Notes under the pieces: generated by a model | What the model was told of the DNA's origin: nothing | The model's input: the letters and a program-made list of their open reading frames with translations, nothing else | The model's database searches: none | IMG/VR virus record: IMGVR_UViG_3300001683_000075 | Span: 1 to 29,418 of that record | Origin: a virus | Reading direction: 5' to 3' (one strand) | Length of the DNA stretch: 29,418 nt | In this document: positions 1 through 29,418 of the stretch, in pieces | Numbering within the stretch: position 1 is the stretch's first letter | Layout of the letters: each line of letters starts with the position of its first letter | Translations under genes and position numbers: made by a program

Positions 1-515
1 ATCAATGTTCGGTAGTTCTTTAGTTGCTTCTAACTGGTCTGCACTTAAAGGTTCTGGCTTACACTTAAGAACCTGTAAAGTATACTCTACATTAAACGGT
101 AGAGGCCCGGTCTTTTGCTTTTTAAAGCATAATGCCCAACCAGTTGTAGTGTCCGTAGGGTCACCTAGGTCTTCCGCAGCTACCATTACTGATTCAAACA
201 GCTTCTTTTTAAGGTTTAGAACCTTAACTTTGTTGTCTGAATCAATGCATTGTACTGCATATGCCCAAGAACACTTAAGGTCTGGAAAGTAATGTCTTAC
301 CCAGTCTTTCTCAATGTTCGTGAACTGTTCTTTATCTCTGTCAAACCCAAGACATTCCATAGGAACTCTTTTGCCGTCTGCAGTTGTTAACCAGTAGACG
401 TATCTAGGAAGAACATCTCCTACCATACGTATCTTGTTGTCACCTTCTTTATAGGTATAAGCCTCTACTGATGATTTTTTAGCTTTTCCTTCTATATTTC
501 CAAATTTAATTGCCA
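1..515 (-). CDS. Single-stranded DNA-binding protein, gp32-like (partial, C-terminus outside window)
   Basis: Open frame on the minus strand starting at ATG 515 and running off the left edge, so at least 171 residues. The N-terminal third reads GDNKIRMVGDVLPRYVYWL and is followed by MECLGFDR, IEKDWV and LKCSWAYAVQCID, then NLKKKLFE and AEDLGDPTD. That pattern resembles the OB-fold single-stranded DNA-binding proteins of tailed phages that coat replication and recombination intermediates; I recall the resemblance and did not search for it. The start overlaps the end of the upstream gene by 10 bases, so translation is probably coupled, and both genes follow the promoter at 931-959. A location next to the D10-type helicase fits a replication role. 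An unrelated DNA-binding fold is possible. Confidence 0.55.
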
Positions 516-904
516 TTTTCTTTTCCTTCGTAATAAAATGTTATATTATCTTGACCATCAACTTCTAGTAGAGGATTCTCGTCTAGTAGTTTTCGGTCTA
601 TCTCTGTGTATTTCAATGGTAACGAATTAACGCCATACCATTTATAATCTAAGTAATTTCTTAGACTTGCCAACTCAATGTAGAGTGCCATGTCGTCCAA
701 AGTAACTTGAAGTTTGTTTTTAAATATCTCTCTAGGATTTAATAAGTAACTGTCGCCACTTATATCTTGGTTGTAAAATTGGCTTATATTTTTGTCTTTT
801 CGAGGCATCTTAATATCGTATGTAAGAATAGTTAGGATTCTTACCACGTTTTTAGATTTACCTCCACTCAGTTTTTGTACCTTTTTCCAATCAAAGAAAA
901 TCAA
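506..904 (-). CDS. Hypothetical protein, TTG start
   Basis: A 132-residue frame whose only good start is TTG at 904, preceded by GGGAG nine bases upstream. The first internal ATG lies 31 codons in and has no ribosome site, and the N-terminal stretch (FFDWKKVQKLSGGKSKNVVR) looks coding. It is the first gene after the promoter at 931-959 and overlaps the single-stranded DNA-binding-like gene by 10 bases. The protein is basic at the N-terminus and acidic at the C-terminus, with no signal peptide or membrane segment. I recognise no family. The neighbours suggest an accessory role in replication or recombination, but that is inference only. Confidence 0.6.
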   Translation of the reverse strand: MIFFDWKKVQKLSGGKSKNVVRILTILTYDIKMPRKDKNISQFYNQDISGDSYLLNPREIFKNKLQVTLDDMALYIELASLRNYLDYKWYGVNSLPLKYTEIDRKLLDENPLLEVDGQDNITFYYEGKENGN

Positions 905-930
905 CTTAAAAATCTCCCATTTAGAGTAAT

Positions 931-959
931 ATTATACTATAAAATAACCACTTTGTCAA
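931..959 (-). promoter_or_regulatory. Sigma70-type promoter for the left-edge operon
   Basis: Read on the minus strand: TTGACA (959-954), 17-bp spacer, TATAAT (936-931), with an A-rich flank upstream of the -35. Transcription would start near 925, just before the TTG-start gene and the single-stranded DNA-binding-like gene. Confidence 0.85.
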
Positions 960-968
960 GAGTTATTT

Positions 969-2264
969 TTAATTAGCTACAACCTTGATGTCGTAACCTT
1001 GTTTAATGTATACAGCTGAACGTGCTTTAGCCTGTCTAGCTGCTGTATTGCCCTTTAAGTGTATATCTACTACCACGGGCTGTAGTTTACCTTCTTGCTT
1101 TCTAATAATTCGCCCTATTAATTGAATAAGTAAGGGTTCGTTATTAATTGGAGTTGCCAAGACCAAGGTCGAGAGTTCGTTAACAGAAATACCCTCTCCG
1201 AAGATACTTTGAGAGCCATATAGGATATCAAGTTCCCCAGTTCGTATTTTTTCTATTTCCACATCTCTTGTCGCTTGGTCTAGCTCCCCAGTTATACATG
1301 TTGCGTTATCTCCTGTGAATTCAGCACATCTTTTTAAAAGCTGTACTCTGTCACTTACTACTAGTACTTTGTGTCCTCTAGCGGCATAAACTGACGCTAA
1401 TTGGGCAACCATTCTTTGGTAACTTTCGTCGTAGGCGACGACATTTACCCGTTTGGCCCAAGGAAGTTTCGTACTATCAGGGAATCGGACATCTGATTTT
1501 ACTATGGTCACTCTTGGAGTTATGTAATTCTCTTTCGGGGGTTGATGTACATCAAATCCAAAATAATCATTAAAGATTACGTGTTTACCATCTTTTCTTT
1601 GCAATGTACCACTCAGACCTATTTTATATCTGGCGGAACATCTATCAATGATACCAGAGAAAGTGGGAGCGCTTACGTGGTGCATTTCGTCCAAAATAAT
1701 AGTTCCAAACATTTTCGAAATTTCTTTTATTTTTTTACTCAACGTCTGTACGTTCGCTACAACAATTATCGGGTCAGTTTCAAACTTTCCGCTTCCGATA
1801 ATCCCGCACTTAATGCCTAGGCACTTCTCTATCTCTTCTTCCCATTGCTTTCTTAACGCTAATGTATGTACTACTATTAGAGTTTTTTGTCCCAATTTGG
1901 CTGCAATAGCCAGAGCTGTAAAAGTCTTACCCCAACTTACAAATGCATTGATAATTGCATTATCTTCTACACTTTTGAAAACTTTAGTCTGACTATCCCG
2001 CAACTCAAATTTGAAATCTGGAAAAATTTCTGGGACTGTTACTCTCTTATCAATAATTTCATGCCCTTCGGGAATTAGGTCGAATCTACCTACTGGTACT
2101 GTAACAAGTTCATTGTTTATCCGCCCCATATTCTTAATAATTTGAGGTGGTTCAGTCGGGTTATACGACGGAATCTTGTATGTGAGTTCCAAGTCTAACA
2201 ACTTCTGCCGTTTAACGTCAGCTGTCATGTAGATTCGATTTGAAATTACTGCTTTATCGGTCAT
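969..2264 (-). CDS. SF2 DNA helicase, T5 D10 / T4 UvsW-like
   Basis: 431 residues. Visible motifs: Walker A-like SWGKT (residues 110-114), DEMH box (192-195), SGT motif III (218-220) and, near the C-terminus, QLIGRIIRK, a typical motif VI. This is a superfamily 2 ATP-dependent helicase of the branched-DNA type. In T5 the D10 helicase unwinds branched structures and lies in the same cluster as the polymerase. The P-loop has Trp before the GKT, unlike the textbook GxGKT. The ATG overlaps the stop of the tiny membrane protein gene upstream (ATGA), so it is translated as the last gene of the polymerase operon. The assignment to helicase is firm, and D10 orthology rests on context. Confidence 0.88.
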   Translation of the reverse strand: MTDKAVISNRIYMTADVKRQKLLDLELTYKIPSYNPTEPPQIIKNMGRINNELVTVPVGRFDLIPEGHEIIDKRVTVPEIFPDFKFELRDSQTKVFKSVEDNAIINAFVSWGKTFTALAIAAKLGQKTLIVVHTLALRKQWEEEIEKCLGIKCGIIGSGKFETDPIIVVANVQTLSKKIKEISKMFGTIILDEMHHVSAPTFSGIIDRCSARYKIGLSGTLQRKDGKHVIFNDYFGFDVHQPPKENYITPRVTIVKSDVRFPDSTKLPWAKRVNVVAYDESYQRMVAQLASVYAARGHKVLVVSDRVQLLKRCAEFTGDNATCITGELDQATRDVEIEKIRTGELDILYGSQSIFGEGISVNELSTLVLATPINNEPLLIQLIGRIIRKQEGKLQPVVVDIHLKGNTAARQAKARSAVYIKQGYDIKVVAN

Positions 2265-2383
2265 GATATAAAGAAACCTTGTATTATCGAATCTATATAC
2301 ATGTAAAGCCCAATCATAACTAGCCCAAAAGCTACTACAACTGTTGATAATATAATCCCTCTTATTGCCGTATTTTCTTTCAT
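2261..2383 (-). CDS. Tiny single-pass membrane protein (40 aa)
   Basis: A 41-codon frame filling the gap between the two neighbouring genes. Its ATG overlaps the upstream stop (ATGA at 2383-2380) and its own TGA overlaps the helicase start (ATGA at 2264-2261). An AGGAAAAT stretch precedes the start. The protein is MKENTAIRG followed by a hydrophobic helix of about 21 residues (10-30) and a short polar tail. The perfect double overlap is the main argument that it is real. Function unknown. Confidence 0.65.
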   Translation of the reverse strand: MKENTAIRGIILSTVVVAFGLVMIGLYMYIDSIIQGFFIS

Positions 2384-2895
2384 ATTTTCCTTCTACTATC
2401 TTTTAGTTTTTTATTAGTTACTTCATATAGCAAGTAACCTTTATCTATTTTTAATACTCCAGCATACTTTGCATGGAGGTTAAGTTTGCCTCTAACTTCA
2501 AAGGGGTGGTGTACCCCCTTTAAGGTAAAGACAGTAGAATTACCTGTAAGTCGCCTATCTAAGATTTCTTTGTATACTAATGGATAGAAAGTCGTTTTTT
2601 TATATTTATAAATTTTGCCTTTCGTATCTATAAAACAAAGATGTCCTGAAGCTAATAGGTCTTTAAAAGACCATATTATCTTTCCTAATGGGTATAGTGG
2701 GTAATCCTTTAGTTTTTTTGCATGTAACCTTCTAAGTGTGAATTCAGCATCATCACCTATTAAGTCTATACGTCTAGTACCTCTTTTGTCGGTAATTAGA
2801 CCTCCTGCTATGGAGTCGTGAGGTCTAATTATCCAGACAGGCCAGTTAATATTAGAGAAGTTCGGGGTATTGCTTTTCAAATTTTCCGAAGGCAT
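2380..2895 (-). CDS. Hypothetical protein between polymerase and D10-type helicase
   Basis: 171 residues from ATG 2895. A start six bases upstream at 2901 exists, but AGGAG abuts it; the 2895 ATG has AGGAG at six bases and is preferred. The gene overlaps the polymerase 3' end by 44 bases. The protein is basic, rich in aromatic residues and predicted mostly beta, with WPVWIIRPHDSIAGG near the start and a central segment VRGKLNLHAKYAG. I do not recognise a family. T5-like phages have a small gene at this position, and this may be its counterpart. No membrane segment is seen. Confidence 0.7.
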   Translation of the reverse strand: MPSENLKSNTPNFSNINWPVWIIRPHDSIAGGLITDKRGTRRIDLIGDDAEFTLRRLHAKKLKDYPLYPLGKIIWSFKDLLASGHLCFIDTKGKIYKYKKTTFYPLVYKEILDRRLTGNSTVFTLKGVHHPFEVRGKLNLHAKYAGVLKIDKGYLLYEVTNKKLKDSRRKI

Positions 2896-5131
2896 AATCA
2901 TCTCCTATATCTAGGTCTACTCCTATTGGTTGCCCTGGAATAGAACATCCTCGGTCTTTTTGAGTTATTTTCGCCATCATCTCTGATACTTCCTCAACTT
3001 CCGATTCTTTCACTTCTAACACTAACGAGTCATGAACTAGTGCTATTATTTTTGCGTCTTTCTTGTTGTCTTTTAACCACTTATTTAGCTCTATCCCTGC
3101 TAAAAGGTTAATATCTGAAGCAACAGACTGAATAAGAAAGTTTATGCCACTTCTTACTTCATGCGACGCAATGCCTTTATCGTTACTGAATACATTAGCT
3201 AATCTACGCTTTCGGCCTAGAATACTATAAATGAATCCGTCTGACTCGATTTGTTCTTTGGATTTCGATAACCAAGTTTTTAACTTTCTAAAAGTTAAAA
3301 AATAGTTCGAAATGGTTTCTTTTGCTTGTTCAATAGAGAAGAACTCTCCACTATCTTTAGTTACTGTTTCCGACACCTTTGCAGGGCCTGACCCATACAT
3401 GATTCCGAAAGTAACGGCCTTTGCAGCCTGTCTTTCTTTTGCAGCATATGTTTTAATATCTGCAACTTCATGTGGAAGTTGGAAAACCATCTTCGCAACT
3501 GTGGAGTGCAAGTCACCCCCACTTTTAAATACATTTTGAAGAGCTTTGTCCTTACTAAGTACTGATGCTACGTATACTTCTGCTGTTGCTAAGTCTTGTT
3601 GTAGTATCTTGTAACCAGGATTAGCTTTTATACACCCTTTAACAGCAGAGTTATCTCTAGGTAACTGTTGCATATTAAGTTTGCCTGAACTAGATAGTCT
3701 TCCTGACGTTGTCGAGGTAAGATTGAATCCTGTACGAATTCTACCATCTTTATCTAGAGCAGGGATAACTTTATCTAAATAAGTATTCTTAATCTTAGAT
3801 TTCTGTCTTATATCTAAGATAACTCCAGGTATAGGGTGTTCTTCTGCTAAAGTCTTTAGGACTTCGGCATCTGTAGAAGCGGCTCCTGTACCCGTCAGTT
3901 TTCCTGTTGGGGTAAGGTTTAAATAATCAAACATTAGTATTCTTAACTGCTGGGTACTATTGGGATTAAATATTTTTCCTTGAACTTCTTCAAATTGATG
4001 AACTTCATCAAAGGTATACAATTTTTCTTTTGCTTTTTGTATTTCTACTTCCATTAGTTTCTGAACTTTCTGCAATCTACCAAGATCAAAAGGAACTCCG
4101 TTTTCCTCAACATCTTTTAAGAATAACATACCTGGAACCATTAACTCTTTGTATACTTTAGTCAGTTCCACACTGCTTATAATTTTATTAGCGAATAGCT
4201 GGTATAAATCATAAGTAACAGCAGTATCAATAGCAGCATACTTAGATAGTATATCAAAAGGAATTAAGTCATATGTAAAGTCCCCTTTTAATATGTGATG
4301 TTCTTTACAGTATTGATTTCTAAAATTATCTAAATCTTTATCGTAATCCCCATACTCTGTATACTTTAGAGCCAAGAATTTCAAACCATGTGTTCCTTTA
4401 GACTCATCTAAAAGATAATGCATCAGCATTGTATCAGAAACTCTTGGAAAATTAAACCCAAAGTGATACTCTAACATTTTTAAGTCAAACTTAGCATTAT
4501 GAAAGACAATCATTCTAGTATCAAAGATAATTTGAAATAAGCCTTCTATATATGGGGTTATACACTCAGTTGATATGTATACTCCTTGTTTAGGTTTATG
4601 TGACATACTGATACCTAAAACGTACCCATCTCTTGGGTACAAGGCAGTAGTTTCCGTATCACAACTTACAAACCTTATTGATTCATCTGCTACTATAGCC
4701 TCTAAGTAACTTGTAGCCTCTTCTTCTGTAGAGATAGCTTTGAAATTTCCTGAGAGAGCAGGAGGTCTTTGTCCTGCTATATAGCCGTGTAGCTTTTCGC
4801 AAGCTCTAGTAAATAGAGGTTTAGCTTCAGGTTTGAAGCTTAACATTGCAGGACTTATCATAGGGATAAATTTCTTATCAACTAAATGTCCTGAAAATTC
4901 GGTTACTGAAGTGATACCTGCAATAAATTTACAGGCTTCAGAACCTATAAGTACAATATAGTCATACTTATCTTCATTAAAATCTACCAAGTCTACATCC
5001 TTTTTCAAAAGCTTTTTAATCCTTTTGGAAGAGAGATGAAAATGGTCAAAGTCAAATTTAAAATATGACTTGTAGTTTACCCCACTAGGGGCTTTGTCAA
5101 CTACTGCTATCTTACGTGATTGTTGTTCCAT
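2852..5131 (-). CDS. DNA polymerase, family A, with 3'-5' exonuclease domain
   Basis: 759 residues. The proofreading domain shows DTE (D157, E159), HNAKFD (D215) and YxxxD (Y297, D301). The polymerase domain shows motif A with D513 (QQDLATAEVY), motif B RQAAKAVTFGIMYG (R567, K571, F575, Y579) and motif C VHDS (D701). The residue after the catalytic aspartate is Ser instead of the Glu of E. coli Pol I. Phe at the O-helix discriminator position resembles Pol I rather than T7. There is no 5' nuclease domain, and that activity is encoded separately at 22.4 kb. This is the replicative polymerase of T5 type. It overlaps the primase by 20 bases, with AAGGA nine bases before the start. Confidence 0.95.
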   Translation of the reverse strand: MEQQSRKIAVVDKAPSGVNYKSYFKFDFDHFHLSSKRIKKLLKKDVDLVDFNEDKYDYIVLIGSEACKFIAGITSVTEFSGHLVDKKFIPMISPAMLSFKPEAKPLFTRACEKLHGYIAGQRPPALSGNFKAISTEEEATSYLEAIVADESIRFVSCDTETTALYPRDGYVLGISMSHKPKQGVYISTECITPYIEGLFQIIFDTRMIVFHNAKFDLKMLEYHFGFNFPRVSDTMLMHYLLDESKGTHGLKFLALKYTEYGDYDKDLDNFRNQYCKEHHILKGDFTYDLIPFDILSKYAAIDTAVTYDLYQLFANKIISSVELTKVYKELMVPGMLFLKDVEENGVPFDLGRLQKVQKLMEVEIQKAKEKLYTFDEVHQFEEVQGKIFNPNSTQQLRILMFDYLNLTPTGKLTGTGAASTDAEVLKTLAEEHPIPGVILDIRQKSKIKNTYLDKVIPALDKDGRIRTGFNLTSTTSGRLSSSGKLNMQQLPRDNSAVKGCIKANPGYKILQQDLATAEVYVASVLSKDKALQNVFKSGGDLHSTVAKMVFQLPHEVADIKTYAAKERQAAKAVTFGIMYGSGPAKVSETVTKDSGEFFSIEQAKETISNYFLTFRKLKTWLSKSKEQIESDGFIYSILGRKRRLANVFSNDKGIASHEVRSGINFLIQSVASDINLLAGIELNKWLKDNKKDAKIIALVHDSLVLEVKESEVEEVSEMMAKITQKDRGCSIPGQPIGVDLDIGDDYAFGKFEKQYPELL

Positions 5132-5963
5132 AGATGTTTTCCTTTATGTGTTTTATGTCCGAAGCGGACAGGTCTCCTGGGTCTAAGCCGTCAGGTAATT
5201 GTAATTTGGTTTCTTCGTTTATTATAAATGTGTCTGCTAATAGCCTATGGGCGGCATGCTCTGCCTTTCTTCCTGCTTCATCAGCATCAAACATGGTATA
5301 AATAGTATGCACACCTTGGAGCTTAAGGCCTTCTAATAATTCTAGTTGTACATTATTAGCTCCGAGCACAGCTACTGCATTCACTAAGCCTTTGTCAATT
5401 AGATTTAGGGCATCAAATATGCCTTCAACTAAAATTACTGAGCCCTCAATAGGAGATACTATAGCCGGGAATAACGGCAGTTCCGCCCCAGAAGGTCTTA
5501 TCAGGTACTTCGGATGTGCATTACTATTTATATATCTTCCGATAAAAGCTCGAATTTTCCCAGTAATATCGGGTAAAGGAAATACTATCCTACCTTCAAA
5601 CTGTTTATCATGGATAAATGCCCCAAAACGGGCTAAAGTTCTTTTGTCTATATCTCTGAAGTGTCGAGTATAAGGTATTGCTCCGTCTGGTAATATTAAA
5701 CCTGTAGAAGCTGCTCGGATATTTGAAATTTTATCTCTCAATCTTTTTACTCTGACATCTTGCCAGTTTTTATCTACATTAAAGAACTTAAAAACGTTCC
5801 CTTTAAAACCACAACTAAAGCAGTGGAACGTACCTTCTGCTTGGTCGATATGCATGGAAGGATGATTATCCTCATGGTCTGGGCTTAAACAACTTATAAC
5901 AAAGTCTTGCCCTTTCGGGGTAAAAGTAATATTATGTTTTGTTAATATTTCACTTACTACCAT
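5112..5963 (-). CDS. DNA primase, CHC2 zinc finger plus TOPRIM
   Basis: 283 residues. An N-terminal zinc-binding module has C25, H30, C48 and C51. A TOPRIM domain follows with the catalytic Glu in LVEGIFDALN (E180) and the DxD in FDADEAG (D226, D228), then DPGDL (261-265). It synthesises primers for lagging-strand replication. The helicase is a separate, immediately upstream gene, overlapping by 7 bases, so the two presumably act together as a two-subunit counterpart of the T7 gp4 fusion. T5 has the same arrangement. It lacks the C-terminal helicase-interaction domain of DnaG. Confidence 0.93.
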   Translation of the reverse strand: MVVSEILTKHNITFTPKGQDFVISCLSPDHEDNHPSMHIDQAEGTFHCFSCGFKGNVFKFFNVDKNWQDVRVKRLRDKISNIRAASTGLILPDGAIPYTRHFRDIDKRTLARFGAFIHDKQFEGRIVFPLPDITGKIRAFIGRYINSNAHPKYLIRPSGAELPLFPAIVSPIEGSVILVEGIFDALNLIDKGLVNAVAVLGANNVQLELLEGLKLQGVHTIYTMFDADEAGRKAEHAAHRLLADTFIINEETKLQLPDGLDPGDLSASDIKHIKENIYGTTIT

Positions 5964-7336
5964 AGCATATCCGAGTCTTCTTTCTTAGGTGATTTTTTCC
6001 CGACTTTTTTTGCGTCTGTTTCTTTACCCATTGCAGACGGTTTAGGGGTTGGTTGAGGTCCTAACTTAAGAGTGTCCCAATCCATTGTGCTAGTAAACTC
6101 TATATCTGGCCCACTCCTAACTTTAGTTGAAGTGAAAGTAATAGCGTTATCCTCTTTGGAGTGCGCATTAATTAAGAAAGCTGAGTCAGGGCTGTCGAGT
6201 AGTCCTTTAGCGAATCTAGTCTGACCACTATCATCAATTTGATAAGGGGTTACTAATGCTATATCATATTTTCTAGCGAACTCTTTCAGTTTCTTACTAG
6301 CATAAATCTGGCTCTGCCAGTCATAAATATCTTTTCCAAGACCAGTATCAATTTGGTTGACATAGTCTACTACTACAAGTCCTAGACTATCACCGAATTG
6401 TGCTTTTGCTTTTTGTAATTGTAAATCAATACTAGTAAGTGATAAAGACCTGTCATCAACTATTATAATTTGATTATCCTCTTTTAACTTACACTCTGAA
6501 ATTAATTTACGTTCGAATTCTATTGGGTCTCTCTTTTCTAAGAACTGCTCATATATACTCTCACTATGCTGAAACATTTCTGAACGAACTTTTGCTACCG
6601 CATTAAGTTCTTTAGCGTCTAATCTATTTTTACGTATACGAGCATACGAAACTTTCGATAGCATACTTGTTATTCTGTGGAAGGTTTCTAGAGCTGTCAT
6701 CTCAATAGTAAAAAATATTGAAGTTTTACCATTATCATACTGATTCGCTACCATATTAGCACATACTAAGGACTTGCCAGCACCTCTCTTACCCCCTATC
6801 ATAATGAGTTCTTCTCTGTAAGCACCTCCGACTCTGCTATCGAAATCATTATTTATACCAAGAGGTAGACATGAGTGTTCTTCTATGCCTTGTTCTTGGA
6901 ATATTAGTAAATCTCCCATACTAGATACTTTCTCATCTGTATGAGTCTTTTCATCTAACTTCATCACTATCCCAGATAGACTTTCTTTCACTTCTAAACT
7001 ATCCATTACGGTTATCTTATCTATGTAACTGTCTAATAAGTTAAGCGATTCATTTTGGGAATATTGGTCGATTAAGGCGTCAATTGCTAGGTCTAAATCA
7101 ATATCAGGTACTTCTAGTAACCGAAGTGCCGCTAAATCTTTTTGAGTTTTTATATCTCTTGTTACAGTTTCTAACTGGTCAAAGGAAGGGATTCTATTGT
7201 ATTCACCATAAAACCTATGTACGCCAGAATACAAAGAGCTATAAGATTCTTCAAAGAAATCCTTTTTTACTCTTGCCCAGCCATCAAGACTCTGTTCCTC
7301 CATCAACATGTGGAGAACTGTTGCCCCAATATCCAT
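5957..7336 (-). CDS. Replicative DNA helicase, DnaB family (T5 D6-like)
   Basis: 459 residues. The N-terminal region is helical and poorly conserved. The RecA-like core has Walker A GGKRGAGKS (181-189) and Walker B LVVVDY (D324), followed by a VTPYQIDDSG segment that matches the glutamine motif of DnaB proteins. A basic, Lys-rich tail closes the protein. It should unwind the fork as a hexamer with the adjacent primase. The start overlaps the upstream stop by one base (TAATG), and the end overlaps the primase by 7 bases, so the cluster is translationally coupled. Confidence 0.92.
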   Translation of the reverse strand: MDIGATVLHMLMEEQSLDGWARVKKDFFEESYSSLYSGVHRFYGEYNRIPSFDQLETVTRDIKTQKDLAALRLLEVPDIDLDLAIDALIDQYSQNESLNLLDSYIDKITVMDSLEVKESLSGIVMKLDEKTHTDEKVSSMGDLLIFQEQGIEEHSCLPLGINNDFDSRVGGAYREELIMIGGKRGAGKSLVCANMVANQYDNGKTSIFFTIEMTALETFHRITSMLSKVSYARIRKNRLDAKELNAVAKVRSEMFQHSESIYEQFLEKRDPIEFERKLISECKLKEDNQIIIVDDRSLSLTSIDLQLQKAKAQFGDSLGLVVVDYVNQIDTGLGKDIYDWQSQIYASKKLKEFARKYDIALVTPYQIDDSGQTRFAKGLLDSPDSAFLINAHSKEDNAITFTSTKVRSGPDIEFTSTMDWDTLKLGPQPTPKPSAMGKETDAKKVGKKSPKKEDSDMLW

Positions 7337-7635
7337 TATTTAGCCTTATGCTCGTTATCCTGAATTACTTCATCTAGTTCTGCAGTTAGTCTGCCGAGTA
7401 CTTCTGACCTTAACTCTTTTAGTTTCATAGGGTAGAGAGCACCCTCATCAAAGAGTATGTTTAGTTGCTCTCCAGTAACAATTTGTTGAAGTGCGTAATA
7501 CACTATATCCCAAGGGTCGTTCGTACTTGGGTATGCTCGAATATCTGTATAATCACCTAGAAGGTCTTTTGCTCGTCTAATTGCTTCTGTTGCAGTAAAG
7601 CTGTCCACGTCGTGGAATTTTGCTATCAATTTCAT
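7336..7635 (-). CDS. Hypothetical protein upstream of the DnaB-type helicase
   Basis: 99 residues, soluble, mixed charge, starting MKLIAKFHDVDSFTATEAIRRAK. The last third is helical and acidic. It is coupled to the helicase by TAATG. It follows directly on the terminator at 7652-7683 and no promoter is visible between them, so its expression must rely on readthrough from the D5-like gene or on an unrecognised promoter. The position suggests a helicase-loading or regulatory partner, but nothing in the sequence proves it. Confidence 0.7.
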   Translation of the reverse strand: MKLIAKFHDVDSFTATEAIRRAKDLLGDYTDIRAYPSTNDPWDIVYYALQQIVTGEQLNILFDEGALYPMKLKELRSEVLGRLTAELDEVIQDNEHKAK

Positions 7636-7651
7636 ACTTTAATTCTCCGAC

Positions 7652-7683
7652 AAAAAAAGGTAGCAACGTATGATTGCTACCTT
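7652..7683 (-). terminator. Rho-independent terminator after the D5-like gene
   Basis: On the minus strand a stem AAGGTAGCAA / TTGCTACCTT with a 7-base loop is followed by a run of T (complement of 7652-7658). It closes the ligase C-terminal/D5-like operon and attenuates entry into the helicase-polymerase genes. Confidence 0.88.
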
Positions 7684-7699
7684 AGACTTAAATTACCAA

Positions 7700-8428
7700 T
7701 TAAGAAGCTGCGTTTTTAGCTGCTTTCTTAGCACCATCATGATTTGAACAAGACAAGCCACGGCGTGTTAACATAGTCTTAACACCACGTACAGTCTTTT
7801 CAATAGACTCAGCAATTTGCTCTACTGTTAAGCCAGAGATATCGCCAAGAGCTTCAAGAGCATCAACGTTAGCTTTCGCACGTGATTCTTTTTGCTTTGG
7901 AATTGAAGTTATGTCGCCAGAACGTAGGAAAGATAATGCTTTACCACGAATTGAATTAATTGACTTACCTAATTTGTCAGCAAGCTCTTCAACGAAAGCA
8001 CCATTAGCGTGCATTTCTAAGAAAGTAGCTTCTTCCGAAGGAGTGTAAGTACGAGCAACCTCGATTTTTTCTGCAGGTTTTACATGGTCAGTTAATTCCA
8101 TTGAAAGAATTTTACCTTGTACTTGCTTAGCTGAGAAAGCTCCGCTTTCAAAACTAGCGGCAATATCTGCGTATGTATAAACGCCACTGTTACCAGTAAC
8201 GAAGCTAGACAAGGATTCTGCCTGCTCATCTGTAAAGGCTTTTTTATGAGCAGAACTTGCTAGTTCTACGTCATAGCCCATTTTACGTAACTTAGAGCTA
8301 ACAGAACGAGTTGTTGTATCTAGTTCTACTGCTGCTGAGGCTACGGTGTCTTGTGAAACGGTATCCATACCTTCAGCAATAGCTGAAAGGATACGAGTAC
8401 GGTCTTCTGTCCATCTTGGAGTTGTCAT
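7700..8428 (-). CDS. D5-like DNA-binding protein with four HTH/Myb-like repeats
   Basis: 242 residues in four repeating units of about 50-55 residues (approximately 5-55, 64-117, 127-175, 188-235). Each has an aromatic-Thr or similar start, a central Ala-containing helix and a terminal SVxxKhxxxG-type helix, for example TTRSVSSKLRKMGY and SINSIRGKALSFL. These look like helix-turn-helix/Myb-like modules. The size and the place between the ligase and helicase genes match T5 D5, an abundant DNA-binding protein needed for late gene expression and replication. It is coupled to the ligase subunit by ATGA and is followed by a strong terminator. The DNA-binding call is good, and D5 orthology is inferred from position. 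Confidence 0.75.
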   Translation of the reverse strand: MTTPRWTEDRTRILSAIAEGMDTVSQDTVASAAVELDTTTRSVSSKLRKMGYDVELASSAHKKAFTDEQAESLSSFVTGNSGVYTYADIAASFESGAFSAKQVQGKILSMELTDHVKPAEKIEVARTYTPSEEATFLEMHANGAFVEELADKLGKSINSIRGKALSFLRSGDITSIPKQKESRAKANVDALEALGDISGLTVEQIAESIEKTVRGVKTMLTRRGLSCSNHDGAKKAAKNAAS

Positions 8429-9189
8429 AATAAATTTTCCTTTAATATATCTTTTATTGTTAAAATTGGAATACCATAGCTTTCTGCTTTAGTACTCTTA
8501 CTTGATTTTCTTCCTTCTTCATCCACTAAGTAGTCTGTCTTCTTAGTAACAGAGGAAGTAACGGTAAATCCTAATGATTCCATATAGTCTTTTGCAAGAG
8601 TTCTATTTTTAAAATCATTAAGTTTCCCTGTAATACAGACTGATTTTCCGATACTTTCAGCTGTTGGTTCTTGTACACCTGCCTGGAATGAAAAAGGCAA
8701 ATACTCTAGGTTATCTTTATAATCACTATAATACCAGTCGAGTAAGTTAGCACAGGATTTTGGCCCCAGTCCTGCCGATACGCAACTCTTTTCATTAATA
8801 TCATTCATGTGAGAAATCTTACTAAATAGTCGCTTAGAAGCAGTGTTGCCAATCAATGAAATAGAGAAAGCAGGTAATAAAGTTTTAGCATCTACAGATT
8901 TACTTTTTTCAATCTGTTCATACAACTTTGTTCCCAACTTTTCCCCAATTTCACTAGATATTTCGTTCTTAGAAATAGAATAAATATCTGATATAGAATT
9001 AAGAGGTAACTTATCAATTGTTTTCGGTCCGAGTCCTTTAATTTTCAGAGTCTTTGCGAAATGTTCTATCAATTTACTAGTCTTAGCCTCACAATCGTTG
9101 TTCCTGCAGAAAAGTTGGTCATTTACCAACTCTAATATAGAATTACAAGTAGGGCATGAGGTAGGTTCAGTAATAGTTCTTAAATTCAT
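8425..9189 (-). CDS. ligB: NAD-dependent DNA ligase, C-terminal subunit (Zn finger, HhH, BRCT)
   Basis: 254 residues from ATG 9189; an upstream in-frame TTG is less likely. Domains in order: four-Cys zinc finger (C12, C15, C28, C33), helix-hairpin-helix segments around KIKGLGPKTIDKL (49-61) and GLGPKSCANLL, and a C-terminal BRCT domain beginning near GKSVCITGKLNDF. It contains no adenylation domain; that is in the next gene upstream. Together the two reconstitute the bacterial LigA architecture, as in T5 where the ligase is also split. It has its own promoter at 9220-9248 and is coupled to the D5-like gene. Confidence 0.88.
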   Translation of the reverse strand: MNLRTITEPTSCPTCNSILELVNDQLFCRNNDCEAKTSKLIEHFAKTLKIKGLGPKTIDKLPLNSISDIYSISKNEISSEIGEKLGTKLYEQIEKSKSVDAKTLLPAFSISLIGNTASKRLFSKISHMNDINEKSCVSAGLGPKSCANLLDWYYSDYKDNLEYLPFSFQAGVQEPTAESIGKSVCITGKLNDFKNRTLAKDYMESLGFTVTSSVTKKTDYLVDEEGRKSSKSTKAESYGIPILTIKDILKENLL

Positions 9190-9219
9190 TATGTTATTTC
9201 TCAATTTTCTATATCATAT

Positions 9220-9248
9220 ATTATACTAAAGTTTTACCAAAAAGTCAA
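9220..9248 (-). promoter_or_regulatory. Sigma70-type promoter for ligase C-terminal subunit and D5-like gene
   Basis: TTGACT (9248-9243), 17-bp spacer, TATAAT (9225-9220). The -35 hexamer contains the TGA stop codon of the ligase N-terminal gene. The predicted transcript start is near 9213, 24 bases before the ATG. Confidence 0.82.
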
Positions 9249-10228
9249 GTATTATTTTTTTCTATGTTACCACTCACTCTTTCAATAACTCGGGGGATTA
9301 TCTTGCCCGCCCTTATTACCTTTACTCGACACCCTATTTCAAGATTCAAACTTTTGATGTATGCTATGTTGTTCAAGGTTGCCCTTGAAATTACAGCGTC
9401 ATCAATTTTTATAGGGTCTAGTATTGCTACTGGAGTAACTTTTCCACTTTTACCTGTCTGCCATATCACATCTAATAATGTAGTTTCAATGCCTTCTTCC
9501 CTAGTTTTTAGAGCATAGGCTCCTCTAGGGTGGTGAGATGTGTAGCCTAACATATCATATTCTAGGTTACTATCTACACGGATTACTTTACCATCATTTG
9601 GAAATTCATTCCAATTGTTGCTTTCATCACTTGTTACTACATTAAATCCTTCATATATTAGACTACTCATATCAGTTTTATAGTAAGAACTTATTTGTGG
9701 TTCTACACTATAAGCAATAAAAGTAAGATTTCTATTTCTAAACTCATTAACATCCTTTAGATTCAATGCTCCAGCCGCGTAATTCCGTGCATTAGGAATT
9801 TCCTTAGGGGCTACTATCTCACCTGTAATTTGCATTATACCCCAGTCTTTAAATTCTAAACCAGAATGAAACTGTTTTGGTATAAGGTCAGAAAACATAA
9901 ATTTGTCAGTTACGTCTACCCCTGCGATACCATCGCCTCTAGTTATTACTTTGAAAAGTTTTCCCTTTTTATACTGTATAGCGATTGCCGCCCCATCTAA
10001 TTTAGGGGTTTCAATTACTGTACTTTTATATGTGGGTGGAGTGTCTTCCCCTTCGAATACTTTTTGTAACGAGTATAGAGGAAACAGGTGTCGTTGTTTA
10101 GCATCTGGGTTATATCCCACACGCTCATAGCCCTCTTTCTCTGCGAGGGTATCGAATTCTTCATCAGACAAAAAAGGCGAACCTTCGAAGTACGCCTTTG
10201 ATGCCTTATCTAATAAGTCTTTAGTCAT
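9245..10228 (-). CDS. ligA: NAD-dependent DNA ligase, adenylation and OB-fold subunit
   Basis: 327 residues. The nucleotidyltransferase motif KLDG is at 76-79 (K76 carries AMP), followed by RGDG (97-100), TGEIV (E137) and HHPRGAYALK. An OB-fold then starts near VIWQTGKSGKVTPVAIL. The N-terminal Ia domain, which binds NAD, is very short. The zinc finger, HhH and BRCT domains are absent and are encoded by the next gene. It seals nicks in replicating DNA using NAD+. It is the last gene of an operon containing three small upstream genes, overlapping the nearest by 8 bases. Confidence 0.9.
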   Translation of the reverse strand: MTKDLLDKASKAYFEGSPFLSDEEFDTLAEKEGYERVGYNPDAKQRHLFPLYSLQKVFEGEDTPPTYKSTVIETPKLDGAAIAIQYKKGKLFKVITRGDGIAGVDVTDKFMFSDLIPKQFHSGLEFKDWGIMQITGEIVAPKEIPNARNYAAGALNLKDVNEFRNRNLTFIAYSVEPQISSYYKTDMSSLIYEGFNVVTSDESNNWNEFPNDGKVIRVDSNLEYDMLGYTSHHPRGAYALKTREEGIETTLLDVIWQTGKSGKVTPVAILDPIKIDDAVISRATLNNIAYIKSLNLEIGCRVKVIRAGKIIPRVIERVSGNIEKNNT

Positions 10229-10514
10229 ATAAATCTCTTAATAAGTGTTTAAAGTGTTCTTGTATAATGCTTTTGCTTTCTGATAAGGATAGTAGTTCTA
10301 CTAAACCTTCGAATAAGTTGGATAGACTGTTAAGTTCAAATGGTATGCACACTCCCTCTTTCGTGGGTTGGTACTCCCCCTCAAAGTCTAAATAGTATTT
10401 TCGTATATGAACATACTCAACATCTCTGAAAGTAGATACAACTAACCTATATTGTATTTCTTTATCTTCTTGTTCTAAAATTATCTTTTCGTAAACATCA
10501 TCAGTAATGCTCAT
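10221..10514 (-). CDS. Hypothetical acidic protein
   Basis: 97 residues, acidic, beta-rich first half (YRLVVSTFRDVEYVHIRKYYLDF) and a helical, Leu-rich second half. It overlaps the next gene up by 4 bases (ATGA) and the ligase gene by 8 bases, indicating coupled translation. No motif, signal or membrane segment is recognised. Confidence 0.65.
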   Translation of the reverse strand: MSITDDVYEKIILEQEDKEIQYRLVVSTFRDVEYVHIRKYYLDFEGEYQPTKEGVCIPFELNSLSNLFEGLVELLSLSESKSIIQEHFKHLLRDLYD

Positions 10515-10789
10515 GGTATTCTATTCCTTAAAATCGTTCCTAAAGGCTGTATACTTGTTACTGCTGTAATGTTTATTTGTCTAAAAGAGTCTGTATCCCA
10601 ACAAAATAGTAGGACACAACCCTCTTTCACCGTTATGTTTTTCTTTTGATTTTTCTCTTTTATGTAATCACAAGAATTAAATTCTAGTGTACATACATTG
10701 TACTTGAGCTTTTTTGAAACTGGACTTCGATACGTAATAACTGCATCACCAGCCTCTTCCATTTTGTCCAAGAATAGGGATTTCATCAT
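10511..10789 (-). CDS. Hypothetical protein
   Basis: 92 residues. The stated start is the first of two adjacent ATGs; a third at 10762 is possible and no start has a strong ribosome site. The frame overlaps the upstream gene by 44 bases at the stated start, or 17 at the internal one. Beta-rich with several Cys. No family recognised. Confidence 0.5.
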   Translation of the reverse strand: MMKSLFLDKMEEAGDAVITYRSPVSKKLKYNVCTLEFNSCDYIKEKNQKKNITVKEGCVLLFCWDTDSFRQINITAVTSIQPLGTILRNRIP

Positions 10790-11396
10790 TTATCTTTACT
10801 CCTAACTGTTGTAAATGTCGTAAACTACCTAACTCATACCACGATACATAAGCGTGTCGATAATATTCACCTAAAACCCATATGCCGTAGCAAGGGTAAT
10901 GAAGGCTATCTCTATCTTCTCTTACGCTAATTCTCGCAGTATGGTTATATTCGGTAGACCATACTAGTTCACCTAGTTCGTAGTCCTCTCGGAGGACTTC
11001 GTCGGGGAGTAACTGTGGGCGAAAGTAACTATGGTTAGTAGTACGAACGGGGACGTTGTTCCTTACCATAATTCCTTTTATAAAGGCTGAAGAACGAAAT
11101 AAGGACTCTGCAATCTTATAAAGAGGCTCACCATCTAAATATCTCTCAATGGAAGTAATAGTTTCCCGCTCGGTGGCAGGTTGACCATAATTTTTAGCTC
11201 TTAATCTTTTTGTTGTCTCTTCTCGTTCTTTGAACCCTGTGATAATACTACCAAGACGAGTAGTGTTATAAGAAATTCTTAAAATACTACACGCTTCTTT
11301 CTTAGTAATTGGTTTATCACTTTCTAATAGGTTGATTACTTGACGAATGTTACTAGGGTTTAGTTTTTCACTATCCTTTACTTTAACTCTTGCCAT
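10746..11396 (-). CDS. Putative DNA-binding protein with HTH-like segments
   Basis: 216 residues. The N-terminal half is basic and helical, with segments that read as helix-turn-helix, for example KKEACSILRISYNTTRLGSII (quoted here in part; residues about 32-52) and YKIAESLFRSSAFIKGIMV. The C-terminal half is aromatic-rich and beta-like, with HYPCYGIWVLGEYYRHAYVSW near residues 165-185. The start has GGGAG seven bases upstream. It begins right after a terminator, so it may depend on readthrough. Its function may be transcriptional regulation, but this is inferred from the HTH-like pattern only. Confidence 0.6.
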   Translation of the reverse strand: MARVKVKDSEKLNPSNIRQVINLLESDKPITKKEACSILRISYNTTRLGSIITGFKEREETTKRLRAKNYGQPATERETITSIERYLDGEPLYKIAESLFRSSAFIKGIMVRNNVPVRTTNHSYFRPQLLPDEVLREDYELGELVWSTEYNHTARISVREDRDSLHYPCYGIWVLGEYYRHAYVSWYELGSLRHLQQLGVKINDEIPILGQNGRGW

Positions 11397-11413
11397 TGTA
11401 ATCTCCCATTAGA

Positions 11414-11444
11414 AAATAATAAAAATAGGGGGTTGAGTACCCCC
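11414..11444 (-). terminator. Rho-independent terminator
   Basis: Minus-strand stem GGGGG / CCCCC with a 7-base loop followed by TATTTTTATTATTTT. It lies directly after the stop of the 121-residue Myb-like gene. Confidence 0.8.
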
Positions 11445-11450
11445 AAACTT

Positions 11451-11816
11451 TTAAAGTTCTTCTTGAACTTGCTGTATCTTACTGATTACATCAGCTAAAT
11501 ACATAGCAGCCTTACCAGACATCTTGTCTATAATATCAGCATCTACTTCTTGCCCTGCACTAGTAATTTCAGCAGTTAACTTAGCGTGAGCAGCTACTTT
11601 AGATACACGCTTACTTGCCGTACCATCAGTTGAAGCTTTACTAGTAGCCTTCTTAATATATACTCCTGCCTTAGTAAGAATCATGCGAACACCATTTGGG
11701 GACTCTTCCACCTCATCTGCTATTTCTTTTACTATTTCCATTGAAGTTTCAGGAGTTGGGTCTGCACCCTCATACATTGAAACTACACTTGCTTTTTTCT
11801 CATCTGTCCATGCCAT
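11451..11816 (-). CDS. Small Myb/HTH-like DNA-binding protein (paralogue family member)
   Basis: 121 residues. The first 55 form one unit of the repeat seen in the D5-like protein and in the two genes at 28.4-29.0 kb: WTDEKKASVVSMYEG, then an Ala-containing helix, then NGVRMILTKAGVYIKK. The remainder is Ala/Lys-rich and helical. AAGGA precedes the start. The gene is followed by a strong terminator, so its product may be made in excess. The likely role is binding phage DNA or modulating transcription; this is by analogy with the repeat and not shown directly. Confidence 0.65.
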   Translation of the reverse strand: MAWTDEKKASVVSMYEGADPTPETSMEIVKEIADEVEESPNGVRMILTKAGVYIKKATSKASTDGTASKRVSKVAAHAKLTAEITSAGQEVDADIIDKMSGKAAMYLADVISKIQQVQEEL

Positions 11817-11822
11817 TATTTT

Positions 11823-12038
11823 TTATTCCTTTATTTTAGATTGTTTTGGGTTTCTAGCTCGGTCAATTATGTCCTGTAGCTTTTGTTCTTCTTTCTCAGT
11901 TTCTTTACCAGCGACATACTCTAAGGTAGCAATTATCTGCTTTAATCCCTTAATATTTTCAGTTAAACTTTCTTGTTGTTCGTACAAGCGAGAGAGCTGA
12001 GCCCTTTGTTGTTGTACTTCGTCTGTGTATGAGGACAT
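11823..12038 (-). CDS. Small coiled-coil protein
   Basis: 71 residues, Gln/Glu/Lys-rich, almost all helical with a heptad-like spacing of Leu/Ile (QLSRLYEQQESLTENIKGL). It has a basic tail. AGGA lies about seven bases before the ATG, and its stop is 6 bases from the next gene. No family recognised. Confidence 0.6.
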   Translation of the reverse strand: MSSYTDEVQQQRAQLSRLYEQQESLTENIKGLKQIIATLEYVAGKETEKEEQKLQDIIDRARNPKQSKIKE

Positions 12039-12058
12039 TGAAATTCCTGTGATAAGTT

Positions 12059-12086
12059 AAAAAAGCCCCATATTGCGGGATGGGGC
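12059..12086 (-). terminator. Rho-independent terminator
   Basis: Stem GCCCCAT / ATGGGGC with an 8-base loop followed by TTTTTT on the minus strand. It closes the single-gene unit 12100-12390. Confidence 0.87.
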
Positions 12087-12099
12087 GAAACCGTACTTG

Positions 12100-12390
12100 T
12101 TATTTTAGATTAGTTAGTCCAGCAATTACTTGGGACATTTTGTCCTTAGCGAAGTTGCGATAACAAGTTCCAAAACCATTATCACGTAACCACTTCGTTC
12201 TAGTTGTAAAAGCCTTATCAACTCCCTTTTGTAACTCTACCAAACCTGCTTCAAGTTTTACCTTTTCAACTTTATCCAGTTCCGTAATGTCTAACGTTAA
12301 GTAGTTATTACTGGGTGGTGATAGTATAATTGCTTCTCTATCTGTTATATGTTCTGGTGTTTTGCGATATTGGAATTGAATTGTATTCAT
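12100..12390 (-). CDS. Hypothetical protein in a single-gene operon
   Basis: 96 residues, beginning MNTIQFQYRKTPEHITDREA, then an acidic beta segment and a helical C-terminus with a single Cys (FGTCYRNFAKDK). It has its own consensus promoter (12432-12460) and terminator (12059-12086), the mark of a gene expressed independently and probably strongly. The promoter start near 12425 leaves about 35 bases of leader. Function not recognised. Confidence 0.72.
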   Translation of the reverse strand: MNTIQFQYRKTPEHITDREAIILSPPSNNYLTLDITELDKVEKVKLEAGLVELQKGVDKAFTTRTKWLRDNGFGTCYRNFAKDKMSQVIAGLTNLK

Positions 12391-12431
12391 CTTTTGCGTT
12401 CTTATGTTAAATTTTTCATTTTTATATACAT

Positions 12432-12460
12432 ATTATACTTAATTTTAAGTAAAAAGTCAA
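12432..12460 (-). promoter_or_regulatory. Sigma70-type promoter
   Basis: TTGACT (12460-12455), 17-bp spacer, TATAAT (12437-12432), A/T-rich flank upstream. It drives the 96-residue gene and possibly, by readthrough, the following genes. Confidence 0.83.
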
Positions 12461-12497
12461 GAAATATTTTTTATTTGTTCACTTGTAATAGTAAACA

Positions 12498-12692
12498 TTA
12501 ATTTAGTGTTGGTTTTTCTACTTCAAGAATATTATCCCTACTTTCTAATATATGTTCAGTAACCCTCTTAAATTCTTCTTCGGACAATGCAGCCTTATAA
12601 ATTGTAAGAGCCTGTGCCATCATTATTCCAGCACTTGTCAATGGTTCATGTTCCATTGATAATTTTTCAAATTTTCTATATAATTCTTCCAC
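12498..12692 (-). CDS. Small hypothetical protein, GTG start
   Basis: 64 residues from GTG 12692, with AAGGAG seven bases upstream. It is helical, with Met/Ala-rich centre (SAGIMMAQALTIYKAAL) and an acidic tail. It is the last gene of the operon starting at 14.2 kb. Unknown function. Confidence 0.6.
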   Translation of the reverse strand: MEELYRKFEKLSMEHEPLTSAGIMMAQALTIYKAALSEEEFKRVTEHILESRDNILEVEKPTLN

Positions 12693-12704
12693 TTATATCT
12701 CCTT

Positions 12705-13010
12705 TTAGTGTAGTGTTTGATTTACTTCATTTCTATACTGTTTGTATAGTTCTATCTCACCACTGTATGCTTCATCTTCCTCAAATTCGCCTATAGTTTG
12801 AAACTGGTACCAGTGTATTAGTTCATGACATATTGCAACTGATTGTTCTGCTACAGAAAGTTCTTCATTGATTTCTATATAAGCGTTCTCATAGCAGTAC
12901 CCATGTACGTCTAAAGGACAAATGTTAATCATAACACTTCCCTCTATCCCCAGTTTGTTGTAAACCCAAGCACCTATATCTAGAGCTGAATGATTGTTAC
13001 TAAACACCAT
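12705..13010 (-). CDS. Small zinc metallopeptidase-like protein (HELIH)
   Basis: 101 residues. Residues 62-66 are HELIH, a canonical HExxH zinc site, followed 11-14 residues later by the acidic cluster EEDEAY (77-82) that could supply a third ligand, as in minimal gluzincin or ImmA-type folds. The preceding segment AYIEINEELSVAEQSVAI is typical of the strand and helix before such a site. It is translated from TAATG overlap with the upstream gene. Peptidase activity is plausible, but the protein is short and the third ligand is uncertain. The substrate is unknown. Confidence 0.65.
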   Translation of the reverse strand: MVFSNNHSALDIGAWVYNKLGIEGSVMINICPLDVHGYCYENAYIEINEELSVAEQSVAICHELIHWYQFQTIGEFEEDEAYSGEIELYKQYRNEVNQTLH

Positions 13011-13270
13011 TAGTGGATTTTAGTATCTTCAGGTTCAATACCTAGAATTTCTCTGGCTTTCTTAGTTGTTTGTTCAAGTTCCCAGCCATTTTCTATTTCT
13101 AGTTGAGCTATTCTTTCCTCTTGGACAAGTACTACTGATTTTAATAGTAGTACTAGCTCTCCTAATTCTACAGTTGCTTCTGATTGAGTATTAACAGTTT
13201 TGTTTATACGTTCAGCTAGTTGACCGACTTCATCTATTAGACCTGCTACTATTGATTTTTTAATCCACAT
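13010..13270 (-). CDS. Hypothetical helical protein
   Basis: 86 residues, predicted coiled coil through the middle (Leu/Val/Glu heptads around ELVLLLKSVVLVQEERIAQL). The ATG has AGGAGG eight bases upstream and overlaps the MazG-like stop by 11 bases. Its own TAA overlaps the metallopeptidase start. Unknown function. Confidence 0.62.
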   Translation of the reverse strand: MWIKKSIVAGLIDEVGQLAERINKTVNTQSEATVELGELVLLLKSVVLVQEERIAQLEIENGWELEQTTKKAREILGIEPEDTKIH

Positions 13271-13901
13271 CTTTACTATCCTCCTTGAATGGTATTATTT
13301 TTGGGTCATCTCTCCACACAGCTTTTTCTTTCACCTCTGTACTATGTACTATATCTGGAAGACTGTCCCAGTACTCTTTAGCAGACATTTGTTTGTTTCT
13401 TCCAGTTTCTTTGTCCTTAACATAAATATTATCGTTAGTTGACTTGTTGCGTTTTGTGTCGTAATATGCCTTCGTGTGTTCGTATTCCTCATCTACTCCT
13501 TCTGCGACTTCATCAAACTGTCGTTGAGCAGATTTACCATCTAGAGGGCCTGGGTGTGGTGTATAGAAGTCATCAGACAGTAACTTTTCAGGCAGTCTAT
13601 TATGTTCTTTAACAAATGTTCCGTCTGCTCTAAGGTGTCCTTTTCGGTCTTTTATCTCGTTATAGGCTAACTCTGCACATTCAGTTAAATCTATGCCTTG
13701 TACTACACATACACCTCTAAGGGTAACATATATGTCGCCTATTGCGTCTACTATCTCAAGTAAATTATTAGTGTTTATTGCGTCAATTAGTTCAGTTGTT
13801 TCTTCTAAAGTTTTTATAGCCTGACTCATGGTCTTACCATTTGCTACTATACCTCTGTCTTCGAACCATTGGTCTATTTTATCATCTACTGTTATATGCA
13901 T
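13260..13901 (-). CDS. MazG-like nucleotide pyrophosphohydrolase with C-terminal extension
   Basis: 213 residues. The N-terminal 95 residues carry the MazG-type metal-binding pattern EExxE (E33, E34, E37) followed by ExxxxxxD (E49, D52, D56), within KTLEETTELIDAI and EIVDAIGDIYVTL. These enzymes hydrolyse (d)NTPs to monophosphates and pyrophosphate, and phage versions are thought to shape nucleotide pools. The C-terminal half (about 100-213) is charged, Tyr/Lys-rich and of unknown function; it could be a fused partner domain. AAGGAG precedes the start, coupled to the upstream membrane protein by TAATG. Confidence 0.8.
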   Translation of the reverse strand: MHITVDDKIDQWFEDRGIVANGKTMSQAIKTLEETTELIDAINTNNLLEIVDAIGDIYVTLRGVCVVQGIDLTECAELAYNEIKDRKGHLRADGTFVKEHNRLPEKLLSDDFYTPHPGPLDGKSAQRQFDEVAEGVDEEYEHTKAYYDTKRNKSTNDNIYVKDKETGRNKQMSAKEYWDSLPDIVHSTEVKEKAVWRDDPKIIPFKEDSKDVD

Positions 13902-14176
13902 TATATTATTGCTCCTTTCATTAGAAATTTAACTACCCCTGTGAGGTATATAAAGACTGCCATAGCATTAACAACTATTAATGCTCTATCATGCCATAAG
14001 ATACCAACAATCCCCCAACCAGCGACACCGATTAGCGAAATTATCATTTGTAGTAAAGGGTAAGTTCCCCCAGCACTGATTAATACCATACCACATAGTA
14101 TAAGTATGCTAGAGCCCCACTTGATGTACCAGCTAAGCTCTTTGATGGGAGTTACCTTTTTATAGGCTATTTTCAT
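13901..14176 (-). CDS. Small membrane protein (about three helices)
   Basis: 91 residues with hydrophobic segments at about 18-37, 42-61 and 65-86, separated by short loops (a WHDR loop near residue 61). There is a Lys-rich N-terminus and no cleavable signal. It is the first gene after the promoter at 14203-14231. Inner-membrane localisation is likely. Similar short multi-helix proteins occur in other marine phages; the function is unknown. Confidence 0.7.
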   Translation of the reverse strand: MKIAYKKVTPIKELSWYIKWGSSILILCGMVLISAGGTYPLLQMIISLIGVAGWGIVGILWHDRALIVVNAMAVFIYLTGVVKFLMKGAII

Positions 14177-14202
14177 CTTAAATTTCTGACTTTTAAATGA
14201 AT

Positions 14203-14231
14203 ATTATACTATAATTTAAGGTTGTTGTCAA
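14203..14231 (-). promoter_or_regulatory. Sigma70-type promoter
   Basis: TTGACA (14231-14226), 17-bp spacer, TATAAT (14208-14203). It drives the membrane protein, MazG-like and metallopeptidase-like operon. Confidence 0.85.
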
Positions 14232-14250
14232 GTACTATTTTTAAACAATG

Positions 14251-14526
14251 TTAGTTTTTGGGGTTTGAATGCAGGAATCCTCGTGTTAAACTTACAATAA
14301 AGTTTATACGAACTTTATCATGTAGTATAGGATATATAAGGGCTGGGATAGCTAGGGTAGCTAACGTAATCCAGACTAATCCAGATAGAATTTGGTTATG
14401 TAACATAGGATGATCTCCTTCTGTTTCATGTGCCAGTAACTGTATTGAGGGTTTGAATATTGTCCACCAAGTTACCAAAGCACCTGATATTGCAAATGTT
14501 GTATAATAATAAAACCATTCCATCAT
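14251..14526 (-). CDS. Small membrane protein (two or more helices)
   Basis: 91 residues starting at one of two adjacent ATGs (AAGGA upstream). Hydrophobic helices at about 5-25 and 47-68, with a His/Glu-rich loop (AHETEGDHPMLHNQ) between them and a basic C-terminus. It is a single gene under the promoter at 14570-14598. Function unknown. Confidence 0.65.
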   Translation of the reverse strand: MMEWFYYYTTFAISGALVTWWTIFKPSIQLLAHETEGDHPMLHNQILSGLVWITLATLAIPALIYPILHDKVRINFIVSLTRGFLHSNPKN

Positions 14527-14569
14527 GTTATTCCTTAAAAACCCCTAGAAGTTATATACCTCTTTTTAT

Positions 14570-14598
14570 ATTATAACAAAATTGACCAAAAAAGTCAA
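14570..14598 (-). promoter_or_regulatory. Sigma70-type promoter
   Basis: TTGACT (14598-14593), 17-bp spacer, TATAAT (14575-14570). It sits immediately downstream of the Hsp20 terminator. Confidence 0.8.
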
Positions 14599-14621
14599 GG
14601 AATAATTTTCTTATCTGTACT

Positions 14622-14644
14622 AAAAAGCCCTCTGTAGAGGGCTT
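14622..14644 (-). terminator. Rho-independent terminator after Hsp20
   Basis: Stem GCCCTC / GAGGGC with a tetraloop-sized loop and a TTTTTA tail on the minus strand; the stop codon of the Hsp20 gene is 8 bases upstream of the stem. Confidence 0.85.
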
Positions 14645-14651
14645 AGTCTGA

Positions 14652-15062
14652 CTATAATGAAATTCGTCTAGGCTTTAGTTCCTCTGGAATATCTAGTTCT
14701 AAGTCTACGCTCAGAACACCATTCTTTAAATCAGCGAGAGATACATTCATATGCTCTGCTAACTTGAACTCTCTTGTGAAAGCTCTATTACCAATTCCCT
14801 TATATACGAACTCGGTCTTTGTCATACTATTAGGTTTTGTACCTTTGATAGTTAGTTTACCGTTGTGTTGTTCGATAGTAAGTTGGTCTTTTGACCACCC
14901 AGCCAAAGCTATCTCGATGGTATATTTCTCATCAGAGTGTTTTGCTATGTTATATGGGGGGTATTTAAGATTGCCTGAAACTCTATCTGCGTGTGAGAAG
15001 AAGTCGTCGAATCCTATCATCATGTCCCTGAAAGGGAAGTCGTGTACTAATTGTGTTACCAT
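14652..15062 (-). CDS. Small heat shock protein, Hsp20/alpha-crystallin family
   Basis: 136 residues. A short N-terminal arm (PFRDMMIGFDDFF) is followed by an alpha-crystallin domain beginning at YPPYNIAKHSDEKYTIEIAL and including AGWSKDQLTIEQ and the strand KLTIKGTK, then FTREFKLAEHMN and a conserved-type VLSVDLEL strand. It should form oligomers that hold unfolding proteins for refolding. Hsp20 genes are common in cyanophages and other aquatic phages and are thought to aid particle assembly or host proteostasis. AAGGAG lies seven bases before the ATG and is predicted to be in a hairpin (see 15071-15087). It is a single gene with its own promoter and terminator. Confidence 0.92.
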   Translation of the reverse strand: MVTQLVHDFPFRDMMIGFDDFFSHADRVSGNLKYPPYNIAKHSDEKYTIEIALAGWSKDQLTIEQHNGKLTIKGTKPNSMTKTEFVYKGIGNRAFTREFKLAEHMNVSLADLKNGVLSVDLELDIPEELKPRRISL

Positions 15063-15070
15063 TATATTTC

Positions 15071-15087
15071 TCCTTATAAAGTAAGAA
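15071..15087 (-). promoter_or_regulatory. Candidate hairpin masking the Hsp20 ribosome site
   Basis: On the minus strand UUCUUA pairs with UAAGGA around a 5-base loop, covering the AAGGA of the Hsp20 ribosome site and including one U-G pair. Weak SD-covering hairpins of this kind act as RNA thermometers in other Hsp20 genes. Functional evidence is absent. Confidence 0.35.
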
Positions 15088-15179
15088 TTGTGTGCTTGAA
15101 GTCAAGCCACACGGGTTAAAAGGGGCTATTGCCCGTCTAATAGTTGGTAACCCCGAAGGCATTACTACTATTTATATAT

Positions 15180-15208
15180 ATTATATCAAACTTCACCAAA
15201 AAAGTCAA
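15180..15208 (-). promoter_or_regulatory. Sigma70-type promoter for Hsp20
   Basis: TTGACT (15208-15203), 17-bp spacer, TATAAT (15185-15180). The leader to the Hsp20 start is about 110 nt, longer than for most genes here, and includes a GGGC/GCCC hairpin. Confidence 0.83.
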
Positions 15209-15211
15209 GTA

Positions 15212-15361
15212 CTATTTTTGGGGGGTGTCTGTAAAATCTATAAGACCCTTCATTTCTAGAAAATCAACTGTATCTCTAATACCATGTTGACGACCTAGAT
15301 AATAAGAACCTCCTGTTGCTATAATTAAGAAGCCGTATACTAATATTTCAATATCAGACAT
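15212..15361 (-). CDS. Small membrane-anchored protein (49 aa)
   Basis: A 50-codon frame starting MSDIEILVYG with a hydrophobic helix at about 5-22, then a basic stretch (GRQHGIRD) and an acidic tail. Its start lies within the end of the upstream 44-codon gene (8-base overlap), and its stop abuts the next promoter. Weak ribosome site, consistent with coupling. Function unknown. Confidence 0.55.
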   Translation of the reverse strand: MSDIEILVYGFLIIATGGSYYLGRQHGIRDTVDFLEMKGLIDFTDTPQK

Positions 15362-15488
15362 TTTGACATCTCTTACTATTAGGATGCCTCTTACAACGGA
15401 AAGTTCCGTGACTCATAATCTTTTTAGATAATACATTTTTATTGTTGTCTCTTTTCCGTATAACATACGGTATCATTGTCTTGCTCAT
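15354..15488 (-). CDS. Small basic protein (44 aa)
   Basis: A 45-codon frame preceded by AGGAGAGG, one of the strongest ribosome sites here. The protein is strongly basic (Arg/Lys about one third) with a Cys-His-Cys segment, GTFRCKRHPNSKRCQ. That spacing could bind a metal ion or nucleic acid. It lies after the terminator at 15516-15553, so it depends on readthrough or an unseen promoter. Unknown function. Confidence 0.55.
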   Translation of the reverse strand: MSKTMIPYVIRKRDNNKNVLSKKIMSHGTFRCKRHPNSKRCQNV

Positions 15489-15515
15489 ATCCCTCTCCTT
15501 TAAATTTAATAATTA

Positions 15516-15553
15516 AAATAAAAGCCCTTCATTTAGTTAGGGGACCGAAGGGC
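15516..15553 (-). terminator. Rho-independent terminator
   Basis: Stem GCCCTTC / GAAGGGC with a 16-base loop and a TTTTATTTT tail on the minus strand. It closes the thioredoxin operon. Confidence 0.75.
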
Positions 15554-15711
15554 AAGTCCCGCAGGATTGTTGTACTATCACAATTTTAAGGGCTGGGAGG
15601 AGTATAACGCCCACCTTATAAAGAATCCCTAAGACTTTTAGGTATATAAGGCATCTTGAATCCCTTGATAGTTAGGGTAGGTAGTCGACCTACTTTTTCT
15701 TTTCACAACAA
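15554..15711 (-). other. Non-coding stretch with possible leader-like RNA
   Basis: No convincing gene. A 12-codon frame MPYIPKSLRDSL (15648 downwards) and a GTG frame of 22 codons are present but cannot be distinguished from chance. A short inverted repeat GTAGGT / ACCTAC is present. I see no other signal. Confidence 0.3.
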
Positions 15712-15834
15712 CTATTTTCCCTGACCATTGTATTTTTTGAAACTTCTTCGTTTGGACTTATTCATAGTGGAAGTTTTTATCCACCTCCTGCCAATGCTCG
15801 TTTTCTTTCTTACTCCGAATTTCCTATTCTTCAT
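15712..15834 (-). CDS. Small, extremely basic protein (40 aa)
   Basis: A 41-codon frame with AGGA five bases before the ATG. About 16 of 40 residues are Lys/Arg and acidic residues are absent. The C-terminus is KRRSFKKYNGQGK. Such composition is usual for nucleic-acid-binding peptides, including ribosomal-protein-like ones, but no family is recognised. The preceding 100 bases also read as a basic open frame without a start codon. Confidence 0.45.
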   Translation of the reverse strand: MKNRKFGVRKKTSIGRRWIKTSTMNKSKRRSFKKYNGQGK

Positions 15835-15912
15835 ACTTTCCTAAAACCTAAACTTTCTCGAACTTGAAATACTGCCCTAGCATTAGGGAATCTACGCTTA
15901 GCGTGTTCCTTA

Positions 15913-16119
15913 CTAGGGGCTCGCAGGTTCTCGAAGTGGAGGTTCTGTTTGTATATTATAAAGTTGTGATACATTTTGTAATTTTAGTTGTTGAAAAAGG
16001 TTGGAGGATAACTCTGGTTTACCAAAGTATTCCACACAGTTATAAGTAATTCTTAAGGTCGGGTAAATCGGACACCCATTATCAGCTTTTTCACAATGAC
16101 TACATAAGTCAGTCATCAT
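15913..16119 (-). CDS. Small Cys-rich protein, possible zinc binding
   Basis: 68 residues from ATG 16119 (AAGGTG seven bases upstream; a GTG at 16128 and an ATG at 16116 are alternatives). Near the N-terminus it shows DLCSHCEKADNGCPIYP and then YNCVEYF, giving four Cys in a CxxC...C...C arrangement suitable for a structural zinc. It overlaps the secreted protein gene by 11 bases. No family recognised. Confidence 0.6.
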   Translation of the reverse strand: MMTDLCSHCEKADNGCPIYPTLRITYNCVEYFGKPELSSNLFQQLKLQNVSQLYNIQTEPPLREPASP

Positions 16120-16462
16120 AATGTTCACCTTCAGCTAATAGGTGTACTATATTTAACATTGTAAATCCTCTACGTAATTTTTGGCAGGTCATACTGTCAG
16201 CCTGGTCAAATCCTCTTTCGTAGTAGGGGTTTGTTTGAGTATTTTCTATATCAAAACTGTGTTTTGCCACAGCTCTTTCTATAAAATCACCACCTAGTGC
16301 TGATATGCCACCACATCTTATATGATAATTTGCCATCGCACCTAGTACTGCTCCTGTATAGTCCTTATACTCTAGAAGTAATTTTTCATTCCAGTTATCT
16401 CCAAGGCCTGAAAAACTACTTGTAGAACATAATAAGAGTAATGCACATATTAATTTTTTCAT
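16109..16462 (-). CDS. Secreted protein with signal peptide
   Basis: 117 residues from ATG 16462, chosen because it forms an ATGA overlap with the thioredoxin stop and has GGAG eight bases upstream; an earlier in-frame start would add seven residues. MKKLICALLLLCSTSSFSG is a typical Sec signal peptide with probable cleavage near residue 18; the residue before the Cys is Leu, so a lipobox is unlikely. The mature part has two Cys (HIRCGG and MTCQK) that could form a disulfide in the periplasm, and a helical C-terminus. Coupling to thioredoxin is suggestive but the thioredoxin is cytoplasmic. Function unknown. Confidence 0.7.
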   Translation of the reverse strand: MKKLICALLLLCSTSSFSGLGDNWNEKLLLEYKDYTGAVLGAMANYHIRCGGISALGGDFIERAVAKHSFDIENTQTNPYYERGFDQADSMTCQKLRRGFTMLNIVHLLAEGEHYDD

Positions 16463-16782
16463 ATTCCATACTCCTTTAACCATTCGGCAAAGAATCCTTT
16501 ACCTGTTGCTCCTGTTTGTCTCGCTACTTCTGTACCTTTAACAAACAACACTAGAGTAGGAATACTTCTAATATTGTATCTTTCAGATAGATACTTGTTT
16601 TCATCAATATCTATCTTTACAACGCCAACTTCACCATAACCATCTCTTGCAACCTCTTCTAGTATTGGAGCCATCTGTTTACATGGTTCACACCAATTAG
16701 CATAGAAATCTACTATGACTAAGTTTTTATTTAATACATCATAATCAAATTTATTATCATCTGACGCTATTACATAACTCAT
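16459..16782 (-). CDS. Thioredoxin
   Basis: 107 residues with the active site WCEPC (C31, C34), the cis-proline segment SIPTL (P75) and the thioredoxin-fold strands VIVDFYANW and TLVLFVKG. The active site has Glu where E. coli thioredoxin has Gly. No signal peptide, so it is cytoplasmic; it probably reduces the phage ribonucleotide reductase encoded about 2 kb upstream, or acts as a glutaredoxin-like donor. AGAGGAAAT precedes the start. It is the first protein gene after the structured non-coding segment 16797-17450 and shares its promoter. Confidence 0.92.
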   Translation of the reverse strand: MSYVIASDDNKFDYDVLNKNLVIVDFYANWCEPCKQMAPILEEVARDGYGEVGVVKIDIDENKYLSERYNIRSIPTLVLFVKGTEVARQTGATGKGFFAEWLKEYGI

Positions 16783-16796
16783 ATAATTTCCTCTTA

Positions 16797-17450
16797 AATT
16801 AGTTGGAGGCTGTTAAGGACAGCCTGCCTGAACCTAACGGTTTTTCGTGTACGTTCTCCACTAACTGCTCTTATACCAGTAGACTGTTTAACGTCCAAGT
16901 CGTTGACGCCATCTGTTAAAGTCTAATCTATTTCATCCCCATCATTGTGGCACTAGGGTGACACTAACACACTAAATGTGTGGGAGGAGCATGTTAATGC
17001 CACAATGGTGGAGATGGCTGGTACTGCCCCAGCGTGCTAAAACCTATGGATTTAGTTCTTTCGCGGTTACTTAGACTAAAAGTGGGGTAGAACTTCCGCG
17101 TCGTTCTACCCCTGTCTAGACTCCGTCTATTTGAGTTCTATTTTGGGGAGGTCACTCTAGGCACATTGTTCCTATAACCTCAAACATCCTTATTTTAGGG
17201 CGTGAAATGTTTGTACGCCCCATCCTGCTCATATTTATCCTGCACTTGGGAATTACAACATGCAGTATCTTTCTAACTGGTTTGGTCTTTGCTTCTTTAG
17301 TTGCTAAGCCTTTGCACAGTCACCTCGCACTAAGACAATGTTCAAATACCCCCTCTGACGAGTTTTCTGGTCTGTTGTATCAGACCTTACTTGATGCTTG
17401 AACCCTTATGTACTTTGGCTGAAAAATTAGGTTAAAATTATTCATTTCTG
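16797..17450 (-). ncRNA. Candidate large structured RNA 1 (about 650 nt)
   Basis: No protein gene fits in this segment. It lies between a consensus promoter (17457-17485) and the thioredoxin ribosome site. On the minus strand it contains: a 10-bp perfect hairpin (17112-17103 with 17093-17084); a 19-position helix (17016-16998 with 16952-16934, one C-A mismatch and one U-G); hairpins GGGCGT/ACGCCC (17220-17215, 17203-17198), GGTCTG/CAGACC, CACAC/GTGTG (16982-16968) and AGGCTGT/ACAGCCT (16825-16807). A 7-bp pseudoknot is possible between loop CAAACAT (17213-17207) and ATGTTTG (17187-17181), and a GC-only one between loop CGCGG and CCGCG (17066-17062). The folding is inspected by eye only. It could be processed from, or act as the leader of, the thioredoxin transcript. 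Confidence 0.75.
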
Positions 17451-17456
17451 AAATAT

Positions 17457-17485
17457 ATTATACTCGGTATTCACCAAAATGTCAA
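17457..17485 (-). promoter_or_regulatory. Sigma70-type promoter for structured RNA 1 and thioredoxin operon
   Basis: TTGACA (17485-17480), 17-bp spacer, TATAAT (17462-17457), both hexamers perfect. It is the only visible promoter for the RNA segment and the thioredoxin genes. Confidence 0.87.
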
Positions 17486-17495
17486 GTTATATTTT

Positions 17496-17591
17496 TCAGA
17501 GAAGGAATAGATAAAATAGTACAGCCACCCAAATGCCAATCAAGGACACCACTAGAAATGCAAATATTAAATTATTATGTATAGTTTTCAT
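17496..17591 (-). CDS. Tiny membrane protein (31 aa)
   Basis: A 32-codon frame, MKTIHNN followed by an uninterrupted hydrophobic helix to the C-terminus. The ATG overlaps the upstream stop (ATGA) and the TGA abuts the next promoter. Probably a single-pass inner-membrane peptide of unknown function. Confidence 0.5.
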   Translation of the reverse strand: MKTIHNNLIFAFLVVSLIGIWVAVLFYLFLL

Positions 17592-17752
17592 TTATTCCAG
17601 TCACTACGCCACAGGGGGCGTGGTTGGGTTTTTAGTTTATCTTTCTGCTCTTGTTCTTCTCTTTCCTTCTTTTCTCTTTCTCTTTTTTCTTGCTCCATTT
17701 TTATTTGCATAAGCAAGACTTTATCTACTTGTATCAAACCATGATTTTTCAT
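17588..17752 (-). CDS. Small charged helical protein (54 aa)
   Basis: A 55-codon frame. Residues 15-42 are a continuous Glu/Lys/Arg helix, likely a single long helix or coiled coil. The C-terminus is proline-rich, then ends WRSDWNK. It overlaps the downstream membrane peptide by 4 bases (ATGA) and begins just after the upstream stop. Unknown function. Confidence 0.55.
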   Translation of the reverse strand: MKNHGLIQVDKVLLMQIKMEQEKREREKKEREEQEQKDKLKTQPRPLWRSDWNK

Positions 17753-17753
17753 A

Positions 17754-17915
17754 CTAATAACAGTTTATATCCCTCCCATCTGCAATAGCTTGTAATACAT
17801 CTATACCGTATATTGCTGAGAGGTCTTGGCAGGAATCTGCCAGTATACTATATGCCATAATCATACCTAACCCAAATACTAAAATAGTACCAATGGTTAG
17901 TATGAATTTATTCAC
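17754..17915 (-). CDS. Small membrane-anchored or secreted protein, GTG start (53 aa)
   Basis: A 54-codon frame from GTG 17915, overlapping the stop of the 90-residue gene by 8 bases. An N-terminal hydrophobic helix (about 4-22) is followed by a soluble tail with two Cys (ADSCQD and DINCY), suggesting a periplasmic disulfide-bearing tail. The start codon and frame rely on the overlap. Unknown function. Confidence 0.5.
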   Translation of the reverse strand: MNKFILTIGTILVFGLGMIMAYSILADSCQDLSAIYGIDVLQAIADGRDINCY

Positions 17916-18180
17916 CAGATAGCCTTATGTACTCCGAGTGTTTTTGTTCTACCTTTTTGTTTAATCCCTTTTGGAACTGCTCCCAAAAATCAATAGTAGA
18001 AATAAGAAGTTTTTCTTCTTCTTGACATTTAGCCAGTCTATGCTCAGAGAGTATATACTCATCGTCTGTAAGCTCAGGCCAACTCCACTTCTCTACTATA
18101 GCGTCTTGCATACGTTCGTTTGCTACCAATTCTTCTTTGGCTTCATCTATTGTCATTTTAAACATTATTTTTGTGGACAT
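17908..18180 (-). CDS. Hypothetical helical protein
   Basis: 90 residues, strongly helical, acidic centre (DDEYILSEHRLAKCQEEEKLL) and a charged C-terminus. First gene after the promoter at 18230-18258, with a leader of about 45 bases and a weak ribosome site; internal ATGs at codons 6 and 9 are alternative starts. No family recognised. Confidence 0.62.
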   Translation of the reverse strand: MSTKIMFKMTIDEAKEELVANERMQDAIVEKWSWPELTDDEYILSEHRLAKCQEEEKLLISTIDFWEQFQKGLNKKVEQKHSEYIRLSGE

Positions 18181-18229
18181 GATTATTTAGTTTCCTATTT
18201 TTAGGTTAAATTTTGATTTTATAATGAAT

Positions 18230-18258
18230 ATTATACCAAAGTTTTGGCTTTTTGTCAA
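18230..18258 (-). promoter_or_regulatory. Sigma70-type promoter
   Basis: TTGACA (18258-18253), 17-bp spacer, TATAAT (18235-18230), both hexamers perfect. It sits just after the stop of the 109-residue gene. Confidence 0.86.
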
Positions 18259-18267
18259 GAACTATTT

Positions 18268-18597
18268 TTAAAGTAACAGATTATCAGTTTTTCCAAGACA
18301 AACTCCTCGGTCTACTGATTCAAAACTGGAACCTAATTCTTTTTTATATATTTCTTCCATAATTTCATCTTCTGTTTTATCTTTATTATCGAGTTTGTAT
18401 TCATACTTAGAAAAATTCCAATCTAGATGGGATATGTCGGTTAACTTAAACCACCTGCTCCCACTAAATTTGTATCTTAGTAGTATAGGTAGTCCTTTCA
18501 TGTATGCTTGTATTATCTCTATTGCTTTGTAACTATTTTCTGTGTTCATTAACTTGTGCCCCTCTAGTGTGTGGTAGTCTAATTCTATTTGATACAT
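18268..18597 (-). CDS. Hypothetical phage protein
   Basis: 109 residues. The middle segment (AIEIIQAYMKGLPILLRYKF, then WFKLT, then LDWNFSKYEYKLDN) matches a pattern I associate with small phage proteins that carry W and NFSKYEYR-type ends; no function is established for them. It is preceded by AAGGAG and lies after the nrdB gene by 30 bases, so it is probably the last gene of the reductase operon. Confidence 0.65.
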   Translation of the reverse strand: MYQIELDYHTLEGHKLMNTENSYKAIEIIQAYMKGLPILLRYKFSGSRWFKLTDISHLDWNFSKYEYKLDNKDKTEDEIMEEIYKKELGSSFESVDRGVCLGKTDNLLL

Positions 18598-18627
18598 TTT
18601 TATATGTGTCTCCTTTTTGTCTTGAGG

Positions 18628-19848
18628 TCATAAATCCTCCAAAGTGAAATCTTCATCTAAAGAACTATTTATAGCTGCAACATAGTTTACTGACTCAATT
18701 TCTTGAGGGGCAGATTTAATATGGCTAGAATCTAGGTAATTGTCTACCCACGGGAGTGGGTTGGTCTTTATTTTTAGACCAACAACGCTTGGATCCATGC
18801 CTATATTGGTTATTCTTACAGCGAATATATAATCCATATATTCTTTTAAAATGGTTTCGTTCATACCGATTAAAGGAGAGCCCTTACTGAATAAATGTTC
18901 TATCCAATCCATCTCTTCTTTATGCGCAGTTCTAAATAAATCATATATTTCGTCTTCCGTTTCTTCTACTACTTCCAAGAAGCCTTCTTCCTTACTTGTT
19001 CTAAGAAGTTTAATTACTTTTTGAAAGACATCTAAATGAATCATCTCATCTCTTGCGATTAGTTTAAATATGTTAGAAGAGCCTGCTAGTAGCTTTTCTG
19101 GTTGTTCAGAAAAACTCCAGGCAGTAACAAAGGTTGCAAAAAACCTAATGCCCTCAAACATGTTTAAAATAATAGCACTTTTATACAAGCATTTCTTAAT
19201 TAATTTATCATTAATAAATTCTTCACTGTTAGATGCTCTATGAAATACAGTGTTCTGCCACCCCGCATCCCAAGCCGTTAGATTGGCTTCTCTACGATTC
19301 AATATATCTGTAACTTTATCTAATTCTTTTAGAATAGAGTCTGCTCTTTGAAGCACAAATTCATCAGTTATTATAGACTCAATAAAGTCATCAACATCAT
19401 TGAAAATAGCTCTAACCATTTCAGTATATGATTCTGAGTGTAACAACTCGTTATTTTGGTGGTTAGTTAGATATAGTTCCCATTCTGGATTATTACTTAA
19501 TCCTCCCTCACTGAACAGACGTAAGGGGCTTCGTCCTGCACAACTATCTAAGGCTATACCAAACTTTAATCCTTTTTCAAATATATGTCTACCTGCCTCA
19601 CTAAGGGAGTCAAAGTCCTTTTTCTCTTTAGATAAGTCTATTTCGTTTTTAGACCAGTTTCCTATGGCTCTAAGTTCTTCTGCGAACTCAAGTATCCAAG
19701 GATACTTGGGGTCATGATAGGTTTGTATATTACGATTACTGGAATTTTTGCCTAAGAATAGGCGAGTGTCTTTACTTCGTACAGTTTCCCCTGTATTGAA
19801 TAACTTTGTAGTATTATCTTTATATTTAATTACATCTTCTTTTATCAT
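18628..19848 (-). CDS. nrdB: Ribonucleotide reductase class Ia, beta subunit
   Basis: 406 residues from ATG 19848, which overlaps the stop of the preceding small gene (ATGA). Only a TTG would allow a longer protein, and it lacks a ribosome site. The diiron ligands and radical tyrosine are all visible: D101 (ALDSCAGRSP), E134 and H137 and Y141 (NELLHSESY), E232 (FEGIRFF), E268 and H271 (ARDEMIHL). It generates the tyrosyl radical used by NrdA to make dNTPs. The acidic C-terminal tail (SLDEDFTLEDL) is the probable NrdA-docking peptide. The gene lies downstream of nrdA. Confidence 0.94.
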   Translation of the reverse strand: MIKEDVIKYKDNTTKLFNTGETVRSKDTRLFLGKNSSNRNIQTYHDPKYPWILEFAEELRAIGNWSKNEIDLSKEKKDFDSLSEAGRHIFEKGLKFGIALDSCAGRSPLRLFSEGGLSNNPEWELYLTNHQNNELLHSESYTEMVRAIFNDVDDFIESIITDEFVLQRADSILKELDKVTDILNRREANLTAWDAGWQNTVFHRASNSEEFINDKLIKKCLYKSAIILNMFEGIRFFATFVTAWSFSEQPEKLLAGSSNIFKLIARDEMIHLDVFQKVIKLLRTSKEEGFLEVVEETEDEIYDLFRTAHKEEMDWIEHLFSKGSPLIGMNETILKEYMDYIFAVRITNIGMDPSVVGLKIKTNPLPWVDNYLDSSHIKSAPQEIESVNYVAAINSSLDEDFTLEDL

Positions 19849-19976
19849 CTGTTCCACCACACTCCTGTTACCTTTTCTATATTGCCCTGTTTCCAAGCCT
19901 GAAATTCTCTTGAATATTTTGTATGTTCATCAACATAAAGGTCATGTACGGATTTGCCTTTGTAACCAGTTATCAT
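19845..19976 (-). CDS. Small protein between nrdA and nrdB (43 aa)
   Basis: A 44-codon frame, MITGYKGKSVHDLYVDEHTK then EFQAWKQGNIEKVTGVWWNR. Its TGA overlaps the nrdB start (ATGA). Start at ATG 19976; an ATG at 19983 in another frame gives only 13 codons. Amphipathic and aromatic-rich, with no hydrophobic segment. Its place between reductase subunits suggests a linked role, but no family is recognised. Confidence 0.5.
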   Translation of the reverse strand: MITGYKGKSVHDLYVDEHTKYSREFQAWKQGNIEKVTGVWWNR

Positions 19977-19984
19977 ATGTCATT

Positions 19985-22279
19985 CTAGACTTCACATGCT
20001 CCACTTTCACAGCCCTCCTCTAATATTGTTTCACTTATGTTTGATTTATCCTTACTTCTAATATAGTACAAACTCTTTAATCCGTACTTGTAGGCAGTAA
20101 TTATATCTCGCTTCACCCTATTACTGTCTAAAATCTTATTGGGCAACTTAGTTAAATCGTACCACTGGTTTGTACTTATACCTTGGTCTATAAACTTCTG
20201 TAGAATAGCTATTAGTTTTATATACTCAGATGAGTTATTACCTGGCATATCCCAAGCCTTCATATAGTACTCTTCTTTTTCGAAGTCTGGTACTAAAGAT
20301 TTCACTGTGAAGTTAGAGGCTTCGAAGGTATCCGTGGTACTTTGTATAGGGTCTATACCCTGCGTACTGTTAGACACTAATGAAGACGAGGCGGTAGGTG
20401 GTATAGCACTTAGAGTCATATTTCTAATACCATACATTTTTGCCCTCTTACTTAGTCCTTCCCAATCACAATTCAAATTATTAGGTGTGATAAGGTCTAC
20501 ATTCTTATTGTAAGTGTCTATTGGCATAATTCCCCTGGAGTACGCACTTTTATTTGAGGAATCACAAGCACCTCTTTCAGCTGCCAAGTCTACTGAGGCT
20601 CTGATTAGTCCGAATTGGAATCTTTCTGCCCATTCATGTGTAAGTACTTTTGCTTTATCTGAACCTAGTGGTGCTTCATTTTTTGCTAAGAAGTGGGCGA
20701 AATCACTGATACCAATACCTAAGAATCTATATCCTTTAGTAGGCCATTCTGTTGCGTCCATTGGGTACTCTTGAGCCTCTATTAAGTTATCTAAAAATCT
20801 GACCATAAGTCTGGTCAATCTATCTAAGTCTAACTTATCTTTTAACTTACCGAAGTTTACACAACCTAAAATACATAATGAAATCATACCGTCATCAAGG
20901 TCGTAGTCCTCTATATCTTCATATCTAGTACTATTTAAACCTTCAAATGTCATTGCTCTAGTAGGTAAGAATATCTCAGAGCAAAGATTTGTTTGAGTTA
21001 TCTTCTCATCAAACATTCCTTGCTTATTCATATTGTCTACAAAGTGGATATATATTCTGCCTGTTCCTACTCGTTCCTTTACTAACTTGTTAAATATAAT
21101 ATTTGCATCAAGTACTTTTTTACGAATAGAAGGGTCAGCCTCATACTTCTCGTAGGCTTCTTTAAACTTATCCTCGTCTCCGTAGTGGTCAAATAGCTCA
21201 GGAACTTCTTCGGAACTAAATAAAGTAAAATACCCTTTACCTAGTACTCTTTCTATGAACAAGTTAGGGATTCCGATAGAATAGTCTATGAACCTCGCTC
21301 TATTAGTATTAGAGCCTTGATTATTTTTATACTCTAATATATCCATTATCTCCCAGTTGAATATTGGGTAGTTTACTACTGTGGCACCAGTTCTAAGACT
21401 ATTTTGAGTGAACTGTTTAGAACTTGACTCTATAGCCTTTAGTAACGGTAATGCACCTGTGTGTTTTACAGTATTATTTTTAACAGGAGCAAGAATACCT
21501 CTTACTGGCCCCATATCTACACCTATTCCCGCTCTACGGGCAGTCATAAGACTTAAAGCGTACTCAGCTGCTAGTATAGATTCTGTATGGTCACCCATTT
21601 TGATTTTGCAACAAGAACTATACATTTTCATCTTAGTTCTTACTCCACTAATTATAGGAGTTGGAAGACTTATTAAGTCATCTTTTAGTGCGTTATACAT
21701 ATTAAGAATGTGTCCTATAGGGGAGTCTTCCTGTGCAAACATAACCATTCCTATTAGCATAAAGGTTTCTTGAGGCATCTCTAAGCGTCTATTAGTTTTT
21801 GAGTCTTTTATTAGATACTTACTATCCATTTGAACAATAGATGAGTAAGAACGAGAAAAATCATTATTATAGTCAATCTCACTTCCCAAGTAATTTATCT
21901 CATCTTCTGTGTACCATTCTACTAGAGCTGGGTCATATAGACCACTCTCTACATTTAACTTAATATAGTCTAAGAAAGGTATAGGTTCGAAACTGCCATA
22001 AACTTCTTTACGCATCTCAGTTACTAATAATCTCCCTGCAAATATAGAATAGTCAGGTGTTGCCGTACTAATATGTTCAGCTGCTGACTTGATGAGAGTT
22101 TGTTGTATATCAGATGTAGACATACCATCAGCAAACTTTATGTGTGCATTAATAGCTGTGTCAGATACTGATACATCAAGTTCTCTACCTAAATCCTCTC
22201 GTTTACAGTTCTCTAACATTCTGTGAATGTTATCAATGTTTAATTCTTCAGGTGTTCCGTTTCGTTTTGTTACTTGCAT
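19985..22279 (-). CDS. nrdA: Ribonucleotide reductase class Ia, alpha subunit
   Basis: 764 residues from ATG 22279, which has AGGAG; an upstream in-frame TTG is not used. The N-terminal 90 residues form an ATP-cone (VTKRNGTPEELNIDNIHRML), so activity is probably controlled by ATP/dATP. Catalytic Cys positions are visible in SSCCKIKMGD, the finger-loop NLCSEIFLP and SLCILGCVNFGK, and the C-terminus ends CESGAC, the swinging disulfide that thioredoxin or glutaredoxin reduces. It makes dNDPs for phage replication. It lies between the 51-codon gene and nrdB, about 3 kb upstream of thioredoxin. No intein or intron interruption is seen. Confidence 0.94.
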   Translation of the reverse strand: MQVTKRNGTPEELNIDNIHRMLENCKREDLGRELDVSVSDTAINAHIKFADGMSTSDIQQTLIKSAAEHISTATPDYSIFAGRLLVTEMRKEVYGSFEPIPFLDYIKLNVESGLYDPALVEWYTEDEINYLGSEIDYNNDFSRSYSSIVQMDSKYLIKDSKTNRRLEMPQETFMLIGMVMFAQEDSPIGHILNMYNALKDDLISLPTPIISGVRTKMKMYSSCCKIKMGDHTESILAAEYALSLMTARRAGIGVDMGPVRGILAPVKNNTVKHTGALPLLKAIESSSKQFTQNSLRTGATVVNYPIFNWEIMDILEYKNNQGSNTNRARFIDYSIGIPNLFIERVLGKGYFTLFSSEEVPELFDHYGDEDKFKEAYEKYEADPSIRKKVLDANIIFNKLVKERVGTGRIYIHFVDNMNKQGMFDEKITQTNLCSEIFLPTRAMTFEGLNSTRYEDIEDYDLDDGMISLCILGCVNFGKLKDKLDLDRLTRLMVRFLDNLIEAQEYPMDATEWPTKGYRFLGIGISDFAHFLAKNEAPLGSDKAKVLTHEWAERFQFGLIRASVDLAAERGACDSSNKSAYSRGIMPIDTYNKNVDLITPNNLNCDWEGLSKRAKMYGIRNMTLSAIPPTASSSLVSNSTQGIDPIQSTTDTFEASNFTVKSLVPDFEKEEYYMKAWDMPGNNSSEYIKLIAILQKFIDQGISTNQWYDLTKLPNKILDSNRVKRDIITAYKYGLKSLYYIRSKDKSNISETILEEGCESGACEV

Positions 22280-22280
22280 T

Positions 22281-22436
22281 TTACTCCTCAAAGTCCTTAA
22301 GATATAAATCCGTACTAAAAAGCTTTGCTTCTAGTTCTTTTATCTCTTTGCCGATTCGTTGTTTTTCCGTACCCACCATAGTTTCGTGCATATTCTTATA
22401 GTTTTCTAATAAAAGTAACATAGCTTTAGTTTGCAT
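22281..22436 (-). CDS. Small hypothetical protein upstream of nrdA (51 aa)
   Basis: A 52-codon frame, MQTKAMLLLLENYKNMHETM then a charged helix to LYLKDFEE. It overlaps the flap endonuclease stop by 11 bases and ends one base before the nrdA start, whose AGGAG lies in its last codons. Helical, no membrane segment. Unknown function. Confidence 0.55.
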   Translation of the reverse strand: MQTKAMLLLLENYKNMHETMVGTEKQRIGKEIKELEAKLFSTDLYLKDFEE

Positions 22437-23265
22437 CTTTCTTTATCCTTTCGTTAATATCCGTCATATTTTCACTTCCTACTGCATCTTCACAGTAGGC
22501 TACTAAGTCCATTAACTCGTAGTTCTTCATTATACCCTTTGCACCAAAGTCATTTGTTGATTGAATATACTTATACTTACCCTCTAAAGGCATAGCGTCT
22601 GCGATATCTAAAGCACTGCCATATATTTGTATTAGTGCTGCGGCACGCTTAGGGCCTACACCAGGTATACCAGGTACGTTATCTCCTGTATCACCAGTTA
22701 AGCACTTAAAACTAATGTAGTCTTCTTGGTCTACCTCATAGTGTTCTGACCAATTACTGGCAGTTACTTCTTTTCTAGTAACATAACTGAACCTTGAAAC
22801 TGTAGGCTTAATAAGCAAGTCCCAGTCTTTATCCGAAGATACTAGCCATATTGTGTGCTTAGTCCATAGTTTAGATACTAGGTACGCAGCAATATCATCT
22901 GCTTCTACATTCTTGTATCTAAATATAGGATAGTGTTCTCCTAGTAACAACAGGGTTTCTTCAAAATCTTCCATGAAGTTAGCAAAATCTTCGGCTTCTT
23001 GCTCGGTTTGTTGAGCGTACTTGTCTTTCCTGTTTTGTTTATACTCAGGTAACAAATTTTTTCTGTAAGAGGAAGAACCCCAATCAGCTGTGATGTATAC
23101 GCATCCTGTGTTATATGAAGTTGCTAGGCTTTGAACTGTCCTATGGTAATCTTCTGCAAAGTTTCGTTTCTTTTGATGCTTATATCTAAAGGCTAGATTT
23201 AAGGCATCTACTATTAATATGTTGTCATTATCTTTGCTAGTTAGTTCTTTGAAGCTCTTTGCCAT
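22426..23265 (-). CDS. Flap endonuclease / 5'-3' exonuclease (T5 D15-like)
   Basis: 279 residues from ATG 23265 (AAGGT upstream); a GTG 48 bases earlier is less likely. Metal-binding acidic residues typical of the FEN family: D20 (IVDALNLAF), D61 (ITADWGSS), E121, D123 and D124 (EADD), D145 and D147 (SSDKDWD), D192 and D195 (GDTGDN). A helix-three-turn-helix follows (NVPGIPGVGPKRAA, about 196-209). It removes RNA primers and flaps for the family A polymerase, which lacks its own 5' nuclease. It is the first gene after the promoter at 23375-23403. Confidence 0.93.
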   Translation of the reverse strand: MAKSFKELTSKDNDNILIVDALNLAFRYKHQKKRNFAEDYHRTVQSLATSYNTGCVYITADWGSSSYRKNLLPEYKQNRKDKYAQQTEQEAEDFANFMEDFEETLLLLGEHYPIFRYKNVEADDIAAYLVSKLWTKHTIWLVSSDKDWDLLIKPTVSRFSYVTRKEVTASNWSEHYEVDQEDYISFKCLTGDTGDNVPGIPGVGPKRAAALIQIYGSALDIADAMPLEGKYKYIQSTNDFGAKGIMKNYELMDLVAYCEDAVGSENMTDINERIKKDAN

Positions 23266-23374
23266 GTTATTTACCTTCGGGATTGGTTGAATTACATAAG
23301 GAAAATCACGCACTAATACCTAAAGAGTACGATTTCTCTATGTTTTTTGTTAAATTTTTGATTTTTAATAATAT

Positions 23375-23403
23375 ATTATACCGAACTTTTACCTTAATGT
23401 CAA
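23375..23403 (-). promoter_or_regulatory. Sigma70-type promoter for the flap endonuclease - reductase operon
   Basis: TTGACA (23403-23398), 17-bp spacer, TATAAT (23380-23375), both hexamers perfect. It is divergent from the plus-strand promoter 40 bp away. Confidence 0.86.
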
Positions 23404-23444
23404 GGAATATTTTTCTTATCTGAACGAGCATAAAAAAATTCTTC

Positions 23445-23473
23445 TTGACATGCAACCCTACTTACGGTATAAT
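23445..23473 (+). promoter_or_regulatory. Sigma70-type promoter for the outer-membrane protein gene
   Basis: TTGACA (23445-23450), 17-bp spacer, TATAAT (23468-23473). About 78 bases separate the predicted start of transcription from the ATG at 23558. Confidence 0.86.
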
Positions 23474-23557
23474 ATAGGTTATTGGAATGTAAATTTCGGT
23501 ATAGGGAAAGTCGACCCTATCTTTAAACTTCGACTAGACGATAATTATGGAGAATGC

Positions 23558-24298
23558 ATGAATAAATTATTAATAGCGGCTGCAGCCGTTACTCTATCCA
23601 CTGCTTCAGCTCATGCTACCGTTGCTATTTCGGGTGATTACGAAGGTACACTTACACAAGCAGGTGTATACTCTCAAACTTTAGACTTAAAACTAGTAGG
23701 TTCTACCCCTTTTGGGTCAATAACTACTATTGTTGACGAGACTAATACTATCACAGATTTATATGCGACAGCTAAGCTACGAGGCGTAGATTTAACTCTA
23801 GGTACTGTAGAATCAGTAAGTACTATAAAGGCTTCAACTACTATTGGAGGTATGACAGTAACTATGTCCAAGCCTTCAGGTGGTAAAGAATCTTTAGATG
23901 TGAAAGGCAAATTTGCTGGAATCGATGTAACAGTCGAGGACGCAACTAGGTCTGATCGTGAAACTACTATTGGAACTACTATAGCAGGTCTTACTTCTAC
24001 TGTAAGTTACCAAAAAACAACTGCAGGTACTGTGCTAGACTTAGATACTAGTACTAAAATTGGAGGCTTCACAGTTGCACTAGAGCACGATAAAGCAGCC
24101 GATGATACTTCTTCTAACGGTGGTTCTATTTCTATGCCTTTAGGCTTAGTAGGAACTGTTAAAGGTGGCGTGTCTATAGCATCAACTGATGTTAAGACTT
24201 ACACTTTAGAAGTTACGCAAGGTATTCTTACTGGAAAGTATGAGAAGGTTGGAACTGCTGACGGAGTTGTCTCTGTTGGAGTGAAGATGAGCTTCTAA
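23558..24298 (+). CDS. Secreted outer-membrane beta-barrel (porin-like) protein
   Basis: 246 residues from ATG 23558, chosen because GGAG lies six bases upstream and a signal peptide begins there; the frame is open further upstream but only into the promoter. MNKLLIAAAAVTLSTASAHA is a classic Sec signal with an Ala-x-Ala site at residue 20. The mature protein is nearly free of hydrophobic helices and consists of alternating short strands rich in Thr, Ser, Gly and Val, ending VSVGVKMSF with a terminal Phe. That is the C-terminal beta-signal recognised by the BAM complex. I infer an outer-membrane barrel of about 10-12 strands. It has its own promoter and strong terminator. Phage-encoded porins are known in lambdoid phage PA-2. 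A role in superinfection exclusion or permeability is inference. A non-barrel secreted protein is possible. Confidence 0.72.
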   Translation: MNKLLIAAAAVTLSTASAHATVAISGDYEGTLTQAGVYSQTLDLKLVGSTPFGSITTIVDETNTITDLYATAKLRGVDLTLGTVESVSTIKASTTIGGMTVTMSKPSGGKESLDVKGKFAGIDVTVEDATRSDRETTIGTTIAGLTSTVSYQKTTAGTVLDLDTSTKIGGFTVALEHDKAADDTSSNGGSISMPLGLVGTVKGGVSIASTDVKTYTLEVTQGILTGKYEKVGTADGVVSVGVKMSF

Positions 24299-24322
24299 GA
24301 ACCTTAACTCAAAAACAAGAAG

Positions 24323-24345
24323 CCCAGCTCAATGCTGGGTTTTTT
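24323..24345 (+). terminator. Rho-independent terminator after the outer-membrane protein
   Basis: Stem CCCAGC / GCTGGG with a 5-base loop followed by TTTTTT. Confidence 0.92.
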
Positions 24346-24540
24346 GTCTGTGGTAGTTTAATTTCTTAATTTTTTTGTTCTATGGAGTTCTTTTTAATGA
24401 GTTTTTATGATTTTGCAGCGCTTTCTTATGTACTTTTTCGTTCTTTAAGCCTATCTTCCTATAATGGAGTTAGACAACTCTCTTTGACAATTGCAGGATT
24501 CATACAATAAATTATATTATAGGGAGACTCAAAAAACTTC

Positions 24541-24569
24541 TTGACAAATTGGTTAAAATTCGGTATAAT
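24541..24569 (+). promoter_or_regulatory. Sigma70-type promoter for the plus-strand operon
   Basis: TTGACA (24541-24546), 17-bp spacer, TATAAT (24564-24569), both hexamers perfect. A weaker -35-like TTGACA lies at 24484. The 195 bases between the terminator and this promoter hold no gene. From here the RNA would run through the 116-residue gene, the structured segment and the following genes. Confidence 0.88.
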
Positions 24570-24622
24570 AGTGTCTATAAAAATTCGAAAATTAACAAAA
24601 ATTTATAAGGAACAGAAATACA

Positions 24623-24973
24623 ATGGTTAAAAAATTAGTTACTAGAGGTGAGGTTGATGGATTCTTGGGTATAGATACTCAAATTAATTCGTCTGAGAAC
24701 CCTCTAGAGGAAGCAATAGATATGCTAACTGATTTAATCAATGGTGAGTATTCTGTAGACCAACTGCGTAGAGATGTGCATGAATGGAAGAATACATGGA
24801 CTGTTATTACACCAAAGAAACCCCGTCCAGCACCAATGCCAGCAATGTCTCCTTTTGAAGATGAGGTAGACTTACGACAAAGAGCAATGGAGGCTAATGT
24901 AGCCCGAACTGAAATTAGTGGTAAGTATAACACTAGATGGACTCCTAATGCGAAAAACATTTATAGTCCATAA
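24623..24973 (+). CDS. Hypothetical protein upstream of structured RNA 2
   Basis: 116 residues, AAGGA upstream. The N-terminal 70 residues are helical and acidic (NPLEEAIDMLTDLINGEYS), followed by a proline-rich linker (TPKKPRPAPMPAMSP) and a charged C-terminus. It is the first gene after the promoter at 24541-24569. No family recognised. The proline-rich linker suggests two parts with separate functions. Confidence 0.68.
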   Translation: MVKKLVTRGEVDGFLGIDTQINSSENPLEEAIDMLTDLINGEYSVDQLRRDVHEWKNTWTVITPKKPRPAPMPAMSPFEDEVDLRQRAMEANVARTEISGKYNTRWTPNAKNIYSP

Positions 24974-24974
24974 A

Positions 24975-25645
24975 TACAACTACTGTTGCTAGTAGAATAC
25001 AAGGGGAACGAGTTGAATAGGACATTATATAAAGGGAATGACTACAAACACCCGTCTCGTTCTGACAGACTAGAAGCCAAGACTAGTCTATAATTAAAGA
25101 CTTGGAGATGAGGTTGCCACCCTCGCGTTAAACAACCAAGGCAAGGAGGTTTTAGCATGACCTACCGCGTATAAGTATCTATCGACTAGTGAGTAACTTA
25201 CAGTAACTGAAACGAGATGCCTGAAATAGGGTAACTGAGAAGGTGAATAAAGTGGGTGAGAAACTTAGGGCAAACTGATAGAGCGTGTGGACAAAGGAGG
25301 TTCCACCACCCAACTTTCCTACAAATGCCTTACGAGTACCAGTTTATCTGTTGTACCGAAAGAGCAAGGAAACGGTAAAAGAATAAAATGCTGACTTGTC
25401 GTAGACGAGTAGGACGAACCCTAGCGATACTATCACTAGGGGTAAGCCCACCCTATAGACAATGCACCCAGACTTCACGAGGTCTGTATCCACACTGGGT
25501 TTGCAGTAAATCAAGCCCCAGAACTGGTGGGACACAAGTAAACACGTGCGTCCTCGAGCCATGACGGAAGTGAACAGGTGTAAGGCAGCAACCATCGAAC
25601 TTTCACTAGGGTATTAAACTGGCTCCCCTATTCTAACACACAATA
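24975..25645 (+). ncRNA. Candidate large structured RNA 2 (about 670 nt)
   Basis: No gene in any frame is convincing, and it lies between two intact plus-strand genes. Plus-strand helices seen by eye: CTACT/AGTAG (24980-24995) right after the stop codon; AACGAG (25007-25012) with CTCGTT (25056-25061); AGACTAG/CTAGTCT (25067-25089) whose loop CCAAG (25077-25081) can pair with CTTGG (25101-25105) as an H-type pseudoknot; a bulged 10-bp stem (25249-25258 with 25307-25317) enclosing a GTGG/CCAC hairpin that exposes AGGAGG; TACCG/CGGTA (25354-25377); ACTTGTC/GACGAGT (25394-25410); CCCTAG/CTAGGG (25419-25441); a bulged nine-pair stem (25463-25505); and TAGGG/CCCTA (25607-25630). The density of stems exceeds chance. 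Two full Shine-Dalgarno matches occur inside, one before a five-codon frame. Confidence 0.75.
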
Positions 25646-25656
25646 CAGGAACAACA

Positions 25657-26199
25657 ATGACAATAAAATATGAAGTAGTTGTAACTAAGACCTATAAAGT
25701 TACTCAAGAGGTAGAAGCGAGTTCTGAAAAGGAAGCCTGTAAAGTAGGCGAACTTATCGCCGATTACGACCTAAACTATGACGGAAACGAACTTACTGTT
25801 GACGTCAAATCTAACGCCTTCCCAAAGGAGGAATCAAAAACACTTGTCGCTACATACTCGAAATCAACTCGAGATATTGGTGACCCACAATACCCACCCC
25901 ATGTTAATGTATATGAGGTACGGGCAGAACACAATATAGAAAGAAGTGATGAGTATGAGGATAAGCCTTATTACCAACTTCGCTACTTCTCTAGACAATG
26001 TCGCTATGACTATGGCAACTCACTATTCTACATAGAGGAATTTCCCTACTGTGATGAAGAGTTTGCTCGTCAAGCAGCCCAAAACTGGGTGTCTGGTGAT
26101 AAGTTACTAGACTTGGACTACGCACTAGCGAAAGACGGCAAAACTATGAAATCAACTTACGCAGGAAACGGATATGGAAGTTATGGGAGGTTAAGATAA
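25657..26199 (+). CDS. Hypothetical protein with DpnD/PcfM-like N-terminus
   Basis: 180 residues, first gene after structured RNA 2, AGGAACA upstream. The first 50 residues (KYEVVVTKTYKVTQEVEASSEKEACKVGEL) resemble short DpnD/PcfM-type proteins, a weak pattern. The rest is Tyr-rich and acidic (YYQLRYFSRQCRYDYGNS). Its stop overlaps the next start (TAATG). Function unknown. Confidence 0.65.
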   Translation: MTIKYEVVVTKTYKVTQEVEASSEKEACKVGELIADYDLNYDGNELTVDVKSNAFPKEESKTLVATYSKSTRDIGDPQYPPHVNVYEVRAEHNIERSDEYEDKPYYQLRYFSRQCRYDYGNSLFYIEEFPYCDEEFARQAAQNWVSGDKLLDLDYALAKDGKTMKSTYAGNGYGSYGRLR

Positions 26200-26771
26200 T
26201 GACTGTACCTGACTCTTGGAAAGTTTATGTTCTACAGAAGCAAAATGACATGATTCGTAACTATCTTAGTAAGTACTGGGGTTATACTAAACGAATGATT
26301 GATGAGGTTATGGAAACAGGTCAAACACCTCATAGAGCAGAGTATCTAGAAGATGGAACTATGGTACAAGGCAAACAACTTCTCACTACAACAGAGAAGA
26401 AGGCAAACTTGCGTAAATACTTGTCTGACAAGTTTCAGTATAGCACTAGAGTAATAGATGAGATACAAGAAACTGGGGAAGCACCATCACTCAAGTATAT
26501 GGACAAACCAAAAAAAGAACCAGAAGATGACGCCATCTCACCACCCCACTACCAACAAGGCAACATTCAAGTACTTGACTTTATTACTGACCAGAATTTT
26601 ACTTATCTGGAAGGTAATATAGTTAAGTATATCTGTCGTTATAAGACTAAGAACGGATTAGAGGACTTGGAAAAGGCAGAATACTACTTAAAAGAACTAA
26701 AAGACACTTATTGTGCAGACATAAAGCATAAATTCGCACAACAAATAGACGAGGACACACTCTGTGGATAA
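26199..26771 (+). CDS. DUF3310-family protein with duplicated N-terminal segment
   Basis: 190 residues. The C-terminal part (about 112-170) has the DUF3310 signature PPHYQQGNIQVLDFI, then LEGNIVKYICRYKTKNGLEDLEKAEYYLKEL. This family is common in phages; its role is not established, and some members are annotated as nucleotide kinases. The N-terminal 100 residues carry two repeated units, about 15-45 and 68-100: NYLSKYWGYTKRMIDEVMETG and KYLSDKFQYSTRVIDEIQETG (each given here only in key parts). It overlaps the next gene by 8 bases. Confidence 0.8.
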   Translation: MTVPDSWKVYVLQKQNDMIRNYLSKYWGYTKRMIDEVMETGQTPHRAEYLEDGTMVQGKQLLTTTEKKANLRKYLSDKFQYSTRVIDEIQETGEAPSLKYMDKPKKEPEDDAISPPHYQQGNIQVLDFITDQNFTYLEGNIVKYICRYKTKNGLEDLEKAEYYLKELKDTYCADIKHKFAQQIDEDTLCG

Positions 26772-27174
26772 CATTAAAACACTTGAAGAACGAATACTAG
26801 GTCTAGAAGAAGAACAGGCTAAAGTAACGACTGCATTTATTAATCGCATAGAAACACTTGAAAAACGAATCCTGCACTTAGAAGAACAACACGCCAAAGT
26901 AACGATTGATGCTTTCACTCGCATAGAAACTCTCGAATCACGACTAGAAGTCGTCAAAGAAGTACTTATGGAATCTAAGGCAAAATCCTTTAAATTCTAC
27001 TCTGAACAAGAATCAAAAGCACTAATAGAGGCACTAACAGGTGTACCTCTAGGCCCAGAAGTAATGAAAACTTGCACTAGGCTTGTACAACTCGGTTGGA
27101 ACGACCGTTTCGACCAAAAACGCACAGCATCAGCACTACGCTCAAAATATTTGAGGCTCATAGGTGAAAAATAA
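26764..27174 (+). CDS. Coiled-coil protein with C-terminal HTH/Myb-like unit, GTG start
   Basis: 136 residues from GTG 26764 (GAGGA upstream; overlaps the DUF3310 stop). The first 80 residues contain two and a half copies of a roughly 33-residue helical repeat: IKTLEERILGLEEEQAKVT, IETLEKRILHLEEQHAKVT and IETLESRLEVV. The C-terminal 55 residues (SEQESKALIEALTGVPLG then RTASALRSKYLRLIGEK) resemble the HTH/Myb-like units of the D5-like and small proteins here. A coiled coil that multimerises a DNA-binding unit is plausible. No family confirmed. Confidence 0.65.
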   Translation: MDNIKTLEERILGLEEEQAKVTTAFINRIETLEKRILHLEEQHAKVTIDAFTRIETLESRLEVVKEVLMESKAKSFKFYSEQESKALIEALTGVPLGPEVMKTCTRLVQLGWNDRFDQKRTASALRSKYLRLIGEK

Positions 27175-27337
27175 TAAGAAGTGGTATGACATTTTAGACT
27201 ACTTGGTTGGAGGAACAATCGGACTTATCATAGCATCCTTCTTCACCAGCAATCACTATGTTGCTGCAGTATGGTTTATTATTGGAGGAATTATTCTTGA
27301 CACAATTATGACTCATTTAGAAAATTCCCAACACTGA
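27164..27337 (+). CDS. Small membrane protein, GTG start (57 aa)
   Basis: A 58-codon frame from GTG 27164, overlapping the previous stop by 11 bases. Two hydrophobic segments (about 14-27 and 31-50) follow a Lys/Trp N-terminus, suggesting a two-pass inner-membrane protein. The last gene of the plus-strand operon. Confidence 0.55.
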   Translation: MKNNKKWYDILDYLVGGTIGLIIASFFTSNHYVAAVWFIIGGIILDTIMTHLENSQH

Positions 27338-27390
27338 ACTTCAAATTCATCCAACACATCAAAAATAGTTAACATAAGATGCTCAAAATA

Positions 27391-27399
27391 TGATATAAT
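27391..27399 (+). promoter_or_regulatory. Extended -10 promoter upstream of hairpin RNA
   Basis: TGATATAAT matches the extended -10 form TGnTATAAT. A TTAACA -35-like element is 19 bp upstream, so recognition would rely on the extended -10. Transcription would start near 27406, just before the outer stem of the nested hairpin. Confidence 0.5.
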
Positions 27400-27405
27400 T
27401 ATAGT

Positions 27406-27556
27406 AATTTTATATACTTAAAAAGTTTATTTAGTTTTTACTACTTATACTTAAGAAATCTTCGAGATATCACTGAATCTGATTGGTGAGCCTAAAGCGA
27501 ATCTAAGCAGATTTGTTGATGTTATTGAAGAAGATTGATATTAAATAAACTTTTAA
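27406..27556 (+). ncRNA. Candidate small structured RNA with nested stem
   Basis: A 13-bp perfect inverted repeat (27422-27434 with 27542-27554) encloses about 107 bases. Inside it AATCTTC (27458-27464) pairs with GAAGATT (27530-27536), and AATCT/AGATT (27500-27513) forms a tetraloop hairpin. No gene is seen. The nested arrangement and the extended -10 promoter suggest a small RNA or an RNA processing element, but the AT-rich stems make chance possible. Confidence 0.45.
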
Positions 27557-27642
27557 TAACGACAGATGTTAAAGCCTACTATTACGTTCTAAAGCAAGCC
27601 CTATATACTAATGCGAACTTACACTAATCGTATAAGATATAT

Positions 27643-27798
27643 TTAAGTTATTGCACAAGGCTTAAAATGAGAGTTAATTGGCTTAAATTTTAATACATAA
27701 TATGATATTCCTTTAGATTTTTCGTCGCCGTCGTTTAGCGTCAACTCCCTACTCAACCCCAAATTTCTAGTTTTCATACTGAACTGAAATAATCCCAT
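27643..27798 (-). CDS. Candidate small protein (51 aa)
   Basis: A 52-codon minus-strand frame with GGAGG nine bases before the ATG. MGLFQFSMKTRN then a mixed-charge region and a Lys-rich C-terminus with one Cys. It sits between the terminator at 27951-27975 and the structured block, with no promoter visible for it. Composition is not decisive. Confidence 0.3.
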   Translation of the reverse strand: MGLFQFSMKTRNLGLSRELTLNDGDEKSKGISYYVLKFKPINSHFKPCAIT

Positions 27799-27842
27799 TT
27801 AATCAATCCTCCACATCTACCTAAAAGTGGATATTCCTTTAG
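27704..27842. repeat. Short direct repeat, GATATTCCTTTAG, twice
   Basis: GATATTCCTTTAG occurs at 27704-27716 and 27830-27842, each followed by a TTTTCGT-type stretch, 126 bases apart. CGTTTAGCGT also occurs twice, at 27732 and 27980. The rest of 27557-27950 holds only the 51-residue candidate. Confidence 0.5.
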
Positions 27843-27950
27843 TTTTCGTACTTAACTAGAGTACCTTAGTAGAACTAGGGCAAGTTTATCATTTCATGAT
27901 ATCTTTGCCCACCTTCTACAAATCGTATTCTCACGCTTACTATCGGACAC

Positions 27951-27975
27951 AAAAAACCCCCAATTAAGGGGGTTT
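27951..27975 (-). terminator. Bidirectional rho-independent terminator
   Basis: Stem CCCCC / GGGGG with a 6-base loop. On the minus strand it is followed by TTTTTT, ending the operon from 29.3 kb. On the plus strand the tail is only TTT, so it is weaker there. Confidence 0.85.
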
Positions 27976-27992
27976 CTGCCGTTTAGCGTAAA

Positions 27993-28070
27993 TTAACTAA
28001 GATAGATTAAAAATAGTAGTGGAAAAAATACTATAATAAAGGCTATATCAATCCAATCTAAATGCTTCAT
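27993..28070 (-). CDS. Tiny membrane protein (25 aa)
   Basis: A 26-codon frame, MKHLDWIDIAFIIVFFPLL and a hydrophobic end, with AGGAG before the start. Single-pass membrane peptide, last of a cassette of four. Confidence 0.45.
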   Translation of the reverse strand: MKHLDWIDIAFIIVFFPLLFLIYLS

Positions 28071-28077
28071 ACTACTC

Positions 28078-28206
28078 CTAATAATGAAAGTGGTTCGCTT
28101 TATCACGACTTTTCATAAATGGAGTCGGCTGTGTCTTAGCATCCTTTAGACCAGCGACTACTAATACTGATATAAATAATGTGATTACTACTAATGCTGC
28201 TGTCAT
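28078..28206 (-). CDS. Small single-pass membrane protein (42 aa)
   Basis: A 43-codon frame. Hydrophobic N-terminus (MTAALVVITLFISVLVVAGL) then a basic, proline-containing tail ending NHFHY. AGGAGC precedes the start, and the start overlaps the upstream stop (ATGA). N-terminal anchor with cytoplasmic or periplasmic tail. Confidence 0.5.
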   Translation of the reverse strand: MTAALVVITLFISVLVVAGLKDAKTQPTPFMKSRDKANHFHY

Positions 28207-28298
28207 AATACTGCTCCTAATTTAAATACATATCCAATAATGAGGGGTACTAAAACCATGATTAACAAGAATATCATAATACCATTGCTCTTCATCAT
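28203..28298 (-). CDS. Tiny membrane protein (31 aa)
   Basis: A 32-codon frame, MMKSNG followed by a hydrophobic helix. The start overlaps the upstream stop and follows GAGGTGGTG; the stop overlaps the next start (ATGA). Confidence 0.5.
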   Translation of the reverse strand: MMKSNGIMIFLLIMVLVPLIIGYVFKLGAVL

Positions 28299-28393
28299 AG
28301 CACCACCTCGACTAATATAACTATTTGTAGCCCCAATATTGATAGGGCTACTGATGTACGGATTATCTCCATACCTATTCTAAAGGTTCTCAT
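28295..28393 (-). CDS. Small amphipathic or membrane protein (32 aa)
   Basis: A 33-codon frame, MRTFRIGMEIIRTSVALSIL and a hydrophobic end (LQIVILVEVVL). GGAGG lies nine bases before the ATG, inside the end of the Myb-like gene. It opens the membrane-peptide cassette. Confidence 0.5.
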   Translation of the reverse strand: MRTFRIGMEIIRTSVALSILGLQIVILVEVVL

Positions 28394-28394
28394 A

Positions 28395-28724
28395 CTAAAA
28401 ACCCTCCTTCAAGTCCTCCACTAACACCTTAAGATATAATAGTTCTGCTTTAGACGACTTTTCTAGTGTCTGTAAGCGTTCTTTATCACCTTGTAACATA
28501 TCAGCGATTTCTTGTACCATCTCTAACTTAGTGATGGGTTTTTCACCACGCTTAGTGGTATAGTCTTTCTTGACATAAACTTTTTCACGGGATAACTTAC
28601 CGATAACGGATTTAACAGTCTTTCCCATTTCATTTGCTAACTTGTCTACTGTTTCACGAGTAGGGTTAGTCTGGTACACACTTATCATGTGTTGAGTTTG
28701 CTCATCTGTGTAATTCTTTGCCAT
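28395..28724 (-). CDS. Small HTH/Myb-like DNA-binding protein, copy 2
   Basis: 109 residues. The first 50 (YTDEQTQHMISVYQTNPTRE then ANEMGKTVKSVIGKLSREKVYVKKD) form one unit of the same repeat as the neighbouring gene and the D5-like protein. The remainder is a charged helix. It is coupled to the upstream copy by TAATG, with GAGG five bases before the start. It is a tandem diverged paralogue. Likely a sequence-specific DNA-binding or transcription-modulating protein, by pattern only. Confidence 0.65.
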   Translation of the reverse strand: MAKNYTDEQTQHMISVYQTNPTRETVDKLANEMGKTVKSVIGKLSREKVYVKKDYTTKRGEKPITKLEMVQEIADMLQGDKERLQTLEKSSKAELLYLKVLVEDLKEGF

Positions 28725-29038
28725 TACAACCTCGCTACTAAAGTTTCCAAATCTACTTTAGTCATGCTCTGTAAAGATGGGCATTTCATCTCTAGTTTAC
28801 CCTCTATAAGAGTAACTAGACTTTCTTTTCTAACTACTGAATCTTTAGTGGCAGTAGTTTTACCACTTAATTTGATGTAATGACCAACGGAAACTAACTT
28901 AGCACGAATAGAACCTACAGTCTTGCCCATTGATATTGCTAGGTCTTCAACTATAGTTCTGCGTTCAGCGTCATTAGTACCTTCGCCATACAACTTAATC
29001 ATTTGAGCTACTTGCTCATTCGTGTAACCTTTTTTCAT
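28724..29038 (-). CDS. Small HTH/Myb-like DNA-binding protein, copy 1
   Basis: 104 residues from ATG 29038, chosen for its AAGGAG; a 45-base longer frame lacks a ribosome site and overlaps the upstream gene. The N-terminal unit is YTNEQVAQMIKLYGEG followed by LAISMGKTVGSIRAKLVSVG and HYIK. The C-terminus (TKDSVVRKESLVTLIEGKLE and beyond) resembles the end of its tandem partner. First HTH gene after the promoter at 29268. Confidence 0.65.
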   Translation of the reverse strand: MKKGYTNEQVAQMIKLYGEGTNDAERRTIVEDLAISMGKTVGSIRAKLVSVGHYIKLSGKTTATKDSVVRKESLVTLIEGKLEMKCPSLQSMTKVDLETLVARL

Positions 29039-29075
29039 GTTCCTTGCTCCTTCTTGTTGTTGTGTGTACCATCTC

Positions 29076-29261
29076 TCACCCATGATGTAATCTCTCTACT
29101 GAAAGCACATTTCTGTGTGAGTACTGGCGATTGATAATAGCCATTGCTTTGTTCATGCTCTTAGCAAATACATAGGCATTAGTGTGTACACCATGCTCTA
29201 GGATTTGCAAGCAAAATACATTGCTTTGGGATTTGGTCTGGTTTTTTGATAGATTTTTCAT
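29076..29261 (-). CDS. Small hypothetical protein, possibly leaderless
   Basis: 61 residues from ATG 29261. The frame stays open upstream, but that part lies inside the promoter. With the -10 at 29268-29273, transcription would start at or within a base of this ATG, so translation would be leaderless. MKNLSKNQTKSQ, then a mixed alpha/beta middle with one Cys (NVFCLQILEHGVHTNAYVFA) and a basic C-terminus. If leaderless starting is wrong, an internal ATG is used. No family recognised. Confidence 0.55.
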   Translation of the reverse strand: MKNLSKNQTKSQSNVFCLQILEHGVHTNAYVFAKSMNKAMAIINRQYSHRNVLSVERLHHG

Positions 29262-29267
29262 TGTTAT

Positions 29268-29296
29268 ATTATACCAATTTTTCACCATTTTGTCAA
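29268..29296 (-). promoter_or_regulatory. Sigma70-type promoter at the right end
   Basis: TTGACA (29296-29291), 17-bp spacer, TATAAT (29273-29268), both hexamers perfect. It drives the small gene, both HTH genes and the membrane-peptide cassette. Confidence 0.86.
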
Positions 29297-29366
29297 GACA
29301 TTTTTGAACATAAACTGTAAAATAATCCATAAATTTACTTCTGGGCCGCGACCACGAAATCTCGAT

Positions 29367-29397
29367 GCCAATTTGCTGTATATGGGCCCAAATTGGC
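29367..29397. repeat. 9-bp perfect inverted repeat, 13-base loop
   Basis: GCCAATTTG and CAAATTGGC flank a 13-base loop containing GGGCC. Sits in a GC-richer island (29341-29395) upstream of the promoter. Could be an operator, an origin hairpin or part of an RNA continuing beyond the window. Confidence 0.6.
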
Positions 29398-29418
29398 TTA
29401 AAGTGGTACTGTATTGCG

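Follow-up and report, generated by a model that had tools for sequence, protein, structure and literature searches.

The 3' third of a large structured RNA encoded by a metagenomic phage genome fragment is, judged by its sequence, a circularly permuted two-piece tmRNA (ssrA). What seems to be new is a pseudoknotted extension of approximately 390 nt on its acceptor piece and the absence of a degradation tag. The fragment, a 29,418-base IMG/VR record analyzed in full and referred to here as the window, encodes a DNA polymerase nearest to those of T5-like phages (46-48% identity across 99% of its length), together with DNA ligase fragments, ribonucleotide reductase, Hsp20, and thioredoxin. The majority of its genes are carried by the minus strand, as is the tmRNA-like element, which lies between a sigma70 promoter (TTGACA-17-TATAAT, 17485-17457) and the thioredoxin gene immediately 3' of it (16782-16459; Pfam PF00085, E 3.2e-27). 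When viral contigs were searched for relatives of the small subunit of ribonucleotide reductase, 66 loci were obtained; two of them, L005 and L015, contain the complete element, flanked in both by thioredoxin and by the same perfect promoter. The form with the extension is known from these three sequences, all of them metagenome-derived records that are probably incomplete.

An earlier, sequence-only reading had proposed that positions 16797-17450 specify a large, pseudoknotted RNA with its own perfect promoter directly upstream of thioredoxin, and this proposal was supported; the strand, which had been left unstated, is the minus strand, as for thioredoxin. The promoter matches the consensus at 12 of 12 positions with a 17-nt spacer and is kept in both L005 and L015. 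The segment was also held to be gene-free, and indeed no frame within it is conserved: the longest, on the plus strand (88 aa between stops, or 64 aa counted from ATG), is broken in both homologues. A protein-coding segment was accordingly rejected, its frames being interrupted in L005 and L015 by stops and by indels whose lengths, not divisible by three, change the frame. Perfect TTGACA-N16-18-TATAAT sites are frequent throughout the window, with eight observed against a mean of 0.0 in dinucleotide shuffles (959, 14231, 17485, 18258, 23403, and 29296 on the minus strand; 23445 and 24541 on the plus strand), and the promoters at 9240, 17485, and 23403 also have flanking sequence in common.

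The tmRNA was recognized in a relaxed-threshold Rfam search by two matches on the minus strand, both with scores just under the curated cut-offs: alpha_tmRNA (RF01849; 42.4 bits, E=1.5e-10, cut-off 50) and tmRNA_permuted (RF04321; 41.9 bits, E=7.6e-7, cut-off 47). L005 and L015 likewise gave sub-cut-off matches to these models. ARAGORN found no tmRNA and Rfam at its curated cut-offs returned nothing; since both miss the window RNA, other phage genomes may contain RNAs of this kind that have gone unnoticed. The tmRNA models aside, none of 4227 Rfam families reached E=0.1 in the segment.

Read along the minus strand, the tRNA-like domain opens with a block (17049-17017) aligned by both RF01849 and RF04321 that holds the acceptor-side strand of P2 (17049-17037) and the T arm (GCUGG-GGCAGUA-CCAGC, 17033-17017), the T stem being GCUGG/CCAGC. 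It is followed by the 3' strand of the acceptor stem, CAUCUCC, and an ACCA end (17016-17006), both placed by the Rfam match; the three-sequence alignment shows a compensatory U-A to G-C change in this stem in L015. An intervening sequence (17005-16941), presumably excised, then separates ACCA from the 5' strand of the acceptor stem; it is 65 nt long in the window and 54 nt in L015, and forms a self-complementary stem in the window and L005. Beyond it, Rfam alignment and covariation place the acceptor 5' strand GGGGAUG, the D-loop region, and the coding-side strand of P2 (16940-16909). This succession of CCA, intervening sequence, and acceptor 5' strand is the permuted tmRNA gene order (PMC11915505), and the 7-bp acceptor stem (GGGGAUG/CAUCUCC) contains a G3-U70 wobble, the mark of alanine acceptors (PMC3968760). 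The 19-position helix noticed in the sequence-only reading (16934-16952 with 16998-17016) exists; it corresponds to the acceptor stem together with the intervening-sequence stem, and what had been overlooked is the tRNA-like domain to which it belongs. P2 is short, with two U-U mismatches; it is an interrupted helix in the window and L005, and the pairs of its first block are broken in L015 as aligned. Some tmRNAs are known to have a group I intron in the T loop; here that loop is contiguous, and this form was rejected. A T-arm pattern match in L004 was also discarded, as a pattern with the wrong spacing and a chance match inside a coding region.

Three further elements follow in the coding piece. 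A PK1 candidate (16910-16882), identified by eye, pairs GGCGUC with GACGUU and its loop GACU with AGUC; it is identical in L005, and a different pseudoknot occupies this position in L015. The sequence UUAGGUU (16837-16831) pairs in the minimum-energy fold with AACCUAA (17433-17427) near the 5' end of the RNA, an interaction that is the same in L005 and weaker in L015. Finally, a 3' hairpin (AGGCUGU..ACAGCCU, 16825-16807) is located where the coding piece of relatives has PK2.

The 5' extension of the acceptor piece (17450-17056) comprises several hairpins and two pseudoknots and is kept with compensatory changes in L005 and L015. At its 5' side, a helix (17403-17393/17350-17340) encloses a hairpin (17386-17369); double changes occur in two outer pairs and one hairpin pair of this region (17403-17340), and some positions are broken in L015, partly through misalignment. 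An H-type pseudoknot (17220-17181) is formed by a stem (17220-17215/17203-17198) and a loop stem (17213-17207/17187-17181), with double changes in four of the seven loop-stem pairs. It is followed by a helix (17180-17176/17153-17149) with double changes in two pairs and none broken. The last domain (17118-17062) consists of a 10-bp hairpin (17112-17103/17093-17084) set within a helix (17118-17114/17076-17072), and its loop CGCGG (17100-17096) pairs with CCGCG (17066-17062). Double changes are found here in seven of ten hairpin pairs and in three of five pairs of the flanking helix, which is misaligned in L015. The hairpins, helix, and loop matches that had been listed from the sequence are all present, and all on the minus strand. 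The two homologues retain the 10-bp hairpin and the 7-bp match of the H-type pseudoknot with compensatory changes, and the 5-bp loop match with one G-C to G-U change.

Covariation across homologues, which the sequence-only reading had named as decisive, proved positive. In the three-sequence alignment, 93.7% of positions in a 98-pair structure form standard pairs and 21 pairs carry double changes; when the partners were slid by 1-3 columns, 38-46% were paired with 1-5 double-change pairs, and shuffling gave a mean of 8.3. The structure was derived from the window's own sequence, which alone favours the unslid version in percent paired, and the covariation, strong as it is, concerns three related sequences without phylogenetic correction. 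Compensated changes are distributed over the 10-bp hairpin (7), the loop stem of the H-type pseudoknot (4), five further helices, and the acceptor stem. Folding of the whole segment gave z-scores of -4.6 for the minus strand (20 shuffles) and -3.1 for the plus strand. For the 5' domain alone, the values in the three sequences were -2.6, -1.6, and 0.0, not clearly beyond shuffles, and hence the real evidence for the fold is covariation rather than folding energy.

The RNA had been suggested to belong either to a known class of ornate RNAs or to a new one. Its size, promoter, and several pseudoknots would be compatible with GOLLD, ROOL, or another described class, and GOLLD and ROOL are likewise large, pseudoknotted, and found in phages. 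Unlike these, the window RNA has a tRNA-like domain of the tmRNA type in its 3' third, and at E up to 10 no Rfam match to GOLLD, ROOL, OLE, HEARO, or group I/II introns was obtained over 16700-17600; the chance that it represents such a class is negligible. Membership of a known ornate class thus fell away, and a new structured domain of approximately 390 nt stood, joined to a tmRNA. Homologues of this domain were sought in viral contigs with sequence patterns and in the fetched loci with a profile, which recovered only L005 and L015, and none was detected in phage records. Among 84,980 bacterial and archaeal species, each represented by one genome, both the exact 5'-domain pattern and an exact pattern for the tRNA-like part together with the AGCACG leader were absent, exact patterns being of a kind that misses diverged copies.

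Permuted tmRNA itself occurs commonly among these phages, the window version being a diverged form of it: 23 of 49 related phage records have a permuted tmRNA above the Rfam cut-off. The tags of these relatives are ordinary and end in -LAA or -IAA (ANANTYAIAA, ANNADYISANRGVALAA, ANDNVYAIAA). In four of the loci (L030, L032, L038, and L068), a different conserved element, GAACCACUU..GGAAGAUAAGG..GAGUGCUUCC, is situated just upstream of the acceptor piece; it could form an H-type pseudoknot (CACU/AGUG with GGAAG/CUUCC) having a variable hairpin in one loop.

In the window, the putative resume codon GCA (16868-16866) follows UAAGA and begins the frame AVSGERTRKTVRFRQAVLNSLQLI, which closes with a UAA stop and has no -AA signal (16868-16794). 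The resume contexts of the window, L005, and L015 are UAAGA-GCA, UAAGU-GCU, and UAAGA-GCA, respectively, each positioned by eye 12-13 nt past the pseudoknot candidate; UAANN-GCN is thus common to all three, even though the pseudoknot sequence of L015 differs. None of the coding-piece frames in these three sequences ends in an -AA-type degradation signal, and inspection of the 5' domain by eye produced no convincing frame for a tag. Among 113 permuted tmRNA candidates, 110 have an -AA signal (108 recognized by script, and two of the five exceptions by eye), and those without it are only the window, L005, and L015. With a tRNA-like domain and permuted order present and a tag absent, the RNA was classed as a permuted tmRNA variant and not as a tagging tmRNA.

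No conservation is seen in the frame opened by this codon: in the window and L005 its stop falls immediately ahead of the ribosome-binding site of thioredoxin, and in L015 the frame is shifted and continues into thioredoxin without a stop. A tmRNA that is active in tagging but adds an unusual tag might nevertheless be imagined, in which the GCA frame is read through the 3' hairpin to give 24-27 residues ending in LQL or LQLI, perhaps coupled to thioredoxin translation given that the frame reaches or passes the thioredoxin ribosome-binding site. The frame runs open over 24 codons in the window and over 27 in L005; its end is ...RFRQAVLNSLQL(I) in each, the stop adjoins that site, and relatives have long tags, e.g., approximately 30 aa in L067. 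Against such a tag are the shifted, stopless frame of L015, the coincidence of the shared end with a conserved RNA hairpin, and the fact that frames open over such a length are not unusual by chance, and we consider it improbable.

We infer that the RNA is a phage two-piece permuted tmRNA with an enlarged acceptor piece, which would be charged with alanine and free stalled ribosomes without marking their products for proteolysis, and we consider this slightly more probable than not. Transcription from the promoter at 17485 would yield a precursor of approximately 650 nt, from which tRNA-processing enzymes would excise the 65-nt intervening sequence, as for known permuted tmRNAs. This would leave an acceptor piece (approximately 17450-17006) with ACCA at its end and a coding piece starting at 16940, joined to each other through the acceptor stem, P2, and the helix between their outer ends. 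Processing of the tRNA type would also release the RNA from the thioredoxin message, and hence the tRNA-like domain would account for its being cut from that transcript. G3-U70 would direct alanine charging, and host SmpB would deliver the RNA to stalled ribosomes, where translation would restart at GCA (16868). Ribosomes would be recycled and the rescued products not destroyed, these being spared ClpXP-type proteases because no -LAA-type tag follows the resume codon. Counted for the tmRNA reading are the Rfam E-values, the acceptor and T-arm parts, the double-change pairs, the resume context, the permuted tmRNAs of relatives, and, for the tagless form, the lack of an -AA-ending frame. Counted against it are the sub-cut-off scores, the ARAGORN miss, the short P2, the limitation to three sequences, a post-resume frame that is not conserved and whose stopless form in L015 would not free the ribosome, and the finding of no phage-encoded SmpB in 13 records, all of them possibly fragments.

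The missing tag and the strong promoter would also suit a decoy that, during infection, binds SmpB, AlaRS, or EF-Tu of the host through its tRNA-like domain and so blocks host trans-translation without a productive tag, the extension providing stability or abundance. There is precedent in a molecule resembling the tmRNA of phage DS6A, which has the tRNA-like domain only: it strongly inhibits tmRNA, perhaps by titration of SmpB (PMC4131195). A decoy, however, needs neither a resume context nor a pseudoknot at fixed spacing, and both, as judged by eye, are kept in the three sequences. The kept resume site mildly favours tmRNA rescue, and we regard the decoy as rather unlikely. A decaying tmRNA, or a tmRNA-derived leader that only regulates or processes the thioredoxin message, would be in keeping with the sub-threshold Rfam scores, the lost tag, and the fixed position before thioredoxin in all three sequences. 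However, the T arm, ACCA, and the acceptor stem with its G3-U70 pair are all intact, and the 21 pairs maintained by double changes point to selection on the RNA fold, leaving this explanation very improbable. The unusual tag, the pseudogene, and the thioredoxin leader are each less likely than tagless rescue or a decoy.

The role of the extension in tagless rescue may be sought by comparison with other tmRNAs. Two-piece tmRNAs have fewer pseudoknots than the one-piece form (PMC3968760), with PK1 and PK2 sitting in the coding piece (PMC3985003), and a large pseudoknotted acceptor piece contradicts this picture. In one-piece tmRNA, PK2-PK4 serve folding and maturation (PMC3968760), and by analogy the extension probably folds or protects the RNA. 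Like one-piece tmRNA (RF00023), the window RNA has pseudoknots between the tag end and the acceptor-side strand of P2, an equivalence that is positional only; unlike it, the window gene is permuted and the extension has no sequence match to the RF00023 model. With permuted tmRNAs (RF04321/RF01849/RF01850; marine phages such as Melnitz, PMC9004378) it shares the order of T arm, CCA, intervening sequence, acceptor 5' strand, D region, and candidate PK1 and resume codon, as well as G3-U70, a phage location, and an early-type promoter, the ordinary form being present in this phage's relatives; it departs from them in the additional pseudoknotted nucleotides 5' of the acceptor piece, the lack of an -AA tag, the Rfam scores below cut-offs, a diverged D region, and the short P2. 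A tRNA-like domain with no recognizable degradation tag is also found in tagless tmRNAs, viz. that of phage DS6A and the 'Permuted, no CDS' entries of the tmRNA database (PMC4131195, PMC11915505), but the DS6A form has little beyond this domain and the window RNA has a resume context and a large structured extension. Somewhat more tentatively than the rescue function, one may conceive of a remodelled lineage of phage tmRNAs, acting as a non-destructive rescue RNA or as a blocker of host rescue, in which the tag is gone and the 390-nt domain adds a function of its own, e.g., as a binding site for the ribosome, for SmpB, or for a phage protein. The upkeep of hijacked translation machinery and the recycling of host proteins have been proposed as reasons for phage tmRNA (PMC9004378). 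A tagless phage tmRNA with charging and resume signals would, if confirmed, uncouple ribosome rescue from protein destruction, and would render the question of why phages carry tmRNA testable.

The Hsp20 gene of the window (14652-15062; Pfam PF00011) is found 1.4 kb past thioredoxin, and in L051 an Hsp20-like frame lies directly 3' of the tmRNA; this proximity hints at a protein-quality gene cluster. Other parts of the window are also gene-poor. A long stretch with few plausible genes (15062-15913) is 82-90% conserved in L005 and L015, and another (27337-28395) was not matched by any of the fetched loci; Rfam returned no match for either. A further gene-poor segment of approximately 680 nt (24973-25656), for which Rfam gave nothing at E up to 1, is conserved only in L015 (80%) and L005/L222. 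It contains frame-breaking indels and a hairpin near 25420-25450 of wholly different sequence among the three, and its consensus fold has 13 double-change pairs on the plus strand or 10 on the minus strand; it is possibly a new large structured RNA.

Follow-up and report, generated by a model that had tools for sequence, protein, structure and literature searches.

Phage-borne porins are already known. The temperate lambdoid phage PA-2 encodes Lc, a porin of the OmpC/OmpF type that is reported to displace or mask a host outer-membrane protein serving related phages as receptor. T5-like phages are known for receptor blocking, and T5 itself encodes the receptor-blocking lipoprotein Llp. Surface loops are the part usually bound by phages. 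General bacterial porins are closed barrels of 16 or 18 strands, as a rule trimers, with a third loop that folds into the pore. Marine viral contigs from oxygen-depleted waters carry the porin gene ompL beside glnK-amtB (PMC8115048), and csgGF is known in pelagimyophages and the methylophage Melnitz (PMC7029224, PMC9004378). The presence of dsrA and dsrC in phages of SUP05 is well documented (PMC4164917, PMC8190135). We found no report of a version of a host outer-membrane protein in this literature on the phages of SUP05-like bacteria (PMC4164917, PMC8190135).

The window (the whole 29,418-nucleotide stretch analysed here) is a 29.4-kb phage fragment. It carries a new form of phage-borne porin-like gene in an undescribed protein family. 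By its sequence, this gene is the phage form, with trimmed loops, of a porin-like family found in sulfur oxidisers that carry dsrA. The DNA polymerase of the window shows 46-47% identity over 99% of its length to polymerases of T5-like enterobacterial phages. The window also encodes a D15-like exonuclease, nrdA, nrdB, a DnaB-like helicase and a UvsW-like helicase, and nearly all of these replication genes are on the minus strand. Other minus-strand genes are an Hsp20-type small heat shock protein (14652-15062; PF00011, IbpA-like), with a similar gene in the phage contig L159 described below, and, at 16109-16782, a thioredoxin-like gene with a small gene behind it for a signal-peptide protein that matches no family. 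An NAD-dependent DNA ligase is apparently split over two adjacent ORFs (8425-10228, minus strand), as it is in the sister phages. Several small, apparently paralogous genes (among them 28395-29083 and 11451-11816, both minus strand) share a YTDEQ...GKTVxSIxxKL-type motif and possibly bind DNA. The features of the locus are as follows.

22426-23265, minus strand: D15-like 5'-3' exonuclease, which opens the divergent replication operon (PF02739, PF01367, phrog_107)
23375-23403, minus strand: divergent promoter of the D15-like exonuclease/nrd operon (12/12 matches)
23445-23473, plus strand: sigma-70-type promoter TTGACA-17-TATAAT (12/12 consensus matches; hexamers and spacing identical in the sisters L001 and L002)
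23480-23557, plus strand: 5' leader
23558-24298, plus strand: ORF (246 aa) for the predicted porin-like outer-membrane protein, the phage version of a bacterial family
23558-23617, plus strand: Sec signal peptide, residues 1-20, present in all phage and bacterial copies
24278-24295, plus strand: predicted C-terminal strand with the final Phe (BAM-type signal), residues GVKMSF
24315-24348, plus strand: intrinsic terminator, stem CCCAGC/GCTGGG plus T6 (-23.4 kcal/mol, z -3.8 versus shuffles)

The preliminary description proposed an independent transcription unit with a consensus promoter, a strong terminator, a Sec signal, a Thr/Ser/Gly-rich mature protein and a C-terminal Phe, and all of these features were recovered. 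The porin-like gene is the only one between its perfect promoter and its terminator, both stem arms of which have changed in L001 and L002 (CCCGAC/GTCGGG). Translation starts at 23558, since an in-frame upstream ATG at 23450 falls within the promoter; a GGAG ribosome-binding site (23549-23552) lies 5 nt upstream of the ATG. The signal peptide is MNKLLIAAAAVTLSTASAHA with an A-H-A cleavage site. The mature part contains 17.7% T, 12.8% G and 9.7% S and has no tryptophan, and the 246-aa protein is free of cysteine throughout. The final Phe is retained in 7/7 phage copies and in all bacterial sequences that extend to the C-terminus, and it is invariant in the bacterial alignment (A6). A 9-bp hairpin (23480-23501) near the expected transcription start is predicted in the leaders of the window and both sisters. 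Its folding is just mildly better than that of shuffles (z -0.7 for the whole leader, a modest -2.1 for the first 42 nt), so we claim no riboregulator.

The two divergent perfect promoters of the porin-like and D15-like genes are 41 bases apart. More perfect promoters are present within the first 20 kb of the window, indicating that the phage uses TTGACA-17-TATAAT as its usual strong promoter, elsewhere as well as at the porin-like gene. The promoter would drive early and strong expression. The early-region placement put forward in the preliminary description is suggested by position, with the gene divergent from the D15-like exonuclease, nrdA, nrdB and the DNA polymerase.

Two sister contigs (IMGVR_UViG_3300007760_000655 and IMGVR_UViG_3300003937_000011) carry the gene at the same location with 89-91% identity and retain its promoter, leader and terminator. 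Among 38 searched records with a D15 relative, they are the only two that hold it. The dN/dS between the window and sister copies is 0.14-0.18, indicative of purifying selection. Together with the preserved promoter, leader and terminator, this indicates that the gene is selected both as a protein and as a unit. Its dS is low compared to D15 and nrdB, which may reflect codon constraint or recombination. A scan with the leader sequence returned one extra contig (L133), but this is a GC-rich, unrelated sequence and thus a chance match. On another phage contig (L030:4891-5484), an outer-membrane-type gene (Gcw_chp, PF09694) lies between an SbcC-like gene and a D15-like exonuclease.

The window's phage group carries several surface and metabolism genes. 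The sister contig IMGVR_UViG_3300007760_000655 encodes CsgF (PF10614), CsgG (PF03783), a curlin-like repeat protein and a FecR-domain protein (L088:12466-16838). A protein with CHASE2 and cyclase domains is encoded upstream of this curli-type cluster (L088 9307-11136), and at L088:18586-19909 a gene for a GlnII-like glutamine synthetase precedes an IscA-like one.

A direct protein search of viral contigs returned near-identical copies only. Distant copies were reached from phages with a related ligase, which led to IMGVR_UViG_3300048641_000170 (L159; E 2.6e-18), from there to L163 and L164, and then to L227. The seven phage copies are thus those of the window, L001, L002, L159, L163, L164 and L227. 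In L159 the porin-like gene is directly upstream of dsrA (481 bits versus a cut-off of 393), and tusA, iscU, a ferredoxin gene and two iscA-like genes follow.

L159:7097-10278: phage dsrA-tusA-iscU-ferredoxin-iscA-iscA cassette

Such metabolic genes (dsrA, tusA, iscU, iscA) adjoin the porin-like gene in L159 but not in the window. The long porin-like gene is immediately preceded by a gene for a small secreted GPF/N-repeat protein in three contigs (L159:5682-6038, L163:896-1258, L164:7561-7923), and in L227 the end of a similar GPF/N-type gene precedes it. This small protein had no library match; we presume a resemblance to sulfur-globule-type proteins.

Bacterial relatives were sought with a four-sequence phage profile (A3). 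Among 369 genomes sampled across the class, two contained credible relatives, both in one family (that of G151). Within this family, relatives occur in 18 of 83 genomes. Weak matches in G398, G040 and G064 were dismissed as chance, based on frame reading or E-values. All 12 relative-bearing genomes tested (the two class-level matches and ten others) encode dsrA above the curated cut-off, and relative-bearing genomes measure 1.0-1.6 Mb, features that point to SUP05-like sulfur oxidisers. We infer that the family is Thioglobaceae. The bacterial genes are chromosomal and adjoin a ygfZ-like gene in L195, L205 and L206. One bacterial genome has three porin-like gene copies within 4 kb (G465:C1:822246-825785). 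Comparison with host proteins, as proposed in the preliminary description, thereby linked the phage gene to a protein of dsrA-bearing sulfur oxidisers.

The relationship extends well beyond the signal peptide. A profile of bacterial sequences only, from which the first 20 residues were removed to exclude signal-peptide-driven similarity, was searched against the frames of nine phage loci and matched exactly the six phage copies tested. The window copy scored E 1.1e-10, versus 0.15 for the best of 1200 shuffled phage sequences. Profile-profile comparison of the phage and bacterial copies gave 99.4% probability, versus 0.4% for a reversed control. In a phylogenetic tree with several long branches, one branch (support 85/84) has the phage copies together on the same side, with the short bacterial copies as their nearest neighbours. 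Acquisition probably took place once.

The porin-like family of SUP05-like bacteria is undescribed and without any library model. The window protein belongs to it by mature-profile match, Sec signal, C-terminal Phe and turn/loop pattern, and had no match in Pfam, NCBIfam, PHROGs, PDB, INPHARED or plasmids. Pfam returned no family for the window copy (E 1) or the L159 copy (0.1) and no porin family for 12 bacterial copies (E 1), and NCBIfam had no porin match for phage or bacterial copies. The bacterial family compared weakly with the Porin_4 profile (25% probability, E 8e-4, reversed control 0.24), and a phage-only profile did not reach similarity to Porin_4 in profile-profile comparison. The family is porin-like in the sense of its turns and loops and has no match to the Pfam porin models.

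Strands and connections were marked on the window sequence before alignment, and length changes that the aligner placed at the end of a preceding strand were counted with the connection. Turns T2-T6 are constant at 2 residues (3 in one copy) and T1 varies by three, whereas six of the seven alternate connections (L1, L2, L3, L4, L6 and L7) vary by 8-34 residues. Variation above 3 residues thus occurs in 6/7 loops versus 0/6 turns (Fisher's exact test, probability ~0.004), a pattern as produced by short turns on the periplasmic side and loops of varying length outside. At most positions the connections are shortest in the window group, and the longer phage copies have loops near host length. Around L3, the third-loop-like segment, the window copy has 7 residues where the long phage and bacterial proteins have 18-20. 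Judged by the length of this segment, the window protein appears to lack the general-porin trait of a third loop folded into the pore.

The protein may form a closed outer-membrane barrel, as the preliminary description held. Homology to a signal-peptide-bearing, Phe-ended bacterial family and the loop/turn indel pattern point to this reading, but AlphaFold, the check named in that description, gave no confident fold and hence no usable model with 3 and 6 sequences (pLDDT 32 and 29). Like Porin_4 proteins, the phage and bacterial copies show raised strand amphipathicity (z 2.4 for the window copy and a mean of 2.2 for the bacterial family, versus -0.4 for cytosolic controls from the window). 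Two properties count against a porin: aromatic residues make up 5% versus 10% in Porin_4 proteins, and roughly 12-16 residues per strand are tight for one.

The best explanation, which we consider probable though by no means secure, is that a host-derived, loop-trimmed porin-like protein remodels the outer membrane of the infected cell. An ancestor of the phage would have taken the gene for a short porin-like protein from a sulfur-oxidising gammaproteobacterial (SUP05-like) host. Selection in the phage could then have trimmed the external loops while strands, tight turns, signal peptide and C-terminal Phe were retained. During infection, the dedicated consensus promoter would yield a single-gene transcript, and the protein would be exported via Sec and placed in the outer membrane by the host BAM complex. 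There, as a channel with few loops, it may supplement or replace the host's own porin-like protein. The leading candidate for the benefit, which we regard as close to an even prospect, is permeability, with solute exchange kept up or widened once the cell's own porin synthesis has stopped. The second, to which we give appreciably less weight, is the removal of surface loops that serve other phages as receptor. The benefit to the phage could also be quite different from both.

The strongest alternative is that the gene is of the auxiliary-metabolism type and encodes a channel that raises solute uptake or product release in infection, with no role for phage receptors. Removing the third-loop-like segment would open up the pore of a porin, a dsrA-tusA-iscU-iscA cassette lies beside one relative, and there is a precedent in marine viral contigs with ompL right after glnK-amtB (PMC8115048). 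The window copy, however, has no sulfur-oxidation gene beside it, and we consider this alternative plausible but somewhat short of probable. A gene for superinfection exclusion, whose loop-trimmed product displaces or hides a host outer-membrane protein used as receptor by related phages, seems rather unlikely. The window group has the most shortened loops, and a strong dedicated promoter by early replication genes fits a function needed soon after entry. Against this, the longer phage copies retain loops of near host length and the L159 copy sits in a metabolic setting of sulfur and Fe-S genes. Superinfection exclusion and altered nutrient uptake, the two roles put forward in the preliminary description, both stay candidates. 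Permeability receives slightly more weight from us than exclusion: the short third-loop-like segment should leave the pore more open, one relative belongs to a sulfur/Fe-S cassette, and loops are retained in the long phage copies.

A broader and distinctly speculative possibility is that the gene represents a portable outer-membrane remodelling module common to different phages of one uncultivated sulfur-oxidising family. If so, the phage copies would evolve towards the same form of the variable host porin, loop-less and with an open pore. Such a form would change permeability and erase receptors at the same time, in an arms race between host and phage porins. It is more doubtful still that the protein is a secreted or surface beta-rich protein other than a membrane barrel, such as a fibre or an adhesin-like protein. 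The lack of a confident AlphaFold barrel model, the few aromatic residues and the CsgG, CsgF and curlin-like repeat protein of a sister contig would fit such a protein, but the window protein has no curlin repeats, every complete copy ends in Phe and indels are restricted to alternate connections. A virion structural protein, beta-rich and Thr/Gly-rich like many tail proteins, is highly improbable given the Sec signal peptide, the adjoining replication genes and homologues that are bacterial chromosomal genes.

Loss of most surface loops in the phage copy of an outer-membrane protein of one sulfur-oxidiser family hints at a phage that remodels the infected cell's outer membrane. The finding gives the window's phage group a link to a host. 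It also provides a specific gene, and a small protein product, for testing whether such phages alter the surface or permeability of a major dark-ocean chemoautotroph.

The described systems resemble this locus to different degrees. The preliminary description drew parallels to T5 Llp and the PA-2 porin. Llp is what the window protein was proposed to be, a surface-acting early protein of a T5-like phage, but it is a lipoprotein, whereas the window protein has a barrel-type C-terminus and, without a lipobox cysteine, nothing to lipidate; the two are not of the same kind. Lc of PA-2 is closer in logic, as a phage-borne outer-membrane porin with its own expression, although it is of the OmpC/OmpF type and the window protein has no such Pfam match. 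Phage CsgG and CsgF (PMC7029224, PMC9004378) are also encoded by outer-membrane pore genes in marine phages, including the window's sister phage, but CsgG is an oligomeric curli-export pore and belongs to another family by Pfam. Viral OmpL (PMC8115048), compared by description, is likewise the product of an apparently host-derived porin-type gene in a marine virus, but is of Bacteroidetes origin and has nutrient-gene neighbours. The closest counterparts are the undescribed proteins of the SUP05-like family, with which the window protein shares a signal peptide, the strand/turn pattern, the terminal Phe and a profile match that is significant without the signal peptide. The bacterial proteins are mostly 270-370 aa with longer loops, whereas the window protein, at 246 aa, has the shortest.

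Follow-up and report, generated by a model that had tools for sequence, protein, structure and literature searches.

A conserved, plus-strand structured RNA of about 650 nt in an operon of phages with T5-like replication genes

The segment at positions 24976–25645 of an IMG/VR virus record is shown here to be a conserved, bounded, plus-strand structured RNA that has no catalogued relative, in a test limited to three sequences. The window, i.e. the whole stretch of DNA that was analysed, is the 29,418 bases of the record. Among the products encoded by the contig are a family A DNA polymerase of T5-like type (about 47% identity to T5-group phages), a primase, a helicase, an NAD-dependent ligase, a ribonucleotide reductase and a 5′-3′ exonuclease; the phage lineage that carries the RNA thus has T5-like replication genes. 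We lean towards the reading that the segment represents a new family of pseudoknotted phage non-coding RNA of ~650 nt, which is situated in a plus-strand operon, is excised from the transcript as a discrete trans-acting molecule and is GOLLD/ROOL-like in kind. To our knowledge, only a handful of large structured RNAs have been described in phages.

Homologues of the segment are found in two other IMG/VR contigs, IMGVR_UViG_3300003937_000011 (G001) and IMGVR_UViG_3300007760_000655 (G002), and these together with the window copy form the alignment. The three sequences align from ~24980 to ~25640–25645 and diverge on both sides, so that the boundaries proposed in an earlier note on this DNA prove accurate to ~5 nt. 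Over aligned bases, the segment is 89% identical to G001 and 86% to G002; for the coding regions next to it, identity lies between 55% and 94%. Changes cluster in loops, in two G002 inserts and at the tip of one arm. The GC content is 45%, compared with 36% for the contig.

The RNA starts directly after a plus-strand open reading frame of 116 amino acids (24623–24973) and is followed by another of 180 amino acids (25657–26199, plus strand), whose homologues in the other two contigs show 94% and 41% amino acid identity. Neither encodes a protein of a known family. Both are complete, which bears out the proposal of a non-coding segment between two intact genes. In G002 the upstream frame is shortened and not split: it lacks ~110 bp at the 3′ end, and the gap ends flush at the RNA start. 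The C-terminal part of this frame in the window and G001 is a module of ~27 residues (LRQRAMEANVARTEI...KWTPDA; 24872–24952, plus strand). In G002 the module is absent upstream of the RNA and is found instead at 31717–31797 on the minus strand, in the homologue of the 17908–18180 gene, on the strand of the tmRNA described below. There is one copy per contig, and it looks like an exchangeable module. The 25657–26199 protein was considered as a possible RNA partner, and was set aside when its AlphaFold model proved too poor (pLDDT 46).

No convincing coding frame is present within 24975–25645. The longest plus-strand frame has 58 codons for amino acids and there is one of 83 amino acids on the minus strand, and these frames in the window copy are what might suggest a translated region or a degraded gene. 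We give this explanation hardly any credence: the G002 homologue has different and shorter frames, some loop insertions and deletions have lengths not divisible by three, and most of the change falls in loops and compensatory pairs.

Evidence for structure at the RNA level comes from comparison of the three sequences. The folding energy of the single sequence is unremarkable (z = −0.91 relative to shuffles), and thus energy by itself is insufficient to support the finding. The three-sequence consensus fold (alifold) has a z-score of −3.7 on the plus strand and −2.1 on the minus strand, where the null consists of column shuffles that preserve gap and variability classes; none of 60 shuffles was as good on the plus strand. 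An exhaustive list of helices of at least five pairs contains 12 that show a double change (mean of the null 4.3; its maximum 14, in 1 of 25 null runs). Two helices have two double changes each, against a null mean of 0.12 and a null maximum of 1. A pseudoknotted model of 131 pairs was drawn from the enumerated and alifold helices, and 99.5% of its cells are paired across the three sequences, a percentage that is inflated by fitting on these same sequences with plus-strand rules. Thirteen pairs of the model are compensatory; the shuffle mean is 5.3, none of 500 shuffles is as high, and sliding the model leaves 0–2. Among variable pairs, 20 of 22 stay paired as plus-strand RNA and nine of 22 as minus-strand RNA, a comparison tilted towards the plus strand by the same fitting, and the alifold z-scores, obtained for each strand on its own, point in the same direction. 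Taken together, the compensatory pairs, the alifold z-score and the strand asymmetry are evidence of selection on a plus-strand RNA. The earlier note had envisaged a large structured phage RNA in the operon, a proposal that an absence of compensatory changes in homologues was to count against; the consensus fold and the compensatory pairs support it.

The terminal 106 nt (25540–25645, plus strand) are ultraconserved, being 99% identical to G001 and 97% to G002, and here the thermodynamic signal is absent (alifold z +0.85). Such conservation is what might be expected of a DNA-level element, e.g. an origin, a recombination site or a packaging site, with conservation unrelated to RNA. Nevertheless, a DNA element is very improbable, as DNA cruciforms do not explain plus-strand pairs that are kept through G-U pairing (20 versus nine of the variable pairs), and most parts of the unit contain compensatory changes.

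The helices that are well supported by sequence comparison are P2, P3 with an H-type pseudoknot, P5, P8/P9 and P10–P12, all on the plus strand. P2 (25005–25012/25056–25063) has the sequences GGAACGAG/CUCGUUCU versus GAAACGAG/CUCGUUUC, with one compensatory and one G-U change. The P3 stem (25067–25074/25084–25089) changes from AGACUA/UAGUCU to AGACUG/CAGUCU among homologues, and in the pseudoknot, formed by loop 25077–25081 with 25101–25105, CCAAG/CUUGG becomes UCCAG/CUGGA. The two together have three compensatory pairs, and the pseudoknot that had been predicted from the single sequence is thereby supported in both stem and loop. P5 (25179–25184/25276–25281) has one compensatory pair (CUAUCG/UGAUAG versus UUAUCG/UGAUAA), and the P8/P9 hairpin (25315–25319/25368–25372 and 25326–25342/25348–25366) has two. 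The best supported element is the extended arm P10–P12 (25395–25464), with six compensatory pairs and a local alifold z-score of −6.4; the length and sequence of its tip differ in each contig. Other predicted plus-strand elements vary less. The 5′-terminal hairpin P0 (24980–24995; CUACU-GUUGCU-AGUAG) has an outer C-G pair that is U-A in G002. P7 (GUGUGGA/UCCACAC, 25285–25495), which would close the central domain, has one G-U change and is otherwise invariant, and the P13 hairpin (CAGACUU-CACG-AGGUCUG, 25469–25486) has one G-U to A-U change.

Invariance or near invariance in three sequences leaves P1, P4 and P14–P17 as candidates. P1 is a possible outer long-range helix, GAAUAGG/CCUAUUC, between 25015–25021 and 25627–25633, and P4 is a possible irregular helix (25033–25054/25143–25162) whose energy is not exceptional; both are invariant and both cross P2. 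P14–P17 (25497–25625) are nearly invariant helices of the 3′ domain. A long-range contact of AGTATC (25174–25179) with GATACT (25426–25431) had also been suggested. It is rejected because both partners differ in the homologues: the first is changed in both of them, and the second is in a hypervariable loop. The tertiary layout of the RNA as modelled is tentative. The G002 copy has a tandem duplication of an RNA stretch, CTATCGACTGGTGAGTA..., and ~22 inserted bases ahead of the first AAGGAGGT (L004, 6120–6250); the RNA thus tolerates peripheral insertions.

The sequence AAGGAGGT resembles a ribosome-binding site. The 29.4-kb contig has two copies over both strands, both on the plus strand of the RNA, against a chance expectation of ~1.3 copies in the whole window. 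Both are kept in G001 and G002, each of which has one further copy in the sequence examined. That both sites fall inside 671 bases and that both are conserved is notable. The first copy (25143–25150, plus strand), conserved in the three contigs, is followed after 6 nt by a mini-ORF, AUG ACC UAC CGC GUA UAA (25157–25174, plus strand). From the first AAGGAGGT through the mini-ORF (25143–25174) every base is identical in the three contigs; as this five-codon frame is invariant at wobble positions too, selection is not for the peptide alone. The second copy (25294–25301, plus strand) has no start codon at the usual spacing and is also conserved in G001 and G002. Either copy can be drawn as paired, and the P4 candidate would cover the first AAGGAGGT and the AUG. 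The sites could be ribosome contacts, or they could be only parts of conserved helices; judged from sequence, either is possible. A more speculative thought, which we regard as rather doubtful, is that the RNA captures or parks the 30S subunit by means of two AAGGAGGU sites perfectly complementary to the anti-Shine-Dalgarno sequence, one of them with the invariant five-codon ORF, on a rigid pseudoknotted scaffold, in a phage that has a tmRNA-like ribosome-rescue gene; it may also form another RNA-only oligomer.

The nearest strong promoter upstream of the RNA is a putative sigma-70 promoter, TTGACA-17-TATAAT (24541–24569, plus strand), which by consensus match has 12 of 12 positions. A promoter-plus-leader block of ~70 bp is repeated and conserved on both strands of the window (9198–9260, 14176–14247, 18195–18272, 23343–23414 and 24531–24600). 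It is common to related phage contigs, and these may be early promoters. An ORF-poor stretch lies farther downstream: the 1.2 kb at 27175–28394 have no ORF of 60 amino acids and contain the motif CGTTTAGCGT more than once, and the motif recurs in an ORF-poor gap of a relative (L026, 785–1382).

No promoter or terminator belonging to the RNA itself was identified, and no terminator-like site was found on the plus strand after 25645. With a gene start ~11 nt downstream and no terminator, the RNA is most simply part of the operon transcript, and a discrete RNA would need processing. This raises the question of whether the RNA acts in cis on the 25657 gene, as a very long 5′ leader or an intercistronic element that regulates its translation or stability, perhaps with the five-codon ORF as a leader peptide. 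The close spacing to the next AUG fits such a role, as does the perfectly conserved AAGGAGGT-AUG-five codons-stop arrangement inside the RNA. However, the conserved unit stops short of the ribosome-binding region of the 25657 gene, and the spacer between the RNA 3′ edge and the start codon varies in length and sequence among contigs. The downstream gene is also strongly diverged in G002 (55% nucleotide identity) and the RNA is not, and the mini-ORF is 480 nt from the 25657 gene. Usual leaders are far smaller than ~650 nt. The leader explanation is a real possibility, albeit on the improbable side. Release of a discrete RNA from the mRNA by processing is plausible.

Comparison with catalogued RNAs gives no relative for the RNA. 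Rfam 15 shows no family at E ≤ 1 in scans of the window and the two homologues, or at E ≤ 10 beyond chance in the segment, a result that speaks against GOLLD, ROOL and group I/II introns. The GOLLD and ROOL models, run without a positive-control sequence, have no match at E ≤ 1 in the window, G001 and G002, or at E ≤ 10 in the segment. Resemblances to SRP RNA, RNase P RNA and the T-box were looked for by eye, and none survived the Rfam scan. Neither a tmRNA match nor a tRNA-like domain was found in 24976–25645.

Rfam models also detect no group I/II catalytic core in the segment. In size and pseudoknots the RNA would fit a relative of ribozymes or introns (group I/II, or some other RNA that is mobile or cleaves itself) that has diverged beyond recognition, and the lack of a match in more distant phage relatives could mean that it is mobile. 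Nonetheless, scans at E ≤ 1 over the window and at E ≤ 10 over the segment give no group I/II or small-ribozyme match, the flanking ORFs are complete, no gene is split, and there is no maturase or homing-enzyme ORF. We therefore consider such a relationship unlikely, and the earlier view that the segment is not an obvious intron stands.

The likeness of the RNA to GOLLD, ROOL and an ICP1 phage RNA is one of analogy and not of membership. ROOL RNAs often occur near tRNA islands, and tRNA neighbours of GOLLD and ROOL are frequent, if not universal. There are no tRNA genes in the 29.4-kb window. ROOL (Rumen-Originating, Ornate, Large) is phage-encoded, ~660 nt in the solved example, and has several pseudoknots and no known function (PMC12286853). 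The RNA described here is similar in being phage-encoded, in size and in having an elaborate pseudoknotted structure, but differs in that it has no Rfam match or tRNA genes in the window and is embedded in an operon between protein genes. GOLLD has a strongly conserved 3′ region and a 5′ region that is less so, and reportedly binds ribosomes in pull-downs, and both GOLLD and ROOL form cages (PMC12286853). The similarity to GOLLD, a resemblance only, is in phage origin and in the 3′ 106 nt, which are 97–99% identical versus 86–89% overall; the differences are the missing Rfam match, a length below GOLLD's typical 800 nt and the absence of tRNA neighbours. Phage ICP1 produces an abundant non-coding RNA of ~800 nt from an ORF-less gap (PMC7567579). 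Like the RNA described here, the ICP1 transcript is large and unannotated, and it arises in a lytic phage from a gap that has no ORFs and no tRNAs nearby (PMC7567579); the likeness is by description and not by structure, and our RNA has no blastn match in the phage collection at E ≤ 1. In other phages, large non-coding RNAs of comparable length are known and are abundantly transcribed (PMC12286853, PMC7567579, PMC9241854).

A second segment of the window, 16797–17450 on the minus strand, had been placed in the same broad class. Two Rfam models match it with scores slightly under their gathering thresholds, alpha_tmRNA (E 1.4e-10) and tmRNA_permuted (E 7e-7), and its homologues in G001 and G002 are equally good tmRNA matches; ARAGORN missed a tmRNA in 16797–17450. 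On these model matches, the segment is a diverged permuted (two-piece) tmRNA. Phages from marine and aquatic habitats, e.g. Melnitz, are known to carry two-piece tmRNAs (PMC9004378). The RNA at 24976–25645 has no such match, and a covariance model of its central domain finds no second match in the window. As the 16.8-kb segment is a tmRNA, an RNA of known kind, the two are not one class and the proposed kinship fails.

Searches for further homologues in viral contigs, with four DNA patterns and four protein-guided scans, found none; one DNA-pattern match (L059) was discarded as a coincidence within a coding frame. Blastn of the segment gives no match at E ≤ 1 in an annotated phage collection. 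A 17-mer scan of genome contigs yields 15 loci that are essentially seed matches only, and the central-domain covariance model detects nothing in related phage contigs or in a sample of 754 genomes from two classes. As G001 and G002 are the only homologues found, the RNA is, in the sequences covered by these searches, that of a narrow lineage of phages. More distant phage relatives, several of them fragments, have exonucleases that are 64–67% identical and show no RNA by HMM, blastn or covariance model, and thus the RNA is probably an accessory element.

In the preferred reading of a trans-acting phage RNA, the molecule would be transcribed from the plus strand within an early operon mRNA, and host or phage RNases may release it from this transcript. 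Its fold would be a rigid body of several domains, with arms at the periphery that vary. The almost invariant 3′ domain may make a specific contact, either with the RNA itself, with a protein or with the ribosome. Action in trans, as well as what the 3′ domain and the two ribosome-binding-like sequences do, we infer from these features.

GOLLD and ROOL, as structurally studied, are RNA-only cages whose function is still open. The conserved 3′ domain and the two AAGGAGGU sites represent concrete targets, and a covariation-supported RNA of ~650 nt, from a different phage lineage and situated in an operon, would provide an independent case for ideas of cage formation, ribosome binding or packaging.
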